Source: Mesoaciditoga lauensis cd-1655R = DSM 25116 | GTDB taxonomy: Bacteria > Thermotogota > Thermotogae > Mesoaciditogales > Mesoaciditogaceae | Length of the DNA stretch: 61,716 nt | Direction of reading: 5' to 3' | NCBI RefSeq assembly: GCF_000745455.1 | Contig: NZ_JQJI01000011.1 | Span: 1 to 61,716, forward strand | In this document: piece by piece, positions 1 to 61,716 of the stretch | Numbering within the stretch: position 1 is the stretch's first letter | How the letters are laid out: the number at the start of each line of letters is the position of its first letter | Notes under the pieces: generated by a model | Database searches by the model: none | Told to the model about the DNA's origin: nothing | What the model saw: only the letters and a program-made list of their open reading frames with translations | Translations under genes and position numbers: made by a program

Positions 1-442
1 CAATTGAGAAACACGTTCAAATACGTCTCATATAAAGACAGAAAAGAAATGGCCAGGGATTTCAAAAGCGTGTACAAAGCTCCAACGAAAGAGAACGCTT
101 GGAACAACCTCATGAAATTAAAAGAGAAATGGGGAAAGAAATATCCCTTATCCTTCAAATCATGGCAGGACAATTGGGAAGCCTTATCCACGTATTTCAA
201 ATATCCACCGGAGATAAGAACGCTCATATACACGACCAATCCCATAGAATCATTCAACAGGCAATTGAGGAAAACGACGAAATCGAAGAGTGTTTTTCCG
301 AACGATACGGCGGTGCTGAAAAATGCTTTACTTGGTAACTATGGATGTGGAAAAGAAATGGACCATGAGGCAAAAAAATTGGGCTTCTATTCTAGCCCAA
401 TTAGCGGTATACTTCAAAGAAAGGGTTGAATCTTATTTATGA
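1..442 (+). pseudogene. IS256-family transposase, C-terminal part, frameshifted
   Basis: The window opens inside a mutator-type (IS256) transposase. The reading frame from position 1 carries the family's C-terminal part, including the motif TTNPIESFNRQLRK at about 235-276. It then runs into an odd tail ending at 429. If one A is removed from the A5 run at 319-323, the frame continues as KMLYLVTMDVEKKWTM..., the usual family ending, and stops at TGA 440-442. One extra A therefore explains the break. The enzyme normally catalyses DDE cut-and-paste or copy-out transposition. The 5' part lies outside the window, so I cannot say whether the element is otherwise intact. Inactivation by frameshift is the simplest reading; slippage on the A run would be the alternative. 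Confidence 0.85.
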
Positions 443-454
443 AGTCTTTATCTC

Positions 455-487
455 AGATCAACGGATACACAAAACTTGGTAAAGACC
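455..487. repeat. Probable right end of the IS256-type element
   Basis: Just past the transposase stop lies a stretch with the sequence acacaaaacttggtaaagac (468-487). It resembles the terminal inverted repeats of IS256 elements. The matching left end is outside the window, so the boundary is inferred. A related stretch in reverse orientation (ggcctttatcaaattgtgtg) occurs near 11250. Confidence 0.35.
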
Positions 488-501
488 CTTTGAGTCTTCA
501 G

Positions 502-524
502 CCGGGCCATCAGGCCCGGTTTTT
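502..524 (+). terminator. Hairpin terminator shared by convergent genes
   Basis: The perfect stem CCGGGCC/GGCCCGG with loop ATCA is followed by TTTTT on the plus strand. It lies between the plus-strand transposase and the minus-strand small ORF, whose TGA stop lies in the hairpin. Near-identical hairpins recur at 11322 and 14542. Confidence 0.8.
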
Positions 525-776
525 CATTCCATCCACCATCTCTTTTATTGCCCGCTCGTGAACGGCATTGAGGAACTGTTTTATTTCTTCCAGATCATTC
601 GAAAAAGCTATCAAGCCCTTAGGTGATACGTCTTTAAGCTCTTCAACGGTTTTGGATATGTCGAAGTTCTTTTGGTTTATCACGCGCCTAAGTGGCGCCA
701 ACGCTTTGTCGCGTTTCATCCATTCGTTTTTCATTTCTTTTTTCTCTTTTTTCATTTCGCTTTTCTCAAATTTCAT
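510..776 (-). CDS. Small K/E-rich phage-module protein, unknown function
   Basis: This is an 88-residue protein starting at ATG 776, which overlaps the TGA of the DnaC-like gene (ATGA), so the two are probably translationally coupled. A TTG twelve bases upstream (788) is the alternative start. The first 30 residues are almost all K, E and M and probably helical. The rest contains the pattern LAPLRRVINQKNFDIS..VEELKD..LIAFSNDLEEIKQFLNAVHERAIKE. The stop codon falls inside the terminator hairpin. I do not recognise the family. Decayed copies of the same protein with the same terminator lie at 10160-10245, 11341-11538 and 14560-14735, so it is a recurring passenger gene of an element that has entered this region more than once. 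Confidence 0.6.
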   Translation of the reverse strand: MKFEKSEMKKEKKEMKNEWMKRDKALAPLRRVINQKNFDISKTVEELKDVSPKGLIAFSNDLEEIKQFLNAVHERAIKEMVDGMKNRA

Positions 777-1624
777 TCTTCCATCCAAGATATGTATTCT
801 CTCCTTTTCTTTTTTCTGTAGCTTTCCACATCCGCTATTTTAATTATCACGGTCCGTTCTTGCATCCTGTCGAATATCCTGTCTCCAAGTGATTCTTTCA
901 ATTCAACCGCGCTCAGGTTCGTCGTCATCACCATGCCTTTTTCGGATTCGTATCTGTAATTTATGAGTTCAAACATCTCTTTCGCTATCATTTTGTGAGA
1001 GGTTTCTATCGAGAAGTCGTCAAGGGCTATTAATTCTATTCGCTTTATCTCCTGGAATTTGTCCCGTATGTCGTTTATGCTTCCGTTGACAAGCGAGGGC
1101 GCTGTTATGAATACGGCGTTGAAGTTAAGCTTTATCGCTTCGTGAATTACAGACGCGGCGAGGTGCGTTTTTCCAACTCCGTATTTTCCGCTTATCACTA
1201 TGTTTGCCCCTTTTTCCCACGCGCGTTTTGCCACGTATTTTTTCGTTATGTTGAGTGCAAGCGCTAAGTCTTCGCTCACAGCTTCGAAGTTTTGAAATGT
1301 CCTGTCCCAGAATTTCTTCGGTATGGATTCCATAACGCGCTTTTCAAGTTCCAACTGCTTTCTCCATTTTTTGTATATCGGGCAGTCAAAGGCGTATGGG
1401 CCGTACAGGCTTTTTGTATTCGGCATGTAAAAGAGCGTGCCGTTGAACGGGCAGTTCTGCGGGCCCTGGCATGTCGCTTTGCACTTTTCAAACGCTTCGT
1501 TTTTAGTTTTTGCCTGAGTGAAGTACGATGGCTTCAACTTGCGCGTTTGAGATGGTGCGTCCCGCTGGGTTTTTGAATTTCTCAATCCATTCATCACCGC
1601 GTTTATCGCTTCGGCGTTTTTCAT
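773..1624 (-). CDS. DnaC/IstB-like phage replication ATPase (helicase loader)
   Basis: A 283-residue AAA+ ATPase of the DnaC/phage helicase-loader type. Visible motifs are Walker A GKYGVGKTH near residue 146, Walker B LIALDDF near 198 and the sensor-1 stretch VMTTNLS near 232. The N-terminal third holds a Cys cluster (CKATCQGPQNC, later DCPIY), as in phage loaders that carry a zinc-binding domain. The start ATG at 1624 has a good GGGAGGCG site upstream. It overlaps the preceding ORF by about 120 bases in another frame, typical of compact phage modules. The expected role is loading a replicative helicase, working with the wHTH initiator encoded just upstream. The gene looks intact. Confidence 0.82.
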   Translation of the reverse strand: MKNAEAINAVMNGLRNSKTQRDAPSQTRKLKPSYFTQAKTKNEAFEKCKATCQGPQNCPFNGTLFYMPNTKSLYGPYAFDCPIYKKWRKQLELEKRVMESIPKKFWDRTFQNFEAVSEDLALALNITKKYVAKRAWEKGANIVISGKYGVGKTHLAASVIHEAIKLNFNAVFITAPSLVNGSINDIRDKFQEIKRIELIALDDFSIETSHKMIAKEMFELINYRYESEKGMVMTTNLSAVELKESLGDRIFDRMQERTVIIKIADVESYRKKKRREYISWMEE

Positions 1625-1952
1625 CTTTCGCCTCCCTGTTAGCGTATTTGTCTTCCAGCACTTTTACGAAGTTGGAAGGTTTCATGAGCCAGTCCAAATC
1701 GGCGTGGAATGAGTTTATCTTTCCCATGAGAAAGTCGGAGTTCTTCACTTTTTCAAAGAACGATTTGAAGAATTCCAAGCTCGGATGCTCTTTCCATCTC
1801 GCTTCTATGAGGGCGTTTCTCGTTTCGCTTTCGTATTTCGCCTTTGGAAGGCCTTCGCAAATTGTGTTGTAGAGTGAGATGATTTCTTTCTTTTTATCTT
1901 TTCTTTCTTCTCTCTTGTCTTTATCTAGTCTTAGTCTTATATAAGGGTCCAC
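1503..1952 (-). CDS. C-terminal half of split phage replication initiator
   Basis: A 149-residue frame carrying the helical C-terminal domain common in phage replisome organisers: a pattern like LYNTICEGLPKAK ... LEFFKSFFEKVKNSDFLMGK ... DLDWLMKPSNFVKVLEDKY. It is in the same frame as the wHTH ORF at 1962-2312. The two are separated only by one TAG (1962-1964) followed by the sense codons CCC CCA ATC, after which this frame can begin at GTG 1952. No ribosome site precedes that GTG. The most economical view is one gene of about 270 codons broken by a nonsense mutation. Readthrough or re-initiation could still make the C-terminal domain. Confidence 0.65.
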   Translation of the reverse strand: MDPYIRLRLDKDKREERKDKKKEIISLYNTICEGLPKAKYESETRNALIEARWKEHPSLEFFKSFFEKVKNSDFLMGKINSFHADLDWLMKPSNFVKVLEDKYANREAKDEKRRSDKRGDEWIEKFKNPAGRTISNAQVEAIVLHSGKN

Positions 1953-1961
1953 GATTGGGGG

Positions 1962-2312
1962 CTAGATTGGTTCCGTATTGGTACCCTGATTGGGGGTAAG
2001 ATTGGTACCTTGATTTGGTGCGTTATTAGGGGATATATTCCACCAATACTTTCCCGCTTTTCTCGTGGAGGCGCTTTTGTAATTTATGAGATGCGTATCT
2101 ATGAGTCTTTGTCTCGCCTTGATGAACGTTTTTTTATCACATCTCACCATGGCGATCAATCGTGCATTTGGGATCGAAAGGGGTTCTTTCCAGCGCAGGC
2201 GGTTCGCTATCTGCAAGATTGCAAAGTAGAGTTTCGCCTCGTACGCCGAATAAGAATACTCTATGTCGACGTCCCAAAAATGATTTATCAACTCAATGTA
2301 CGTGTTTGTCAT
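1962..2312 (-). CDS. N-terminal wHTH half of split phage replication initiator
   Basis: A 116-residue winged-helix protein that starts at ATG 2312 behind AAAGGAGAAAAAG. The residues run through a DnaD/RepA-like wHTH: AKLYFAILQIANRLRW..PLSIPNARLIAMV.CDKKTFIKARQRLIDTHLINY. A short linker with repeated PNQGTN motifs follows, then TAG. The same frame continues past the stop into a conserved C-terminal domain (1503-1952). Phage initiators of this type bind origin DNA and recruit the DnaC-type loader encoded next door. As it stands the product would be the DNA-binding domain plus linker only. Confidence 0.7.
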   Translation of the reverse strand: MTNTYIELINHFWDVDIEYSYSAYEAKLYFAILQIANRLRWKEPLSIPNARLIAMVRCDKKTFIKARQRLIDTHLINYKSASTRKAGKYWWNISPNNAPNQGTNLTPNQGTNTEPI

Positions 2313-2395
2313 CTTTTTCTCCTTTTGTTTAAGGATGGAATGCCGTATCGAGTACGGCATGACGTTAATAACGTTAAGCATTTAAGGGCTTTCGA

Positions 2396-2725
2396 ACCCT
2401 CCCCGCCAACTTTGTTGGCCCTCCCCTCCCAGCTTTGTGAGAGGACTTACAAGGAAAAGTCGTGTAGCGCAATCTTTTCAGTCTGCCCTCGCTTGCGGGG
2501 GAAGTGGCGGCGAAGCCGACGAAGGGGGCGCAGACCCTCACTACCAACTTGGTTGGCTTTCCCTTCCCAGTTGTGTGAGGGGATTTACAAAAAAGAGTCA
2601 TGTAGTACAACCTTTTCAGTCTGCCCTCGCTTGCGGGGGAAGTGGCGGTGAAGCCGGCGTAGGGGGCGCGGTTGCCCTCACTACCAACTCGGTTGGCCCT
2701 CCCCTCCCAGCTTTGTGAGGAGATC
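2396..2725. repeat. Tandem GC-rich repeats (family 2) inside the phage module
   Basis: Two units of about 150 bp and a third partial unit lie head to tail. Each unit has CCAAC..GTTGG, a CCCTCGCTTGCGGGGG hairpin and a GGCGGCGAAGCCGRCG block. The first runs from about 2396, the second from about 2540, and the partial one is at about 2680-2725. Related single units occur at 14755, 26868 and 60595. No protein is convincing here; the open frames seen on both strands come from the repeat composition. The location between initiator and recT would suit an origin, but the wider distribution argues for a dispersed repeat. Confidence 0.75.
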
Positions 2726-2735
2726 ATCGTTGAAG

Positions 2736-2764
2736 AAAAGCCGCGTGCCGAATTGACACGCGGC
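2736..2764 (-). terminator. Terminator after recT
   Basis: The inverted repeat GCCGCGTG/CACGCGGC with a 9-base loop lies just downstream of the recT stop. On the minus strand it is followed by TTTTCTT. Confidence 0.75.
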
Positions 2765-2772
2765 AGTTCGCG

Positions 2773-3825
2773 TTATTCCAAACTCTTCAACGCCTCCTTT
2801 GCCTGTTCTTCGCTCAGAAGAGCGAGAGATTTCACGTTGTATTTTTCTTTTATTTCGTTCATTTTCCGCTTTTTCTCGTCTTTGCTCATGCTTTCAAGCG
2901 CTCTGTATATCTTTTTCACGGTGGAAATCGAATTGGATGTTACTTCTGCTTTTTCAACTTTTTCAACTTCAACGTTTTTTGTACCTTCTTCTTCTTCTTT
3001 GTCGTTGGTTTCATTTTCTTCCGGAACGCTTTCGTAATTGGCTTGAATAACTTCCCAATCCGTTTCATCCGGAATGTCTTCCACCATGTCCTGAGATATC
3101 CCACGCTTCGTCGTTTCGTCGGCGGCTATTGCCTTTTGTATCTCAACGGATATCGGAAGGTATTTGCAAAGCTGTTTTATCGCGGTTTTCCTCGCCATCG
3201 CGTCGTAGTCCGTAACCCACGGGCCGAAGTTTGGAGATTTGGAACGCTTTCTTATCTTTTCAACGTCTCCCTTAGACATAACGAGGAACGAATAGCCTCC
3301 GTCTTTGAAATGCGCGACGGCGTACACGGCGGTTATTTCTCCCCTGTCTTGTGAGATGTTTGGAATGTGTCTGAGCTTTTCGGCTAAGCCGTATTCGAAT
3401 TCGAATTCATCGTTTTCATGAACGGTGTGCGCGGAAATGGAAGTTATCTCACCCGATCTGCGCACAAGGTCGAGCATGCCTTTGTAGCCTATTTGAAGCT
3501 GGACTTCCATGGATTTCGTTTTTGAATTGTAATAGGGAATCAAATAGACGTGGCCAAGCGCGCCCGGCTCCAAGCCGAGTTGCGCCGCTGTCATTATGGC
3601 GCCTAAAAGAGAAGTGTTCGAACAGTTCAAAAGCTTTGGATTCTTTCTCATTTCCGTTAAAGCAATTCTCGCTATTCTGTCGGCGTCTAAATGTTTTGGA
3701 AGCGCGCGTTGAATTTCCGGCGCCATGCGTTTGAGCAAATCCTGAACGTTTTTATACGGGGACGGCTTTATTCCCGTTTTGACTTTCGTTGACAATTTAT
3801 CTTTAACTTCTTTTGTGGTTGACAT
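2773..3825 (-). CDS. recT: RecT family single-strand annealing protein
   Basis: A 350-residue phage recombinase of the RecT/Redbeta superfamily. Residues about 20-245 show the RecT core: LLKRMAPEIQRALPKHLDADRI, then LLNCSNTSLLGAIMTAAQLGLEPG, VQLQIGYKGMLDLVRRSG and DYDAMARKTAIKQLCKYLP. The last 100 residues are acidic and lysine-rich with coiled-coil character. The start ATG 3825 sits behind AGGAGGCGTGAG. RecT anneals complementary single strands produced by a partner 5'-3' exonuclease, and the end of such an exonuclease (YqaJ type) lies immediately upstream. RecT looks intact although its partner is truncated. Confidence 0.93.
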   Translation of the reverse strand: MSTTKEVKDKLSTKVKTGIKPSPYKNVQDLLKRMAPEIQRALPKHLDADRIARIALTEMRKNPKLLNCSNTSLLGAIMTAAQLGLEPGALGHVYLIPYYNSKTKSMEVQLQIGYKGMLDLVRRSGEITSISAHTVHENDEFEFEYGLAEKLRHIPNISQDRGEITAVYAVAHFKDGGYSFLVMSKGDVEKIRKRSKSPNFGPWVTDYDAMARKTAIKQLCKYLPISVEIQKAIAADETTKRGISQDMVEDIPDETDWEVIQANYESVPEENETNDKEEEEGTKNVEVEKVEKAEVTSNSISTVKKIYRALESMSKDEKKRKMNEIKEKYNVKSLALLSEEQAKEALKSLE

Positions 3826-3829
3826 ATTC

Positions 3830-4030
3830 TCACGCCTCCTTAATGGTTAACCTTCTGGCAGATGTTTCTTTCGTGTACGCTTTGTACAGATCCATATGAT
3901 CTGATTTGAACTTCTTCGTGTCGAATCTTTTCGAAACAACCGACTTCCACATGATTATGTATTTGTCCGTTCGGGCCGTTTCGCTTTCTTTCATCATGGC
4001 CTTTATCTGGTTTTCTTTTTCGTTCTTCAT
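3830..4030 (-). pseudogene. YqaJ-type phage exonuclease, C-terminal remnant
   Basis: A 66-residue stretch with the typical end of YqaJ/lambda-type exonucleases: YIIMWKSVVSKRFDTKKFK followed by LYKAYTKETSARRLTIKEA. It stops at 3830, overlapping the recT ribosome site, as expected for an exonuclease-recT pair. The nuclease core that should precede it is missing: upstream sequence in any frame shows no catalytic motif. I therefore read it as the stump left by a deletion or recombination joint near 4040. A short expressed peptide cannot be excluded. Confidence 0.7.
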
Positions 4031-4276
4031 CTGCGCGGGCTGTGTCGAAGGTGAGCTGAGTGAAAAGCTTGCTTTGAGCCGTTGCAAGACAAGCCAGTGA
4101 ACACGCTGCGTGGTGAAAGAATAGAGGCGGAGTGTTCGCGAGCTGGATTTGCGAAAGATGCGTTTCTTTTTCTTGAGCTGATACGTGCGAGCGATGCACG
4201 GAGCGTACCTCATAATAGGTACTTTTGGCAAAATGGAACAAAGATCGAAGAACTTTTTAAATAATTAGAATAATTT
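4031..4276. other. Junction between phage remnant and lipoprotein region, no gene seen
   Basis: Both strands have open frames here but none has a recognisable domain or ribosome site. The deletion joint that removed the exonuclease core should lie within it. Confidence 0.4.
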
Positions 4277-4306
4277 TTGACTTTTTAATTTATTTTGTGC
4301 TAAAAT
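4277..4306 (+). promoter_or_regulatory. Promoter of the FN3/propeller lipoprotein gene
   Basis: TTGACT (4277-4282), an 18-base spacer, then TAAAAT (4301-4306) preceded by TGTGC. The same arrangement precedes the lipoprotein gene at 15120. The predicted 5' leader is about 145 bases. Confidence 0.65.
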
Positions 4307-4459
4307 TGGGCAAATTGGGGGGTACCTTTTAGATTTTTTGTCTTGTACTCGCTCGCTTCTAGTTCAAAGTAAAAAGAAGACCAGCAATTTTTTATTTCCT
4401 AGTCCAATATAATTTTCTTCTTATCCCCCATATATTTTTTAAAGGGGGAATTTCTGATC

Positions 4460-7400
4460 ATGAACAGATACCGTTTCTTAGCATTAACGCTAAGTGTACT
4501 GCTTCTTGTTATCATTCTTTCAGGTTGTTTCATGTTCAAACCGGCAGCACCTTCCAATCTCACGGTTACCACCTTAAGCGCTTCATCCATAGAACTTTCA
4601 TGGAGTGGAAATGGAGATAGCTTTATTATTTATAGAAGTACAAACAATTCAAATGATTTCACCGAGTTGGCAACTGTGAAAAGCAAATCATACATAGATA
4701 AATCACTTACACCGAACACCATTTATTATTATGAAGTAAGAGCGAAAAATGGCTTTGGAACATCTGAACCATCCAACCTAGCCTACGCGACGACCTTCCT
4801 CAATCCCCCCAACGCTCCTTTGCTGACGCTTACCAGCGTATCAACAGACACGGTAACGCTCGGATGGATCAAAAGCTCAACAGATGTTACCGGTTTTGAG
4901 ATCTACAGGTCTTCATCGCTGAGTTCCTCGTTCACAAGGATCGCGACCATTACAAATACGGCAACTTATTATATCGACACGGATCTCGTGCCTTCCACGG
5001 CCTATTATTACAAGATGGACGCTTACAACTCTGGAGGAGTTTCGCCTTTCAGCACAATTGTCAAAGCCAAAACACAGCAGACGGTGCCATCCGCGCCAAT
5101 TGGTCTCAAAGCCTTCACACTTACATCCGGAAGTATTAAGATTCAATGGACTCCGACATCTAACAATCAGCTTGGCTTTCACATATACAGATCCAAAACG
5201 TATTCGGGAACCTACACAAATGTCGCAGATGCCAATCCGTCACAGGATTCTTACGTAAACACCAATCTGAATTACAATTCGACTTATTATTACAAAGTAA
5301 CCGCATTCAACCTTGCTGGTGAAAGTCCATCATCCGGTGTGGCCTCCGCAACGACACTTCAACAGGTGCCGTTCAATCCATACGATCTTCGTGTTACTTC
5401 CATATCCACCGACTCTATGACTCTGCAATGGAAGCCAGGATCGAATAACGAAGTGGGGTACAAAGTCTACAGATCCTCAACCTCAAAGGGATCTTTCACC
5501 CAGATTGCGACTCTGGATTACAACCATGTTTCGTACACGGATAGGGGCATAAACCCGGAGAACAATTATTACTACCGAGTGATCGCGTACAATTACGTTG
5601 GGAACTCGTATCCATCTAACACGGCATCGTTGAACCTCCAGCCGTCTACTCTGAAAATAACGGAAGCATCGACACACACGATGACGCTCGACTGGGCGGC
5701 CAACACAGTTAAAGGGATCTGGTTCCAGGTGTACAGATCCAACGGCGACGATACTAATTTCACACAGATAGCGACCTTCTCTGGGAACATTTTGACGATG
5801 ACGGATCAAAATCTTTCTCCCAAGACAGTCTACTACTATGAGATAAGGACGTACGCCTTTGGCCACGAATCGGATATGTCAAACGAGGTGTACTCGGAGA
5901 CAGTGCCGGTGCAGGTAGCTACCGTTACGACGGTCCTCGGGAACAAAACACTGACGAAGAATCTTGTAACGAAGGTGTCTCCAAACACGAACACGCTAAC
6001 CTTCAAGAAATCGGCGATGACATCCTCCATCTCGAAAGGCTCAATACTGGTTTCTGGAATTTCGCCGAACACGCCGAATGGGATGCTCAGGAGAGTGGTG
6101 TCCGTGAGTCGAAACGGGAGCTTTGTCACGGTTAACACGGAGCCCACATACCTCGCGAGCGTGGTCAGGAACGGTTCTCTGGATGCAACCGTATCGATAA
6201 AACCGAACCAGGTCAAATCAGTGAGGGCACTTAGTGAGGGAGTCCACGTCAAGGACGCTTTTGACATTTCAATAGACGTTCCGATTTACGAAAAAAATGG
6301 CGCATCCGTAAAACTTCAAGGTGATATCTCAATATCCCCACAATTTCATTTAAGCGTAAGCATAGGGTTTTTCAAACTGATAGAATTCAGGTTCATAGCC
6401 GCTCTCAACGTGGACTCATCGATAGCGTTGACATCCGAAGCCGCACTTGAATTGAATAAAATGGTTCCGCTTGTCGAGTACACCCTTGGGGCCATAGATT
6501 TCCAGATAGGTCCTGTTCCGGTCATCATAACGCCAAAAATCGAGTTGTTTGTCGGAGTGGATGGCAAGGTTTCTTCCGAGTTGACATTTGGTGTCGGCGA
6601 CAGCCTTAGCATGGGAGGCGGCTTTGATGACTACAAAGGAAGCTGGCATGCCATAAAATGGTTCGACAACAGCTTTTCAACCACAACCCCGACCGCGACG
6701 GATCTTGTTAAACTCAGTGCCCAGGCGTACGTGCAGGCTCAGCTGTCCTTCGACTTTTACGGTATGGCGGGCCCATACGTATACCTACAGGCTTACGCAG
6801 AAGCGGACGTTACACCGTTGAGTGATTATTGGCTTAACGTGTACGCGGGATTGGATGCCGGAGTGGGCGTTGAATTCGAAATCGGCGCACTCTTTCACCT
6901 TTCTTACCAGAAAACCCTGTACGATCACCAAATCACGATGTTTAGAAAACCGGCAGATCCGAAACCGCCGGAGAATCTGAGTTTAAAGGCTGGAAATTCC
7001 CCAGGTGTTTACAAGCTCTCATGGGAAGAAAGCTCAGGGAATGTGTCCGGTTTTAGAATATTGCACTCGACCGATGGGAAGAACTACACCGAAGTTGGGA
7101 ATACGGGTGCCGGCAAATTCGGGGGAGTTTCAAATGTCAGATCTTACATTGTCTACCCTTCGGGGGGACTTAACTATTACAAAGTTTGCTCTTTCACGGC
7201 CGGTTTTGGCCCCAATTCCGATTCGACGTCTAAACCGTCGGATGCCGTGACGACATTTTACGTTAAGCCGCCCGATCCCTTGAAAATAACAACGTATTCA
7301 ACGAACTCAATAACCATAGGGTGGCAGAACAACTCAAAGGTAGCTCAGGGCCTTGAGATTTTCAGGTCAATTCCCGGACATGCTTACACGATGATCGCTA

Positions 7401-9859
7401 AAGTTGGTCCTTCAGTCAGCTCCTACACCGATAAAGGTCTAGAATCAGGAGAGACTTACAGTTACCTCGTCAGAGCTTATGGATCGGGTGTGAATTCCAT
7501 TTTCTCGAATTCCGTAAGCCAGCTTCTTCCACCAAAAAGGCCATCAAATCTCAAGGTGACAGGGTACGCGACACACACGATAAGCATATCCTGGACGGAC
7601 ACGCCATCGAAGAACGAAACTGGTATGAAAATATACAGATCAACCGATGGGATGAACTACACAGTTGTGGCCACTGAATCCAAGAATGTGACATCATTCA
7701 AAGATACAGGCCTTAACGGTAACTACACGTACACCTACAAGGTTAGAGCGTACAATCCGGCCGGGGTATCGGACTTCACAAACACGGTAACACAAGGGCT
7801 TCCTCCAAACGAGCCTTCCAACCTTCAAATAACCGCCCTTTCTTCGACAACAGCAACACTCGTATGGACGGACAACTCGAACAACGAAAATGGATTCAAA
7901 ATCTATCGCTCGCTGTCGCTTGAGGGGCCATTCACACAAGTAGCAACTGCAACGATCAACGCGACCTCTTACACGGAGACAGGGCTAGATAATTCCGGGA
8001 ATATTTACTACTACAAAATCGCCGCTTACGACCAACGCGGGAATTCCGACTATTCCAACATCTTCTCGACCAATCAAGGATCGCCGCTCACACCTTCTAA
8101 CTTCGAAATCCCGTCCTACAGTGACAATTCCATAACCCTAAGATGGACCAACAACTCCGCCAACCAAACATCCATTGGCATCTACAAATCCACGAACGGA
8201 ACGGATTTCGCGACTCTGACAGTTCTACACATCGCGAACGCGGTTTCGTACACAGACACGGGACTTTCACAATATACGGAATATTATTACAAAGTAAGGG
8301 AATGGAATCAATATGGAAGCTCAGGTTTCACCGATACAACCTCGGCGACTACCATGATCTATGTGGGACTTGACCATATGCAATATCAAGAAAATCCTCC
8401 GGCTCAGGATGTTAACGTACCAGTCAAGCCATGTTTTGGATGGGAAGAATTTTTTGTCATACACGACAACAACACGATAATTCCTCAGGAGGGAGCTAAA
8501 TTTGATCTCTATGTTGGAACGAATTCGAACCCCACAACGCTTTTCGCTTCAAACCTGACATCGTCCTCGTCCGGAATGGTTAATATAGGCGGTCCTCAGG
8601 GGAGTTACCATTACAATATTCAACGCCCGTTGAACTATGGAACTGTATATTATTGGAAAGTTGTGGCGAAAGCCGGTAAGGGGATCGCGACGAGTGCGGT
8701 TTATTCTTTCACAACACAGGGGCTTATGTGGAGGATCAAAATAGGCAGCAACCTTAAAGGTAGCCCGGCAATAGGGTCTGACGGTACCGTGTACATTGGA
8801 TCAGATACAGGATATCTCTACGCTATAAATCCGGACGGCAGCGTAGATTGGAAATGTGATCTCGGTAGCCCAATATACACGAGTCCTGCGATAGCTTCGG
8901 ATGGCACCGTGTACGTGGGAACCAACAGTGGGCTCCTTTACGCTATAAATTCGGACGGCACTATAAAATGGCAATACCAGGTCCAAGCAGAGTATGATAA
9001 TACAACAACAAATATGGCAATAACTGCTGGACCGACAATAGATTCTGAAGGTGCCGCCGTGTACGTGGCGAGCGCGAACGGAGACGTTTTCTCGATAAAC
9101 ACCGCCAATGGCCACGAAAATTGGAAATATTCAACCGGTTCGTCGATGGGAGGAAATCCGATATACGGAAGCCCTTCGATAGGGGCAAACAACAAACTGT
9201 ACGTCGCTGCAAATAATGGCAAACTGTACGCTTTAAGCACTGCGGACGGTAGTCTTAGCTGGTCGTATACCTATTCGACATCCCCGGGACAGGGAAGTTT
9301 TTCGTGCCCGGCGGTTGGAAACAACGGAGACGTTTATTTTGGATCCTTCAACGATAATTTTTATGTCATGAATTCACAAACTGGAACACCTTTAAAAACA
9401 CTGGCGGTGAACAGCTATGTCACTTCCAGTCCGGCGATAGAATCGGATTATCCCAACCTTGTCTTTTATTTCACAGCATCTGACGGCTCTTTGTACAAAT
9501 ATGACATTGCCAATGGTAACACCCAGTACCAACAGATAAAGATAGGTGATCACTATAGGGTGAACCTTTCAAGTCCGACGATAGGAGCCGACGGCATGGT
9601 ATACGTTGGAGGTATAAACGATGAAGCCAGAAAATCCTACCTTTACGCTATAAATCCGGACGGCACCATAAAATGGAAATCTCAAGTTGGAGTTAACGCC
9701 CCGGCAATAACAAGTCCAACGCTTGGCAACGGAGTTTTGTATTTCACAGCTAACGATGGTTATATCTATGCCTTGAAGACATCTTCCTCAGGAGTTGACA
9801 CAAATGCTCCTTGGCCGATGTACATGCACGATCCTGAGCATACGTCAAGCAATCCTTGA
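4460..9859 (+). CDS. Giant lipoprotein: FN3 repeats plus C-terminal PQQ-type beta-propeller
   Basis: A 1799-residue exported lipoprotein. Residues 1-23 form a lipoprotein signal with lipobox LSGC (Cys23), and AAAGGGGGA precedes ATG 4460. Five fibronectin type III domains follow at about 30-487, each with the pattern 'S.SI.L.W....GF.IYRS' and 'YYYKV.AYN..G.S'. Residues about 490-828 form a beta-rich region I do not recognise. Five more FN3 domains span about 835-1297, with an FN3-like domain at 1301-1419. The C-terminus (about 1421-1790) is a PQQ-like propeller with repeated 'SDGTVYVGT..G.LYAIN.DGT.KW'. The end APWPMYMHDPEHT matches the end of the propeller at 15120. The build suggests a surface adhesin or polymer-binding protein; no enzyme motif is visible. 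Confidence 0.9.
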   Translation: MNRYRFLALTLSVLLLVIILSGCFMFKPAAPSNLTVTTLSASSIELSWSGNGDSFIIYRSTNNSNDFTELATVKSKSYIDKSLTPNTIYYYEVRAKNGFGTSEPSNLAYATTFLNPPNAPLLTLTSVSTDTVTLGWIKSSTDVTGFEIYRSSSLSSSFTRIATITNTATYYIDTDLVPSTAYYYKMDAYNSGGVSPFSTIVKAKTQQTVPSAPIGLKAFTLTSGSIKIQWTPTSNNQLGFHIYRSKTYSGTYTNVADANPSQDSYVNTNLNYNSTYYYKVTAFNLAGESPSSGVASATTLQQVPFNPYDLRVTSISTDSMTLQWKPGSNNEVGYKVYRSSTSKGSFTQIATLDYNHVSYTDRGINPENNYYYRVIAYNYVGNSYPSNTASLNLQPSTLKITEASTHTMTLDWAANTVKGIWFQVYRSNGDDTNFTQIATFSGNILTMTDQNLSPKTVYYYEIRTYAFGHESDMSNEVYSETVPVQVATVTTVLGNKTLTKNLVTKVSPNTNTLTFKKSAMTSSISKGSILVSGISPNTPNGMLRRVVSVSRNGSFVTVNTEPTYLASVVRNGSLDATVSIKPNQVKSVRALSEGVHVKDAFDISIDVPIYEKNGASVKLQGDISISPQFHLSVSIGFFKLIEFRFIAALNVDSSIALTSEAALELNKMVPLVEYTLGAIDFQIGPVPVIITPKIELFVGVDGKVSSELTFGVGDSLSMGGGFDDYKGSWHAIKWFDNSFSTTTPTATDLVKLSAQAYVQAQLSFDFYGMAGPYVYLQAYAEADVTPLSDYWLNVYAGLDAGVGVEFEIGALFHLSYQKTLYDHQITMFRKPADPKPPENLSLKAGNSPGVYKLSWEESSGNVSGFRILHSTDGKNYTEVGNTGAGKFGGVSNVRSYIVYPSGGLNYYKVCSFTAGFGPNSDSTSKPSDAVTTFYVKPPDPLKITTYSTNSITIGWQNNSKVAQGLEIFRSIPGHAYTMIAKVGPSVSSYTDKGLESGETYSYLVRAYGSGVNSIFSNSVSQLLPPKRPSNLKVTGYATHTISISWTDTPSKNETGMKIYRSTDGMNYTVVATESKNVTSFKDTGLNGNYTYTYKVRAYNPAGVSDFTNTVTQGLPPNEPSNLQITALSSTTATLVWTDNSNNENGFKIYRSLSLEGPFTQVATATINATSYTETGLDNSGNIYYYKIAAYDQRGNSDYSNIFSTNQGSPLTPSNFEIPSYSDNSITLRWTNNSANQTSIGIYKSTNGTDFATLTVLHIANAVSYTDTGLSQYTEYYYKVREWNQYGSSGFTDTTSATTMIYVGLDHMQYQENPPAQDVNVPVKPCFGWEEFFVIHDNNTIIPQEGAKFDLYVGTNSNPTTLFASNLTSSSSGMVNIGGPQGSYHYNIQRPLNYGTVYYWKVVAKAGKGIATSAVYSFTTQGLMWRIKIGSNLKGSPAIGSDGTVYIGSDTGYLYAINPDGSVDWKCDLGSPIYTSPAIASDGTVYVGTNSGLLYAINSDGTIKWQYQVQAEYDNTTTNMAITAGPTIDSEGAAVYVASANGDVFSINTANGHENWKYSTGSSMGGNPIYGSPSIGANNKLYVAANNGKLYALSTADGSLSWSYTYSTSPGQGSFSCPAVGNNGDVYFGSFNDNFYVMNSQTGTPLKTLAVNSYVTSSPAIESDYPNLVFYFTASDGSLYKYDIANGNTQYQQIKIGDHYRVNLSSPTIGADGMVYVGGINDEARKSYLYAINPDGTIKWKSQVGVNAPAITSPTLGNGVLYFTANDGYIYALKTSSSGVDTNAPWPMYMHDPEHTSSNP

Positions 9860-9923
9860 ATACGATCTAAATTTTTGGTATGAGCCATCCGCATTTGATT
9901 TTTTGAAGAATTTGTCAGCTTCC

Positions 9924-9953
9924 AAAAGGGATCTTCATTTGAGGATCCCTTTT
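9924..9953 (+). terminator. Terminator of the giant lipoprotein gene
   Basis: A ten-base-pair stem AAAAGGGATC/GATCCCTTTT with its U-rich side downstream lies 65 bases after the stop codon. Confidence 0.8.
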
Positions 9954-10124
9954 GTGATCGGGAACGTGAAAGCCCTTCGTACGTGTTTCGAAAATGGAGT
10001 CCCCGAATTTGTCCCCTCTTTTCTATGATATCTTTCCAGATAGAGAAATCGACGGCCATTTTAATTAAGATAAGATTTAAGTGGATACAGACATTTGATG
10101 TTGATAGTGACACGGAAAATGTAA

Positions 10125-10245
10125 GATGGATGTTACCTTTCAGGGTAACATCCATCACGTTCCTTTATCGCTCGCTCGTGAACCGCGGCGAGGAAGTGTT
10201 TTATTTTTTCCAGTTTGAAAAAACGTTCGATTCTTTTACAATGAG
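10125..10245 (-). repeat. Decayed copy of the small-ORF cassette with a 13-bp hairpin
   Basis: A perfect hairpin GATGGATGTTACC/GGTAACATCCATC (10125-10156, 6-base loop) is followed by about 80 bases that match the 3' part of the minus-strand small gene at 510-776 (region encoding AVHERAIK). The usual CCGGGCC hairpin is replaced by this different one. No open frame survives. The rest of the interval 9954-10267 shows nothing else. Confidence 0.6.
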
Positions 10246-10267
10246 TTTTAATGCCTGTATATCTTTA

Positions 10268-10296
10268 TTGACTTCTTGAAATTCTAGTGCTAAAAT
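10268..10296 (+). promoter_or_regulatory. Promoter of the small lipoprotein gene
   Basis: TTGACT (10268-10273), 17 bases, then TAAAAT (10291-10296) after GTGC. This closely resembles the promoters at 4277 and 15061. Confidence 0.6.
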
Positions 10297-10688
10297 CAGA
10301 TTGAAAAGTAATGTATGTCAATTGGTTATTGTGATTGTTCACTTCTCCAAGAAAAAAGAAGACTTACAGTTCTGATTTCTTAAATATTATCTTCCTAAAT
10401 CTACTGCATTGTTTAAAGTTAAGACTCAAAGAAGATTTTTCCCACGTGTCCTATAAAATCCGTATAAAATATTTCCCACGCTTGCAATTTCGTAATTTTG
10501 CATCAATTCGGTCTATTGGTAACAGTTGTATATTGTCCTCTGATAGTTTTCAAGTTACTGGAATTACCGCTTATTCTATTAATCAACAAACTTTTCTGCC
10601 AACAGCAAAAATGCTTGAAGAAATAGCAATTAAAAAACAATACCCGATAAAAAGGGATAAATTCTGATAAAGAGGAGGTATCTAAAAA
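10297..10688 (+). other. Long 5' leader of the lipoprotein gene at 10689
   Basis: About 390 bases separate the promoter from the next good start codon. An open frame at 10335-10667 (110 codons) is free of stops, but it has no ribosome site, unusual composition and no recognisable motif. I treat it as non-coding. The leader could hold a regulatory structure, although I see no known riboswitch. Confidence 0.4.
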
Positions 10689-11174
10689 ATGAAGAAGAAT
10701 CGTCTATGGGTGTTACTGTCTGTGGTAAGTAGTATGATATTCTTGACATTGGTTTTGTCAGGCTGCTTTACCACGAATCCGCCAACTAATCATGGAAATT
10801 ACATTTTATATGGAAACTTCGGCATTACAACAGATAAGTATAAAGAAGATGCAAATTGGGATCAAATAATTCAAAATGTTTTTGGCTCTAGTTATCGGGT
10901 CGCCGATTGGAATGATTTTGTTCAATACTACAATAAATACGGCGAAAGCGGTTTGATACAATTACTTGATGGACTACAGCTTTCTGATTATCAAGATGCG
11001 GCTTGGTTAAAATACAACGGTCAGAGCAATGATACTGATGACAGATATTACTACCTTGAAAGGCATAACCATAATATTCCTTCGTATTTCGCAGCGTTTG
11101 CCACTATTGATAATCATCTTGTAGATCTGGGAAGTTGGTGGGGTGAAAGAAAAATTTTGGCCATTAAGAAATAA
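10689..11174 (+). CDS. Small lipoprotein of unknown function
   Basis: A 161-residue protein with a clear lipoprotein signal (hydrophobic residues 7-22, lipobox LSGC with Cys26) and an excellent AGGAGGT site before ATG 10689. The mature part is rich in aromatic and polar residues (e.g. WDQIIQNVFGSSYRVADWNDF, EDDxYYYLE-like stretch DDRYYYLERHNHNIP). I see no known domain or catalytic motif. It stands alone between a long leader upstream and the terminator at 11322, and its promoter type is shared with the two propeller lipoproteins. It may be part of the same surface programme, but its function is unknown. Confidence 0.8.
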   Translation: MKKNRLWVLLSVVSSMIFLTLVLSGCFTTNPPTNHGNYILYGNFGITTDKYKEDANWDQIIQNVFGSSYRVADWNDFVQYYNKYGESGLIQLLDGLQLSDYQDAAWLKYNGQSNDTDDRYYYLERHNHNIPSYFAAFATIDNHLVDLGSWWGERKILAIKK

Positions 11175-11321
11175 GAAAACCGAGATCTCTTGATGTGCTT
11201 CAAGTTTAAGAAATTAATCAGAATAAAAATCCATTGTTCAATGGAATTTGTGGGCCTTTATCAAATTGTGTGTATCAACGGGAACAAGTCTCTCTCAAAA
11301 TTTGTGTATCTATCATCAAAT

Positions 11322-11344
11322 CCGGGCCGTCAGGCCCGGTTTTT
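11322..11344 (+). terminator. CCGGGCC hairpin terminator (cassette copy 3)
   Basis: The stem CCGGGCC-GTCA-GGCCCGG followed by TTTTT is nearly identical to the one at 502-524 and terminates transcription from the lipoprotein gene at 10689. The preceding 11175-11321 contains IS256-end-like sequence and no gene. Confidence 0.8.
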
Positions 11345-11538
11345 CATTCCATTCATCACTTTTTTATCGCTCGCTTGTGAACCGCGTCGAGGAAGTGTTT
11401 TATCTTTTCCAGATCATTTGAAAAGGCTATTAAGTCATCTGATGATAGGTCTTTAAGCTTTTCAACAGTTTCAAATATATTGAAGTTTTTTGGGTTTATC
11501 ACAAGCCTAAGCGGTGCGAACATCTTATTGTGCTTCAT
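11341..11538 (-). pseudogene. Decayed copy of the small K/E-rich protein gene
   Basis: The minus strand encodes a 60-residue remnant (11356-11538) with APLRLVINPKNFNIFE and LIAFSNDLEKIKHFLDAVH. It is clearly homologous to the 88-residue protein at 510-776. The N-terminal K/E-rich part is lost, and a premature TGA removes the last residues that end in NRA in the other copies. The region 11540-11700 upstream has no gene. Confidence 0.7.
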
Positions 11539-11705
11539 TCAAAGCAATGCATTTAAACCTTAGTAAGGTGGATCAAAAACATCTTGACTTTTTACATATT
11601 TTTTACAACGTTTTTTACCTCCTTGACCGAAATAATAGTCATATTTCTAGTCATATTTCTGCTTTTGTCAAAGAAAAAATAAGCAGGCAAGTAAAATTTA
11701 TTCTA

Positions 11706-11734
11706 TTGACTCTTTTTACAAAATGTGTTATACT
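11706..11734 (+). promoter_or_regulatory. Promoter of the GntR/ABC operon
   Basis: TTGACT (11706-11711), an exact 17-base spacer, then TATACT (11729-11734): a near-consensus sigma-70-type promoter. Confidence 0.8.
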
Positions 11735-11737
11735 TTT

Positions 11738-11749
11738 ATAGTACACTAT
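11738..11749. promoter_or_regulatory. Palindromic operator, probably for the YtrA-type regulator
   Basis: The palindrome ATAGT-AC-ACTAT lies directly after the -10 box, over the expected transcription start. YtrA-subfamily GntR proteins are known to bind AGTGTACT-like palindromes, and this site contains AGTACACT. The regulator is encoded in the same operon (12742-13101), so autorepression is likely (inference). Confidence 0.6.
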
Positions 11750-11768
11750 TTAAATAGAGGTGAGTGGA

Positions 11769-12728
11769 ATGCTAAAACGATATCCAATTCTTTTAAAAGT
11801 TTCTTTCGCCCTTTTACTGTCTTTCTTGGCTTTTTTCGTTTCACAAGATGCGCTGAAGATCGTTTTTGCTTTTTTGGGTGTTATCATCTTTGCACTATCT
11901 TTTCAGCGCTTTAGAAAGCTTTTCATTGTTTTGGTAACGATCTTCGTGTTCTTGCCAATTCTTTTTCTTGTATCATTGAATGCAATTCACACTTTTGATT
12001 ACATAAATCCATTTTATAACCCATCATTTCACTCTCTCATGTTTGAAAGATTTTTTGGCGGTTATCACGATCTTTTCTCAGGGAAAGAGAACGATAACCC
12101 AAAGAAACTTTATCCCGATAAAAACTTAAAAGCGGCTTCTGACGTGCGTTTGTACGTGAGCGGCTTGGAGCTTGATTTTTCTCCTGATTCAACGCTAATA
12201 AGCATTCCTTCTAATTTGATCACAACGAGAAAACACAACGTGCTTGAAATATCTGCACCTCAAGGGAAACGCTACAATAATTACACCTACGTTGTAAAGA
12301 TAGGTACCAAAAACAAATACAACAGTTTGCTGGTACATTCTAACGGAACGGCATTGAAAGGTAACATGAGTGAAAAGGTAAATGACATGACCATTGAATG
12401 CAATGGTCTAGCTTTGAATGGCTTTTTTAAAGTGGGAAAGATGATCATCCATTGCAACGGTGTTATTCTCTCTGGCGAAATAAATGCGAGTACCGTTAGA
12501 ATAGATGCCAATGGGCTTGTTGCCCATCTTTCTTTAAATGGAGTCCAAAATTTTGCAGTGAACTGTAACAGTGCTATTGGAAGTGTAAGCTATTTAGATG
12601 AATGGTCAGGCACACGCCTCTTTTCGTTGAAAGGCAATGCCGGAACGTTTAGTGTTAAAATTCCACAAAATGCCGGAAGGCTTGAAACTGCTCCAACGGG
12701 AGTGCTTGTAAAAATAGTGAGATATTGA
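11769..12728 (+). CDS. Membrane protein with beta-rich extracytoplasmic domain, unknown
   Basis: A 319-residue protein; I choose ATG 11769 because AGAGGTGA sits just upstream, although an in-frame GTG lies at 11760. Residues 1-70 contain two or three hydrophobic segments (the end of the last is VFLPILFLVSL). The rest is soluble. From about residue 130 on it has a repeated pattern of alternating short strands with N-G turns (LVHSNGTALKGN, IECNGLALNGFF, IHCNGVILSGEI, IDANGLVAHLSL). This suggests a beta-helix like the DUF4097/LiaF-type adhesin domains. It is the first gene of a GntR-ABC operon, so it may sense or respond to envelope stress; that role is inferred from position. Confidence 0.75.
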   Translation: MLKRYPILLKVSFALLLSFLAFFVSQDALKIVFAFLGVIIFALSFQRFRKLFIVLVTIFVFLPILFLVSLNAIHTFDYINPFYNPSFHSLMFERFFGGYHDLFSGKENDNPKKLYPDKNLKAASDVRLYVSGLELDFSPDSTLISIPSNLITTRKHNVLEISAPQGKRYNNYTYVVKIGTKNKYNSLLVHSNGTALKGNMSEKVNDMTIECNGLALNGFFKVGKMIIHCNGVILSGEINASTVRIDANGLVAHLSLNGVQNFAVNCNSAIGSVSYLDEWSGTRLFSLKGNAGTFSVKIPQNAGRLETAPTGVLVKIVRY

Positions 12729-12741
12729 AAGGTGGTTGAAA

Positions 12742-13101
12742 ATGTTAGAACCGGTAGATAAGCATAGCGGAATTCCAGCGTACTTGCAGATAATGAACAT
12801 GATAAAAAAAGAGATCGTGTTGGGAAATCTGAAATTTGGTGGCCAACTTCCACCTGTAAGAGAGTTAAAAAAAGTATTTGGAGTGAACGTCAATACCATA
12901 ATGAAATCATTGGAAAAATTGCAAATGGAGGGGATTGTAGAAGCCCAACATGGCGTAGGGTACTTCGTAAAAAATTCAAAGATAATAAATCCAAAGGTTG
13001 TAGATATTTTGGAAAAAAGCGTTGAAGAGTTGAAAAAGATGAACATGGATTTGAACACCACGATCTTAATCCTTGAGGAGGTGTGGAAAAAAGGTGAATA
13101 A
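12742..13101 (+). CDS. GntR family transcriptional regulator, YtrA subfamily
   Basis: A 119-residue regulator beginning at ATG 12742 behind AAAGGTGG. The N-terminal wHTH of the GntR family is plain: PAYLQIMNMIKKEIVLGNLK, LPPVRELKKVFGVN.NTIMKSLEKLQMEGIVEAQHGVGYFV. Only about 45 residues follow, the hallmark of the short YtrA subfamily, whose members usually repress a neighbouring ABC transporter and are relieved by cell-envelope-active compounds. The permease gene overlaps its end and the ATPase follows. The palindrome at 11738 is the likely binding site. Confidence 0.9.
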   Translation: MLEPVDKHSGIPAYLQIMNMIKKEIVLGNLKFGGQLPPVRELKKVFGVNVNTIMKSLEKLQMEGIVEAQHGVGYFVKNSKIINPKVVDILEKSVEELKKMNMDLNTTILILEEVWKKGE

Positions 13102-13672
13102 AGTTGAAGTTTATTTCATCAAAACTCTCAAAGAGAGAGCCGGACTTCTTTTAATTTTAACGTTGCTTCTTTTAATACCCAACTTCAGTTGGAGAATTTT
13201 CTTCATATTTTTAATGATCACATTAGTTCTTCTCCCACGAGACATGTGCAATGGAAAATTCAACATCATGATGGAACTGCCTCTTTCACGTAAGGATGTA
13301 TTCTGGTCTTCATACATATTTTTACTTGTTTTCTCCATCTTTCCACAGATGATAGGCTACTCTTTTGAAAGCATTTTCGTAATACAAAGTCCTTGGAGTG
13401 TTGGATACGGATTCCTATCTACCTTGACCTTTTCAAGCGCTTACTTTGGAATAGCGATGCTTTCGGCAAGCTTTGGGTTTGGAAACTTTGGTGTGCCTTT
13501 TCTCGTATTTATAGCAGACGCATTTTTGGGTTCTATTGGATGGTATGATTTGAATCCGTATAGAATGATAAGTCCAATTTATCAGGAAAACATAACATTA
13601 GCATTGATCTTTGCCCTTTCGTTGCTGATGATTTCGTATTTCATCTTTGAAAGAAAGGGGAAGATAAAATGA
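13094..13672 (+). CDS. ABC transporter permease (YtrC/D-like)
   Basis: An integral membrane protein of about 192 residues with five or six hydrophobic helices (for example LLLILTLLLLIPNF, IFFIFLMITLVLL, ITLALIFALSLLMIS). The start is most likely GTG 13094, overlapping the gntR stop by eight bases, with GAGGAGG about 12 bases upstream; TTG 13073 is possible. The motif FNIMMELPLSRKDVFWSSYI, with its LPLSR turn, is typical of ABC-2 type permeases of the YtrC/YhaP kind. It pairs with the ATPase that begins four bases before its stop codon. Confidence 0.8.
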   Translation: MNKVEVYFIKTLKERAGLLLILTLLLLIPNFSWRIFFIFLMITLVLLPRDMCNGKFNIMMELPLSRKDVFWSSYIFLLVFSIFPQMIGYSFESIFVIQSPWSVGYGFLSTLTFSSAYFGIAMLSASFGFGNFGVPFLVFIADAFLGSIGWYDLNPYRMISPIYQENITLALIFALSLLMISYFIFERKGKIK

Positions 13673-14484
13673 TGGTAAAAGTTGAAAACCTTAAAAAGAA
13701 TTTTTCAGACAAACGCGTGTTAAACGGTATAAGTTTTGAAGTAAAAAAAGGGGAGATCTTCTCACTTATAGGTCCGAATGGAGCCGGAAAAACAACAACT
13801 CTCAGATGCGTGTACGGAAGTTTGAAGCCCAATGGCGGGAAAATAGAAATATTTGACGAGCCTTTTAACGAGAAACTAAAAGAGAAAATTGCCGTGATGA
13901 ACGAAAATCGTCGAGTTTTCAAAAGATTCACCGGTGGCGATTACGTTAAAATTTGGAGCTTACTTTATCCACAATGGAATGATGAGATATTTTCCAATTT
14001 TGCAATCCATTACAAATTTGATCTCAATCAAAGAGTTGAAACTTATTCAATAGGGATGAAAACCATATTTTACATTGCTCTTACCTTCGCAAGCGGCGCT
14101 GATTTGCTCATACTCGATGAACCAACTCAACATCTTGACCCGCTCATCCGTGCAGAAGTTTTGAAAATTATAAGCGATTATGCTAATGAAGAAAAAAAGA
14201 CCATTCTAATCTCTTCGCATGAGATATATGAATTGGAAGAAATTTCAACTTCTTTTGGAATAATAAAAGAAGGCAAAATCATATATCAAGACAACGTAGA
14301 TGATGCAAAAGCATCTCATAGACTTATTTCTCAAAACGAAAAGGTTTCTCAAAGCGAGATTGTTGGCTTCGTGGGAAACGAAATTTTGGTAAAAACGAAT
14401 AAGGATATTGGAAGATATCCGACATTTAAAGAAATAGTGATCGGTTATTTGGGAGGAAAGGAAGAATTTACACCATTTAAGTGA
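13669..14484 (+). CDS. ABC transporter ATP-binding protein (YtrB-like)
   Basis: A 271-residue ATPase. Walker A is GPNGAGKTTT near residue 38, Walker B LLILDEPT near 148, and the D-loop and H-loop regions (TQHLDP, ILISSHE) are present. The signature motif reads YSIGMK rather than LSGGQ, as often seen in YtrB/drug-efflux ABC-2 ATPases. The start ATG 13669 overlaps the permease stop, so the two are translated together. With the small permease it should form a homodimeric or heterodimeric exporter or envelope-stress transporter controlled by the YtrA-type regulator. Substrate unknown. Confidence 0.93.
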   Translation: MMVKVENLKKNFSDKRVLNGISFEVKKGEIFSLIGPNGAGKTTTLRCVYGSLKPNGGKIEIFDEPFNEKLKEKIAVMNENRRVFKRFTGGDYVKIWSLLYPQWNDEIFSNFAIHYKFDLNQRVETYSIGMKTIFYIALTFASGADLLILDEPTQHLDPLIRAEVLKIISDYANEEKKTILISSHEIYELEEISTSFGIIKEGKIIYQDNVDDAKASHRLISQNEKVSQSEIVGFVGNEILVKTNKDIGRYPTFKEIVIGYLGGKEEFTPFK

Positions 14485-14541
14485 AAGTGCCTTTGTCTTT
14501 GTGAATCTCTCTCAAAATTTATGACTTTCAAAATAATCACC

Positions 14542-14562
14542 CCGGGCCGTCAGGCCCGGTTT
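14542..14562 (+). terminator. CCGGGCC hairpin terminator (cassette copy 4)
   Basis: The stem CCGGGCC-GTCA-GGCCCGG followed by TTTCTT ends the GntR/ABC operon. It is the same hairpin as at 502 and 11322. Confidence 0.75.
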
Positions 14563-14735
14563 CTTATTCCATTCATCGTCTCTTTTATTGCTCGTTCGTG
14601 AATCGCGGCGAGGAAGTGTTTTATCTTTTCCAGATCATTTGAAAAGGCTATCAAGCCTTCGGCTGATGCGCCCTTAAGCTCTTCAACAGTTTTAGATATG
14701 TCGAAGTTTTTTTGGTTTATCACACTTCATCCACA
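14560..14735 (-). pseudogene. Truncated copy of the small K/E-rich protein gene
   Basis: The minus strand retains the C-terminal part of the 510-776 protein. The end reads AAIHERAIKETMNGIRNRA before a TGA lying in the hairpin, and upstream codons match LKELKGASAEGLIAFSNDLEKIKHFL-like sequence. The 5' part is cut off near 14735. It has no start codon. Confidence 0.65.
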
Positions 14736-14754
14736 GCAAAAAATTAAATCTTAC

Positions 14755-15035
14755 TCCTAACGTGCGTGAAGATTAAGAAATCAATTGGAAAGTCGTCGGT
14801 ATTGAAAGCAAGAGGGAAAATGAACCCTCCTCGTCAACTACGTTGCCACTCCTCCCAGTTTTGTGAGGAGACTCAAGAGAACTACTTTCCAAATTGAAAA
14901 GTCTGTTCCCATTTGTGGGGAAAGTAACGGCGGAGCCGGCATAGGGGGGAAAATAATTTCCAATGATTTAAGCTTTATTCAAAGGTTTAAGAGTTTTTCC
15001 TTCAAACTTGCATGGTTTGAGAATAAGAAGAAAAA
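14755..15035 (+). repeat. Family 2 GC-rich repeat element
   Basis: The element begins with ACGTGCGTGAAGATTAAG and continues with ATCAATTGGAAAG, then the GC-rich hairpin block (CCTCCTCGTCAACTACG, GGCGGAGCCGGCATAGGGG), and ends with TTCAAACTTGCATGGTTTGAG. The same order is found on the minus strand at 60595-60893 and, without the far end, at 26868-27073. No gene is visible in this interval. Confidence 0.75.
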
Positions 15036-15060
15036 ACGTTTAAAAACTCAGAAAACTGTT

Positions 15061-15090
15061 TTGACTTTTTTATTTTTGTTATGTTAAAAT
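15061..15090 (+). promoter_or_regulatory. Promoter of the propeller lipoprotein gene
   Basis: TTGACT (15061-15066), 18 bases, then TAAAAT (15085-15090) preceded by TATGT. The spacing matches that at 4277. Confidence 0.65.
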
Positions 15091-15119
15091 TGAATAAATA
15101 AATTCAAGGAGGGATGTAA

Positions 15120-16475
15120 ATGAGAAAATCTTACTTGGGGGTAATTATTCTCGCCATTGTTTTGACAATAATCCTTTCAGGGTGCCTTCCGCAAACTTAC
15201 AGCGTGTCTGGATATGTAAAAGATTCATCCGGGAATCCAATTTTTGGTGTTACAATTTCGTTTAGCGACGGCGCACCAAATGTGGTAACGAATTCTGATG
15301 GTTATTGGTCAAGAAGCAAACTAAGTGGCAATGTTACGATAACGCCCTCTAAAAACGGATGGACATTTGATCCACCCAGCATAACCGTGAGTAAAAGCCG
15401 TAATGATGTCAATTTTATCGGATACACAGTGGGAAGTCTCAAATGGAAATACAAAACAGGCAGTTATGTTACTTCTAGCCCTGCAGTGGACGAAGATGGA
15501 ACGATATATGTTGGCTCCTTTGATGATTACCTCTACGCGCTTACTCCAGCTGGCAAATTCAAATGGAAATTTCACACAGGCTCTGATGTCGTTTCCAGCC
15601 CGGCAATAGGAGAAGATGGAACGATATACTTTGGTTCCAAGGATGGTTACCTTTATGCTCTTGATCCGAATGGCAATCTTAAATGGAAATATCAAGCGGA
15701 AAATGAAATTAACTCTTCACCAGCACTTGGAAAGGATGGAGTTATATACGTTGGCTCCAAAGATGGTTATCTTTACGCGATCAAGCCAGATGGCACTCTT
15801 AAATGGAGATATGGAACAGGAGATGATATTCTTTCCAGTCCTGCAATAAAAGAAGATGGAATGATATATGTTGGTTCCAAGGATGGTTATCTTTACGCGA
15901 TCAAGCCAGATGGCACTCTTAAATGGAAATATTTAGCAGGAGATCATATCAGTTCTAGTCCAGCTTTGGACGACAATGGAAATGTATACTTTGGAGTGGA
16001 TAATGCCACAGGGCATTGTTATCTCTATGCACTTGATTCAACAACCGGTGCATTCAAGTGGAAATATCCTACCTGGGACTCCATGCGCTCTAGTCCAGCG
16101 ATAGGAAAAGATGGAACTATATACGTTGCCTCATATGATGATTACCTTTACGCGATCAAGTCAGACGGTACCCTTAAATGGAAATACAGGCTGATAGGAT
16201 ACACCCCTTCAAGCCCTGCTATTGGCCAAGATGGAATATTATATATAGGGGCGTTATATTATTTTTATGCGATCGATTCGGCAAACGGATCGCTTAAATG
16301 GAAATATCCAACGGGAGGTTATATTTTTTCTAATCCGGTTATAAGCCAAAATGACTCGGTGTACGTTGGTTCAAATGATGGATATGTGTACGCTTTTGCC
16401 GTTTCTTCTATTGGACTTGCGCACAGTCCATGGCCAATGTTCCATCATGATGAAAGGCACACCGGGTCAAAGTAA
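15120..16475 (+). CDS. Lipoprotein with CarboxypepD-like domain and PQQ-type beta-propeller
   Basis: A 451-residue lipoprotein. The signal ends in lipobox LSGC (Cys22), and AAGGAGGGATGTAA precedes ATG 15120. Residues about 27-98 form a carboxypeptidase-regulatory-like beta-sandwich (VSGYVKDSSGNPIFGVTISFS). Residues about 105-430 hold about nine blades, each near 36-40 residues, with 'SSPAIGEDGTIYVGS.DGYLYALDPNG.LKWKY'. The end HSPWPMFHHDERHTG matches the end of the giant lipoprotein at 4460-9859, so the two propellers are homologous. Known relatives include BamB-like and PQQ-dependent folds, but no cofactor or catalytic residues are evident; a surface-binding or structural role is likely. Confidence 0.88.
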   Translation: MRKSYLGVIILAIVLTIILSGCLPQTYSVSGYVKDSSGNPIFGVTISFSDGAPNVVTNSDGYWSRSKLSGNVTITPSKNGWTFDPPSITVSKSRNDVNFIGYTVGSLKWKYKTGSYVTSSPAVDEDGTIYVGSFDDYLYALTPAGKFKWKFHTGSDVVSSPAIGEDGTIYFGSKDGYLYALDPNGNLKWKYQAENEINSSPALGKDGVIYVGSKDGYLYAIKPDGTLKWRYGTGDDILSSPAIKEDGMIYVGSKDGYLYAIKPDGTLKWKYLAGDHISSSPALDDNGNVYFGVDNATGHCYLYALDSTTGAFKWKYPTWDSMRSSPAIGKDGTIYVASYDDYLYAIKSDGTLKWKYRLIGYTPSSPAIGQDGILYIGALYYFYAIDSANGSLKWKYPTGGYIFSNPVISQNDSVYVGSNDGYVYAFAVSSIGLAHSPWPMFHHDERHTGSK

Positions 16476-16496
16476 CGGAAAAGCATCAAAATGAGA

Positions 16497-16525
16497 AGAT
16501 CGGACCGATCAGTCCGATCTTTTTT
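16497..16525 (+). terminator. Terminator of the propeller lipoprotein gene
   Basis: The nine-base-pair stem AGATCGGAC/GTCCGATCT with a six-base loop is followed by TTTTT. Confidence 0.9.
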
Positions 16526-16559
16526 GTTCGTCAAAATTACTTCTTAGTGCACATCATAT

Positions 16560-16925
16560 TAACTCATGTTGTGCATGAACACTACGAAAGGTATTACAAG
16601 AAGCATTAATCTCCCTATGAGAGCATGTGAGCCACATTTGACGATACTTTTAAAAACCTGCTTTCCAAGCAGTCAAGGCATTTTTTTCGAAGCACTTGTC
16701 AGAACAGATTCGCTCTCTTATCCATCTTACGACTCAAAAAACGAGGCACGCTCAGACACTCATCCATGAGTGCTTCGCCTTCTCAACACATCCGTGTGTT
16801 TTCCAACCTCGTTTTTATGAGTCTTCAGAGGGAAAGCTCGTATGTTCTGACAAGTACTTCGAGGATTAGATTTAATTTCTTTTTGATTAACTTCGTGCTT
16901 TGTAGTTGCTTTTCACGCGTTTTTA
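16560..16925 (+). repeat. Family 1 structured repeat, copy A
   Basis: The palindromic core is 16687-16862. Outer arms TCGAAGCACTTGTCAGAACA and TGTTCTGACAAGTACTTCGA pair with one mismatch. Inside lie a middle stem (GACTCAAAAAACGAGG with CCTCGTTTTTATGAGTC), the hairpin CACTC..GAGTG and the hairpin AACACA-TCCG-TGTGTT. Conserved flanks extend on both sides, beginning with a TTGTGCATGAACACTACG relative of the GTGCGTGAA motif at 16571. I see no gene in 16526-17129. Confidence 0.8.
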
Positions 16926-17129
16926 GTCTCATTTTAGTTAATTTGGTTATTTGCAGTGTTTGGTATTGATGATGCTTTTTAACATCAAAGCACAATGTAA
17001 GATATTTAAAAAGTCAACCAATTGCTAACTACTCCCTGTTTACCATTCACTTTTCGTTTCAATTTAATCCCAATTTGTCTCATTCACTTTACCGTTTTGT
17101 GAGGTTTTTTTACGATACGATTTGAACAC

Positions 17130-17159
17130 TTGACAAAACATATGATTTTAAGGTAAGAT
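17130..17159 (+). promoter_or_regulatory. Promoter of the tRNA Glu-Val-Asp-Phe cluster
   Basis: TTGACA (17130-17135), 18 bases, then TAAGAT (17154-17159), about 20 bases before the first tRNA. Confidence 0.7.
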
Positions 17160-17179
17160 ATCCTTGTCTGAACGAAGTT

Positions 17180-17255
17180 GCCCTCATCGTCTAGTGGTCT
17201 AGGACACCGGCCTTTCACGCCGGCGGCTGGGGTTCGAATCCCCATGAGGGCGCCA
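17180..17255 (+). tRNA. tRNA-Glu (TTC)
   Basis: Full cloverleaf with acceptor GCCCTCA/TGAGGGC, anticodon loop CTTTCAC (anticodon TTC), T-loop GGTTCGAATCC and an encoded CCA. First of four tRNAs in one transcript. Confidence 0.97.
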
Positions 17256-17261
17256 AGGATT

Positions 17262-17336
17262 GGGGACATAGCTCAGCGGGAGAGCGCCTGCCTTACAAGC
17301 AGGAGGTCGCAGGTTCAAACCCTGCTGTTCCCACCA
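17262..17336 (+). tRNA. tRNA-Val (TAC)
   Basis: Acceptor GGGGACA/TGTTCCC, anticodon loop CTTACAA (TAC), T-loop GGTTCAAACC, encoded ACCA end. It is six bases after tRNA-Glu. Confidence 0.97.
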
Positions 17337-17346
17337 CGGAAAGAGT

Positions 17347-17424
17347 GGGGACGTGGTGCAGTTTGGTTAGCATGCCGGTCTGTCACACCGGTGGTCGCGA
17401 GTTCGAGCCTCGTCGTCCCCGCCA
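17347..17424 (+). tRNA. tRNA-Asp (GTC)
   Basis: Acceptor GGGGACG/CGTCCCC, anticodon loop CTGTCAC (GTC), T-loop AGTTCGAGCC, encoded GCCA end. Confidence 0.97.
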
Positions 17425-17426
17425 AA

Positions 17427-17502
17427 GCCGAGGTAGCTCAGGTGGTAGAGCAGTGGACTGAAAATCCTCGTGTCCCTGGTTCGACTCCAGGCCTCGGCAC
17501 CA
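17427..17502 (+). tRNA. tRNA-Phe (GAA)
   Basis: Acceptor GCCGAGG/CCTCGGC, anticodon loop CTGAAAA (GAA), T-loop GGTTCGACTCC, encoded ACCA end. Only two bases separate it from tRNA-Asp. Confidence 0.97.
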
Positions 17503-17503
17503 T

Positions 17504-17535
17504 AAAGCGAGAAGAAAAATTTTCTTCTCGCTTTT
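17504..17535 (+). terminator. Terminator of the tRNA cluster
   Basis: The long perfect stem AAAGCGAGAAGAAAA/TTTTCTTCTCGCTTT lies directly after tRNA-Phe, followed by TTTTCG. Confidence 0.85.
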
Positions 17536-17542
17536 CGTTTTA

Positions 17543-17551
17543 TGTTATAAT
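17543..17551 (+). promoter_or_regulatory. Extended -10 promoter of the pilus operon
   Basis: TGTTATAAT is a perfect extended -10 element located about 28 bases before the pilC start. No good -35 box is visible because the terminator hairpin occupies that position. Confidence 0.6.
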
Positions 17552-17579
17552 TTTGTGAAATCAAGAGATGGGGTGGAGA

Positions 17580-18782
17580 ATGCCTACATTTATATTTGAT
17601 GCGGTAAATCCCAATGGAAAAATGATCAAAGGAAAACTTGAAGCGGCGAGTGAAGCAAATTTGGTAAACAAGCTCTCTCAAGAAGGTTATGTGATATTAA
17701 ATATTCAACCCATTCAAGCGAAAAAGAAACATATGAAGTTAAGGGCAAAGCTGGGAGATTTGGTACTTTTCACCCGCCAATTTTCAACTATGATAAACGC
17801 TGGTGTTAGAATAAAAGATGCGCTAAAACTTCTTTCACGACAAGAGGCCTTCACGAAACCTTTTCGCAAAGTGCTTGAAGAAATTCTGGTGTCGATAGAT
17901 GGGGGAATGTCTCTTGCTGAAGCTTTCGATGAAGCCGGAATATTCGATCCGGTGCTTGTCAATTTGATGCAAGCGGGTGAAAGCGGCGGTGTTCTTGATG
18001 AAGCACTTCTAAAACTTTCTAAATTCTACGAAGACAGTAAGAAAATCAGGGATGAAATTCGTTCCGCGATGGCTTATCCTGTCTTCGTTTCTATATTTGC
18101 CATACTTATACTGATGGTTATAAGCCTCTTCATCTTGCCAAATCTTTTCAGAGCTTTTGGAAATGTAAAGCCAACGGGTATAGTTGCGTTGCTTATAAAC
18201 AGTAACGATTACATGGTCAATCATTGGATGAACGTTTTGATATTTCTGACTATTGCAACAGTGGGAGGATATTATTTCATGCGGACACCTTATGGCGTTG
18301 CGTTCAAAAGTTTTACTTTGTCTCTATTCCCACCCATAAAAAAACTTCGAAAGCTTGAAACTGCTTCGAGCTTCAGCAAAACATTGGCAACTTTGATATC
18401 TAGTGGAGTTTCCATAATGGATGCGGTAAAGATGGCAGCTAATTCAACATCGGATCACGCTTTGATTAAAAATGTACCTCAAATGGTGGATACGCTTAGA
18501 AACGGTGGAACACTCAAAGAAGCCATGCAAAACACGAAATACTTTCCACAACTCCTGGTAGAGATGGTTGGGACCGGAGAAGAAACGGGAAGAGTAGATG
18601 AAATGCTTAACAAAGTTGCCGATTTTTACGATGAAGAAGTATCCGTGAAGTTAAAGCAAATAGTTTCAATGGTTGAGCCGGCCATGATAGGGGTTATAGG
18701 TATAGCTGTTGGTTTTCTGACATTTAGCCTATACCAAACGATGTTCAGCCTCGAAAGCGGAGCTGGACAATTCGGAAAATAA
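17580..18782 (+). CDS. pilC: Type IV pilus / type II secretion inner-membrane platform protein
   Basis: A 400-residue GspF/PilC protein. ATG 17580 is chosen because GGGTGGAG sits just before it and the protein then starts MPTFIFDAVNPNGK, as in the family. Two T2SSF domains repeat the pattern 'F.RQFSTMINAGVRI.DALKLL' (about 50-175) and 'FSKTLATLISSGVSIMDAVKMA' (about 260-380). There are three hydrophobic helices (about 165-190, 215-235 and 370-392). PilC sits in the inner membrane and couples the assembly ATPase to pilin extraction. No pilB or pilT ATPase gene is in the window, so it must be encoded elsewhere. First gene of a seven-gene operon. Confidence 0.95.
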   Translation: MPTFIFDAVNPNGKMIKGKLEAASEANLVNKLSQEGYVILNIQPIQAKKKHMKLRAKLGDLVLFTRQFSTMINAGVRIKDALKLLSRQEAFTKPFRKVLEEILVSIDGGMSLAEAFDEAGIFDPVLVNLMQAGESGGVLDEALLKLSKFYEDSKKIRDEIRSAMAYPVFVSIFAILILMVISLFILPNLFRAFGNVKPTGIVALLINSNDYMVNHWMNVLIFLTIATVGGYYFMRTPYGVAFKSFTLSLFPPIKKLRKLETASSFSKTLATLISSGVSIMDAVKMAANSTSDHALIKNVPQMVDTLRNGGTLKEAMQNTKYFPQLLVEMVGTGEETGRVDEMLNKVADFYDEEVSVKLKQIVSMVEPAMIGVIGIAVGFLTFSLYQTMFSLESGAGQFGK

Positions 18783-18788
18783 AAAACG

Positions 18789-19193
18789 ATGAAAAAAGGA
18801 TACACCATAGTCGAATTAACGATATATCTGGTCGTAACAAGCATTTTTCTCTCTTTTTTGATCCCATCTGTATGGGATTTGAGTGATGAACTGATGTTCA
18901 GGGCCGATGTCCAAGATGCTGAAGAAATGATAATATACGCGCGGCAGATTTCTCTTATAAAAAATGTGATGAGCACAGTTCTGTTTAAAAGTGATAATAT
19001 ATACGTGATGATTGAGGGAAAAACGATAAAAGAAAGACATATAAAAGTTTCAAAGGTTGGGGGAAGAAAGGAATTCGGTTTCTTGAGCGGAATTCCTTAT
19101 GAAAGCGGAAAAATTTTTCTTCATTTTAAAGAAAAGAAAGCACTTTTAACCCTTCAACCGATAACCGGCGTTTTAAAAATTGATTGGGAGTGA
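18789..19193 (+). CDS. Type IV pilin-like / pseudopilin protein
   Basis: A 134-residue protein with a class III signal: MKKG then YTIVEL, with the conserved Glu at mature position 5, followed by a hydrophobic helix (TIYLVVTSIFLSFLIPSVW). PilD-type prepilin peptidase should cleave after Gly4. The soluble part is a short beta-rich domain without Cys pairs, like GspH/FimT minor pseudopilins. It lies between pilC and pilM, so it probably initiates or primes the pilus rather than forming its bulk. Confidence 0.88.
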   Translation: MKKGYTIVELTIYLVVTSIFLSFLIPSVWDLSDELMFRADVQDAEEMIIYARQISLIKNVMSTVLFKSDNIYVMIEGKTIKERHIKVSKVGGRKEFGFLSGIPYESGKIFLHFKEKKALLTLQPITGVLKIDWE

Positions 19194-19198
19194 ATAGT

Positions 19199-20179
19199 GT
19201 GGGATTGTTATTCAGTAATTACTATGTGGGTTTAGATGTCGGTAGATACAAAGTGGAAGGGGTAAAGCTAAGAAAAAAAGGCAAAGAAGTGGAAGTTGTT
19301 TCTTCTTTTTCAGTTCCTTACGAGAACAAGGCTTTTGATGGTGAAAACATTGTAGATGAAAGTGAAATTGCCATTGCCCTTGGAAAAACTAAGATGGCCC
19401 TGAAAATTGATATCGAAGATCATATCACCACAGCCCTTTTTCCAGATAGGATTCTTTTCAGAAAATTAGAATTGCCCACGATGGTTAAAGAACAAGCAAT
19501 GAACGCGGCAAAGTTCCAAATTGTGAAAGAGCTTTCCATTTCTTCAGAAGAGATCGCCGTTGAAATAGAAGCTAAGCAAAAAGATATATCTTCCTTGGAT
19601 GTTTCTTCATTTATAGTCAAAGTTGAAGATGTTTCAAAGTTCAACAGTCTGCTTTTCAAAGCCGGCATACCTTTCCCGGATATCTTGGATGCCGGTTATT
19701 TTAAGTTTAATTACATCATGAAGGAAGAATTCTTTAAAGGTATTTTGATAATTGCATTTGAGGATATTTCATCGACTTACGTTGAGATTTTTAAAGACAA
19801 TTGGCTTGTTGGAATAGACAGTGTAACTGGTGGCTCTGAAGGATTGGAAAAGTTGGATGAAATATCCATTCTTTCGCACTACGCCGACTTAAACGACAGA
19901 ATCCAAAATTTGGTAAGGATGATGTTTTCCAGATATTCAATGGCAGATATGGTTGCAGATCACTTTATTTTCATATCTGAACTTAGGAAAAACAACGATT
20001 TTTGGGCGAAAGCGATAAACAACTTCGAAGTGGCAAAAGAGATCGTTCCGTATGAAGAAGCTGTGACGGTAGATAAAAATTTGCCACTTGCCGCGTACAG
20101 TTTGGCTATGAGGGGGGTGAACGAGAATTCCAAAGGTAAACTTTTACAAAAAAAAGGTTCGAAAGGTAAAACTGTCTAA
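19199..20179 (+). CDS. pilM: Type IV pilus assembly protein PilM
   Basis: A 326-residue actin-like (FtsA/PilM) ATPase-fold protein. GTG 19199 is preferred because GGGAGTGA lies five bases upstream; a TTG at 19184 is in frame. The phosphate-1 motif YYVGLDVGRYKVEGV near residue 10 and the segment ILFRKLELPTMVKEQAMNAAKFQI match PilM. PilM is cytoplasmic and binds the N-terminal tail of PilN, whose gene overlaps its 3' end by 53 bases. The C-terminal region ends in a lysine-rich tail. Confidence 0.88.
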   Translation: MGLLFSNYYVGLDVGRYKVEGVKLRKKGKEVEVVSSFSVPYENKAFDGENIVDESEIAIALGKTKMALKIDIEDHITTALFPDRILFRKLELPTMVKEQAMNAAKFQIVKELSISSEEIAVEIEAKQKDISSLDVSSFIVKVEDVSKFNSLLFKAGIPFPDILDAGYFKFNYIMKEEFFKGILIIAFEDISSTYVEIFKDNWLVGIDSVTGGSEGLEKLDEISILSHYADLNDRIQNLVRMMFSRYSMADMVADHFIFISELRKNNDFWAKAINNFEVAKEIVPYEEAVTVDKNLPLAAYSLAMRGVNENSKGKLLQKKGSKGKTV

Positions 20180-20702
20180 ATTTCTCATAGCATTGGGCAT
20201 AATATTGGTAATTGGATTCTCTTTTTACTTCATAAGCACAAAAATGATAGATGGAATTTACGCTTCTTCGCTTTCAGCCGATAAAAATCTTTTAAATGCG
20301 GCGGGTGTTTCTTCATTTTCTAACTTGTCAAAAGAAGATATGCAACGGCGTATTGATGAGCAAATTGAGAGATATTCGACGCTTTTGAATTCTAAGTCAA
20401 GAACCCTTTCATATATCAAGGATACGCTTCAAAACGTTGACAATTTTCATTTCACTTTTTATTCTTTGCAAAACGTGCTTGGAGAATTGAAAGGGCAAAT
20501 TTCACTCTCATATCTTGAATACTCAACGAACCCTTCAACTCCTTTAGAGATTATCCAATTCACATTGGAAAACAGCGATACTGTTAGCAAGGAATTGAGT
20601 TATTTTAAAAGCGTCGGATTTAGTGCTCAAGTTACCATTGGAAAATCAAAGTGGTACAAGACCACGAGTGAAAAGATTTATCTGAGTAGAGGTGCAAAAT
20701 GA
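20127..20702 (+). CDS. pilN: Type IV pilus assembly protein PilN, probable ATT start
   Basis: A 191-residue single-pass protein. The open frame starts after the TGA at 20118. The only start with a proper ribosome site is ATT 20127, six bases after GGGGGGTGA. It gives the N-terminus M-PKVNFYKKKVRKVKLSK ahead of the membrane helix FLIALGIILVIGFSFYF, the layout expected of PilN, whose cytoplasmic tail binds PilM. The first conventional start, TTG 20193, has no ribosome site and would begin inside the helix. The periplasmic part is a coiled coil followed by a small ferredoxin-like domain. The gene overlaps pilM by 53 bases and ends in ATGA with pilO. Confidence 0.8.
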   Translation: MPKVNFYKKKVRKVKLSKFLIALGIILVIGFSFYFISTKMIDGIYASSLSADKNLLNAAGVSSFSNLSKEDMQRRIDEQIERYSTLLNSKSRTLSYIKDTLQNVDNFHFTFYSLQNVLGELKGQISLSYLEYSTNPSTPLEIIQFTLENSDTVSKELSYFKSVGFSAQVTIGKSKWYKTTSEKIYLSRGAK

Positions 20703-21169
20703 GCAGGAAGTCTGCAGTTGTTATAATAATCCTGGCAATTGTGTTTATAGTTGTATTTGACGCCACGATGCTTTTCGTTCAATCCGGAAAGCTTGAAAAG
20801 ATAATTCATTCTATTCAAAAATTCGATTCATTGTACTCCCAAAACTTTAGAATGCAGCAACAGTTGCTTCTCTATTCTAGAAAGTTAAACACGAATACAA
20901 TTTCAAGAAACAAGCTTAAAGCAGAGTTGGAAAAGTTAATTCCTCCTTCTCAGATAAAAGTTTCGGGTGATACTTTATCGCTTAAGAGTGAAGTAGAGGT
21001 GAACACGTTAAAACTTTTGAATTTGTTGCTCTCTTACACAAACGTAAGCGTGATGGATATTTCATTTACGTCGTCGATACCGGTGAAATATTCGGGATTT
21101 TCATACAGTGAAGTTTTTAGCGAGAAAGTTATTCTGAAAAAACTAATCGTGAAGGTTTATGGGGGATAA
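20699..21169 (+). CDS. pilO: Type IV pilus assembly protein PilO-like
   Basis: A 156-residue bitopic protein. It has an N-terminal helix AVVIIILAIVFIVVFDATML, then a coiled-coil stretch (KLEKIIHSIQKFDSLYSQ) and a compact domain with the strand/helix pattern of PilO. ATG 20699 overlaps the pilN stop (ATGA) and GAGGTG lies upstream. PilO forms heterodimers with PilN and transmits alignment from the cytoplasmic PilM ring to the secretin. Sequence similarity in this family is weak, so the name rests partly on gene order. Confidence 0.8.
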   Translation: MSRKSAVVIIILAIVFIVVFDATMLFVQSGKLEKIIHSIQKFDSLYSQNFRMQQQLLLYSRKLNTNTISRNKLKAELEKLIPPSQIKVSGDTLSLKSEVEVNTLKLLNLLLSYTNVSVMDISFTSSIPVKYSGFSYSEVFSEKVILKKLIVKVYGG

Positions 21170-21170
21170 A

Positions 21171-21689
21171 ATGAAAAAGAACAAGATCGTCGTAGTGTTA
21201 CTTCTGCTTTTTATAATAGCTATTTTTGGTTGGTTAGGGTACACGCTGTTTTTCCCGAAATCTTCAGCACCCAGGGCAAGAATAAGTTCTTACCCTCAAA
21301 GTTTTAAGATTGAGGCTATATTGTCAAAGAAGGTTTCAACCGATTATGTGAAGCCCATAAATGTAAAGGTAGATCCGTTTTCACCGCTAGTTGTGAGGCT
21401 GAATAAGAGCGATCTTGTTTCATTGTTGAAGGTTTCAATTTCAAAATCGCAGATAGATAAGGGACTAACATATATCAGTGGGGTTAAGTCGGGGGATATA
21501 AATATGGTAACGCTTTCATTGAATGGAAAAAATCTTACATTTGATTTCGATAAATCAAATACCCATTTTACCTGGAAGGGAAATGAATACGTCTTGGTTT
21601 ATTTCGATCCAACATACGAAGGAGCCGTTATAATGAACATTTCAAATGGTAGATTGTACACCGTTACCTCGCAAGGCTTATACGATTAA
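21171..21689 (+). CDS. Membrane-anchored protein in PilP/GspC position
   Basis: A 172-residue protein with an N-terminal helix (IVVVLLLLFIIAIFGWLGYTLFF) and a periplasmic beta-rich domain. ATG 21171 follows GGGGGAT. It lies between pilO and the secretin, where pilP or gspC is normally found. No lipobox is seen, so unlike PilP it is not a lipoprotein and resembles a GspC-type anchor more. It ends with short strands (KGNEYVLVYFDP, MNISNGRLYTVTSQ). Function is inferred from position only: linking the inner-membrane PilMNO complex to the secretin. Confidence 0.7.
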   Translation: MKKNKIVVVLLLLFIIAIFGWLGYTLFFPKSSAPRARISSYPQSFKIEAILSKKVSTDYVKPINVKVDPFSPLVVRLNKSDLVSLLKVSISKSQIDKGLTYISGVKSGDINMVTLSLNGKNLTFDFDKSNTHFTWKGNEYVLVYFDPTYEGAVIMNISNGRLYTVTSQGLYD

Positions 21690-21710
21690 AGTGATGTGGA
21701 GGGTGAAAAG

Positions 21711-24700
21711 ATGAGAAAAAAGTTTATTTTTGCGTTTCTTATAATGAGTTTAATAGGTTCCATCATGATAATGGGTTCTACGCTTGAAAAGCTGACATTC
21801 TCAGCAACTGAAGGCTTGTTCCAGGCAGAGCTCGTTTTTGATTCAGTGCCTTCTAACTACAGTTTGAAGGGAGTTTTGGGCAACTCGCCCGTTCTTACAT
21901 TCGAGGGTGGCGTTTCTTCGGATCTTTCGAAAGAGATAGAGTGGGGCCCTGCCAACGCTACCATCTCTTCCACATCAAATCAGACGAATGTTGAATTCAA
22001 ATTTCCGTTCATAGTCAGCGCCTTCGTTGGAAAGCAGTCAAATACCCTTGTGATGAGTTTTGTAACACTGGGAATTTCTCAAAAGCTTGCCTTAACGGGT
22101 TCTGCCACGAAGATATCCATAGACTTTTCTGGAGAGAAAGGCTCTACCTTAGGTCTTGCCATAAAGTACCTAGCTAGGCTTTTGAAAAGGAATCTTATAA
22201 TCGATCCTAAAATCTCGACACAAAAAGTGAATATAACCCTCACAAACGTGACACCATCTGAGGCCTTTTACGATGTGCTTATATCTTTGCCAAACGTTGG
22301 TTATGCAATCTTACCTGATGGAACGTATTACATAGCACCGACCGCCGAACTCATTCAGAATGTTGGAAAACTTGGTGTTGGAACTTACAACAACATCGTC
22401 AGCTTCTACGATCTTTCAACGACAAACGTTTCCTCATCAACGTTCAATTCGCTTGTTGATAACCTCTTTGGTAAAAATAGAGTTATAGGCTATCTTGGTT
22501 CTTACGCAATAGTGAAAGCGACGGTTGAACAGCAGAAGACCATAAAAAGTCTTATGAACTTCTTAAAAGAAGGCATGAACTTCTCTGCGGTGAGTTGGAC
22601 GAATCAAAAAGAGGAATCAGATCTTCAAAAGCTGATAACAATGATGTACCCAACTATAAAATTGATGTATCTTCCAAGTTTTTCAACCATAGTTATGACT
22701 GGAAGTAAATCTGACTTGGAAAAGGCGAAGAGTGTGATAGAAAAATATTCTCAAATTCTTTTGGAAAACGGTCCTAAGGTATCTGTAACGTTCAACGTGC
22801 CGAATTCGAATGTTCCCGTTTTTCTTCAATATTCAAAAGCAATATCTTCTATTACGGCGTATGGTTCTCCTTCATCTAACTCTTCAAATACCGTTTACAT
22901 CGTAACTGGACCACAAAAAGAGGTGGAAGCTTTTGAAAAAAATGTGAAGCTCATCGCAAGTACTCTCACAAGTGTAAAATCCAAACCCTTACACTTCAAT
23001 TTCGCCACCTGGACGGACAAGAGTTCTGTCAACGATCTTCTTAAAATGATAAACATCATGTATTCAGATGTGAAATCCGTTTATTTTCCATCGTTTGGCC
23101 AAATTCTCTTTTACGGCCAAAATGCCAACGATGTTGACGAGTGCGTGAATTTCGTCAAAAATAGAAAACCACTTCAAACTGTCGGAGTGAAGAAAACCAC
23201 CTTAACTGTGAGAATCGCTTCACAAAACGTTCCAACGGTAAATGCATTTTTGAAGAGCGAATTCCCAACGCTTTTCGGAACGGGAACCTCTGTAGGCACC
23301 TCAGAAGTTGTATCGTATGTGGTGAGTGGACCGGCGACGGATGTAAACACATTCGTGAGTTCGTTAAAGAGTTCCGGCTTCATCGTTGGTAAAACTCCAA
23401 CAACGGTATCGAAAGCCAAGGAAACCGTGTTCTTAAAAGAAGTGCCCTGGTCAGATGACAAAAGTGCAAACGATATTCTAAACTTGTTGAAGATAAAATA
23501 TCAAAATTTGAGCGCCGAATATCTAAAATCGCTAAAAGAGTTCGCGATTTACGGTTTGGATTCAGCGATGATAGATGACGCTTCAAAATTCATAACATCA
23601 CACTTGAAACCGACAAAGAAAGAAAGTACAATTAGCAGAACGGATTTCGTCAAAATAGCAAGTTCAGATTATGAAACGGTGAAGGGCGTCATACAATCCA
23701 AAGGGCTTCATTTCTTTGGGCCTACCAAACCGTCGACAACAGCTTCTACCGTTTTGATAGGCATAACCGGCCCGGCATCTGGTGTGGCAAACGCTTTGGA
23801 ACTTTTGAAAACGTCTGGCCTTTTGGTTAGCGCACAACACATCAAACCTTCCGCAACGACTACAACGGGGCCTTCTTCACCTGTTCAAATAGTTACCGTT
23901 TACAACAACTTGATAAGTTGTAACGTCGTGAACTATCCACTTTCAACGTTGATCGAAAGGGTTTTCAATAAATTTGAAAAGAACGTCGTCTTCGCGACAA
24001 ACAACTTGCCAAATGTGAACTTGAAATTATCCAACGTTACGCTTGATGAATTCACATATGCTTTAGAAAATGCTTACAAATTAAGCTTTAACGGAACAAG
24101 TGTAATCGTGGTTGAAAACAACGCAGCCGGAATAACAAAAGTTTACATGTCCAGCGATGATGTTGATAAAGTTAAAAGCATGGCCGAATTCGTCGGGGGA
24201 AAAACTTTTGTGGATAAAAACAAAGGCATAGTGGTTGTTAGCAACTTGACACCAAACACGGCTAAAACGCTGGATTCCATGGTGAAACCACTTCTGTTGG
24301 CAAGAAAAGATGTAGAGATAGAGGCGAAGATACTGGATGTTAGCGGAAACAAAAATATCACATCCAATCTGAAAGGCACCCTGATGACGCCTCAACTCAT
24401 ATTCAACGATAATTTGAGTTTAAATTTGAAACTTCTGGATATTGCAAATGTTCCAAAGTTTTTGACTGGCTTTGCCGATCAGATCATGTCATCCACTGCA
24501 ACGATGACCGCCAATTTCTCTAACACAACGGGAAATGCTTCGGTACTATCGGCTCCTGTTGTAACGACGCAAAGCGGGGAACCTGCCAACATACTAATAG
24601 GTTCTAAATATCCTTACATGATTACGACCGTTACCAACGGACAACAGCAACAGCAATTGAGTTTCTTGGATACAGGTATCAAATTGAACATCGTGCCTGT

Positions 24701-25001
24701 TATACTGCCAAACAAAAAGATATCCTTAACCATAACCATAGAAGTAAGCGATGCTGATTGGGGCCATGCGATAAATGGTATTCCAGCCGTTAACACAAGA
24801 AGCGCTTCCATGAAGGTCGTCGTTTCAGACGGGCAAACCTTGATGATAGGAGGGCTAACCAAACATTCAAGATCCAAAAACGTTATAAAGATTCCTTTCC
24901 TTGGAGATCTTCCATTCATAGGGCAGTTCTTTAGAACTACCACCTTCCAGGATTCCACGTCAAACTTGAACATATTCATAACGGCAAAAGTGAGGGAATG
25001 A
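21711..25001 (+). CDS. pilQ: Secretin (PilQ/GspD family) with expanded N-domains
   Basis: A 1096-residue outer-membrane secretin, longer than the usual 600-900. ATG 21711 follows GGAGGGTG; the signal peptide spans about residues 1-24. Residues about 25-135 resemble an AMIN-type domain. About 150-215 is an STN domain (LLKRNLIIDPKISTQKVNITL). About 292-710 contains three similar units beginning near 292, 431 and 578. The C-terminal secretin domain includes VLSAPVVTTQSGEPANILIG and GQTLMIGGLTKHSRSK..KIPFLGDLPFIGQFFR. It forms the gated pore through which the pilus or DNA passes. Its TGA is one base before memo. Confidence 0.93.
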   Translation: MRKKFIFAFLIMSLIGSIMIMGSTLEKLTFSATEGLFQAELVFDSVPSNYSLKGVLGNSPVLTFEGGVSSDLSKEIEWGPANATISSTSNQTNVEFKFPFIVSAFVGKQSNTLVMSFVTLGISQKLALTGSATKISIDFSGEKGSTLGLAIKYLARLLKRNLIIDPKISTQKVNITLTNVTPSEAFYDVLISLPNVGYAILPDGTYYIAPTAELIQNVGKLGVGTYNNIVSFYDLSTTNVSSSTFNSLVDNLFGKNRVIGYLGSYAIVKATVEQQKTIKSLMNFLKEGMNFSAVSWTNQKEESDLQKLITMMYPTIKLMYLPSFSTIVMTGSKSDLEKAKSVIEKYSQILLENGPKVSVTFNVPNSNVPVFLQYSKAISSITAYGSPSSNSSNTVYIVTGPQKEVEAFEKNVKLIASTLTSVKSKPLHFNFATWTDKSSVNDLLKMINIMYSDVKSVYFPSFGQILFYGQNANDVDECVNFVKNRKPLQTVGVKKTTLTVRIASQNVPTVNAFLKSEFPTLFGTGTSVGTSEVVSYVVSGPATDVNTFVSSLKSSGFIVGKTPTTVSKAKETVFLKEVPWSDDKSANDILNLLKIKYQNLSAEYLKSLKEFAIYGLDSAMIDDASKFITSHLKPTKKESTISRTDFVKIASSDYETVKGVIQSKGLHFFGPTKPSTTASTVLIGITGPASGVANALELLKTSGLLVSAQHIKPSATTTTGPSSPVQIVTVYNNLISCNVVNYPLSTLIERVFNKFEKNVVFATNNLPNVNLKLSNVTLDEFTYALENAYKLSFNGTSVIVVENNAAGITKVYMSSDDVDKVKSMAEFVGGKTFVDKNKGIVVVSNLTPNTAKTLDSMVKPLLLARKDVEIEAKILDVSGNKNITSNLKGTLMTPQLIFNDNLSLNLKLLDIANVPKFLTGFADQIMSSTATMTANFSNTTGNASVLSAPVVTTQSGEPANILIGSKYPYMITTVTNGQQQQQLSFLDTGIKLNIVPVILPNKKISLTITIEVSDADWGHAINGIPAVNTRSASMKVVVSDGQTLMIGGLTKHSRSKNVIKIPFLGDLPFIGQFFRTTTFQDSTSNLNIFITAKVRE

Positions 25002-25002
25002 C

Positions 25003-25827
25003 ATGGAAAGAAAACCCGTAGCCGCTGGAAGCTTTTACCCGGATGATCCTGAGGAGCTAAGAGATTACATCAGAGAACTTTTTCTTTCCAGAAGAGGACC
25101 CGGTGCCTTGCCGGATCCAGACGGGTTTGAAAAAAATGTGGGACTTATCGTTCCCCATGCGGGTTACGTGTATTCGGGAGCTGTTGCGGCTCACGCTTAC
25201 ATGGAAGCTTCGAAATTCGGCAAACCAGATCTCGTGGTAATAGCTGGTCCCAATCATACAGGCCTGGGAAAGCCGATCTCGATTTGGCCCATGGGTTCGT
25301 GGAACAGCCCATTGGGAAAAGTGCGTGTGGATGAAGAAGTGGCTCACTCTCTTGTTAACACGTTTGCGGGAGCATCTCTGGATTACGATGCCCATCTCTT
25401 AGAGCATTCTTTGGAAGTTCAAATACCGTTTTTGCAATTCACGCTTGGCACGGGTTTTAAAATTCTTCCGATATGTTTGGGGGATCAGAGAAAAGAAATC
25501 ATGTACAAACTTGCGAGGGCTTTGAGCGAAGTGCTAAAAAACAGAAGATTCTGGTTTGTGGCTTCAACTGATCTTAATCATTACGAAGATCATGAAGAAA
25601 CGCTTTTAAAAGATAAAATAGTGATAGATGCCATTTCCAGAAAAGACGTGGAGCAACTTTATGAAGTCATTGCCAAAAACGACATCAGCATGTGTGGCTA
25701 CGGCGCGGTTGCAACTCTACTTAATTTGGATTTGGGAAAGATAAAAGTCTTATTTCATTCTACAAGCGGTGATGTGTCCGGTGATTATTCCAAAGAAGTA
25801 GGATACATGGCAGCATGTATGTGCTGA
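25003..25827 (+). CDS. MEMO1 family protein (AmmeMemoRadiSam system protein B)
   Basis: A 274-residue Memo protein with family motifs: RKPVAAGSFYPDDPEELRD at the start, LIVPHAGYVYSGAVAAHAY, VVIAGPNHTGLG, EHSLEVQIPFLQ and STDLNHYED. The His and Asp residues of the extradiol-dioxygenase-like metal site (PHAGY, NHTG, EHSLEVQ) are present. The biochemical role in bacteria is unsettled; the family is often encoded with AMMECR1 and a radical SAM protein, neither of which is adjacent here. It lies directly after the secretin gene and overlaps comF by 13 bases, so it is transcribed with the pilus operon. Confidence 0.95.
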   Translation: MERKPVAAGSFYPDDPEELRDYIRELFLSRRGPGALPDPDGFEKNVGLIVPHAGYVYSGAVAAHAYMEASKFGKPDLVVIAGPNHTGLGKPISIWPMGSWNSPLGKVRVDEEVAHSLVNTFAGASLDYDAHLLEHSLEVQIPFLQFTLGTGFKILPICLGDQRKEIMYKLARALSEVLKNRRFWFVASTDLNHYEDHEETLLKDKIVIDAISRKDVEQLYEVIAKNDISMCGYGAVATLLNLDLGKIKVLFHSTSGDVSGDYSKEVGYMAACMC

Positions 25828-26471
25828 ACGATTTCAAAGATCTGGCAAACACGCTTTTCCCCAGGTTTTGCCCTTTATGTGGAAAACGGCTGAAAAGCGA
25901 TGAAATAATTTGTGCCGAATGTAAGAAAAAAATCGATCCGCTTCCTTACAGAGAATCGTTAAGAGGGAAGGGGTTTTTTGATGATTTCTACTATCGAGCA
26001 GCATACAAAGGAATAATGGGAAAGTTGATAAAGGTTTACAAATTCGCTCCACGTCCGAGTTTGGCAGAATTCCTAGCGGAAGGAATTCTTGAAATTTTTG
26101 AACGTTTTCCCCCACTGCCAGGTTCCGTTTTAACCTACGTTCCCCCAACTTTTAAGTCTTTGAAAGAAAAAGGATTCGATCATATGAAAACCCTCGCAAA
26201 ACAACTTTCCAGGAAAAGTGGCTTGCCTCTGTGCACTCTGCTGGAAGTGAAAAAACAAAAGGGCTATCAAGTAGGGCTTTCCCAGGAGGAAAGACGTGAA
26301 CAGATAAGAGCCAAATACATGGTTTTAAGTGAAAATCTTTACCGAACTTCGGGGAAAGTGGTACTTATAGACGATGTCTTTACCACAGGTGCAACCGTCA
26401 ACGAGTGCTCACGGATCCTTAAACTTGCAGGAGCCTCTCACGTATCTGTTTATACCCTGGCAAAATCGTAG
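25815..26471 (+). CDS. comF: ComF family phosphoribosyltransferase-like protein
   Basis: A 218-residue ComF/GntX protein. The N-terminal zinc finger CPLC...CAEC (residues about 18-40) is followed by a type I PRTase fold with the signature VVLIDDVFTTGATVNECSRIL near residue 182. ATG 25815 overlaps memo. ComF proteins support DNA uptake in naturally competent bacteria by acting on incoming single-stranded DNA. Its place at the end of a type IV pilus operon suggests that the pilus machine may serve transformation (inference). No terminator is obvious after it. Confidence 0.93.
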   Translation: MYVLNDFKDLANTLFPRFCPLCGKRLKSDEIICAECKKKIDPLPYRESLRGKGFFDDFYYRAAYKGIMGKLIKVYKFAPRPSLAEFLAEGILEIFERFPPLPGSVLTYVPPTFKSLKEKGFDHMKTLAKQLSRKSGLPLCTLLEVKKQKGYQVGLSQEERREQIRAKYMVLSENLYRTSGKVVLIDDVFTTGATVNECSRILKLAGASHVSVYTLAKS

Positions 26472-26499
26472 TTAACCCATAATTCAATTTAATCCCTAT

Positions 26500-26862
26500 G
26501 TGCATGTGCGTCGATGCTACAAAGCATTTCAAAAAAGGATTAGTTCTCACCCTCGAAGTACTTGTCAGAACATATGAGCTCCCATCTGGAGATTCAAAAT
26601 ATGAGGTTGAGAAGCACAGGACGTGCCGAGAAAGCGAAGCACTCACGGACAAGTGTCTGAGCGTGCCTCATATTTTGAATCGTAAGATGGAAAAAAGAGC
26701 GAATCCGTTCTGACAGGACTTCGAAAAAATTGCCTTGGGCGCTTGAAAAGCGGATCCTAAATCAAAAACGTTGTACTCAAATGTTGCTTGCATGTTTTCA
26801 TAAAAAATTTTTGTAATGTCTCTTGTAATATTTTTCATAATGTTCACGCACAGCATGAGTTA
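26500..26862 (-). repeat. Family 1 structured repeat, copy B
   Basis: The core is 26553-26724, in opposite orientation to copies A, C, E and F. The arm TCGAAGTACTTGTCAGAAC pairs with GTTCTGACAGGACTTCGA. The inner hairpin reads GGCAC-GTCCT-GTGC in the copy A orientation. Both borders carry a relative of the GTGCGTGAA motif (26506 and, inverted, about 26845). Short open frames here (e.g. 26498-26713) come from the repeat and are not convincing genes. Confidence 0.8.
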
Positions 26863-26867
26863 AATCC

Positions 26868-27073
26868 TTCGGAATTATTCCCCCCCTTTGTCGGCTTCGC
26901 CGACACTTCCCCCACAAGCGGGGACAGACTTTTCAATTTGGAAAGTAGCTCTCTTGATTCTCTCCCAAAACTGGGAGGAGTGACAACGTAGTTGACGAGG
27001 AGGGTTCATCTTTCCTTTTGGTTTCAATGCCAACGGCTTTCCAATTGATTTTTTAATCTTCACGCACAACGTG
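26868..27073 (-). repeat. Family 2 GC-rich repeat abutting copy B of family 1
   Basis: On the minus strand it begins ACGTTGTGCGTGAAGATTAA near 27073, continues ATCAATTGGAAAG, and includes the hairpin GTCGGCTTCGCCGAC (26889-26903). It breaks off at AGGATTTAA near 26868, exactly where the border motif of family 1 copy B starts. The far end present at 14755 and 60595 is therefore missing, consistent with one element having entered or replaced part of the other. Confidence 0.75.
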
Positions 27074-27162
27074 AGAATCCTTGTTCGATTTAATGTGGTA
27101 AACTAATGGTAAACCAAGGTATTTCACTTTTTCTTTTAAAAGGAAATGGGAGGATGAACAAA

Positions 27163-28026
27163 ATGTCAGATACAACTTATTCCGTTAAATTAGATGAGGA
27201 ACTGAAACAAAAAATAGTGAAGTTCGTCAAAGAGTCAGGCGTAACAGGTAAAGAATTCTTTGCCAAATTGATAGAGATGTACGAAGTTGAGAATAAGAGC
27301 GAAGAAATCCAAAATCATTCCAGGGAAATGAAAGAACTGGACGGTCATCTTTCAAGGATAAAGGCCATTTACAACAACTTGCTGGAAGAATCCAAGATGG
27401 AAGTCGAAGCCCTGAGAGATGAAGCGAGGAAAAGCCTGCAAGAAAAAGAAAAAGCAGAAGAGGCTTTAAAAGAGGAAAACAAAGCCTTGAAAGGTAAAAT
27501 GAACGAATTGAACAATGTTATCAAAAACTTGAAGGGTGAGAATGCAAAGCTAAAAGAGGAGAACGCCAATTTGCGTTCTGCTAGCGAAACGAACAAAGCG
27601 TTGATCGCGGAATACAGGGAAAAAATAAGCAATTTGGAATCATCCATTTCGTCTTTAAAATCCCTTCCACAGGAAAATGAGAAGATGAAAAAAGCTCTGG
27701 AAGATATGAAAAAATACGTTGAGTCGTTGGAAAAAGAGAAGAAAGAGCTTAAAGGAAAAGTGGAAAATCTTCAACTGTCCATATCCAACATGAGAAAAAT
27801 GCACTCAACAGAACTCGAAAATTTGAAATCAAAAGCGGAATTTGAAAGGGAAAGTGCGATAGCCAGGGAAAAACAATCTTGCCAGGAAAAAATAGAATCC
27901 TTGATGAATGAACACATGAAGAAGAACGAAGAATTCTCTCAGACTTTGCGTTCTCTCTATTCACAAATGGATGAATTACGTGATGAGCTCTCACGCTTGA
28001 AGAACAAAACAAAACGAAAAAGCTAA
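27163..28026 (+). CDS. Ribbon-helix-helix plus long coiled-coil protein, unknown
   Basis: A 287-residue protein. ATG 27163 is chosen because GGGAGG lies nine bases upstream; ATG 27154 is too close to it. Residues about 4-42 (TYSVKLDEELKQKIVKFV..SGVTGKEFFAKLIEMY) look like a MetJ/Arc-type ribbon-helix-helix DNA-binding domain. From about 45 to 287 the sequence is an almost unbroken heptad coiled coil, ending in a basic tail (LKNKTKRKS). It has no signal or membrane segment. RHH domains bind DNA as dimers, so the product may be a DNA-bound filament or architectural protein, comparable in layout to plasmid KfrA-like proteins. That comparison is inference; no partner gene is nearby. Confidence 0.8.
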   Translation: MSDTTYSVKLDEELKQKIVKFVKESGVTGKEFFAKLIEMYEVENKSEEIQNHSREMKELDGHLSRIKAIYNNLLEESKMEVEALRDEARKSLQEKEKAEEALKEENKALKGKMNELNNVIKNLKGENAKLKEENANLRSASETNKALIAEYREKISNLESSISSLKSLPQENEKMKKALEDMKKYVESLEKEKKELKGKVENLQLSISNMRKMHSTELENLKSKAEFERESAIAREKQSCQEKIESLMNEHMKKNEEFSQTLRSLYSQMDELRDELSRLKNKTKRKS

Positions 28027-28123
28027 GATTAAAAAGTGATAGGCTAATTAAAACAAAGCCTTAATTTTATTTTCATGAACTTTGAAGTAAAATCGGAGGG
28101 ATTTCAAAAACGGAGGATTTCAA

Positions 28124-29563
28124 GTGGTAAGGGATCTAAAGAAATGGTATTACGCTTTCGGGTTCCAGGGAAGTGCTTATGGATTAGCCAGTTTAGTCGT
28201 AAGTTTGTTTGTTGTTGTCGCACTGAATGGAAACGTGGCCAGCGCCAGTTTGGCGATGGCCATGTTTTCTGTGGGCAACCTTACCGGCTCCTTTTTCACC
28301 GGTGTATTTCTCGATAAACATCCGCATTTTTTTGAAATGGTTTTCTTAAGTGCCTTGGTGGACGCTATAACGTTGGTTTTCATGGCCCTAACTTCTTCAA
28401 TTCTCATTTATTACTTTCTTTCAATGGGGTTTGGCTTTTTCCTTTCCATGATGAGTCCTGCGATAATAACATATCTCAACAAGAAGTTTGAAGAGGATGT
28501 CTATCGCAAAGAGATAAGCACTCTTAACCTTTTCAATAGCGTGGGAATAACCATCGGGATTTTCTTTGGAGGCGCCTGGCTCACCTTATCTCTTCCCATG
28601 ATAAGTGATGAAACGTTGAAAATGAGAACTATGTTTTTGCTATCTGCCATTTTCTTTGGGATATCTGCCACGTTTGCCTCTTTTTATCTGAAAAGAAAGA
28701 TCTTGGCAATAGGACATCGTTCAAGAAGATTCAGCATAAATTTGCACTCTTTGGCTGGTAACATAATAGCCCTTCCTCACAACGTCATTTCTCCGTTTAA
28801 CATGTCGTACTTCAAACCTGAAACGAAGAGATACATGGCGGGGTTATTTGTGATATTCTTAGGAGCTAACATGTTCTTTACACCTTTTCCGATCTTCTTG
28901 AAAAAAGTGTTGAATATTCCAAGTGGATATATATTCTTAATTTATGGCCTGAATAACTTGTTCACAAATACGGCATACATTTTCACGAATAAAGCGATGC
29001 AAAGGTTTAGGGACATGTCAATAATGAGCGTTGTTGTATGGATAAGAATAGCCATGTTTTTGACGATCGCGTTGTCCGTTTTCGCATCTCATCTGGGAGT
29101 ATGGATAACAATGTCTGCCTTTATGGTAATAGGTTTCACATGGCCTTTTTTCTACATTCCCGCCACCATTCAGGCAACAAATCTTGCTTTGCCAGAAAAC
29201 AAGGGAAAGATAATGGGGCTTTTCAACATGGTTATAAACTTGGGAGCCATTTCCGCTTCTTTTATAGCGGGATATTTGGCCCTAAAATTCGGATACATTT
29301 TCTCATTTTCTTTGGGTTCGGCTCTTCTCTTATTTGGAGATAGAATACTTGCGAAAATAGCGAGAATGCATCCCATACGTGAAGAGTTATTGAGAGAAAA
29401 GAAAGGATTTTGGGATGATATAATAAACTTTAAAAAGAAAATCCATTCGACGAGTAAAAAGGAAAAAACAGCAAAGATAAGTTCCGAATCGGAAAAATTG
29501 GAAAAAAGCGTTAAGGAGGAGAGCGTTGAACGTATTAAAAAAACTGATAAACGTTTTAGATAA
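28124..29563 (+). CDS. Major facilitator superfamily transporter
   Basis: A 479-residue permease starting at GTG 28124 behind CGGAGGATTTCAA. About twelve hydrophobic segments are visible, with the MFS loop 2-3 region reading FFTGVFLDKHPHFFE (a weak version of GxxxDRxGRR). The second half repeats the arrangement after the central loop (LKRKILAIGHRSRRFS). The last 55 residues are a charged cytoplasmic tail rich in K and E. The substrate cannot be predicted. The end overlaps the radical SAM gene by 38 bases, so both are probably in one transcript. Confidence 0.88.
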   Translation: MVRDLKKWYYAFGFQGSAYGLASLVVSLFVVVALNGNVASASLAMAMFSVGNLTGSFFTGVFLDKHPHFFEMVFLSALVDAITLVFMALTSSILIYYFLSMGFGFFLSMMSPAIITYLNKKFEEDVYRKEISTLNLFNSVGITIGIFFGGAWLTLSLPMISDETLKMRTMFLLSAIFFGISATFASFYLKRKILAIGHRSRRFSINLHSLAGNIIALPHNVISPFNMSYFKPETKRYMAGLFVIFLGANMFFTPFPIFLKKVLNIPSGYIFLIYGLNNLFTNTAYIFTNKAMQRFRDMSIMSVVVWIRIAMFLTIALSVFASHLGVWITMSAFMVIGFTWPFFYIPATIQATNLALPENKGKIMGLFNMVINLGAISASFIAGYLALKFGYIFSFSLGSALLLFGDRILAKIARMHPIREELLREKKGFWDDIINFKKKIHSTSKKEKTAKISSESEKLEKSVKEESVERIKKTDKRFR

Positions 29564-31298
29564 AGTGCAAAAGCCAAGCAGGTACATAGGTGGAGAATAC
29601 AACAGCGTTCACAAGGAAAAAGCAGATGTTGATCTGTGCCTGGTATTTCCCGATCTTTACGACATAGGGATGTCCCACTTTGGCATGGCGATCCTTTACA
29701 ACATAGTGAACTCTTCATCTTTTGCGCGTTGTGAGCGTGCTTATTTGCCATGGATTGATATGCAGGAAATTATGAAAGCAGAAGGTATACCACTCTATTC
29801 TTTGGAAAGTTATAGACCTTTAAACGAGTTTGATGTTGTTGGTTTCACGCTTCAATACGAAATGTCGTATCCCAACGTGTTAAGGGCTTTGAAGTTGTCC
29901 AACATACCAATACACCGTAAGGAAAGAAACGATTCCCATCCGCTGATAATAGCTGGCGGCCCTTGTACGGTAAACTTCACCCCTCTTGAAGATTTCATAG
30001 ACGCCTTCTTGATAGGCGATGGTGAGGAAGCCATATTGGAAATATTAGAGGCGGTGAAAGACGGAAAAAGCAAAGAAGAAAAACTTGAAAGGCTTTCAAA
30101 AATAGCTGGCGTTTACGTCCCGGGACTAAATGAAAAAGTCTCAAAAAGGTTCGTTCCACAGATGCCCCAAGCACCAACAGCACAAATCGTTCCCTACACG
30201 AACACGGTTCATGACCGTGGAGTTATAGAAATTCTCCGAGGATGCACACATGGATGCAGATTCTGCCAGGCAGGTATGATATACCGTCCCGTAAGGGAAA
30301 GAAGCGTTGAAGAGATAGAAAGCCTTTTGAAAGAGATTGTCAGACTCACGGGTTACGAAGAGATAAGTCTTTTGTCTTTGAGCAGCGCAGATCACTCCCA
30401 GATAAGCGAATTGATGACTTCTTTGAGGAAAATCAAAGGCATATCCATTTCCATTCCTTCCACGCGTGTGGATGCCTTAAGCGTCGAACTTGCAAATGCC
30501 GTAAGCGGCGTAAGAAAAAGTGGTATAACTCTAGCGCCTGAAGCGGGAACACAAAGGTTAAGAGATGTGATAAACAAGGGAATCAACGAAGAACAGATAT
30601 TCAAAGCGTTAGAACATGCGAAAAATTCTGGATGGACAAGGGTTAAACTTTACTTTATGCTTGGTTTGCCTACAGAGAAGGATGAAGATGTGGTGGCGAT
30701 AGGAGAAATGTTGCAAAAGGTAAAAAAAAGGGGATTCAAAAACATATCCGCCACTCTCGGAGTGTTTGTTCCCAAACCACATACTCCTTTCCAATTTTCC
30801 GCTCAAATAGAACCGGAAGAAGCGTATAGAAGGTATAAACTCATATCGTGGGCTCATAAATACGCGAAGATCAACTTCACCGATCCAAAAAAGGCTGTTA
30901 TCGAGGGCGTTTTGTCGCGAGGCGATGAAAAGATAGGTGAGGCTATAGAGGAAGCAGAAAAAAGGAATTTGATCTTCCCAGACTGGAATGAGATGTTCAA
31001 TCCAGACGAATGGATGAAAATATTTAACGAAAAAGATGTGCATTTAAAGGAACGGATGTCAGAAAAGAACGTGAAAGATGAATTCCCATGGGACAAGATA
31101 GATGGTGGTGTCTTGAAAAATTATCTATGGATTGAGTATCAACGCGCGATGAATGGCACGCTCACGCGTGATTGCAGAGAAGGATGTACCGGCTGTGGCG
31201 TTTGTCAAAGATTCAACGTCAGAAATATACTGGCGGGAAGGAAAGCACCCGCACCGGTATCCTTATCATCCACGGAAACGAATGGTGATGCAAATTGA
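29526..31298 (+). CDS. TIGR03960-type B12-binding-like radical SAM protein
   Basis: A 590-residue protein. TTG 29526 follows AAGGAGGAGAGCG. The N-terminal 230 residues resemble a B12-binding-like Rossmann domain (FPDLYDIGMSHFGMAILYN, IAGGPCTVNFTPLEDFIDAF). The radical SAM motif CTHGCRFC has cysteines at 240, 244 and 247 for a 4Fe-4S cluster. The central barrel includes LAPEAGTQRLRDVINKG. A C-terminal cysteine cluster CREGCTGCGVC (about 549-559) could hold a second cluster. The family usually sits beside a DUF2344 protein, as here; the pair is sometimes fused. The substrate is unknown. Confidence 0.93.
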   Translation: MNVLKKLINVLDKVQKPSRYIGGEYNSVHKEKADVDLCLVFPDLYDIGMSHFGMAILYNIVNSSSFARCERAYLPWIDMQEIMKAEGIPLYSLESYRPLNEFDVVGFTLQYEMSYPNVLRALKLSNIPIHRKERNDSHPLIIAGGPCTVNFTPLEDFIDAFLIGDGEEAILEILEAVKDGKSKEEKLERLSKIAGVYVPGLNEKVSKRFVPQMPQAPTAQIVPYTNTVHDRGVIEILRGCTHGCRFCQAGMIYRPVRERSVEEIESLLKEIVRLTGYEEISLLSLSSADHSQISELMTSLRKIKGISISIPSTRVDALSVELANAVSGVRKSGITLAPEAGTQRLRDVINKGINEEQIFKALEHAKNSGWTRVKLYFMLGLPTEKDEDVVAIGEMLQKVKKRGFKNISATLGVFVPKPHTPFQFSAQIEPEEAYRRYKLISWAHKYAKINFTDPKKAVIEGVLSRGDEKIGEAIEEAEKRNLIFPDWNEMFNPDEWMKIFNEKDVHLKERMSEKNVKDEFPWDKIDGGVLKNYLWIEYQRAMNGTLTRDCREGCTGCGVCQRFNVRNILAGRKAPAPVSLSSTETNGDAN

Positions 31299-31810
31299 GA
31301 CAGATAAAATACCTTTTTCATTACAAGAAGTTTGGAATGCTGAGATATCTTTCACACTTGGAAACGATGAAGATGATCGACAGGCTTTTAAGAAGAACCG
31401 GCATTGAGTTGAAACAAACGGAAGGATTTCACCAGAGAACGAAAATTTCTTTTGCTCAGGCTGTCCCAACGGGTATAATAGATTTGGCCGGATTATTTGT
31501 GGTGACAACTTTTGAAGAAATTGGTAAAGAATACCTTAAGAGGGCAAATAGACTTTCTCCACAAGGCCTGGAGATCGTGAAGATAGAAAGAAAAGATGAA
31601 AAATTTAAACTTTCGAAGTTCATCGAAGGGTACGAGTTTAAATTGGTGTTCTTGAAGAAACCTATAGAACTTCCGTTTAATGTCGAAAAAAAGAATGGAA
31701 TATGGATCGCGAAGGTTTATAGGCCTTTTAATTCTTCTGTGCCAAAGAATGGTGAGTATGATCAGTTTTTGACCATAAGAAACAAGGCGATTTTGGGAGG
31801 TGCAAATTGA
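31295..31810 (+). CDS. TIGR03936/DUF2344 protein, partner of the radical SAM enzyme
   Basis: A 171-residue protein starting at TTG 31295, overlapping the radical SAM stop (TTGA). The start KYLFHYKKFGMLRYLSHLETM and the segment KQTEGFHQRTKISFAQAVPTGI are diagnostic of DUF2344. In many bacteria this domain is fused to the C-terminus of the upstream radical SAM protein, so the two almost certainly work on the same substrate. Their joint activity is not established. Confidence 0.92.
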   Translation: MRQIKYLFHYKKFGMLRYLSHLETMKMIDRLLRRTGIELKQTEGFHQRTKISFAQAVPTGIIDLAGLFVVTTFEEIGKEYLKRANRLSPQGLEIVKIERKDEKFKLSKFIEGYEFKLVFLKKPIELPFNVEKKNGIWIAKVYRPFNSSVPKNGEYDQFLTIRNKAILGGAN

Positions 31811-32175
31811 CGAGGGTACTTGTAGTAGATGATTCTGATGTTTTGAGAAGGATTTCCGTTTTCAATTTAAAACGCGCCGGCTTTGAAGTTTACGAGGCGG
31901 TAGATGGCATAGATGGCATAGAAAAAATGAAAGAGTTAAAGCCAGACGTGGTAGTCTTAGATGTGATGATGCCGCGATTGGATGGATTTGGGGTTTTAAA
32001 AGAGATGCAAAACAACGAGGCACTAAAAGATATAAACGTTGTGATGCTCACGGCAAAAGGCGGCGATGACGATGCCGATCATGCTTTGAAGCTTGGGGCA
32101 AAAAAGTTCTTGACCAAGCCTTTCAGTCCCAAAAAATTGGTGGAGGTTGTTAATGAAATCGCAGGAAAAGAATGA
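31807..32175 (+). CDS. CheY-like response regulator, single receiver domain
   Basis: A 122-residue stand-alone receiver. TTG 31807 follows GGGAGGTG and overlaps the previous stop. All key residues are present: acidic pair Asp8/Asp9, phospho-acceptor Asp52 in VVLDVMMP, Thr82 (MLTAKG) and Lys104 (FLTKPF). There is no output domain. The next gene, a SpoIIE-type phosphatase, overlaps it by 23 bases, so phosphorylation here probably controls the phosphatase or a shared partner. No histidine kinase is adjacent. Confidence 0.95.
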   Translation: MTRVLVVDDSDVLRRISVFNLKRAGFEVYEAVDGIDGIEKMKELKPDVVVLDVMMPRLDGFGVLKEMQNNEALKDINVVMLTAKGGDDDADHALKLGAKKFLTKPFSPKKLVEVVNEIAGKE

Positions 32176-33532
32176 TCTGAAGAAGTTGTATGACCTCATT
32201 CTCAATCATTACAAAGAAGTGGGGCAAGACTGTCCAGATTTGGAACAAATAAATAAAACAAATGGACAAATAACGATAGAGGAAATTTCTTCCATGTTTG
32301 AATGTTTGATGAAAAGCATTAAAGGGTACAGACGCGAGCTTGAAAATGCCTCCTTGATGATGGAAGCAAATCTCGAAGAGATCTCCAACACTTACGATCT
32401 GCTTTCAAGTTTGCTTGAGATAACAAACACTCTTTCAAAGAGTGTAAATCCTTACGATGTGGCTCTTGAAGTTGTGGATATAATTCAAAAAAACATTCCA
32501 TCCGAAGAAGTGGTTCTTTTCGTTTTGGATGAAGGAGAAGTGAAGAAATTCAGCCATACGAAAACCGATAAGGCTCAGCAATTTTTCGATTCCTACATGT
32601 TGACAAAAAGTCATAAAGCGGTTCTAGATGAGAAGACCCCTTTGATGGCCATACCAATAGAATCTGAAAACGAATTTTATGGAGCGTTTGTGTGCGTTGA
32701 GAAAAAAGGAGGCTCATTTTACAACGCTGCAGATAGAAAATTGGTGGAATCCACAGCGAAACAGTTAAGAACCGCTTTCAGCAACTACCGTTATTTCAAA
32801 GCTGAAGTTGAAAGGGCGGCAATTCAAAGAGAATTGTCCATAGCTTACGACATACAACAGCATCTCTTCCCAAAGAATTTTCCGGAAAAATTCAAGGTAG
32901 CCGGAACATCTATTCCCGCTCACGACGTTGGAGGGGACTATTACGATGCGTTTGAATTGGATGGAAAGCTTTTCATAACGATCGCAGATGTTTCCGGGAA
33001 AGGTGTGCCGGCTGCTTTGATAATGAGTTCTTTCAGAAGTTATTTGAAAGGGATCGTTCAAAGCGGCAAAAGCTTTTCGGAACTCATAAATTATTTCAAT
33101 CATCTCATTTCTCAGGATATATCTGAAGATCGCTTTGTCACCGCCGTCGTGGGAATAATAGATCCGATTAAATCCACGTTTGAATACGTTAATGCCGGCC
33201 ACGATCCAATAATACTTTCCAGAAATGGAGAACTCAGTTTTTTTGAAGCAAACGGTGTACCTTTCGGAATATTGGATGTTCCCAACGCTTACCAAATTCA
33301 GAAAATCGATTTGAAAAAGGGCGACGTTCTCGTGATGTACACCGATGGAGTTGCCGAAGCGAGAAACACAGATAATCAAGAGTACGGATTGGAAAGGTTG
33401 AACACTTTGGTAAAAGATTTCTACATGGCAGAACCCAGCGAAATGCTTCAAATGATCATATCAGATGTGGCTGACTTTTCCAATGGTGCAAAGCAACACG
33501 ATGATATAACCGTTCTAGTTGCAAAAATGTAA
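32153..33532 (+). CDS. GAF-like plus PP2C (SpoIIE/RsbU type) phosphatase
   Basis: A 459-residue protein. ATG 32153 lies six bases after TGGAGG; the in-frame TTG at 32147 is too close. Residues about 1-80 are helical, about 85-215 look like a GAF sensor, then a helix (RAAIQRELSIAYDIQQHLFP) leads into a PP2C SpoIIE domain at about 235-455. Metal-binding acidic motifs are DVGGDYYDAF, IADVSGKGVPAALIMS, YTDGVAEARN and HDDITVLVAKM. Such enzymes dephosphorylate anti-anti-sigma (STAS) proteins or similar targets. No STAS or RsbW gene is in the window, so the target is unknown. Translationally linked to the receiver upstream. Confidence 0.92.
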   Translation: MKSQEKNDLKKLYDLILNHYKEVGQDCPDLEQINKTNGQITIEEISSMFECLMKSIKGYRRELENASLMMEANLEEISNTYDLLSSLLEITNTLSKSVNPYDVALEVVDIIQKNIPSEEVVLFVLDEGEVKKFSHTKTDKAQQFFDSYMLTKSHKAVLDEKTPLMAIPIESENEFYGAFVCVEKKGGSFYNAADRKLVESTAKQLRTAFSNYRYFKAEVERAAIQRELSIAYDIQQHLFPKNFPEKFKVAGTSIPAHDVGGDYYDAFELDGKLFITIADVSGKGVPAALIMSSFRSYLKGIVQSGKSFSELINYFNHLISQDISEDRFVTAVVGIIDPIKSTFEYVNAGHDPIILSRNGELSFFEANGVPFGILDVPNAYQIQKIDLKKGDVLVMYTDGVAEARNTDNQEYGLERLNTLVKDFYMAEPSEMLQMIISDVADFSNGAKQHDDITVLVAKM

Positions 33533-33540
33533 ATGATTTT

Positions 33541-33550
33541 ATGTTAAAAT
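33541..33550 (+). promoter_or_regulatory. Possible promoter of the yebC operon
   Basis: ATGTTAAAAT matches the -10 region seen at 15081-15090. A TTGCAA 20 bases upstream is a poor -35. It lies 37 bases before the ATG. Confidence 0.4.
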
Positions 33551-33587
33551 AGTTTGAAAAACCATAAGAATTCAGGAGGGATTTTAA

Positions 33588-34349
33588 ATGTCTGGACATA
33601 ATAAGTGGGCCAACATTAAGCACAGAAAGGCGGCCCAGGATAGCAAACGTTCTGCAGAATTCACAAAGGTTATAAGGGAGCTTACCGTTGCGGCAAGAAC
33701 CGGTGGTGGAGATCCAAACATGAACCCAAGGCTTAGGACCGCCATAGATAAGGCCCGACAGGTCAACATGCCCAAGGACACAATCGAAAGAGCCATAAAA
33801 CGTGGAACTGGTGAGTTAGAAGGAGTAAACTACGAGGAAATAATGTACGAAGGTTACGCGCCGGCAGGAGTTGCCATGTACATTTCAACTCTTACCGACA
33901 ACAAAAACAGAACCACTGCTGATATAAGACACATTCTTTCCAAATACGGTGGCAACCTTGCAGAATCCGGAAGTGTTGCTTGGCAATTCGAAAGAAAAGG
34001 CATCATAAACGTGAAAAAAGAAGCCGTGGCAGATGGTGACGAATTTATGATGAGCGCCATCGATGCAGGTGCCGATGACATCAAGGAAGACGATGAAGGA
34101 TATGAAGTTGTCACAGCCCCTGAAAATCTTCTAAAAGTTGTCGATGCTTTAAAGAGCGCTGGGTACGAAATTGAATCGTACGAAAACACGTTCGTTCCAA
34201 AGATGACAGTTCATGTAACCGGAAAAGATGCGGAAAAAGTCTTACAAGTTATAAGCCTTATAGAAGATCTGGATGACGTTCAGGAAGTTTACGCCAACTT
34301 CGATATAGACGATGAAGAATTGGAAGAAATAATGTCAAGAATCGGATAA
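33588..34349 (+). CDS. yebC: YebC/PmpR-TACO1 family protein
   Basis: A 253-residue protein with the family start [18 protein letters not shown] and the motifs [31 protein letters not shown] and [15 protein letters not shown] precedes ATG 33588. YebC-type proteins act as translation factors relieving stalling at proline-rich stretches and, in some species, as DNA-binding regulators. It begins an eight-gene cluster that runs to 39875 with little intergenic space. Confidence 0.97.
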
Positions 34350-34353
34350 TTAT

Positions 34354-35223
34354 ATGCTGAAAAAGGTTGACTTACATTTTCACAGCAATCATTCGGATGG
34401 CTCTTTAAGCGTCCCAGAAGTTTTGGAATTGGTAGCGCGGTCAAATGTAGAATTGGCTGCGCTTACTGATCATGATACGATAAAAGGCGTACCGGAAGCT
34501 TTTGAAGTTGCAAAGAAACTTGGGCTTTCTCTTTTAAGTGGAGTGGAAATTTCCACGATGTACGAAGATGGGGAAGTTCACATTTTAGGATACGATTTCG
34601 ATGTTGACGATGAAGAATTCAACACGTTTTTAAACAAAAGGTTCGAATCCAGGGCCAACAAAGTGGTAAAAATCGTGAGCAAACTTAACGCTATGGGATA
34701 CGATATAACTTTTGACGATGTGCTATCGCAATCACCGGGTCCTTTCGTGGGAAGGGTGAATGTGGCAAAAACTTTGATGGAAAAAGGATACATAAAGCAC
34801 GTCAAAGATGCATTCACGGATAAACTCATAGGGGACAAGGGAGCTGCTTACGTTGCGCCGGATGGCCTTTCTCCGAAAGAAGCCATCGAAAAAATTCACA
34901 ACGCTGGTGGAATTGCCGTTGTAGCCCATCCCGGTCTGTATAGAAGCCCTCATAAATACGGATTAAAAGAAGAAGACATACTTCGGATGGTTGAATGGGG
35001 GTTGGATGGTGTTGAAGCTTACCACTCTAAGCACACTTATTCAATTTCAAAATATTACCACAAATTGGCAATGATACACGGTTTGCTAGTCACGGTTGGA
35101 AGCGATTATCATTACGGCATCTATCCAATAGAATTCATAAACGTTCCGCGTGAAGTCGTATTCGAGCTGATGAAATTCTTTGAAAGGAGACAAGGCCTTC
35201 AAGTTAGCAAAAAATCACGGTAA
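34354..35223 (+). CDS. PHP-domain phosphoesterase (TrpH/RNase AM-like)
   Basis: A 289-residue PHP protein. Metal ligands are visible in VDLHFHSNHSDGS near the N-terminus, ALTDHDTIKGV near 38, SGVEISTMYEDGEVHILGYDF near 65, VVAHPGLYR near 190 and TVGSDYHYG near 250. The family includes 3',5'-nucleotide bisphosphate phosphatases and the 5'-3' exonuclease RNase AM. This exact role is likely but not proven by the motifs. The start ATG is four bases after the yebC stop. Confidence 0.92.
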   Translation: MLKKVDLHFHSNHSDGSLSVPEVLELVARSNVELAALTDHDTIKGVPEAFEVAKKLGLSLLSGVEISTMYEDGEVHILGYDFDVDDEEFNTFLNKRFESRANKVVKIVSKLNAMGYDITFDDVLSQSPGPFVGRVNVAKTLMEKGYIKHVKDAFTDKLIGDKGAAYVAPDGLSPKEAIEKIHNAGGIAVVAHPGLYRSPHKYGLKEEDILRMVEWGLDGVEAYHSKHTYSISKYYHKLAMIHGLLVTVGSDYHYGIYPIEFINVPREVVFELMKFFERRQGLQVSKKSR

Positions 35224-35235
35224 CAGGCCGAATCC

Positions 35236-36174
35236 ATGAAGAAAAGTGTTTTTATTTTCACCCTATTTCTGGCACTTTTTGTAGATGTTTTGTACGCCAA
35301 ACCTACCAGCAAATTCAAATTAGAAATGGGACCTTACCTTTCTTCGCAAAGTTTTGAATTGGGAGTGAAAGGGAATTTTTCCCTTAATTTTTGGGTTGCA
35401 CATGTTGAAAGTGATCTTTTCGTAAGCGTGTCCGCTACAAACAACACGATAAAAATCACTCCTCACTCTTCGAATGTGATTCACTACGCGAAATTCGATT
35501 GGAAAAACGTCGTGGTGGAATATGGCGCCACTCAGACACATTCCAATTTATTTTTGACTACCTGGGACGTTGGGAAAATACCATCAGGTTGGAAAAATGG
35601 AATAAAGATAGGGAATGAAAATAACTCTCTTTCCATTTTTTTAGACAGAGACACTTACGATGTTGAATATCTCTCTTCTTTCTTCTTTTCGGATTTTTGG
35701 TGGTATGAAAACGCTGCTATGTTTACCGTAGGGCTTCCAACTGGTTTACTTTCTTTGAACGGAGGGAAATTTAACGATTCTTATTTTATAGGAATAGGCG
35801 GAAAATATGGAAATTTCTCCGCTGCACTCGTTGGGTTTTCGAATGCCGAAATGGTCTTCCAAAATATGGATACGAATTATCAAATTCCTTCAAGATACGT
35901 CGGGATCTTCGAATACAACGATGACAATTTGAAAGTATCATTTGCCATGAGTGAGAACGAATTTTATCTTGACTCTTCTGCGAACTTCAGTTTTTTACAA
36001 ACTGACATCACCCTATGGGCATCTATGAAGTATGTGGACACCATTCCCTTCAAGATGAAGGTAAATGGTGGAATAGGGCTATTCCGAAAGATCGCAAAAG
36101 ATACCTCACTTTTCTTGAAAGCTTCTTACGATGAAAAAGCAACTCTATGGTTTGGAACAGAATGGGGGTTTTAG
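35236..36174 (+). CDS. Putative outer-membrane beta-barrel protein
   Basis: A 312-residue protein with a cleavable signal peptide (SVFIFTLFLALFVDVLYA-K). The mature part is made of alternating polar and hydrophobic stretches of 8-12 residues separated by short turns, rich in aromatic residues, and it ends in phenylalanine (LWFGTEWGF), the classic C-terminal signal of outer-membrane barrels. No known family is recognised. It sits between a PHP enzyme and cheR in a housekeeping operon, so gene context does not tell its role. A toga-type outer-membrane porin is a reasonable guess. Confidence 0.7.
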   Translation: MKKSVFIFTLFLALFVDVLYAKPTSKFKLEMGPYLSSQSFELGVKGNFSLNFWVAHVESDLFVSVSATNNTIKITPHSSNVIHYAKFDWKNVVVEYGATQTHSNLFLTTWDVGKIPSGWKNGIKIGNENNSLSIFLDRDTYDVEYLSSFFFSDFWWYENAAMFTVGLPTGLLSLNGGKFNDSYFIGIGGKYGNFSAALVGFSNAEMVFQNMDTNYQIPSRYVGIFEYNDDNLKVSFAMSENEFYLDSSANFSFLQTDITLWASMKYVDTIPFKMKVNGGIGLFRKIAKDTSLFLKASYDEKATLWFGTEWGF

Positions 36175-36177
36175 CAG

Positions 36178-36966
36178 ATGTTGGACAACGAATCGTTCAT
36201 GAAATTCGCAGACGCTATAAGAAGAAAATTGAACTTCGATATGTCTGGGTACAAATTGGAGAGAATGAAGAGGAGAGTGGATTTTCTCATAAGAAAATAC
36301 GGCTTTGAGGATTACAGTGATTATTTGAAAATCCTGGACGGCGATCCTTCAAAGCAAAGAGAATTCTTCGACAGGATCACGATAAACGTCACGGAATTTT
36401 TCAGAAATCCCGACAAATGGGAAAAATTTAAACGTTACATCGCAGAAGAAATGAAAGTAACGCCACGTGGAACCATTTGGAGTGCGGGGTGTGCAAGTGG
36501 AGAAGAGCCGTACTCTGTAGCCATAATGTTGGAGGAAATGAACGCTTCTCCAATTAATTATAAAGTGTTAGCCTCTGATCTGGATCCAAATATCCTTGAA
36601 GTTGCGAAGAAGGGAATTTACGATCAGAGATCCTTGGTTAACATAAAAGAATCGTTGAGAGATAAATACTTCAAAAAACTGGATGATGGTCGTTACCAAG
36701 TTGTGGATAAAATTAAAGAGCGAGTGACTTTTCGAAGGCAAAATTTGCTTTCCGATCCATTTGAAAAGAATTTGATGGCCATATTGTGCAGAAACGTCGT
36801 CATATATTTCGAAATGGAAGCTAAAGAAAAGTTGTACAAAAAATTCGCAGATGCTTTGAAACCAGGAGGAATACTTTTCGTCGGTGGAACAGAAAGGATA
36901 TTCAACAGTCGCAAGATTAATTTGGAACCTGTAGAACCATTTTTCTACAAAAAAGCTTTGACCTGA
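36178..36966 (+). CDS. cheR: CheR-type protein-glutamate O-methyltransferase
   Basis: A 262-residue methyltransferase. Residues about 5-60 form the CheR N-terminal helical domain. The SAM-binding domain contains RITINVTEFFRNPDKW, TIWSAGCASGEEPYSVAIML, VLASDLDPNILEVAKKGIY and LLSDPF..NLMAILCRNVVIYF. It adds methyl groups from S-adenosylmethionine to glutamates of chemoreceptors. No cheB or receptor gene is nearby; it shares the operon with lspA and rluD. The length and motifs argue for an active enzyme. Confidence 0.95.
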   Translation: MLDNESFMKFADAIRRKLNFDMSGYKLERMKRRVDFLIRKYGFEDYSDYLKILDGDPSKQREFFDRITINVTEFFRNPDKWEKFKRYIAEEMKVTPRGTIWSAGCASGEEPYSVAIMLEEMNASPINYKVLASDLDPNILEVAKKGIYDQRSLVNIKESLRDKYFKKLDDGRYQVVDKIKERVTFRRQNLLSDPFEKNLMAILCRNVVIYFEMEAKEKLYKKFADALKPGGILFVGGTERIFNSRKINLEPVEPFFYKKALT

Positions 36967-36967
36967 A

Positions 36968-37423
36968 ATGTGGATAGAATGGTTTGTAATGGCAACGGTA
37001 ATCGCTTCTGATCAGATAACCAAATATCTGATAGAAACTCACATGCACCTTTGGCAATCTGTGGTTGTAATAAAAAACGTTTTGAATCTGACGTATGCCA
37101 AAAACAAGGGAATGGGTTTTAGCGTGTTTCAAAGTAATCCAAAGCTCGTGGAGTATTTGGTAATTCCGACAATCATCGTTCTAGTGGCGTTTTCAATCTT
37201 ATGGAAAGATAAAAAAGATTGGTTTTTTGAGCTTTCCATGGGACTGATAATCGGTGGCGCGTTTTCCAACGCTTTAAACAGGTTAATATCCGGAACGGTG
37301 ACTGACTTCATTCAGTTGCCATATTGGCCTATCTTCAATGTGGCAGATTCGTGTGTCGTTGCAGGTGCAATAGGGATAGGCATTTATTTTTTGAAGAGAG
37401 AGAAAAAAGTTGGAAAAGATTGA
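36968..37423 (+). CDS. lspA: Lipoprotein signal peptidase II with altered motif
   Basis: A 151-residue four-helix membrane aspartic peptidase that removes signal peptides from lipoproteins. ATG 36968 is two bases after the cheR stop. Asp15 (SDQITKYL) is conserved, as are D113 (TVTDFI) and D127 (FNVADS). These match the catalytic pair Asp124/Asp143 of the P. aeruginosa enzyme. However, the normally invariant Asp of the NxxDR motif (Asp102 in B. subtilis) is Asn104 here (GGAFSNALNR, codon AAC), and the usual NTGAAF motif reads NKGMGF. The genome makes several lipoproteins, so activity is needed from this or another copy. Confidence 0.9.
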   Translation: MWIEWFVMATVIASDQITKYLIETHMHLWQSVVVIKNVLNLTYAKNKGMGFSVFQSNPKLVEYLVIPTIIVLVAFSILWKDKKDWFFELSMGLIIGGAFSNALNRLISGTVTDFIQLPYWPIFNVADSCVVAGAIGIGIYFLKREKKVGKD

Positions 37424-38333
37424 ACTTAAAGTTACAACTCGTGAAGCTGGAAGAAGAATAGACGTAGCTTTAATGGAATTTGCACCTCCACACACTTCCA
37501 GAACTGTCATTCAAAACTTAATAAAGATGGGGAAAGTCACGGTAAATTCAAATCCAACAAAACCGTCTTACAAGTTGAAAGACGGGGATTTTGTGGAAGC
37601 CGTCTTTCCGCCACCTGAAATGCCGATCATTCCAGCCGAAGAAATTCCGTTGAGCGTAATATACGAAGATGAGCATATTATAGTGATAAATAAGCAAGCT
37701 GGCCTTGTCACTCATCCAACCGTTAAGAAAACCACTGGAACGCTTGTCAATGCTTTGTTATGGAGATTTAAAAAAGACAACGGGCAGCCTTTTATCGTTC
37801 ATAGGCTGGACAAAGATACATCCGGTGTTATTTTAGTCGCAAAGGATCCAGAAACCCAAAGGCTTCTTTCAGCCCAGTTCAAGGCAAGAAAGACAAGAAA
37901 AGTGTACTTGGCGCTTGTTGAAGGTACACCCTTGGAAAAAAAAGGTGAAATAAACGCACCCATTGCCAGAAATCCGCAAGTGAGAACGAGGATGGACATA
38001 TTAAGTTGGGGAAGAAACGCGGTAAGCAGATATGAAACTTTGAAAACGTTCAAAATGTGGAGTCTTTTAAAGATAAGAATATTAACTGGCAGGACACATC
38101 AGATAAGGGTTCACATGAAACATATAGGCCATCCCGTTGTGGGAGATCAGATATATGGGATTAAGCCGGCATATCCTCTGGAATGGGTGAAAAGGCAGTT
38201 GCTCCATGCAGCTATTTTAGAAATTAATCACCCATTCACAAATGAGCCGATGAGATTTGTGGCCCCTTTGGCCGACGATTTTAAAAAAGCGTTAAAAGAG
38301 ATAGCCACTGAAGGAGAAAAAGATGTTCGGTAG
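37410..38333 (+). CDS. rluD: RluD-like 23S rRNA pseudouridine synthase
   Basis: A 307-residue enzyme. The N-terminal S4 domain (GRRIDVALMEFAPPHTSRTVIQNLI) is followed by the RluA-type catalytic domain. The signature FIVHRLDKDTSGVILVAKD carries the catalytic Asp in HRLDKDTSG. Later motifs are LTGRTHQIRVHMKHIGHPVVGD and LLHAAILEI. TTG 37410 overlaps the end of lspA by 14 bases. It converts uridines to pseudouridine in 23S rRNA helix 69, judging by the subfamily; RluB/C-type specificity cannot be excluded by eye. Confidence 0.93.
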   Translation: MEKIELKVTTREAGRRIDVALMEFAPPHTSRTVIQNLIKMGKVTVNSNPTKPSYKLKDGDFVEAVFPPPEMPIIPAEEIPLSVIYEDEHIIVINKQAGLVTHPTVKKTTGTLVNALLWRFKKDNGQPFIVHRLDKDTSGVILVAKDPETQRLLSAQFKARKTRKVYLALVEGTPLEKKGEINAPIARNPQVRTRMDILSWGRNAVSRYETLKTFKMWSLLKIRILTGRTHQIRVHMKHIGHPVVGDQIYGIKPAYPLEWVKRQLLHAAILEINHPFTNEPMRFVAPLADDFKKALKEIATEGEKDVR

Positions 38334-38997
38334 AATGTTTTTCATCCAAGCATTAGGTGCCACACCAGGCGTGTTAATAGCCATAACAATTCATGAGTTT
38401 TTCCATGGACTAAGCGCTTATTGGTGCGGTGATGACACGGCAAAAAAAGCAGGTAGGTTATCTTTAAATCCGATAAAACACCTAGATCCCATAGGAACGC
38501 TAACGCTCATCTTTTTTCATTTTGGTTGGGCACGACCCGTGCCAGTGAATTTCTGGAAGTTCAAGCATCTGAAAAGGGATACGGTACTTGTTTCAATAGC
38601 CGGCCCTCTTTCAAACCTTGTAGCTGGATTTGTAACAGAGGCCATATTCATAAAAACGGGATTTTATCAATACGCAAGGTACTCTCCCCTTCTTTTCAAC
38701 ATCTTTCCAAACATGAGTGCCAGCCCTTACATTTCTTATTTGGCAGACGTCACGGCTTGGTTTATCTTGATCAACTACGTTTTGTTCATTTTTAATTTGA
38801 TCCCCGTTCCTCCATTGGATGGTGCAAAAGTTTTAATGGCCTTTTTACCAAGTAAATACATGAATTGGATGTTAAAATATGAGATGTACGGTACGATAAT
38901 ATTGTTGGTTCTGATTTTTTTTGGCATAGTTAATGTTATACTCAATCCAGCACTTGTATGGGTGTTAAATGTAACTGCACGGCTTTTTGCAATGTGA
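38323..38997 (+). CDS. Site-2 protease family (M50) membrane metallopeptidase
   Basis: A 224-residue polytopic protein. The zinc motif HEFFH (in ITIHEFFHGLSAYWCG) lies in the first membrane helix, and the third ligand is in NLIPVPPLDGAKVL. Between them are GRLSLNPIKHLDPIGTL and SIAGPLSNLVAG, typical of the short YwhC/Rv-like S2P group without PDZ domains. Such enzymes cleave membrane-embedded substrates; the substrate here is unknown. ATG 38323 overlaps rluD by 11 bases. Confidence 0.94.
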   Translation: MFGRMFFIQALGATPGVLIAITIHEFFHGLSAYWCGDDTAKKAGRLSLNPIKHLDPIGTLTLIFFHFGWARPVPVNFWKFKHLKRDTVLVSIAGPLSNLVAGFVTEAIFIKTGFYQYARYSPLLFNIFPNMSASPYISYLADVTAWFILINYVLFIFNLIPVPPLDGAKVLMAFLPSKYMNWMLKYEMYGTIILLVLIFFGIVNVILNPALVWVLNVTARLFAM

Positions 38998-39011
38998 AGA
39001 GGTGAAAAAGA

Positions 39012-39875
39012 TTGAAGAGTGATATAAAAGTTTACGTACCAGATGAATTGGAAGATTTAAAAAAATCTATAGATTTAATGGCAAATTTATCCGATGAAGA
39101 TGAAGCAGACGTCATCTTTTCCGAATTCCCAATAAAAAGTGATAAACCTCTTTGTATAAAAAGTGAAGGTGGCTTTGATGTCCTTTACGGAACGGCAAAA
39201 ACTCATATTCCAAGTGCTGACCCGTTGTTGGCGATGGGAGTAGGGCTTTCACTTCAAATGGGATTCAAAGAGATGTTTGTGTCCAAAATTAGAATGCGTT
39301 CGATGATAAGCCGTATGCTTCAAAGTTTTATAGTCAACAGCGAAGTGGAAGATGCCCATGGTTTAAGCCATTCCGAGCGGGTAACTAAATTGGTGGAAAA
39401 ATTCGCGCCAACGCTTGGCATCGTTGGAGATGAACTCGATCTGCTGCGAGAATATTCGATGCTTCACGATGTGGGAAAAATAGGACTTGAACAACTCATG
39501 TTGTATACCCCAACCAGAATGAGAATGTGGTTGCACGATGGAACAGATCATACCGTTGTGGGTTCGATATTTCTCGCAACAACTCTGGTGCTGGATGATG
39601 CGGCACCGATAGCACGCAGTCACCATGAAAAATGGAACGGTCAAGGGTATCCAGATGGCTTAAAAGGAGAAGAAATACCTTATTATGCCAGGTTAATAGG
39701 CATATGCGACTTCTACGATGAAGCTTTAAACACCGTTTCGTCTGAAATACTTGGCAGGCCTTTGGGGAAAAATGAGGTTGTTGAGCTGATAGAAAAAGAA
39801 GCAGGGGAATCGTTTGATCCCGTATTGGCAAAGAAATTCGTGGATTTTATTAGAAAAGAGAACACTTTAGAATAA
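39012..39875 (+). CDS. HD-GYP domain protein, putative cyclic-di-GMP phosphodiesterase
   Basis: A 287-residue protein beginning at TTG 39012 behind AGAGGTGAAAAAG. Residues about 1-95 are an unrecognised mixed domain. The HD-GYP part contains SHSERVTKLVEKFAP, MLHDVGKIGLEQLM near 150, HTVVGSIFL and HHEKWNGQGYPDGLKGEEIP near 204. The two HD metal residues and the GYP loop are intact, so hydrolysis of cyclic di-GMP or a related dinucleotide is expected. No diguanylate cyclase is in the window. It is the last gene of the yebC cluster and converges on the SRP RNA gene. Confidence 0.92.
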   Translation: MKSDIKVYVPDELEDLKKSIDLMANLSDEDEADVIFSEFPIKSDKPLCIKSEGGFDVLYGTAKTHIPSADPLLAMGVGLSLQMGFKEMFVSKIRMRSMISRMLQSFIVNSEVEDAHGLSHSERVTKLVEKFAPTLGIVGDELDLLREYSMLHDVGKIGLEQLMLYTPTRMRMWLHDGTDHTVVGSIFLATTLVLDDAAPIARSHHEKWNGQGYPDGLKGEEIPYYARLIGICDFYDEALNTVSSEILGRPLGKNEVVELIEKEAGESFDPVLAKKFVDFIRKENTLE

Positions 39876-39883
39876 ATGAAAAG

Positions 39884-40155
39884 ACACCGTGCGGCTGTCT
39901 TCGAATGTATTGCTACAGGGCGGTACCTATCCTAAAAGCTCCAGCAAGGCTACCCCACGTCACCCAGAAGTGGCCACTTATGGCTGCTTCCTCTCGGACC
40001 TGACCAGATTCGTGGTTTTCCGCTGCGTGGGACCCTGCTTTCAACACTCCAAGATAGGCCCTTTCCGTGCAGCAACCATCCTGTGACAACCATCAGCCCC
40101 GCATAAAGCGGATTTCGGGTAGAGGGAACCGCTAACTCCCCGCCTAGCACGGTGT
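39884..40155 (-). ncRNA. ffs: Signal recognition particle RNA, large bacterial type
   Basis: The minus strand shows a complete SRP RNA of about 272 nt. The ends ACACCGTGC and GCACGGTGT pair. The conserved 5' domain CTAGGCGGGGAGTTAGCGG with TACCCGAAATCCGC forms the Alu-like part found in Firmicutes and Thermotogota. The helix 8 apical region GGTCAGGTCCGAGAGGAAGC matches the universal Ffh-binding site, with GGAA read here as GAGAGGAA. A T-rich stretch follows. The RNA binds Ffh and targets nascent membrane proteins to FtsY/SecYEG. Frames open across it on either strand are chance. Confidence 0.95.
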
Positions 40156-40209
40156 CCAAAAGAGATTTTATCACAAACTTTGTTTATTTCAAAGAAAGTG
40201 GAGGGAGAT

Positions 40210-41136
40210 ATGAAAGTACTAGGAATAGATTTAGGTGGAACCAACGTTGCAATGGCCGTTGTAAACGAAAATGGCGAAATACTCGTAAGAAAAACCATCG
40301 AAACTAAAGTTCAAGAAGGTTTTGAAAAAGTGGTAGAAAGAATATCAAAAGCGGCCAACGAGATAATAAGCGAAGTTGGAGGCGTTTCAAAAATCGGAAT
40401 AGGCTCTCCCGGTTCCATAGATCACAAAAATGGGCTTGTGAGATTTTCGCCAAATTTTCCAGGGTGGATAAACGTTCCGCTTTCCAAGGAAATAGAAAAG
40501 AGAACAGGCGTGGGTGTAACGCTTGAAAACGATGCCAACGCTTTTGTCATGGGTGAAAAGTGGTTTGGTAAAGGAAAAGGTTACACGGATATAATAGGCA
40601 TCACACTTGGAACGGGTGTAGGTGGAGGAGTTATAACAGGAGGCATGCTTTTGCGTGGCCATAAAGGCATAGGCGCAGAACTCGGACACGTGGTCGTAGA
40701 TCCCAACGGATATCCTTGCGGATGTGGGAACCATGGATGTCTTGAAACCATCGCTTCGGCTACCGGCATTTCCCGCTTGGCAAGGGAGTGGAAAGAAAGA
40801 TATCCGAATAGCATTATATCGGAATTTACCGCCAAAGCGGTGATGGACGCTGCACGCCAAGGCGATCCTTTGGGGGTTAAAGTGTTGGAAATAGTCTCCC
40901 AAGCTCTTGGTATAGCCCTTGGAAGTCTCATACACATTTTTAACCCACAATTAATAGTGATCGGCGGGGGTGTTTCCCGCGCGGGTGATGTATTGCTATC
41001 GGCGGTTAAGAAACGTACACGCGAAAACGTCATGAGATCCTTCTGGGACACTTACGAAATAGTCCTCAGCGATCTAGTTGACGATGCCGGAATATTTGGG
41101 GCCGCATCGATGGGTTTTGAGGAAATAAAGAGTTAG
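40210..41136 (+). CDS. ROK family sugar kinase (glucokinase-like)
   Basis: A 308-residue kinase. ATG 40210 is chosen because GGAGGGAGAT sits just upstream. Family features include the phosphate motif LGIDLGGTNVAMAV at the N-terminus, catalytic-region LENDANAFVMGEKWFGKG, GITLGTGVGGGVI and the ROK zinc motif AELGHVVVDPNG..CGCGNHGCLE. It should phosphorylate glucose or a related sugar with ATP, feeding glycolysis. There is no DNA-binding domain, so it is an enzyme rather than a ROK repressor. Its last 71 bases overlap an opposing small gene. Confidence 0.93.
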   Translation: MKVLGIDLGGTNVAMAVVNENGEILVRKTIETKVQEGFEKVVERISKAANEIISEVGGVSKIGIGSPGSIDHKNGLVRFSPNFPGWINVPLSKEIEKRTGVGVTLENDANAFVMGEKWFGKGKGYTDIIGITLGTGVGGGVITGGMLLRGHKGIGAELGHVVVDPNGYPCGCGNHGCLETIASATGISRLAREWKERYPNSIISEFTAKAVMDAARQGDPLGVKVLEIVSQALGIALGSLIHIFNPQLIVIGGGVSRAGDVLLSAVKKRTRENVMRSFWDTYEIVLSDLVDDAGIFGAASMGFEEIKS

Positions 41137-41356
41137 GATCCAACGATGCCTTGACCTCCATAAGAACCTTTTCTTTAAAACCTGGGGAAAGGAATTCTGA
41201 ATCGTGAAACGAGCCGCAAAATAAAACCTGGTTTCCATCGTGAAAAAGCACTTTAGACAATCCGTTTTGTGGTTCTGAGACTAAAAAAACTCGACGATTC
41301 AAATTTTCAGAAAGCAAACTTCCAAGAGAATTAAGAAGCCTATCACGGTATTTCAT
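41066..41356 (-). CDS. Conserved-looking small protein, unknown, antisense overlap with ROK
   Basis: A 96-residue protein on the minus strand. ATG 41356 has an excellent GGAGGTGGGAAG site directly before it, which is why I accept it as real. The first 70 residues look like a folded alpha/beta domain (RDRLLNSLGSLLSENLNRRVFLVSEPQ, KVLFHDGNQVLFCGSFHDSEFLSP). The last 25 residues, encoded opposite the ROK gene, are low in hydrophobics (PQNPSMRPQIFRHRQLDR), suggesting the frame was extended through the neighbour's 3' end. No family recognised. Confidence 0.65.
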   Translation of the reverse strand: MKYRDRLLNSLGSLLSENLNRRVFLVSEPQNGLSKVLFHDGNQVLFCGSFHDSEFLSPGFKEKVLMEVKASLDPNSLFPQNPSMRPQIFRHRQLDR

Positions 41357-41408
41357 CTTCCCACCTCCATCCTTTTAATGAATTTCAGTGGTTCGATGTG
41401 GCAAGTAT

Positions 41409-41414
41409 TATAAT
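41409..41414 (+). promoter_or_regulatory. Probable -10 box for holA in a divergent promoter region
   Basis: TATAAT lies 20 bases before the holA ATG. The small minus-strand gene begins at 41356, so the 78-base gap holds two divergent promoters. Confidence 0.5.
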
Positions 41415-41434
41415 AACATAAATTGTGAGGAAAA

Positions 41435-42385
41435 ATGAAAAAGTACATATTGGTGGACAACCTATGGGAATTGAAAAGATACAAATCAAGCTTAGGAAAA
41501 AGGTGGATCGTGGAAATCGATCCCGGCGATCCTTTAAAACTCTCCAAGCTTCAGTCTTTTTTGTTTTCTTATCAGCTCATTGAAAAACCCATAGTGTTCA
41601 TAGAATCAGTAGAAAAATGGAACAAAGAAGATTTAAAATGGCTTGTTGAAGCTTTGAAAAAAAGTGAAGCCGATGTTGTCATTAGCTCATCACGTTCGGA
41701 GATTCTTAAGAAATTTGGGAAGTTCGAAGACCTCTCCGCTCCCAAGCCCTGGGAGACCGAAAAGTGGGTAGGAAAGATAAAAGAAATTTCCAAGTACCAT
41801 TCCACAACCATAAACACCGATGCGGCACTTGAACTGCTGAAAAGGGTAGGAACGGATTTAGATCTTATTTCTAAAGAAATTGAAAAGTTGAGTGTCATTT
41901 CTAATCACCCGTCGCTTGAAGATGTACAAGAAATGGTTCCACTTTATGCCAAACCGAACTTATTTGAATTCATTTACCTTACGCTTTCAAAAAACGATAT
42001 GGCCCTTGAATTTTTAAAAGAAATCTTGATCGATACCCATCCCTTAATTGTGGTTAAGAATTTGGAGAATTCCGGGGTACTTTTAACACAGTTGATTTTA
42101 ATCGGCAGAAAAGATCATTCCTGGAATGACATAAAAGACGTTTCGAAACGCTTGCAAGTTAAAACATCTCAAATAGCGGATTTGGTTGGTTTTTCCATTG
42201 GCAACAAGAAGAGGAAAAACCTTTTAAAGGTGATAAAATTTGATGATATGATCCATTTCCTCGAAGAACTTCAAGACGTTGAAGTCAAGATAAAAAATGG
42301 AGGAGATTCAAAATTCTTGCTCCTGAATTTTGTAAAGGAATGGATTCAGGGGAAAAAGGAGAGGGATTTGAATGTCTATGAATGA
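41435..42385 (+). CDS. holA: DNA polymerase III delta subunit
   Basis: A 316-residue HolA-type clamp-loader subunit. The pattern LLKRVGTDLDLISKEIEKLSV (about 132-152) and LFEFIYLTLSKNDMALEFLKEIL (about 178-200) are typical of the delta helical domain, and LQVKTSQIADLVGFSIGN belongs to the collar. The N-terminal Rossmann part is divergent, with no Walker A, as expected for delta. It opens the sliding clamp during loading. The end overlaps the next gene by 14 bases. Assignment is moderately firm because the family evolves quickly. Confidence 0.85.
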   Translation: MKKYILVDNLWELKRYKSSLGKRWIVEIDPGDPLKLSKLQSFLFSYQLIEKPIVFIESVEKWNKEDLKWLVEALKKSEADVVISSSRSEILKKFGKFEDLSAPKPWETEKWVGKIKEISKYHSTTINTDAALELLKRVGTDLDLISKEIEKLSVISNHPSLEDVQEMVPLYAKPNLFEFIYLTLSKNDMALEFLKEILIDTHPLIVVKNLENSGVLLTQLILIGRKDHSWNDIKDVSKRLQVKTSQIADLVGFSIGNKKRKNLLKVIKFDDMIHFLEELQDVEVKIKNGGDSKFLLLNFVKEWIQGKKERDLNVYE

Positions 42386-43061
42386 GCTTTATCACCTTGC
42401 CGTTGAGTACTGGCCAGTCGCCTTGTTAATCGGATTTGCTTTGGCTTTCTTTGGCTACTACCTTTTGAGAACATCTTTGGCCATAGTAGGGTTTATTGCA
42501 GGCCTTTACGGTGGACAGATGCTATGGCAAGCCATGATCTCCCAGCACGCTCTTAACATCTCTCCATCCAATATGAGCATGATTCACATGGTTGTCGTGA
42601 TCATCATCGCTTTTTTAGCCACAACACTTTTCATAGCGTTTTACAAATTTGCCATTTTCCTGGCTGGTTTTTTGGCTGGTGGATTCGTTGTTTACTATTT
42701 TTACAGTTGGATAATCAGTACTTTTAACATCAAGATCACGATCGCCAACAATCCCAACCTTGTGGGTTTATCCGTCTTCTTGATCTTCGGTGTAATAGTT
42801 GGCCTTGTAACTTTGATGAGTGAAAGAAAGGCGGTTGGGATAGCGTTGGCGGCGTTGGGTGCCCTTATCGTTGCGTATTCCGCTATGATACCACTTTCAG
42901 GATATTTCAAAGTTGACCCCAGGAACATAGTGCAATCTTTGTCGGATGGGCAGCACATGTGGATGCTCACCATTTTTGTCTCGATATTCCTTGGAGTTTC
43001 AATTTTTGCCGTGAGCTTTCAAGTTGGGCGAAAAAAGAAAAAAAAGGGTGAAAATGGGTGA
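42372..43061 (+). CDS. Polytopic membrane protein, TMEM198/DUF4203-like
   Basis: A 229-residue protein with about seven hydrophobic helices and a short K-rich tail (GRKKKKKGENG). Glycine-rich helices such as LAIVGFIAGLYGGQML and FLAGFLAGGFVVYYF resemble the DUF4203/TMEM198 fold, in which a GxxxG-rich bundle repeats. ATG 42372 follows AGGAGAGGG. It lies between holA and murA with overlaps at both ends, so it is co-translated with them. Function unknown. Confidence 0.8.
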   Translation: MSMNELYHLAVEYWPVALLIGFALAFFGYYLLRTSLAIVGFIAGLYGGQMLWQAMISQHALNISPSNMSMIHMVVVIIIAFLATTLFIAFYKFAIFLAGFLAGGFVVYYFYSWIISTFNIKITIANNPNLVGLSVFLIFGVIVGLVTLMSERKAVGIALAALGALIVAYSAMIPLSGYFKVDPRNIVQSLSDGQHMWMLTIFVSIFLGVSIFAVSFQVGRKKKKKGENG

Positions 43062-44293
43062 GAGCAGCGATAATTGGAGAAACAAAAGTAAGGGGAGAGG
43101 TAGAGGTTGGAGGAGCGAAAAACGCCTCTCTTCCCATTTTGGCTGCGGTTTTGGTGAATTCAAAAAATATCAACTTAAAGAGATTGCCATCGCTTGCTGA
43201 CGTTGACGAGATGTTGAAATTGTTATCCGCAAGCGGTGTGAAAATTCTTCGTAAAGACGATATTTTTTCTTTTTCTTATTCAGAACTAAAAGGCGATCTC
43301 AGTGATATTCCCTCCAAGATAAGAGCTTCTATTCTATTACTTGGCCCCCTTGCTCTAAAAACTGGAAAAGCTGTGCTTTCGTATCCCGGGGGATGTAACA
43401 TAGGAAAAAGGCCAATAGACATCCACATTCAAGGATTGAAAAAACTGGGGTTTACCGTAGATGTCGAAGAAGAATTCATAAAAGCGGAATTTTTGAAAGC
43501 TCCGAAGGAGGTTAACATAAAACTACCTTTCCCCAGTGTTGGAGCCACCGAGCATTTGATGATAACATCTTCCATGATGTCAGAAACGACGGTATGCCTT
43601 TCAAATTGTGCTATGGAACCTGAAATTGTAGATCTACAAAGATTTCTAAATTCAATGGGTGCAAAGATAGATGGAGCGGGGACGCCAAATATCAAAATAA
43701 AAGGCGTCTCATCTTTTTCAAATGTGGATTTCAAAATAATGGGAGATAGGATAGAAGCGGGTACGTACATAATTCTCTCTTTAATAGCAAATGGCAGCTT
43801 GATTATCAACGGAATAGACAGAAAATTCTTGAATTATGTGGATTTTTTTCAAAGGATAGGTGCACAGGTCGAAACGGAGAAGTCCCGCATCATTGTTAAA
43901 CCTTCGAAAATTACCAGCTTTAAAATTTCAACGGCACCATATCCAGGCTTCCCCACAGATCTTCAGCCACAGACAACGGTTTTGGCATGTAAGGCGAACG
44001 GAAATTCCATCATCATGGAAAACATATTTGAAAACAGGTTTGGCCACGTTGAAGAGCTCATAAAAATGGGGGCAGCTATAAAAAGAAATGGAAATATCAT
44101 AGAAGTAAAAGGGCCCAAAAAGTTCAAGGCTGCACGCCTAATCGGAAAAGATCTAAGAGAAACGGCTGCCGTAACTTTGGCAGCCATAATTGCTGAAGGA
44201 AAAAGCACAATAGAAAATTTTGACATTCTCTTCAGAGGATACGAAAAAATAGCGGAAAAACTTCAAAACATCGGTGTGAATATCATCCTTTAA
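43058..44293 (+). CDS. murA: UDP-N-acetylglucosamine 1-carboxyvinyltransferase
   Basis: A 411-residue MurA catalysing the first committed step of peptidoglycan synthesis, transfer of enolpyruvate from PEP to UDP-GlcNAc. GTG 43058 overlaps the upstream stop (GTGA). Lys21-Asn22 in VGGAKNASLP and the catalytic-loop Cys113 (YPGGCNIGKRPIDIH) are conserved; this Cys is the one fosfomycin alkylates, so sensitivity is expected. Other motifs are FPSVGATEHLM, GDRIEAGTY and GFPTDLQPQ. Length is normal for the family. The convergent aldo/keto reductase overlaps by four bases. Confidence 0.97.
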   Translation: MRAAIIGETKVRGEVEVGGAKNASLPILAAVLVNSKNINLKRLPSLADVDEMLKLLSASGVKILRKDDIFSFSYSELKGDLSDIPSKIRASILLLGPLALKTGKAVLSYPGGCNIGKRPIDIHIQGLKKLGFTVDVEEEFIKAEFLKAPKEVNIKLPFPSVGATEHLMITSSMMSETTVCLSNCAMEPEIVDLQRFLNSMGAKIDGAGTPNIKIKGVSSFSNVDFKIMGDRIEAGTYIILSLIANGSLIINGIDRKFLNYVDFFQRIGAQVETEKSRIIVKPSKITSFKISTAPYPGFPTDLQPQTTVLACKANGNSIIMENIFENRFGHVEELIKMGAAIKRNGNIIEVKGPKKFKAARLIGKDLRETAAVTLAAIIAEGKSTIENFDILFRGYEKIAEKLQNIGVNIIL

Positions 44294-45249
44294 TCTTTAA
44301 GAATTTCATCGACTTTTTTCATCACTTCATCCGTTATCCGTTCTTTTACATCCAACGCTTTCAAATTCTCTTCCAATTGCTCTACTTTGCTAACTCCCAA
44401 TATGACACTGCTCACATGTGGATTCTTTAAAATCCACGCCAACGAAAATTGGGCTAACGTGGCGCCTATCGAATCGGCCACTTCGGCGAGTGCGCGTATT
44501 TTCTTGAACGTCGAATCGCTAAGAAGACCATCCTTTTCCATCCATTCTCTAACTTGTGGAAATCTATCAAGCCTGCTGCCCACCGGAATGCCATCATTGT
44601 ACTTTCCACTGAGCAATCCAGAAGCCAAAGGGCTAAAAGTGGTAAGACCCATGCCGTATTTATCGTAAAGAGCAGAAAATTCTTTCTCCACTTTTTCTCT
44701 TCTCAAAAGGCTGTAACCAGGCTGTTCCACTATTGGATGCATGACGTGCAGCTCATCACACACCTTGTGGGCTTTTTCTATCTGGTCTGCAGTCCATTCG
44801 GATGTTCCCCAATAAAGTGCCCAACCGTTTCTCAAAACTTGATCTATGGCAAAAATCGTCTCCTCAATCGGCGTATCTGGATCTGGCCTATGGCAGTAAA
44901 CTATATCGACGTAATCGAGTTCCAGTCTCTTCAAAGAATTTCTCACGCCCTCTATGAAATGCTTTTTGGATAAGCCTGTTTTGTTTGGTCCTTTTCCACC
45001 CCAAAATATCTTGGTGGTTACGACAAGATCGTCTCTTCTGAATTCCTTCAATATTTGCCCCAATATGAATTCAGCCATTCCATTGGCGTAAGCTTCAGCA
45101 GTGTCAAAGAAATTAATCCCATGTTCAAAAGCTTCCCTTATACACTTCTGAGCATTTTCCACATCAAGCTGATTGCCGAAAGTAAGCCACGAACCAAGTC
45201 CCAATTCACTTATTTTTATCCCCCATTTTCCCACTTTGCGGTATTCCAT
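44290..45249 (-). CDS. Aldo/keto reductase, potassium-channel beta-subunit-like
   Basis: A 319-residue AKR with the catalytic tetrad recognisable: Asp and Tyr in NFFDTAEAYANGMAEFILG, Lys in VVTTKIFWG and His in DIVYCHRPDPDTP. NADPH-binding features near the end are ILGVSKVEQLEENLKAL. It most resembles the Kv-beta/YghZ group (motif YRKVGKWGIKISELGLGSW at the start). ATG 45249 follows GGAGGTGAAGGTAT. It is monocistronic, with a palindromic site between its -10 box and ribosome site, so expression is probably inducible. Likely a reductase for small aldehydes or ketones. Confidence 0.93.
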   Translation of the reverse strand: MEYRKVGKWGIKISELGLGSWLTFGNQLDVENAQKCIREAFEHGINFFDTAEAYANGMAEFILGQILKEFRRDDLVVTTKIFWGGKGPNKTGLSKKHFIEGVRNSLKRLELDYVDIVYCHRPDPDTPIEETIFAIDQVLRNGWALYWGTSEWTADQIEKAHKVCDELHVMHPIVEQPGYSLLRREKVEKEFSALYDKYGMGLTTFSPLASGLLSGKYNDGIPVGSRLDRFPQVREWMEKDGLLSDSTFKKIRALAEVADSIGATLAQFSLAWILKNPHVSSVILGVSKVEQLEENLKALDVKERITDEVMKKVDEILKD

Positions 45250-45267
45250 ATACCTTCACCTCCGTTT

Positions 45268-45300
45268 TGTACGTTTGACGTACATACCAAGTATACCATA
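45268..45300 (-). promoter_or_regulatory. Promoter and palindromic operator of the aldo/keto reductase
   Basis: On the minus strand TGGTATACT is an extended -10 box (45290-45298). Just downstream lies the perfect palindrome TGTACGT-TTG-ACGTACA (45268-45284), placed to block transcription when bound. No regulator gene is adjacent. Confidence 0.6.
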
Positions 45301-45373
45301 ATCATCCACTTTTCTTTGGTGTTGTTGATGAAGTTGACAATCCCATGATTTCATGATAGAATTTCAACGAATA

Positions 45374-45445
45374 GCCCCTATAGTTCAACGGATAGAACGG
45401 CGGATTCCTAATCCGCAAATGTAGGTTCGATTCCTGCTAGGGGCA
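45374..45445 (+). tRNA. tRNA-Arg (CCT)
   Basis: Acceptor GCCCCTA/TAGGGGC, anticodon loop TTCCTAA (CCT), T-loop GGTTCGATTCC, discriminator A. CCA is not encoded, unlike the other eight tRNAs in the window, so it must be added by nucleotidyltransferase. Confidence 0.96.
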
Positions 45446-45491
45446 GAGCTTAGAACATCGGTTTTTATAGGTTGATGTTCTTATCAGGAAT

Positions 45492-45514
45492 CCCCGCTTT
45501 ATGCGGGGTTTTTC
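45492..45514 (+). terminator. Terminator after tRNA-Arg
   Basis: The stem CCCCGC-TTTAT-GCGGGG is followed by TTTTT. Confidence 0.85.
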
Positions 45515-45762
45515 ATTTTGATGTTAGTAGATGCTGTCACTGTTTTTGCGGTTTTTGAATTTTAAATTAATTATATATTTTATACATTTTAATGGTATAA
45601 TTTTGTAATCTATCCTTGACGCTGATCGACATTCAAGAAAAAGTTTGGTTTTCATCAGTTTAGTGTGGGTAAAATATGCCGATTTTCTGTTCTGTCCGTT
45701 GTTGTAGTTCTGAGTAAAATCATCTCAAAATATCTTGTTATCAAGTAAAAGAACAAGCATCC
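45515..45762. other. AT-rich intergenic region, no gene seen
   Basis: Between the tRNA-Arg terminator and the next repeat I see no open frame with a ribosome site, no hairpin and no recognisable RNA. Confidence 0.4.
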
Positions 45763-45992
45763 TCGAAGTACTTGTCAGAACGGATTCGCTCTTTTTTCCA
45801 TCTTACGATTCAAAATATGAGGCACGCTCAGACACTCGTCCATGAGTGCTTCGCTTTCTCGGCACGTCATGTGCCTCTCAACCTCATATTTCGAACCTTC
45901 AGACGGAGAGCTCATATGTTCTGACAAGTACTTCGAGGGTGGGATCTAATCTCTTTTTGAAATACTTTGTAACATTGACGCACAATGTGAGT
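45763..45992 (+). repeat. Family 1 structured repeat, copy C
   Basis: The core is 45763-45936. The arm TCGAAGTACTTGTCAGAAC is matched perfectly by GTTCTGACAAGTACTTCGA. The middle stem ends ATGAGG/CCTCAT, whereas copy A has ACGAGG/CCTCGT. The two inner hairpins are CACTC-GTCCAT-GAGTG and GGCAC-GTCAT-GTGCC. The right border carries the inverted motif TTGACGCACAATGTGAG (45974-45990). The following 45993-46245 has no convincing gene. Confidence 0.85.
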
Positions 45993-46245
45993 AAGTAAAT
46001 AAATTCTCTTACTATAAACCAGAAAAATAGAGAAAAAAATTCACCTTTTGCAAATCTCCAACCCCCATCAGAACTCGAACAAGAAAGGGATTGCAAGAGA
46101 GGATAATCCACCTTTTTGGCATCAACTGAAGACGCTAACGAAATGAGAGCTTTCATAGAAAAGAAGATCTTTTGGAAAGAAAATGGCTTTAAAATAGGTC
46201 ACAAAATGTTGATTTGACGTAGCCTTACTGTAGGGAGATTACGTA

Positions 46246-47118
46246 ATGCAAGAAAAGAAAAAAGGCTTACTTGAGATGTTTTTTGCAACACTCATATGGG
46301 GTTCTATCCCGGTTTTCTCTGTGTGGTGTGCACTTCCTTCGCCAATATTTGTTTTTTTTAGAGTGCTTTTTGCCTTTCCGTTTGTTTTCTTGTATTCTGT
46401 TAAGAATTTAGGCATCAAAGAATTTTTCAGGTTCAGGCCCTTTACACCTCTACTTTTTTCAGGAATCGCCCTCTCTTTGAATTGGATTTTGTTTTTTTGG
46501 GCAATTCAGCTTACGAACGTTGCAAGTGCAGTTATACTTTACTATCTTGGTCCAATTTTTACGATTGTCTTGGCTGTGATTTTTCTCAAAGAACCTTTTG
46601 GGAAAATCCTTTTTGGGGCCACGTTACTTGCTTTTGTGGGGGCTGTGTTAACGTTCGTACCCAACATGAATGTAGCAGTTTTTCAAAAGACATTTTTTGG
46701 ACTCGTTATAGCCTTTCTTTCCGGACTCTTTTACGCTTTACTCGGTTTTATCTCAAAAATAGGCGTTAAATACCATTCCGCAATGAAACTCACGACATAC
46801 CAAATATTCATCTCCGTGTTTTTTACCATGCCTTTCGTCTTGTTCATTCACTTCAAGCTCACTCCGTTCACTATCATTCTCCTCATCATAACCGGTTTGG
46901 TACATACGGCACTTGCACTTTTCTTGTGGTACGACAGCCTTAATTACATCAAAGTGACGGTGGCGTCTATATTCTCATACCTTGATCCGGTTTTCGCGAT
47001 TATTCTAAGTTTTGCGTTTCTTCACCAGAGTCCAACATTCTTTCAAATATCTGGGGGGACACTCATCACAATATCAGGAATCATGGTCTCCTTAAGAGAA
47101 AGAAGGACGTCTTCGTAG
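46246..47118 (+). CDS. EamA/DMT family transporter
   Basis: A 290-residue protein with ten membrane segments arranged as two EamA repeats (about 8-140 and 150-285). Repeat hallmarks are ATLIWGSIPVF, ASAVILYYLGPIFTIVLAVIFLKEPF and ASIFSYLDPVFAIILSFAFLHQ. ATG 46246 follows TAGGGAGATT. DMT proteins export metabolites such as amino acids or drugs, with substrate not predictable from sequence. It stands alone between two family 1 repeats. Confidence 0.92.
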   Translation: MQEKKKGLLEMFFATLIWGSIPVFSVWCALPSPIFVFFRVLFAFPFVFLYSVKNLGIKEFFRFRPFTPLLFSGIALSLNWILFFWAIQLTNVASAVILYYLGPIFTIVLAVIFLKEPFGKILFGATLLAFVGAVLTFVPNMNVAVFQKTFFGLVIAFLSGLFYALLGFISKIGVKYHSAMKLTTYQIFISVFFTMPFVLFIHFKLTPFTIILLIITGLVHTALALFLWYDSLNYIKVTVASIFSYLDPVFAIILSFAFLHQSPTFFQISGGTLITISGIMVSLRERRTSS

Positions 47119-47164
47119 TTTTTGGCGTTCAATGAAATTCGAGCATTTAGAATCTTCGCGTATA

Positions 47165-47465
47165 CAATTAAGGTGCGTGAAGATAAAAAAGTGTTGTATA
47201 CTTGCGATTAAGGAGATCATTATGCACTTGACTCAAGAACTCATAGAAGGCTGTCAAAACATATGAGCTCCCCATCTGGAAGTTCAAAATATGAGGTTGA
47301 GAGGCACAGGACGTGCCGAGAAAGCGAAGCACTCACGGACGAGTGTCTGAGCGTGCCTCGTATTTTGAATTGTAAAATGGAAAAAGGAGCGAATCCGTTC
47401 TGACAGGACTTCGAAAAAAATTGCCTTAGTTGTTAGATTATCACTTTCACGCACACCAGTAGTTA
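47165..47465 (-). repeat. Family 1 structured repeat, copy D
   Basis: The core is about 47245-47414, in the same orientation as copy B. The right arm GTTCTGACAGGACTTCGA is intact, the left arm (AGAAGGCTGTCAAAAC) is degenerate. The inner hairpin reads GGCAC-GTCCT-GTGCC in the copy A orientation. Border motifs GGTGCGTGAAGATAAAA (47167) and, inverted, TTTCACGCACACC (47448) bracket it. No gene lies between 47119 and 47595. Confidence 0.8.
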
Positions 47466-47559
47466 TAAATCTTTCCAAATGCTATCCAGCTGAGGCAATT
47501 TCTTCTTTCAAGTATGCTTGTCGCAAGGGCCTTTACGTAGCTAAGAATCATGCCAAATA

Positions 47560-47568
47560 TGCTATAAT
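47560..47568 (+). promoter_or_regulatory. Extended -10 promoter of metG
   Basis: TGCTATAAT is a perfect extended -10 element 28 bases before the TTG start. Confidence 0.65.
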
Positions 47569-47595
47569 TGCAAAAAATGACAAGGGGTGAAGAAC

Positions 47596-49509
47596 TTGTC
47601 TCGTTCTTTTTATGTCACAACTCCAATTTATTACATAAACTCAGATCCGCACATAGGATCCGCTTACACAACTATTGTTGCAGATGTGGTTGCGAGATAC
47701 AAACGCATGATGGGATATGACACGTTTTTTCTGACAGGCACAGACGAGCATGGTCAACATGTTTTAAGGGCCGCACAGAAAGCCGGAAAAGATCCCAAAG
47801 AATTCGCCGACGAGTTGGCATCAAGGTTTGTTAAGCTCTGGAAAGATTTAGGTATAACGAATGATGCTTTCATTCGAACTACCGATGATTTCCACATGAA
47901 AACAGTTCAAGATTTCTTTCAGAAGATGTACGACAAAGGAGACATATACCTTGGAAAGTACGAAGGGTGGTATTGTGTTAACTGTGAAACTTTCTGGACG
48001 GAAAAAGATTTGGGTGAAGAGAAAGTTTGCCCTACTTGCCATCGCCCATTGGAGCATATAGAAGAGGAAAATTACTTCTTCAAGCTTTCGAAGTACACGG
48101 AACCTCTTTTAAAACACTTCAAAGAGCATCCTGATTTCGTAGAGCCCGACTTCAGGAGAAATGAAATGCTTAAAATACTCGAAAGCGGTTTGGAGGATGT
48201 AAGCGTTTCCAGAACCTCTTTCGATTGGGGCGTGCCAATTCCTTTCGATCCGAAGCATGTTGTTTACGTGTGGTTTGATGCTCTCATAAACTACGTTTCC
48301 GCCATAGGATACGGGAGGAATGAGGAAATGTTCAACAAATATTGGCCGGCAGATGTTCATTTCATAGGAAAAGAGATAAACAGATTTCATTCCCTTATAT
48401 GGCCTGCTATGCTCATGAGTGTTGGATTGCCGCTACCGAAAAAGATCTTCGCCCATGGTTGGCTTACCGTAAACGGGGAAAAGATCTCCAAATCAAAAGG
48501 TAATGCCGTAGATCCAAGAATACTCATGAAAGCGTATGGAATAGATGCGTTGAAGTATTACCTTTTGAGAGATATCCAGTTCGGGCACGATGGAGATTTC
48601 TCGGAGGATAACCTTATAACAAGGATCAACGCAGATCTGGCAAATGATTTGGGAAATCTCGTGCACAGAACGCTGGCGATGATATCTCAAAATTTCGATT
48701 CTTTACCAACGCCGAAGGACGAAGGCGAACATGATGAAGAGTTAAAAGATCTGACTTTAAAAACGATAGATGAATATTTCAAATTCATGGATGCTTTTAA
48801 ATTCACACAAGCCCTTGAAAGCATTTGGAAGCTTATAAGATTCGGAAACAAATACATCGATTTGACCGAGCCATGGTTGCTAGCGCGCGATGAAAGCAAA
48901 AAAAATAGGTTAGCTACGGTACTTTACAACCTTTCCGATGTTATAAGGAATGTGTCCATCATGCTTTCACCCATCTTGAGCAACACCAGCGAGGAAATAT
49001 TCAAAAGGATGGGGCAAACGGCGAAAAGCATGGAAGATCTCGGTTGGCACAAAACGCTTTCAAACACGCCAATTAAAGTGGAAAAACCGCTATTCCCTCG
49101 AATAGATACAAAAAAATGGAAAAAGGTGATAATTATGACAGAAGAAAAGAAAGAAAACGTTGAAAAAGTTTCTGGCTCTTCAAAGCCTCAAGTAACGATA
49201 GATGACTTCGCAAAGCTGGATCTTCGCGTTGCCAGGATAGTGGCGGCTGAAAGAATTCCAAAATCAGAAAAATTGTTAAAGCTCCAGCTTGAAGTTGGAG
49301 AGGAAAAAAGGCAAATAGTTGCCGGAATAGGAAAAGTGTACACTCCAGAATCTTTGATCGGTAGAGAGATAATAATCATATTCAACCTCAAACCGGCCAA
49401 ACTCATGGGAGTGGAATCAAATGGAATGTTAATGGCAGCCAAAGACGGAGAAAAGCTCAGACTTTTAACCGTAGATGGGTACGTAGACCCAGGTGCCAAA
49501 ATATCGTGA
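47596..49509 (+). CDS. metG: Methionyl-tRNA synthetase with C-terminal tRNA-binding domain
   Basis: A 637-residue class I synthetase. TTG 47596 is preferred because AAGGGGTGA lies five bases upstream; GTG 47587 is part of that site. The HIGH motif appears as PHIGSAYTTI near 18, the zinc-binding knuckle as CVNC...CPTC near 125-143, and KMSKS as KISKSKGNAVDP near 297. The anticodon-binding helical domain spans about 360-510. Residues about 535-637 form a Trbp111-like OB fold (FAKLDLRVARIVAAERIPKSEKLLKLQLEVG). It charges tRNA-Met for initiation and elongation. First gene of a cluster with gyrA, truA, tlyA and secA. Confidence 0.97.
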   Translation: MSRSFYVTTPIYYINSDPHIGSAYTTIVADVVARYKRMMGYDTFFLTGTDEHGQHVLRAAQKAGKDPKEFADELASRFVKLWKDLGITNDAFIRTTDDFHMKTVQDFFQKMYDKGDIYLGKYEGWYCVNCETFWTEKDLGEEKVCPTCHRPLEHIEEENYFFKLSKYTEPLLKHFKEHPDFVEPDFRRNEMLKILESGLEDVSVSRTSFDWGVPIPFDPKHVVYVWFDALINYVSAIGYGRNEEMFNKYWPADVHFIGKEINRFHSLIWPAMLMSVGLPLPKKIFAHGWLTVNGEKISKSKGNAVDPRILMKAYGIDALKYYLLRDIQFGHDGDFSEDNLITRINADLANDLGNLVHRTLAMISQNFDSLPTPKDEGEHDEELKDLTLKTIDEYFKFMDAFKFTQALESIWKLIRFGNKYIDLTEPWLLARDESKKNRLATVLYNLSDVIRNVSIMLSPILSNTSEEIFKRMGQTAKSMEDLGWHKTLSNTPIKVEKPLFPRIDTKKWKKVIIMTEEKKENVEKVSGSSKPQVTIDDFAKLDLRVARIVAAERIPKSEKLLKLQLEVGEEKRQIVAGIGKVYTPESLIGREIIIIFNLKPAKLMGVESNGMLMAAKDGEKLRLLTVDGYVDPGAKIS

Positions 49510-49519
49510 GGTGTGAAGA

Positions 49520-51940
49520 GTGAGTGAAGAAATAATTAGAAAATCGATTTCTGATGAACTCGTAGATTCTTACATAAATTATTCGATGAGCGTTATCATA
49601 GGCAGGGCCATCCCGGATGTGAGAGATGGCCTTAAACCTGTTCAAAGGCGAATTCTCTACGGAATGTATCAACTTGGTTTGAATTACAACGGTTCAACGA
49701 AGAAAAGTGCCAGAATAGTTGGAGAAGTCATGGGTAAGTATCATCCTCATGGCGATATGGCAATATACGACACGTTGGTAAGGATGTCACAAGACTTCAC
49801 AATGCGTTATCCTCTCGTACATGGTCAGGGAAACTTTGGCTCTATAGATAGAGATCCAGCTGCCGCCATGAGGTACACGGAAGCCAAACTCTCCAAGATG
49901 GCGGAAGAAATGCTTGCAGATATTGAAGAAAACACCGTGGACATGATTCCAAACTTCGATGAATCTCTTAAAGAACCTGTGGTGCTTCCGGCTAAGATTC
50001 CTCAATTGCTCATGAACGGCGCCTCTGGTATCGCTGTTGGAATGTCAACTTCAATTCCACCACACAACTTGGGCGAATTGGTCGATATGATGGTGAAGAT
50101 CATAGACAATCCCGATCTGAGTGTTGAAGAAGTTGCCAGGTTGTTAAAAGGTCCAGATTTCCCAACCGGCGGAATCATAATGGATAGCGGTGCTATCAGG
50201 AAGATATACGAAACGGGAAGAGGTTCCATAGTTGTAAGGAGCAAAACGCACTTTGAAGAGGTTAAAAACAGAACTCGCATAATAGTCACAGAAATTCCGT
50301 ACGGCGTGTCTAAAGCCGGATTGATAGAGAGCATCGCCGATTTCGCGAAAAATTCTAAGGAAAACTTCATAACCAACATTCGTGACGAATCAGACAGAAA
50401 AGGTTTGAGGATCATGATAGAACTCGCAAGGTCTGCCAATCCAAACGTGGTGCTCAACAGGCTTTACAAGCACACTCCGTTGCAAGTACATTTCGCAGCG
50501 AACATGCTCGTAATAGATCACGGAAGACCACGCTTGATGAATTTGAAACAGTTAGCGCAGGCGTTCATAAACCATCGTTTTGAGGTTGTAAAAAGAAGAA
50601 GCGAGTACGAATTAGATAAATACTCGCGCCGTGCACATATAGTGGAAGGGCTTATAAAAGCTTCAAAGGCCATATCTGCAGTTATAAGCGTGATAAGGGG
50701 AGCAAAAGATCCGGCAGAAGCCTCGGAAAAATTGCAGGAGGTTTTGGGTGTTTCCGAAGAGCAATCAAAGGCCATTTTGGACATGAAACTCCAGCGTTTG
50801 ACATCTCTTGAACACCACAAGTTGGACGACGAATACAACACCCTTATAGAAAAGATGGCAAAGTTGCAAACAACGCTTGGGGATTCAAAGAAGATAATGG
50901 AAGAGGTAAAGAACGAGCTCTTGGAAATAAAACAAAAATACGCGGATGAAAGAAGAAGTGAGATCAAAGACGATTTAGAAGTCATAAACGTCGAAGATCT
51001 TTTAACGGATGATGAATTGGTCGTCACCGTTACCCACAACGGCTACATTTCATCGACGAAATTGGATACGTATAAAAGCCAAAATCGTGGAGGAAAGGGT
51101 AACTTCTCTTTGAGGACTCGTGAAGAGGATTACGTCGAACACGTTTTCATAACTACACGCTTGAGTTATACAATGTTCATAACAAACTTTGGGCGCGCTT
51201 ATTTCATAAAGAATTACATGGTTCCTGAAAGTAACAAAGGAACAAAGGGAAAGCTCATTTTGAATTATTTGAACCTCTCTCAAGGAGAAAAAGTTAAATC
51301 AATACTTTCTCCAGGCAGAAGCATAGACGCGACCAAAGATCTGCTCATAGTGACAAAACGTGGCAGGATAAAACGCACATCGCTTGGAGAGATATCTATG
51401 AGAAGCAACGGCATATACGTGATAAAACTTGAAGAAGGCGACGAAATAGTAGATGCGGAGCTTTCAAATGTGGATGACAAAAAATCCATCGTGGCCCTTG
51501 CAACGTTAAAAGGTAAGATAATCTCTTTCAACGTGGAAGAAGTTAGAAGAATGGGCAGAACGGCCATGGGAGTTACCGGTATAAAACTCAGAGAAGATGA
51601 TGTGGTCGTCTCGATGATAATTTCAAACTCCAACGATGCCCAAGTGCTTACCATAACGGAAAAAGGATACGGCAAAAGAACAAAATTTGAAGATTACAGA
51701 GTTCAACATAGAGGCGGATACGGTGTCAAGAATTTGAAGATGACGGAAAAAACCGGTTTGATAGTCGGCGTTAAACCTGTTAACGATGAAGATGAAATAA
51801 TAGCCGTTACCGCCAACGGGAAAGCCATCCGCTTTAAAGCAAGCGACGTTTCCGTCACAAGTCGCGTGACCATGGGAGTAAAATGCGTAAGGCTCGATGA
51901 TGAAGACAAGGTTGTGGCATTCGCCGTGGCCAAGGATTGA
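49520..51940 (+). CDS. gyrA: DNA gyrase subunit A
   Basis: An 806-residue type IIA topoisomerase subunit. GTG 49520 follows GAGGTG. The catalytic Tyr119 is in [11 protein letters not shown], and the breakage-reunion region reads [17 protein letters not shown]. At the position of E. coli Ser83 there is Met80, while Asp87 is conserved as Asp84. The C-terminal beta-pinwheel has about six repeats ([34 protein letters not shown]). The GyrA box reads QNRGGKG rather than QRRGGKG. The box supports gyrase rather than topoisomerase IV, but ParC cannot be excluded without the partner gene. gyrB is not in the window. Confidence 0.92.
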
Positions 51941-51946
51941 TTTGGA

Positions 51947-52705
51947 ATGAAGGTTGCTTGCGTAGTCGAATATGATGGAACGAATTTTCATGGTTCGCAA
52001 TACCATCCAACGGTACGCACGGTTCAGGGAGAACTCAACAAAGCCATAGAAGTCATATTCAAAAGGCACTTGAAAACGGATATGGCTGGAAGAACGGATG
52101 CAGGGGTACACGCAAATTATCAGGTGTTCTCCTTTGACAGGATAAACCCCCGCATGACTGAAAAAAACGTAAAAGAGGCTTTGAACTCTATATTACCAGA
52201 AGACATGAGGGTAAGAGATGTATGGTTCACAGCTGATAACTTCTCCCCAAGAGTGGCAGCCGTTAAAAGGATATACCAATATTTCATATACAACAGGAAA
52301 GAAAAGGACATATTTTTAAGGAAGAGGGCATGGTGGTTCCCGTACGAATTGGATATCGAAAAGATGAGGGAAGCCGCCAGCTATTTGGAAGGTTACCATG
52401 ATTTTACATCGTTCGTTTCCAAAGATAAACACGACGATAGGAGCCCGATGAGAACCATTTACAGAATAAGGATCATCAGGATTTCCAGGTTTATAATGGT
52501 AAGGGTAGAAGGAAAGTCTTATTTGAAAAGAATGGTTAGAAATATAGTTGGAACTTTGGTTAAAGTTGGAGTTGGAACGTGGGAACCTTCCTACGTGAAA
52601 GAACTTTTGGATATGAAGGATAGAAGCAAAGCGGGGGCTACGGCTCCCGCGCATGGTCTTTATCTTTACAAAGTACTATTCGATGAGAAATTTTCCAAGG
52701 AGTGA
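51947..52705 (+). CDS. truA: tRNA pseudouridine synthase A
   Basis: A 252-residue TruA that modifies uridines 38-40 in the tRNA anticodon arm. It shows CVVEYDGTNFHGSQYHP at the start, the catalytic Asp in DMAGRTDAGVHANYQV near residue 52, and the C-terminal FLKRMVRNIVGTLV-like stretch SYLKRMVRNIVGTLVKVG. ATG 51947 lies six bases after the gyrA stop. The last bases overlap the ribosome site of tlyA. Confidence 0.96.
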   Translation: MKVACVVEYDGTNFHGSQYHPTVRTVQGELNKAIEVIFKRHLKTDMAGRTDAGVHANYQVFSFDRINPRMTEKNVKEALNSILPEDMRVRDVWFTADNFSPRVAAVKRIYQYFIYNRKEKDIFLRKRAWWFPYELDIEKMREAASYLEGYHDFTSFVSKDKHDDRSPMRTIYRIRIIRISRFIMVRVEGKSYLKRMVRNIVGTLVKVGVGTWEPSYVKELLDMKDRSKAGATAPAHGLYLYKVLFDEKFSKE

Positions 52706-52709
52706 GAGC

Positions 52710-53504
52710 TTGAAAAAAAGGCTTGACGAACTTTTGGTTGAACGTGGCTTTTTTCATTCCCAAAGCCGAGCAAAGGCTGAAATATTAGAAGGAAACGTCA
52801 TTGTGAACGGTCAATTGGCCGATAAGGCGGGAAAAAAAGTCAACGATGATGTTGAAATTCAATTGAAGAAAAAGAGTCCCTACGTGTCTCGGGGAGCTCA
52901 CAAGTTGTTAAAAGCCATAGAAGAGTTCAAGATAGATTTGAAAGGAAAGACATGTGCTGATTTTGGTGCATCAACGGGCGGTTTTACGCAGGTTATGCTC
53001 GAAAATGGAGCTGAAAAAGTTTACTCCGTTGATGTGGGATACGGCCAGTTTTCATGGAAGTTAAGAAACGATCCACGTGTGGTGGTAATGGAAAGAACAA
53101 ACGCGCGCTTTTTGAAAAAAGAGGATTTCAGCGATGAAATAGACTTTATAAGTTGTGATCTTTCGTTTATATCTTTAAGACTTATCTTGCCCGTTGTAAA
53201 AGATGTTCTCGTGAATAAAGGTGAAAGCGTTTGCCTTGTTAAACCGCAATTTGAAGCCGGACGCGAAAATTTGAAAAAGGGCGTGGTAAGATCAAAAGAA
53301 GTTCATACGAACGTGCTGAACGGCGTGATAAGCTTCTCGCGCGAAATTGGCTTTTCTGTAAAAGGGTTAACTTTTTCCCCTATAAAAGGACCTGCTGGAA
53401 ATGTGGAATTCCTACTTCATCTTAAAAATACGGAAGGAGAAGATGAAGAGGTGAAGCCAGAAGAAGTTGTGAAACGCGCGTGGGAAGCGTTACTGGAGGG
53501 ATGA
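52710..53504 (+). CDS. tlyA: TlyA family rRNA 2'-O-methyltransferase
   Basis: A 264-residue protein. TTG 52710 lies three bases after AAGGAGTGAG; frames starting earlier read through truA. The N-terminal S4 domain (KKRLDELLVERGFFHSQSRAKAEIL) is joined to a FtsJ-like Rossmann methyltransferase: CADFGASTGGFTQVML near 90, VYSVDVGYGQ, and FISCDLSFISLRLILP. TlyA enzymes methylate ribose in 16S and/or 23S rRNA and in some species determine capreomycin sensitivity. The older label 'hemolysin A' is misleading. Confidence 0.94.
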   Translation: MKKRLDELLVERGFFHSQSRAKAEILEGNVIVNGQLADKAGKKVNDDVEIQLKKKSPYVSRGAHKLLKAIEEFKIDLKGKTCADFGASTGGFTQVMLENGAEKVYSVDVGYGQFSWKLRNDPRVVVMERTNARFLKKEDFSDEIDFISCDLSFISLRLILPVVKDVLVNKGESVCLVKPQFEAGRENLKKGVVRSKEVHTNVLNGVISFSREIGFSVKGLTFSPIKGPAGNVEFLLHLKNTEGEDEEVKPEEVVKRAWEALLEG

Positions 53505-53507
53505 AAA

Positions 53508-55991
53508 ATGTCATTTGTTGGCAAATTGTTTGATCAAAACAAAAGATACATAAAGAGTTTTTCTAAAATAGTTGAAAAAGTAAACGCTTTGGAAGAACAG
53601 ATGAAAAAGCTGAATGATTCGGATTTTCCGAAGAAAACCGAAGAATTCAGAGAAAGGCTATCCAAAGGCGAAACGCTGGACGAACTGATGCCTGAAGCTT
53701 TTGCTTTGGCAAGAGAAGCAGCAAAGAGGGCGATAGGTTTAAGACCTTTCGATGTTCAAGTTATGGGTGCTGTTGCTCTACATAGGGGAATGGTTGCCGA
53801 AATGAAAACGGGCGAAGGTAAAACTCTTGTGGCAGTCATGCCAGCATACTTAAACGCTCTAAGTGGAGAAGGAGTTCACATTATAACCGTTAACGATTAT
53901 TTGGCTCGCAGGGATGCCGAATGGATGGGACCCGTGTATGAAATGCTGGGACTGAAAGTTGGTGCCATTCAGTCGGAAATGAACCCGGATGAAAGAAGAG
54001 AAATGTACAATCGTGATGTGACTTACGGTACCAACAATGAAATGGGTTTTGATTATTTGAGGGACAATTTGGCGTACCTGCCTGAACAACGGGTTCAAAG
54101 AGGTCATAATTATGCAATAGTTGATGAAGTGGACAGCGTCCTTATAGATGAGGCAAGGACTCCTTTGATAATCTCCGGGCCTGCCGGCACCTCTTCAAAG
54201 CTTTACAAGATGTTCGCATCACTGGCAAAAAAATTCGCCCCAGAAAGAGATTTCAAGATAGATGAAAAGTCAAAAACGGTGAGCCTTACCGAAGAAGGAA
54301 TTAGAAGGGCGGAAAAGTTGCTGGGGATCAACAACCTTTACGATCCGCAAAATATAAATTACAACTTTCACCTTCTAAACGCTCTAAGAGCTTTGCACCT
54401 TTATAAGAGAGACGTTGATTACCTTGTGCGTAACGGTGAAGTTCTCATAGTGGACGAATTCACAGGACGTGTTTTGGAAGGAAGAAGATACAGTGAAGGT
54501 CTGCATCAAGCCATTGAAGCAAAAGAAGGGGTTAGGGTAAAAGAAGAAACCGTAACTTACGCCACGATAACGTTGCAGAATTACTTCCTCATGTACAAAA
54601 AACTCGCCGGAATGACCGGAACCGCTTACACCGAAAGGGAAGAATTCGAACAGATATACAACATGAAAGTCGTCATCATCCCGACGAATAAGCCTGTTAT
54701 ACGTAAGGACATGAATGATCTTATCTTTAAGAGCGAAAAAGAGAAATTTGATGCGATAGTGGAAGACATAGTTAAAAGGCATGAAAAAGGCCAACCTGTG
54801 CTTGTGGGTACCATTTCCATAGAAAAAAGTGAAAGGCTAAGCCAAATGCTGAAAAAGCGTGGCATTCCCCACGAAGTTTTAAACGCCAAGCATCCAGAAA
54901 GAGAAGCAGAGATAATAGCTAAAGCTGGTCAAAAAGGTGCAGTCACGATAGCCACCAACATGGCCGGTAGGGGAACCGATATAAAACTCGGTGAAGACGT
55001 TACAGAGTTAGGTGGACTTTACGTTTTAGGAACGGAAAGACATGAATCAAGAAGGATAGACAACCAGTTAAGAGGTAGATGTGGGCGTCAGGGTGATCCT
55101 GGAGAAACCAGGTTCTATCTTTCCACTGAAGATAACCTTTTAAGGATTTTCGGTGGAGATAAGATGAGAAGCCTTATGAACACGCTGAAAATAGGTGAAG
55201 GTGAACCTATTCAGCATGGAATGCTGAGCAAGTTGATAGAGCAAGCACAAAAGAAGGTCGAAGGAATACATTTCTCGATAAGAAAACATCTTTTGGAATT
55301 GGATTCCGTTTTGGATAGGCAGAGGAATGCCATCTATTCTCATAGAAATTGGATTCTCGATGGCACGGATGTGGAAAGTCATCTCATGGATATATTTGAA
55401 GATGTGGTGGACAGAAGGATCCAAAAATACTGTTATTCAAAAATAGCAGACGAATGGAATATAGAAGGTATGATGGAAGAGCTAAAAGGCATCTTCCCAT
55501 TCATAGATCTGAATAAAAATTCCATCGAATCAAGAGAAGATCTCAAAGAAGAGTTGATGAAATCAATCAAGGAAAATTACGAGTTGAAGGTCAAAGAAAT
55601 AGGCGAAGAACAATTTGCTAACATAATAAAGTACGTCATGCTCAAAGTCATAGACGAGAGATGGAGAATGCACCTTCAAACCGTTGATCATCTCAAAGAA
55701 TCCGTGAATTTGAGGGCTTACGGGCAAAAAGATCCAGTTATAGAGTTCAAAAAGGACAGCTACGAGATGTTCGAAGAAATGGTGGATGGGATGTACGACG
55801 ATGTATCATCCATAGCATTCAGAATAGTCATTGTCGACGAACAAAAAGAAAGGGAAGAAGCGAAGAAGACGTTTGCCATCTTGCAAGCACAGCATGATGA
55901 ATTTTCATCTTCCCTCGGATCGGATAAATCAAAATCCGGGAGAAATGGCGGTTCTTCCTCAAAGAAAAAGAGAATGAGAGTGAAAAGATGA
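53508..55991 (+). CDS. secA: Preprotein translocase ATPase SecA
   Basis: An 827-residue SecA that drives protein export through SecYEG with ATP. Visible motifs are Walker A EMKTGEGKTLVAVMPAYL near 97, TNNEMGFDYLRDNL, the DEAD-like VDEVDSVLIDEARTPLIISG, and the second RecA domain with TNMAGRGTDIKL and RGRCGRQGDPGETRFYLS. The helical wing and scaffold are complete. The usual C-terminal SEC-C zinc finger for SecB/lipid contact is absent; the protein instead ends in a Ser/Lys tail (SSSKKKRMRVKR), common in lineages without SecB. It overlaps a 14-codon leader in front of prfB. Confidence 0.97.
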   Translation: MSFVGKLFDQNKRYIKSFSKIVEKVNALEEQMKKLNDSDFPKKTEEFRERLSKGETLDELMPEAFALAREAAKRAIGLRPFDVQVMGAVALHRGMVAEMKTGEGKTLVAVMPAYLNALSGEGVHIITVNDYLARRDAEWMGPVYEMLGLKVGAIQSEMNPDERREMYNRDVTYGTNNEMGFDYLRDNLAYLPEQRVQRGHNYAIVDEVDSVLIDEARTPLIISGPAGTSSKLYKMFASLAKKFAPERDFKIDEKSKTVSLTEEGIRRAEKLLGINNLYDPQNINYNFHLLNALRALHLYKRDVDYLVRNGEVLIVDEFTGRVLEGRRYSEGLHQAIEAKEGVRVKEETVTYATITLQNYFLMYKKLAGMTGTAYTEREEFEQIYNMKVVIIPTNKPVIRKDMNDLIFKSEKEKFDAIVEDIVKRHEKGQPVLVGTISIEKSERLSQMLKKRGIPHEVLNAKHPEREAEIIAKAGQKGAVTIATNMAGRGTDIKLGEDVTELGGLYVLGTERHESRRIDNQLRGRCGRQGDPGETRFYLSTEDNLLRIFGGDKMRSLMNTLKIGEGEPIQHGMLSKLIEQAQKKVEGIHFSIRKHLLELDSVLDRQRNAIYSHRNWILDGTDVESHLMDIFEDVVDRRIQKYCYSKIADEWNIEGMMEELKGIFPFIDLNKNSIESREDLKEELMKSIKENYELKVKEIGEEQFANIIKYVMLKVIDERWRMHLQTVDHLKESVNLRAYGQKDPVIEFKKDSYEMFEEMVDGMYDDVSSIAFRIVIVDEQKEREEAKKTFAILQAQHDEFSSSLGSDKSKSGRNGGSSSKKKRMRVKR

Positions 55992-56032
55992 ATACAAACG
56001 CAAAAAACGAGGAGGATGGTGATCGTTTTTGA
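55988..56032 (+). promoter_or_regulatory. Candidate leader ORF overlapping the prfB start
   Basis: A 14-codon frame starts at ATG 55988 (overlapping the secA TGA as ATGA) and ends [14 protein letters not shown] with TGA 56030-56032. The TGA overlaps the prfB start TTG 56029 (TTGA). A T5 run and an upstream GAGGAGG lie at the junction. Function is speculative; see findings. Confidence 0.4.
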
Positions 56033-57144
56033 TCAGTTACGAATTAAGAACCAAGATAGAAGACGTTCAGAAAAGGTTCAACGAAATAAAGAAGTTTTTC
56101 AATGAAGAAGGAATGAAAAAAGAGATAAAAGAATTGGAAACGCAAAGCGCATCTCCCGATTTTTGGAGTGATATGAAAAGTGCGCAAGATACCTTGAAAA
56201 AAATGAAATTGTTGAAGGAAAAATACGAAAAATTCCAGGTTATAAAGTCCAAAATAGAAGAGCTTGAGATTGGTATGAAGCTTTCCGAAGAAGGAGACGA
56301 GTTTTTACAAAGCCTTGAAGAGGGAGCAGAAGAGGCTCAAAAGCTGTTGGAAAACTTTGAAATGCTTATGATGCTCAACGGAAAATTCGACACTCTGAAC
56401 TGTTATCTTTCCATTCATCCTGGTGCTGGCGGAACGGAATCTCATGATTGGGCCAGCATGTTGCTGAGGATGTACACGCGTTGGGCGGAGAGAAATGGCT
56501 TTGAAATAGAGGAAATAGACATACAGCCGGGTGATGAAGCTGGGATAAACAGTGCAACCATCTTGATAAAGGGAGAAAACGCTTACGGACTTTTAAAGCA
56601 TGAAAGAGGCGTTCATAGACTTGTAAGAATTTCACCGTTTGATGCCGCCAAAAGAAGACACACTTCTTTTGCGTCTGTTAACGTCATCCCTGAATTCAAA
56701 GACGAAATAGAAGTGGATATAAAAGATGAAGATTTGAAGATAGACACCTATCGTTCTTCTGGCGCAGGAGGGCAGCACGTTAACAGGACGGATTCCGCCG
56801 TTAGGATAACCCACTTACCAACGGGTATAGTGGTAACCTGTCAAAACGAAAGATCGCAGATTCAAAACAGAGAAGTTGCGATGAGAGTTTTAAAGGCAAG
56901 ACTTTATCAACTGGAATTGGAGAAACGTCAAGAAAAACTTCAAAAAATTCAGGGAAATTTAAAAGAAATAGGCTGGGGAAGCCAGATAAGATCCTACGTG
57001 TTCCAGCCTTACACAATGGTGAAAGATCACCGTACCAATCACGAAACTGGAAACATACAAGCGGTTATGGATGGTGAGATAGACGACTTCATATATGCGG
57101 AACTTGTGTTCTTTGCGAAAAATAACATGGATTTTGATATTTGA
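56029..57144 (+). CDS. prfB: Peptide chain release factor 2
   Basis: A 371-residue class I release factor. Domain order is normal: N-terminal coiled-coil domain (about 1-110), then the catalytic GGQ loop in [19 protein letters not shown] near 250. The stop-codon recognition region includes the RF2-type tripeptide SPF ([13 protein letters not shown] near 210), which reads UGA and UAA. TTG 56029 is the only usable start in frame, with GAGGAGG 13 bases upstream, rather far. The in-frame UGA and CUU-UGA slip site of E. coli prfB are absent: the corresponding stretch reads straight through. Expression may instead depend on the short leader overlapping the start. Confidence 0.95.
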
Positions 57145-57991
57145 GATCCTCTTTGCGATAACAACTTTTAGCCTTCCGATTTACATATCTGTGCAAAATG
57201 GGATAAGCGAAGAGTACACGATAAACGTTAAAAGTTGGAGTGAAGAATTTTGGGATTCGCTTATTAAGATGTGGGGAGTGTATCCGACGCGCCCCGTTTA
57301 CATGATGATCGCAAAAGGGAATTTTGGTCCAGAGATGGGCTTTACGGTTTCCTATCCAGATAGCTTTAGAATACTTGTGGATTTGGATTTTCCATCTCAA
57401 ACACGTGCAACAGTCGCGCATGAACTGATGCACGTGTTTCAATTTGCCTGGATAAAAAGGTACCATCATCTCATGCCGTTATGGGTAATGGAAGGCTTGG
57501 CAACATGGTATGGGGGGAAAGAAGGAACGTACATCAGTCCATTGGGAGAAAATCCATTCCTTTTCTGGAGTGTCGATCCAACAAAATACGTGGAATATCC
57601 AGACAACGAAGAGGCAAAAGGGGAATATTACGCTGAAGTTTACGCGTTATTCAACGCGATGGATGAAAAATGCGACTTCGAAAAAAACCTTCCCATCATC
57701 TTGAACGACGTGCGAAATGGCAAGAGCTGGGAAGAAAGCTTTTCGGATGTGCTAGGAGAAAGCTTCAATGAGTTTTACTCGGAATGGAGAAGGGAAAACC
57801 TCTTCTTCATATCTTTGAAGTTCGCATCGTTTTGGGGAATATGGATGGGTCTTCCGTTGGTGTTGATCGTTCTCTTTTTCTTCAAACGCGCTAAAAAGAA
57901 AAATGGAGAAGTTTACGAAGACAGCATGGAAGATTTGGAAGAGCTTGAAAAAACGTATGGCAAGGATTATTGGAAAGGTGGGAAAGATTGA
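57095..57991 (+). CDS. Membrane-anchored gluzincin-type metallopeptidase (peptidase MA-like)
   Basis: A 298-residue protein. An N-terminal hydrophobic segment ([16 protein letters not shown]) exports the bulk of the chain. The motif [15 protein letters not shown] (HELMH at 109-113) is followed 20-25 residues later by [12 protein letters not shown], giving the HExxH...E zinc site of gluzincins. A second membrane helix ([18 protein letters not shown], about 248-265) and an acidic cytoplasmic tail follow. The start is uncertain: ATG 57095 is used here, but it overlaps prfB by 50 bases without a ribosome site, and TTG 57113 is a fair alternative. The substrate is unknown; cell-surface proteolysis is likely. 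Confidence 0.8.
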
Positions 57992-58905
57992 AAAAGATAA
58001 CGTTATTGTGTGGTCAAAAGAACGAGAATTTCGGAGAAAAGCTCACTTATTCCCAAACAATTGAGATATTCAAAGATAAGGATGTAAAAATCTACCTTCC
58101 AACCACTTTGAAAGAAGCATTTAAGGCTGTTTTCTTTTCAGACGCCGTTATCTTTGCCGGAAGAAGAATGATGGAAAATATCGACTCGTTGGATATAATA
58201 GGAATGGCACTCGAGCTGGAAAAGCCCATTTTTCTCTTTGGAGTTGGATTGGGCGAAATAAGAAACAAAGGACTAAAAAGATTCTCCACAATCTTGATGA
58301 GCCCTTTAACAGAGGGATTTCTAACAGATTATCCGTCAACACGATGGGCACGCCTCTGGGCTGGTAATCGCGTAAAAGTGGGAGCCGATCTGTCACATGT
58401 ATATCTTTTAAGCCATGCAAAGCGTGGCAAAAACAAATTTGCCGTTTTCTCCCCAAGGCATAACGGAGCATTAAGAATGTATGAGGAGCTCAAATGGTTA
58501 CCAGCTATAGATGCAAGGATAGTGGTTGCAAATAAAGAAGACTCCAAAGCGGCAATAGAAGTTTCACGACATTTGAAAACGGAAGAAATAGTTATAGTAT
58601 CGGAATCAACGGATGTGATGGAAGTGGTATCAAATGCGAAATTCGTCATTTCCGAAAGATTTCACGTTTCTCTCACAGCAGAAAGCTTTGGAGTGCCCTT
58701 CATACATGTTGGAAGGAGAGCTATGAGATATTTCGGAAAAGATTTCGAAAACAACTTTTCTCTTCCAGATGAAGTTGAAATGGCGCTCTCATTCTCAAAA
58801 ATTGGAGAAAGCGCACCATCGTATTATGAAAAATTCAACATTCGCGTGAAAGAAAGATACGAAGAGATGCTCAAAGGATTGGATTTATTCTTATTGAAGA
58901 TATAG
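57988..58905 (+). CDS. Polysaccharide pyruvyl transferase family (CsaB-like)
   Basis: A 305-residue protein. TTG 57988 follows AAGGTGGGAAAGA, with a four-base overlap with the peptidase. The two-domain Rossmann-like layout and the stretches FGVGLGEIRNKGLKRF, RLWAGNRVKVGADLSHVYLL and FVISERFHVSLTAESFGVPFIHVG (the CsaB/WcaK pattern 'vi.SeRfH..l.a...gvP') point to the pyruvyl-transferase superfamily. CsaB ketalises a cell-wall polymer so that S-layer (SLH) proteins can attach. In a toga-bearing bacterium that would fit outer-envelope anchoring, but the precise acceptor is not visible. Confidence 0.78.
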   Translation: MKKITLLCGQKNENFGEKLTYSQTIEIFKDKDVKIYLPTTLKEAFKAVFFSDAVIFAGRRMMENIDSLDIIGMALELEKPIFLFGVGLGEIRNKGLKRFSTILMSPLTEGFLTDYPSTRWARLWAGNRVKVGADLSHVYLLSHAKRGKNKFAVFSPRHNGALRMYEELKWLPAIDARIVVANKEDSKAAIEVSRHLKTEEIVIVSESTDVMEVVSNAKFVISERFHVSLTAESFGVPFIHVGRRAMRYFGKDFENNFSLPDEVEMALSFSKIGESAPSYYEKFNIRVKERYEEMLKGLDLFLLKI

Positions 58906-58917
58906 GAGGAATGAAAA

Positions 58918-60000
58918 ATGATCTCTGATCTTATTTATTTAATGGTAAGGATGTTCTCCATGAGAAGGTGGAATAATAAACCCACGGTCGAACAAAACAG
59001 CGAAGCCTCCAACAGCGGCTTTATTCTCCATATCGCCCATTTGCTTGGCATGCTTGAAGAACTCAACGGTGAGCAGGTTGATTTTAAAAAATTGCTTACA
59101 CGTGCTGTGCTAAAAGATATGCCAAAGTGCATCCTTTCAGACATATCGTTGGAAACCAAAAGGACGATCCAAAGGCTTGCACCGGACTTGTGGATGGAAG
59201 TGTACAAGGGTGCCGTTGAAGATGTTATCAAAACGGTTCCGGATGAATGGAAAGAAGAATTTGAAGAGGCAATTATAAATTCCCGCGATGATTCGTTGGA
59301 AGGAAAAATACTCGAAGCGGCGGATACGTATGCCGCGTACGTTGAAGCGGAAATAAACAGTCGGCTCTTTGAAGAATACTTCTCAGACATAAGAGACTCA
59401 ATCAAGGACAAGATGGAAAGGATAGACTTACATTCGTTAAAAACTCTCCTGTCAAACAAAAATCTGAAGAAATATCTCACCTACGTTCGAGGATTAATGC
59501 ATGCTGTCAGATGGAATCAGCATTCCCGCACTGTCCCCACAACGGTGGCTGGGCATACCCTCTTCGTCGTCTTTGTCTCTTACCTTCTGTCAATCGAAGA
59601 TGGAAGCGTTGACACGCTCAACGTGGTGGAAAGGGCACTTTTCCACGATGTTCCAGAAGCACTTACAGGAGACATAATATCACCTACCAAGAGGCGCGTC
59701 GAAGGTTTTGAAGAAGTTGTGGAAAATGTGGAATCAAAAATGGTTCACGAAGACTTGCTTCCCTTGCTTCCGAAGAAAATCGCGGATTACTACGCCCCAC
59801 TTATGTTAGACCCGTTTGGTGGAGGGAAAGAGGGAAGAATAACAAGAGCGGCAGATTTGATAGGCAGTTTGATAGAATGCAAAATAGAGCTGGATAACGG
59901 TGTTCGGGCATCGGTGTTTGAGAAAGGGTATGTAAACATAAAAAAACAGTTGCTTACTATGAATTTGGATGTTGTAAGAAATCTCATGGCAGAACTTTAA
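58918..60000 (+). CDS. Tandem HD-domain protein (YfbR-like), first half degenerate
   Basis: A 360-residue protein behind AGGAGGAATGAAAA. It consists of two related halves. Residues about 185-355 form a good YfbR/HD_3 domain: MHAVRWNQHSRTVPTTVAGHTLF, LFHDVPEALTGDI (metal-binding HD) and ITRAADLIGSLIECKIE. Residues about 5-150 show the same plan (MVRMFSMRRWNNKPTVEQNSEASNSGFIL, LKDMPKCILSDI, ILEAADTYAAYVEAEI), but the expected His is missing and HD is replaced by KD. YfbR is a 5'-deoxynucleotidase; one active site would be expected here, with the decayed half serving as dimer-like partner. Confidence 0.85.
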   Translation: MISDLIYLMVRMFSMRRWNNKPTVEQNSEASNSGFILHIAHLLGMLEELNGEQVDFKKLLTRAVLKDMPKCILSDISLETKRTIQRLAPDLWMEVYKGAVEDVIKTVPDEWKEEFEEAIINSRDDSLEGKILEAADTYAAYVEAEINSRLFEEYFSDIRDSIKDKMERIDLHSLKTLLSNKNLKKYLTYVRGLMHAVRWNQHSRTVPTTVAGHTLFVVFVSYLLSIEDGSVDTLNVVERALFHDVPEALTGDIISPTKRRVEGFEEVVENVESKMVHEDLLPLLPKKIADYYAPLMLDPFGGGKEGRITRAADLIGSLIECKIELDNGVRASVFEKGYVNIKKQLLTMNLDVVRNLMAEL

Positions 60001-60032
60001 AATGTATAAATTTTAATGCACAAAAATATTTA

Positions 60033-60275
60033 TCGAAGCGCTTGCCAACACGAATTCACTCTTTTACCCATCTTACGACTCAAAAAACGAGGCACGCTCA
60101 GACACTCGTCCGTGAGTGCTTCGCTTTCTCAACACATCCATGTGTTTCCCAACCTCGTTTTTATGAGTCCACAGATGGAGAGTTCATAAGTGTTGGCAAG
60201 CGCTCCGAAGCTGGGGGGAAGAAGGAAACGTCCTGTGCCTCCAACTCTGTTATTTCGCATCTTGTATGGCGTCTT
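60033..60275 (+). repeat. Family 1 structured repeat, copy E
   Basis: The core is 60033-60208. The outer arms TCGAAGCGCTTGCCAACAC and GTGTTGGCAAGCGCTCCGA differ from copy C in sequence but pair equally well. The inner hairpins are CACTC-GTCCGT-GAGTG and AACACA-TCCA-TGTGTT. About 65 bases after the core are repeated after copy F. No gene is present. Confidence 0.85.
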
Positions 60276-60337
60276 CATATGTTTTGACAGAAACTTCAAA
60301 AAAAGAGGGGAGAAAGACAAAGAAAAACATAATTAAC

Positions 60338-60580
60338 TCGAAACATCTGCCAACACGGATTCACTCTTTTATCCATCTTACGACTCAAAAAACGAGGCAC
60401 GCTCAGACACTCGTCCATGAGTGCTTCGCTTTCTCAATACGTCCGTGTGTTTCCCAACCTCGTTTTTTGAGTCTCCAGATGGTGAGTTCATAAGTGTTGG
60501 CAAGCGCTCCGAAGCTGGGGGGAAGAAGGAAACGTCCTGTGCCTTCAACTCTGTTATTTCGCATCTTGTAGGGCGTTCTT
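60338..60580 (+). repeat. Family 1 structured repeat, copy F (tandem with E)
   Basis: The core is 60338-60512. The right arm is the same as in copy E; the left arm TCGAAACATCTGCCAACAC has diverged. The inner hairpin AATAC-GTCC-GTGTT keeps pairing through a T-G wobble. It is a direct repeat of copy E at a distance of about 304 bp. Confidence 0.85.
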
Positions 60581-60594
60581 ATACTCAAATTATG

Positions 60595-60893
60595 CAAGTT
60601 TGAATATGAAACCTTCAAGCCTTTGAATATAGCTTAAATCCTTTGAAATTATTCCCCCCTTTGTCGGCTTCGCCGACACTTCCCCCATAAATTGGGGCAG
60701 ACTTTTCAATTTGGAAAGAGGCTCTCTTGATTCTCCCAAAACTGGCAGAGCCCCCTTCGGCAGCTCTGCTGCCACTTCCCCCGCAAGCGGGGCAAAATAT
60801 CCATAAAATGGCGAGGAGGGTTCATCTTTCCTTTTGGTTTCAATGCCAACGGCTTTCCAATTGATTTTCTTAATCTTCACGCACAACCCCATT
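60595..60893 (-). repeat. Family 2 GC-rich repeat element
   Basis: On the minus strand it runs from TTGTGCGTGAAGATTAAG (near 60890) through ATCAATTGGAAAG and the hairpin GTCGGCTTCGCCGAC (60663-60677) to TCAAACTTGCATAATTTGAG (near 60590). It contains an extra GC-rich insertion at about 60750-60790. An open frame covering it (60590-60892) reflects the repeat. Confidence 0.75.
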
Positions 60894-60974
60894 CATTTGA
60901 GTTGCATAAATTGAGAATAATTCTGAAGAAAAAAACAAAAAAGGACACGAATCGTGTCCTTTTATTTATCCCGT

Positions 60975-61052
60975 TGGAGCAGGTGATGGGATTCGAACCC
61001 ATGACCTCCGCCTTACCAAGGCGGCGCTCTGACCTGCTGAAGCTACACCTGC
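60975..61052 (-). tRNA. tRNA-Thr (GGT)
   Basis: Acceptor pair GCAGGTG/CACCTGC in reverse, anticodon loop TTGGTAA (GGT), T-loop GGTTCGAATCC, encoded CCA. Last tRNA of a minus-strand cluster. Confidence 0.95.
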
Positions 61053-61071
61053 ATCCTCAAAAAATAAAAAA

Positions 61072-61146
61072 TGGAGCGGGAAACGGGGGTCGAACCCGCG
61101 ACCTTCTGCTTGGCAAGCAGACGCTCTACCACTGAGCTATTCCCGC
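61072..61146 (-). tRNA. tRNA-Gly (GCC)
   Basis: Acceptor GCGGGAA/TTCCCGC, anticodon loop TTGCCAA (GCC), T-loop GGTTCGACCCC, encoded CCA. Confidence 0.97.
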
Positions 61147-61153
61147 TCGTTGT

Positions 61154-61238
61154 TGGTGCGAGAGGTGGGACTTGAACCCACACGGGTTTCCCCACTGGAT
61201 CCTAAGTCCAGCGCGTCTGCCAATTCCGCCACCCTCGC
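61154..61238 (-). tRNA. tRNA-Leu (TAG)
   Basis: A class II tRNA with a long variable arm (GTGGGGAAACCCGT), acceptor GCGAGGG/CTCTCGC, anticodon loop CTTAGGA (TAG), encoded CCA. Confidence 0.97.
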
Positions 61239-61245
61239 GCACTGT

Positions 61246-61321
61246 TGGTGACCCGTGCGGGATTCGAACCCGCGGCCCCTTGATTAAAAGTCAAGTGCTC
61301 TACCAGCTGAGCTAACAGGTC
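61246..61321 (-). tRNA. tRNA-Lys (TTT)
   Basis: Acceptor GACCTGT/ACGGGTC with one G-T pair, anticodon loop CTTTTAA (TTT), T-loop GGTTCGAATCC, encoded CCA. First tRNA of the Lys-Leu-Gly-Thr cluster. Confidence 0.97.
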
Positions 61322-61339
61322 TCTTTCAAAGACGAATAG

Positions 61340-61368
61340 ATTTTACCATATGAATAGCTTTAAGTCAA
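61340..61368 (-). promoter_or_regulatory. Promoter of the Lys-Leu-Gly-Thr tRNA cluster
   Basis: On the minus strand TTGACT (61363-61368), 17 bases, then TAAAAT (61340-61345) preceded by TGG. This is the same box pair as at the lipoprotein promoters. Confidence 0.75.
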
Positions 61369-61377
61369 GAGTTCGAA

Positions 61378-61445
61378 TTGACTCATAAAAAATCTACATG
61401 AAATCGAGTCGATGAGTCAAAATAAAAATCTACACGAAATCATGA
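61378..61445. repeat. Probable left end of an insertion sequence with duplicated sites
   Basis: The sequence AAAAATCTACAyGAAATC occurs twice (61387-61404 and 61426-61443), each near a GACTCAT/ATGAGTC word. Repeated sub-terminal sites like this are common transposase-binding sites and precede the transposase gene by 56 bases. Confidence 0.55.
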
Positions 61446-61500
61446 GTGAATGACGGATAATCTTCTCAAACACCTTATCAATTTCAAAGTGGGTGAGAAG

Positions 61501-61716
61501 ATGAAAGAGCTGAAAATGAATGAGAGAAAAAAGCTGGTGAATATCTTGCATAAGCGTTATGTGAGAGCATCTAAGAAGGATAAAACAAAGATATTGGATG
61601 AGTTCATTCAAACAACGGGTTATAATCGAAGTTACGCGGCTCATATTTTGAAAACGCATGTCGAAAGAGCAAAAACTAAGAGATTATCCAATCATAAGGC
61701 AGGAAGAAAGAAAATT
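61501..61716 (+). CDS. Integrase-type transposase, N-terminal part (cut by window end)
   Basis: The first 72 codons of a longer gene; ATG 61501 follows GTGGGTGAGAAG. The N-terminus reads MKELKMNERKKLV, then HKRYVRASKKDKTKILDEFI and TGYNRSYAAHILK, then a basic stretch (HKAGRKKI). The pattern 'Y..A.KK.K..ILDEF...TGYNR.YA...L' is the helix-turn-helix start of rve-type (IS481/ISNCY-like) transposases. The catalytic DDE domain lies beyond the window. It differs from the IS256-type element at the left edge. Confidence 0.75.
   Translation, partial: MKELKMNERKKLVNILHKRYVRASKKDKTKILDEFIQTTGYNRSYAAHILKTHVERAKTKRLSNHKAGRKKI

Follow-up and report, generated by a model that had tools for sequence, protein, structure and literature searches.

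A clade-wide lipoprotein signal peptidase variant without the NxxDR aspartate in the family of Mesoaciditoga lauensis, and its association with a residue at the preceding helical turn

The lipoprotein signal peptidase (LspA, SPase II) encoded in the window, the 61,716-nucleotide stretch of Mesoaciditoga lauensis DNA analysed here, has Asn in place of the aspartate of the NxxDR motif and represents a real, clade-wide variant of this known enzyme. The missing residue is Asp109 of S. aureus LspA, and positions are given below in S. aureus numbering unless they are assigned to the window protein. Position 109 is Ser in eight, Asn in two and Asp in none of the ten genomes, from four genera, of what we infer to be the window's family (Mesoaciditogaceae), whereas all 93 rows from other Thermotogota have Asp there, indicating that the missing aspartate is a clade trait and not a single-genome oddity. 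The window LspA is probably the working signal peptidase of its genome and would use the usual two-aspartate mechanism, the NxxDR aspartate having become replaceable with Ser100 of the window protein as the likely enabler. What is new is the link of Asp109 loss to residue 105, the counterpart of this Ser100; an LspA variant without the NxxDR aspartate was not found in the open-access literature searched.

The lspA gene lies at 36968..37423 on the + strand as an open reading frame for 151 amino acids. The predicted protein matches PF01252 (Peptidase_A8) of Pfam with an E-value of 7.7e-34 and 117.4 bits (cut-off 25) and the NCBIfam equivalog TIGR00077 with 105.4 bits (cut-off 73.95), and its AlphaFold model, which is of modest confidence (mean pLDDT 69.4), matches the LspA structures 6ryp (TMq 0.83, E 8e-9) and 5dir. 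The PF01252 match is the only one in the genome (65 contigs, completeness 99.96%), and the search for a second lspA that the sequence-only reading had advised, made with the PF01252 profile on the 65 contigs, found none. Residues 101-105 of the window protein read NALNR, where other LspA have NxxDR, and the codon AAC for Asn104, first pointed out from the letters alone, is indeed present at 37277..37279 (+); Asn104 aligns with the NxxDR Asp in the enzymes of known structure from S. aureus and P. aeruginosa. Overlooked in that first reading were the codon TCC at 37265..37267 (+), which places Ser100 at the position of the conserved Gly105, and the occurrence of the same combination in other lineages.

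Fourteen residues of S. aureus LspA are described as highly conserved, namely Asp21, Lys25, Asn52, Gly54, Gly102, Asn106, Asp109, Arg110, Val116, Asp118, Phe132, Asn133, Ala135 and Asp136 (PMC6952399). Thirteen of them are intact in the window LspA, the exception being Asp109, and the same 13 are intact in all ten family rows. Arg105 of the window protein (37280..37282, +), equivalent to Arg110, a residue in contact with bound inhibitors and required for activity, is kept. So is the catalytic pair, as had been stated from the sequence: Asp113 (37304..37306, +) corresponds to Asp118 and Asp127 (37346..37348, +) to Asp136, and both positions are Asp in 314 of 314 LspA rows. The full set of 14 residues is not treated as a strict criterion of LspA membership, since Gly54 differs in ten and Arg110 in five of 158 LspA read outside the Thermotogota; Ala135 and Phe132 differ in six each. 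A second conserved motif had been called altered, with NKGMGF (37103..37120, +) for NTGAAF. The letters are correct, but the only two conserved residues of the motif, Asn46 and Gly48 of the window protein, are kept, and the remaining positions vary among LspA: the Thr position is taken by Lys in 10 of the 93 rows from other Thermotogota and in 15 of the 158 other bacteria, and the last Ala position by Gly in all ten family members and in three of the 93 rows. NKGMGF is thus rejected as an altered motif and regarded as ordinary variation.

LspA was found in 102 of 103 Thermotogota genomes, all of which were read (G003 gave no match). The 93 rows outside the family come from 92 genomes, G068 being represented twice, and rows L039-L042, which duplicate family genomes, were dropped from the counts. 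The equal-scoring lspA matches of G068 lie at 2633-3031 and 2057129-2057527 of contig C1, near both of its ends, and probably reflect a residual assembly overlap. The Ser codons at position 109 in the family are all AGY (AGC or AGT), and the Asn codon AAC is found in the window and in G016. The absence of Asp is therefore family-wide, although the replacement is mostly Ser and not Asn; the suggestion that Asn might be common in LspA of this phylum holds in spirit for the family and fails for the phylum at large. Residue 105 separates the same groups, being Ser in all ten family members versus Gly in 92 and Ala in one of the 93 other rows. Positions 50, 52 and 107 of the window protein, among others, likewise set the family apart from the other Thermotogota, so residue 105 is not the sole candidate partner within the family.

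An extra Asn (GxxxNN) is present in helix 3 between Gly102 and Arg110 in seven of the ten family members (L031, L032, L034-L038) and in 11 of the 93 other Thermotogota rows (L004, L011-L018, L021, L107); it is found in none of the 158 other bacteria, 30 rows of the group f22 described below or 21 actinobacterial rows. In a low-confidence model of an insertion-bearing relative (L041, mean pLDDT 65.2), helix 88-112 is unbroken in DSSP. This one-residue insertion was rejected as a general compensation for the loss of Asp, since 11 Asp-bearing Thermotogota have it and three family members do not.

Beyond the Thermotogota, loss of Asp109 is also seen in another phylum-level group, f22. LspA was found in 373 of 390 genomes searched; 269 of these lie outside the Thermotogota and f22, and reading covered 158 of the 269. 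The 158 combine the 30 best-scoring, 76 of 80 of another set and 52 from the listed top, and lean to high-scoring LspA; G136, G151, G342 and G344 were left out as fragments or for internal stops, and the longest row was used for four loci with more than one aligned row. Position 109 is Asp in 156 and Glu in two of the 158, and position 105 is Gly in 151 and Ser in seven, all seven with Asp109. Asp109 is also present in 21 of 21 actinobacterial rows. All 30 f22 genomes have LspA with Ser105, and position 109 of their main copies is Ser (AGY) in 18, Asn (AAY) in 11 and Asp in one. A pattern for Asn or Ser at position 109 occurred in six of the 390 genomes, namely the window, G012, G016, the f22 genomes G113 and G261 of one family, and G039, in which the match is not at its lspA; the fixed spacing of this pattern fits 128 of the 158 outside LspA and three of the ten family members, so its negatives are partial.

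Several individual sequences deserve mention. L152 (G394), the sole f22 main copy with Asp109 (GAC), lies inside the Asn group in the tree, and its aspartate is possibly a return to Asp. L285 (G390) and L286 (G393) are second, divergent f22 copies with Leu for Arg110 and, as aligned, a changed Asn52/Gly54 region. L250 (G171) and L284 (G155) have Glu for Asp109, both with Gly105, and L284 also lacks the following Arg.

The joint states of residues 105 and 109 were counted in 314 rows, duplicates dropped, which are not independent events. Ser105 occurs with Asn or Ser at 109 in 40 rows (one of them the paralogue L285) and with Asp in nine, and Gly or Ala at 105 occurs with Asp or Glu in 265 and with Asn or Ser in none. 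The 265 comprise 264 rows with Gly105 (262 Asp, two Glu) and one with Ala105 and Asp (L107), so Asn or Ser at 109 is seen in none of the 264 Gly105 rows. If a residue other than Gly at position 105 permits the loss, groups with Ser105 should show more Asn/Ser109, and this prediction was tested in the phyla of outside genomes. In the phylum of G104, whose LspA (L258) has Ser105 and Asp109, the Asn/Ser109 pattern with position 105 left open was found in four of 67 genomes sampled within a larger group. Two of the four matches are LspA, L340 with Ser105 and Asn109, as predicted, and the divergent L339 with Ala105 and Ser109; the remaining two have no LspA match. The pattern was found in none of seven genomes in the phylum of G215. 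A result of none in 200 genomes sampled from a larger set in the phylum of G143 is uninformative, the pattern having demanded, besides a Ser-like codon at 105, Gly102, where L280 and L281, the two LspA read for that phylum, have Ala102.

With L339 and L340 added to the 40 rows, residue 105 is Ser in 41 and Ala in one of 42 Asn/Ser109 sequences. The strict rule that Asn/Ser109 occurs only with Ser105 is ruled out by L339, and the weaker rule that it does not occur with Gly105 stands on the 264 rows. Ser105 is not enough for loss of the aspartate, since all seven outside genomes with Ser105 retain it. Residues 100 and 104 of the window protein are i and i+4 in a predicted helix spanning residues 85-108, and their side chains should be neighbours, judging from helix geometry. 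From the alignments, residue 105 is the likely partner that makes Asp109 replaceable. A fuller proposal, that the loss is recurrent but conditional and occurs only after Gly105 has changed to Ser or Ala on the same helix face, as a permissive switch, is advanced tentatively, with its chances a little short of even.

A plausible mechanism can be drawn from these observations. The catalytic Asp113 and Asp127 of the window protein would activate water, and Arg105 and Asn124 would help to hold the lipobox. The third conserved aspartate, at the end of helix 3, would do no chemistry, and its polar, hydrogen-bonding role beside Arg105 may now be filled by Asn in the window protein or by Ser in most of the family. 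The change from Gly to Ser at residue 100 of the window protein, at position i-4, may have added a hydroxyl or altered the packing of the helix, making the carboxylate replaceable. The order of change was probably from Asp (GAY) to Asn (AAY) to Ser (AGY), each one base apart. Since both positions of the catalytic dyad are invariant as Asp in the aligned rows but position 109 also admits Asn, Ser or Glu, the data fit a supporting role of Asp109 beside Arg110 rather than a role in the chemistry. The natural variants thereby speak against the NxxDR aspartate (B. subtilis Asp102) being catalytic, as crystal structures already do.

There is the possibility that Asp109 is simply tolerant of replacement in some lineages and that Ser105 is a clade marker with no causal link to it, a reading that is somewhat doubtful but has to be taken seriously. 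It draws support from the small number of independent events, from tree tests without power, from the enzyme that combines Asn/Ser109 with Ala105, and from the seven outside genomes that keep Asp beside Ser105. It is opposed by the 264 Gly105 rows, none of which lacks an acid at 109, and by all three groups with the loss, which carry a residue other than Gly at position 105 in the losing sequences. The tree comprised 99 rows with the trait columns masked: the ten family members, 12 hand-picked rows of the 30 from f22, a random 32 of the 93 from other Thermotogota, and 45 of the 158 outside rows (the seven with Ser105 and 38 random ones among the longer); the 21 actinobacterial rows were excluded. 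The Ser105 state changes seven times on this tree and the Asn/Ser109 state three times, and an independent-pairs comparison left one pair on well-supported branches and has no power.

From taxonomy, two independent origins of the loss are likely, though not proven. A single origin of the variant LspA, followed by gene transfer between phyla, is unlikely. The family and f22 form separate supported clades (100/98 and 100/99), apart in the best tree, in which the bootstrap was not fully settled; a tree constrained to join them was not rejected (AU p 0.334), which leaves room for the transfer, as does the mean identity of the window LspA, 34.2% to f22 against 31.9% to other Thermotogota. Outside the family, the window LspA matches a Thermotogota protein best (39.0%), ahead of its best f22 match (37.0%), and position 101 is Gly in all ten family rows and Ser in all 30 f22 rows. 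The genomic surroundings also argue against transfer. A gene for an RluD-type pseudouridine synthase (37410..38333, +; PF00849 and S4), which shares 14 bases with the 3' end of lspA in the window, adjoins lspA in ten of ten family loci and, where flanks are available in other Thermotogota, in 27 of 28 loci, and the window rluD and cheR have no match in the 30 f22 loci. The upstream neighbour of lspA in the window encodes a CheR-type methyltransferase (36178..36966, +; PF01739); by phmmer, cheR adjoins lspA in eight of ten family loci and in 10 of the 28 other Thermotogota loci with flanks. An M50-family membrane protease (38323..38997, +; PF02163) follows rluD, and rluD and the protease stand downstream of lspA in all ten family loci.

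An adaptation to acid, in which a neutral Asn or Ser stands in for a protonated Asp at low external pH, is improbable. The window's lineage presumably includes Athalassotoga saccharophila. This species is thermoacidophilic (PMC7163026), which is the point in favour of such an adaptation.

That the window LspA is an active enzyme, as we infer on the strength of its retained active-site residues, low dN/dS in relatives, gene order, Lgt, lipobox proteins and model match, is very probable. The lspA frame is free of stops in all ten family genomes, each of which has one copy of Lgt. The gene is under purifying selection in the family relatives: dN/dS is 0.051, 0.086, 0.099 and 0.094 in the four of seven family pairs that are unsaturated, all of them without the window gene, and the three pairs that the window gene, L022 and L033 form with one another show synonymous saturation (pS 0.78 and pN 0.15 for L001-L022). 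The claim that three lipoproteins are encoded in the window was confirmed at the level of candidates by a regular-expression scan restricted to the window. All three predicted substrates carry the lipobox LSGC and lie on the + strand: one at 4460..9859, with fibronectin type III and beta-propeller repeats, one at 10689..11174 without a Pfam family, and one at 15120..16475 with a beta-propeller. The product of 4460-9859 is a protein of 1799 amino acids with six fibronectin type III stretches in addition to its beta-propeller repeats in Pfam. The accompanying claim that the genome needs a working LspA is likely to be right.

It is very improbable that LspA is inactive or decaying in a lineage that tolerates unprocessed lipoproteins. 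The missing aspartate is reportedly needed in B. subtilis. Loss of Lsp is described as affecting growth of that species only under stress (PMC2228790), which also favours decay. The ten intact frames, the dN/dS of 0.05-0.10 in four pairs, the otherwise intact active site and the retained Lgt stand against it. A sequencing error at 37277, although GAC and AAC differ by one base, is ruled out for practical purposes by AGT in the congeneric genome G012 and the absence of Asp throughout the family.

LspA is a target for antibiotics, and its active-site pocket has been called highly conserved (PMC12067869). Natural enzymes that lack one of the conserved residues bear on the question of which of the three aspartates can be dispensed with, and they offer a case for studying how replacement of a conserved residue comes to be tolerated. 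If the link to residue 105 is true, the enzymes without Asp109 constitute a distinct LspA variant, possibly with an altered pH optimum or inhibitor response. The observations agree with the crystal-structure assignment of Asp118 and Asp136 as catalytic over an older proposal that is said to have included the NxxDR aspartate.

Compared with S. aureus LspA (6ryo, 6ryp) and P. aeruginosa LspA (5dir), the window LspA has the same family profile, fold and size, and it shares the catalytic Asp pair and 13 of the 14 conserved residues. It departs from them at position 109, where it has Asn and most of its relatives have Ser, and at position 105, where Ser replaces Gly. For B. subtilis LspA, Asp102, the NxxDR aspartate, was reportedly found necessary for activity and proposed to be catalytic. 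Its loss is said to be harmful in the mutants of that species, whereas the loss in the window protein is natural and is accompanied by Ser at the preceding turn. A citing paper attributes to the B. subtilis study (Tjalsma 1999) six residues important for activity. In S. aureus LspA, the catalytic residues are Asp118 and Asp136, the mutants D118N, D136N and R110A are inactive and R110K retains half of the activity, and the listed mutants do not include one of Asp109 (PMC6952399). LspA of H. pylori keeps ten of 12 non-catalytic strictly conserved residues and complements E. coli (PMC7240156). Like the window LspA, it is changed at residues called strictly conserved in 485 organisms; the changes named for it are at Gly108 and Ala109 of P. 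aeruginosa, and the NxxDR aspartate is not among them (PMC7240156).

Follow-up and report, generated by a model that had tools for sequence, protein, structure and literature searches.

A dispersed palindromic element related to the TwoAYGGAY RNA motif is carried by miniature transposons in a Thermotogota genome and may bind CsrA

The genome studied here contains a dispersed multi-stem element in at least 184 copies, and the element is real, covarying and RNA-strand-specific. Six of the copies lie in the window, by which we mean the whole 61,716-nucleotide stretch of DNA analysed, part of a Mesoaciditogaceae-like draft genome of 2.17 Mb in 65 contigs. We propose that each copy is a structured RNA gene in which the outer and middle stems would close a junction carrying two hairpins, with GGA displayed in both hairpin loops (AYGGAY or AGGAY) and a tandem G-A internal loop in the second hairpin. 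This RNA, of the TwoAYGGAY kind, would be the cargo of miniature inverted-repeat transposons (MITEs) without their own transposase, mobilised in trans by an IS701/IS4-like DDE element that shares their ends, leaving 7-bp duplications. The AYGGAY strand would be transcribed and its paired GGA loops would bind CsrA, so that the copies might jointly serve as decoys for this protein, or else be selfish cargo adapted to it. We have little doubt about the anatomy and ancestry of the element, while the proposal as a whole, including CsrA binding by the loops, stands in our judgement at about an even chance.

In the window, the entire RNA is found on the plus strand at 26553..26724 (copy B) and 47245..47414 (copy D), and on the minus strand at 16687..16862 (copy A, with outer stem, middle stem and two GGA hairpins), 45763..45936 (copy C, the focus of the preliminary description), 60033..60208 (copy E) and 60338..60512 (copy F). 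All six copies and the stems quoted for them were present where they had been described. Model R1, trained solely on 12 sequences from the family of the window, recognised every core at 101-110 bits: A at 16731-16823 (109.0 bits), B at 26591-26681 (101.2 bits), C at 45807-45897 (106.5 bits), D at 47281-47371 (106.7 bits), E at 60077-60169 (110.4 bits) and F at 60382-60473 (103.8 bits). A repeat search found the window copies to be 60-95% identical and in both orientations, with E and F in tandem 305 bp apart.

The extent of about 175 bp originally given for the element holds for the RNA, but the RNA often lies within a larger transposon-like unit. Copy A sits in a complete miniature transposon of 439 bp (16563..17001, minus strand) with inverted ends CTCATGTTGTGCATGAAC / ..AAAGCACAATGTAAG and the flanks ATATTAA / ATATTTA; immediately 3' of its RNA is a terminator-like hairpin, CTGCTTGGAAAGCAG + GTTTTTAAAA, at 16658..16672 on the minus strand. 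The transposon bearing copy B has its left terminal inverted repeat at 26834..26859 (minus strand), and that bearing copy C has its right terminal inverted repeat, CTCACATTGTGCGTCAATGTTACAAA, at 45966..45991 (minus strand) and a non-canonical left end. The element around copy D is degraded. Another repeat family in the window (27050-27075, 26872-27067 and 60645-60868) also finishes with an inverted end of this kind, CTCACGTTGTGCGTGAAGATTAAAAA. We also noted a 182-bp repeat at 502-683, 11321-11502 and 14542-14723, 71-85% identical and unrelated to the RNA, and, at 61500-61716, the first part of an ORF that is truncated where the window stops and that resembles, on visual inspection, the N-terminus of an integrase-type transposase.

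The preliminary description had proposed that genomic copies be collected, and the 33-nt motif of inner hairpin 1 gave 184 matches genome-wide (91 on the plus and 93 on the minus strand) against none for the reversed motif used as a control in the same genome. The six copies on which the element was originally defined are thus a small sample, and since several contigs end in or near copies, the true copy number may exceed 184. For analysis, 137 distinct copies were extracted from this genome. Related genomes gave 6, 5 and 9 matches to the hairpin 1 motif, with no match in any of the four g2 genomes (g2 being a genus); exact-pattern matches in named contigs were all from Thermotogota (labelled Mesoaciditoga sp. 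or Thermotogae bacterium). Model R1 found copies in 10 of 103 genomes of the class, including at least 37 divergent ones in G008, and the sequence of hairpin 1 is very constant across three genera.

Copies B, C and D form class 1 and copies E and F class 2; the stems of the two classes differ, including the outer stem, while the fold is alike, and copies from two other genera share this layout. Copy A combines the outer stem of class 1 with the hairpins of class 2. Class 2 copies are often in tandem, at a spacing of about 300 bp. A third RNA class is represented by locus L153 (1713-1803), with P1 AACAGAG/CTCTGTT and both loops AGGAC, and class 2 units seem to have a half copy of this type as their tail. 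An additional hairpin module, TTCGCAGCTACCGCTTTGGTCGTAAAAGCGAG.., follows hairpin 2 at L036, L042, L045, L139, L207 and L239 and is common to several genera.

Copy C folds at -82.7 kcal/mol (z -10.4) on the plus strand and at -96.5 kcal/mol (z -12.4) on the minus strand, and none of its shuffled sequences folded as well as the native one on either strand. The paired changes reported in three helices are real: inner hairpin 2 is GGCAC/GTGCC or AACAC/GTGTT, the outer stem TACTTGTCAGAAC or CGCTTGCCAACAC, and the middle stem ATGAGG/CCTCAT or ACGAGG/CCTCGT. One reading did not survive, because the plus-strand AATAC/GTGTT of copy F, taken at first for a wobble, is a C.A mismatch when read on the AYGGAY strand, so that copy F gives no evidence of wobble on the functional strand.

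Over 71 distinct sequences, paired cells amounted to 90.5%, against 69.6% when shuffled and 34-55% when slid. Changes on both sides were seen in 29 of the 31 pairs. A tree-based null, in which substitutions were shuffled along a FastTree tree by a custom script in the manner of R-scape, left 12 of the 31 structure pairs at E<0.05, and among all column pairs seven were significant, six of them inside the structure; the alignment (A3) was itself fitted to the structure model, which is a caveat on these pair statistics. The covariation check that had been suggested thus gave a clear signal with relatives included, but it is strong only once copies from G008 and genus g10 are added to the alignment, and own-type copies alone yield one passing pair in 63, since the two classes form a single deep split. 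RNAalifold run on the mixed-class alignment returned a wrong fold, owing to class-specific indels, and was set aside.

The strand was judged from the balance of G-U and A-C cells. G-U pairs outnumber A-C on the AYGGAY strand by 151 to 27 in the 71-sequence set and by 192 to 95 among own-type copies, an excess that is moderate in a sign test by pair (p about 0.05-0.16), and on this basis the AYGGAY strand was taken as the RNA. Arm repair in DNA predicts perfect complements and no strand asymmetry, so that the tree null and the G-U excess favour an RNA over palindrome repair at the DNA level. They bear out the earlier claim of compensatory change under selection on the fold, and count against the templated palindrome repair that had been offered beside it.

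TwoAYGGAY is motif RF01731 of Rfam (Weinberg et al. 2010, PMC2864571); its listed sources are human gut, gamma-Proteobacteria and Clostridiales, with Thermotogota not among them. Rfam at gathering score reported SRP and tRNAs only on the window, RF01731 was unlisted up to E=5 for copy C alone, and none appeared in the genome at E<=0.01 with strict filters. In G043, a genome of another family, the inner part of the element recurs with one extra base pair in hairpin 1 and with hairpin 2 changed to AAAAC/GTTTT, its loop retained. At lax thresholds Rfam identifies these loci as RF01731, and two copies near them exceed the RF01731 gathering score. In the window, copies E (60061-60185, 27.2 bits) and F (60366-60489, 24.5 bits) match the whole RF01731 model on the minus strand, short of its gathering cut-off of 43 bits, which g10 relatives reach (50.8 bits in G043, for example). 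Among the 103 class genomes RF01731 is restricted to genus g10, at 2 to 19 copies per genome. The reverse search shows common ancestry by profile: R1 scored G043 copies at 46-59 bits and matched g10 loci above the RF01731 cut-off on the same strand (27.2 bits at L251, 28.8 at L256 and 29.8 at L266), and at L262 it gave 25.8 bits at the locus over the cut-off and 57.8 bits for a second copy.

Two hairpins with AYGGAY-type loops within an outer stem are kept across classes and genera. The two tandem G-A pairs in one stem that mark TwoAYGGAY (PMC4333381) are reduced here to one, the second being replaced by ordinary pairs, while g10 members have a sequence compatible with two. Given the scores below the gathering cut-off and the absence of the second tandem G-A, we treat the element as a divergent relative of TwoAYGGAY and not as a certified member. 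The preliminary statement that no named family has this layout is accordingly superseded by the whole-model matches and the reverse R1 search, even though the window copies score under the gathering threshold.

The carrier was characterised from 49 sampled copies, which lie between inverted ends CTCAYRTTGTGCGTSAAYRTTAC in units of 265-465 bp; in the window, such ends are absent or degraded at the left of copy C and at copy D. Target duplications have a fixed length of 7 bp and are exact in 16 of the 49, against 0.1 expected. Thirty-one units of about 361 bp could be aligned, and at <=2 mismatches the genome holds 141 such ends. The units have no transposase of their own, and autonomous partners with the same ends exist: several DDE transposase elements with ends CTCACGTTGTGCGTGRA occur in this genome, all of them interrupted where a contig stops (L303-L309, L312), and in the sister genome G001 the same end type flanks a DDE transposase gene at L108 (PF01609, E 8e-14), a locus itself hit by a small transposon. 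This transposase is nearest IS4/IS701 in NCBIfam, and as it falls under the curated cut-offs of all IS4/IS701 models, we name the partner only 'IS701/IS4-like'. L207 contains a transposon of 717 bp whose outer palindrome is similar and whose duplications read TTGAAAC; model R1 does not match it.

Mobility is borne out by the 7-bp duplications and by comparison with G001. Copy D and its surroundings are missing from the same place in G001, where the flanks are 93% identical, and one further site also lacks the insert there; no clean empty site with a single target duplication was recovered in this comparison. At L333 (G001 C23, about 58143-58277), the transposon present at the same site as our L017 has lost the RNA from its middle, leaving remnants of the outer stem, so that individual copies are dispensable. 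Presence, absence and internal deletion together indicate that the units behave like MITEs in both movement and decay. Within complete class 1 units, private substitutions ran at about 2-2.5 per 100 site-copies in the RNA and 3-5 in the rest, a comparison that is biased, and only suggestive of lower substitution in the RNA part, because copies were collected by that part. The units that hold the RNA in g10 genomes end differently, with TGTCCAATTAGTAAAG in G015 and CAGACTGTTGACAAA in G053, as read by eye and with a simple inverted-repeat scan, and these elements gave no match to plasmids or phages. TwoAYGGAY units with CAGACTG ends at L263, L275, L277 and L280 (G053, G073) adjoin terminator hairpins; the sequence that flanks these units on the outside repeats the terminator arm in inverted orientation, an odd arrangement for an insertion.

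GGA occupies the hairpin A loop in 146 of 152 copies and the hairpin B loop in 148 of 152, bearing in mind that the pattern used to search for copies included hairpin B but not hairpin A. Of the 152 copies, 149 retain the tandem G-A. The hairpin B loop is AYGGAY in nearly all copies, and that of hairpin A is AYGGAY in class 2 and AGGAY in class 1. Loops in contexts like ACAGGAUGU and ACAUGGAUGU come close to the CsrA rule, and GGA in hairpin loops is what a CsrA-binding small RNA presents. In a wider set of 74 sequences GGA was found in hairpin A of 66, in hairpin B of 61 and in both of 58. The genome encodes CsrA (G000:C64:5203-5358, 76.7 bits; MLVLRRKIGEGIIIGKN...), and a CsrA match was obtained in 8 of the 11 genomes tested; the three without a match include the copy-rich G008 and are perhaps incomplete. 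That TwoAYGGAY RNAs bind CsrA is a published prediction of Gardner and co-workers, who also drew attention to the tandem G-As of the motif (PMC4333381). Since most relatives show GGA in each of their two loops and the genome encodes CsrA, a CsrA-binding RNA as transposon cargo is the reading we favour; that this RNA binds the CsrA of its own genome we consider possible, at somewhat less than an even chance.

Copies are mostly intergenic, 12 of 122 overlapping an ORF of more than 120 aa, almost always a short one (122-184 aa). By simple ORF calls, 31 class 2 copies flanked by tandem genes have the AYGGAY strand antisense to those genes and 2 have it sense; for class 1 the counts are 19 and 14, with no bias. 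The class 2 orientation may come from insertion in a preferred direction, or from selection that keeps AYGGAY loops out of messenger RNA. Promoter scans upstream of the copies were at or below chance level and gave no good promoter, and a hairpin is present downstream of the RNA with a T-tail that is not kept in all copies; a terminator or promoter role for all copies was therefore dropped. Transcription of the AYGGAY strand is, as we see it, slightly favoured.

It could be argued that the copies are ordinary palindromic MITEs whose fold is a property of the DNA, a cruciform or hairpin used in transposition and maintained by arm-to-arm repair, with no RNA function. The clear anatomy of ends and 7-bp duplications would suit this, as would the weak own-type covariation and the survival of ends in G001 after the core has vanished. 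It leaves unexplained the asymmetry between G-U and A-C, and the unpaired GGA loops and tandem G-A, which lie beyond the reach of arm repair and are among the most constant parts; nor would it predict a match to an RNA family or the same RNA within differently ended elements of other Thermotogota. We regard it as unlikely. We hold it to be very improbable that the complementary strand is the working one and forms 3'-end structures (terminators, processing or stability elements) of flanking genes. That strand does fold well, and in class 2 it would be read with the operon; the wobble pairs and the Rfam strand favour the AYGGAY strand, though, class 1 is unbiased, and the orientation counts rest on simple ORF calls.

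A structured RNA on MITEs might also do something other than bind CsrA, for instance aid its own transposon or bind another protein. Its association with several transposon types, the constancy of hairpin 1 across genera and the genomes without a CsrA match are compatible with such a role, but the RNA itself has no linked transposase gene, and the loops fit the CsrA rule in a set of genomes that mostly encode CsrA. This alternative appears rather doubtful to us, and a CsrA-binding RNA carried by MITEs remains our preferred reading.

TwoAYGGAY has been a motif of unknown function since 2010 (PMC2864571), and Rfam types RF01731 as a cis-regulator. With at least 184 copies in one genome and relatives on differently ended mobile units, whether the family is transposon cargo or a cis-regulator becomes testable, as does its binding to CsrA, and a deep covarying alignment is now available from a new phylum. 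More speculatively, TwoAYGGAY-type RNAs in general might be transposon cargo. On this view a CsrA-binding RNA, selfish or domesticated, would have been picked up in Thermotogota by three or more different kinds of miniature transposon and multiplied into the hundreds, and a mobile-element family would thereby titrate a global regulator; we put this forward tentatively and think it somewhat unlikely. The open-licence literature yielded no paper linking MITEs with TwoAYGGAY or with bacterial CsrA.

Compared with known systems, the element is closest to TwoAYGGAY, with which it shares the outer stem, the junction, two AYGGAY-type hairpins and a tandem G-A in the second hairpin, on the same strand and in the same order. 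It differs in scoring under 43 bits, in retaining one tandem G-A where RF01731 has two, in a first hairpin that often has the 5-nt loop AGGAY, and in its location in MITEs, in at least 184 copies, in a Thermotogota host. Bacterial MITEs with palindromic cores include Correia, ERIC, RUP and similar elements. Like these, the present units are short, non-coding and intergenic, with inverted ends, target duplications and a high copy number; unlike them, they have 7-bp duplications, an IS701/IS4-like partner and a core that is a recognisable RNA family, found also in elements with other ends. The likeness to IS701/IS4 insertion sequences lies in the DDE_Tnp_1 transposase of the partner element, whose ends match those of the MITEs, and the difference in a transposase that scores below the curated family cut-offs. 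As in the CsrA-sequestering sRNAs CsrB/CsrC and RsmX/Y/Z, GGA is presented in hairpin loops, and in pairs, but by many short, dispersed two-loop genes, where those systems use a single gene or a handful with numerous loops.
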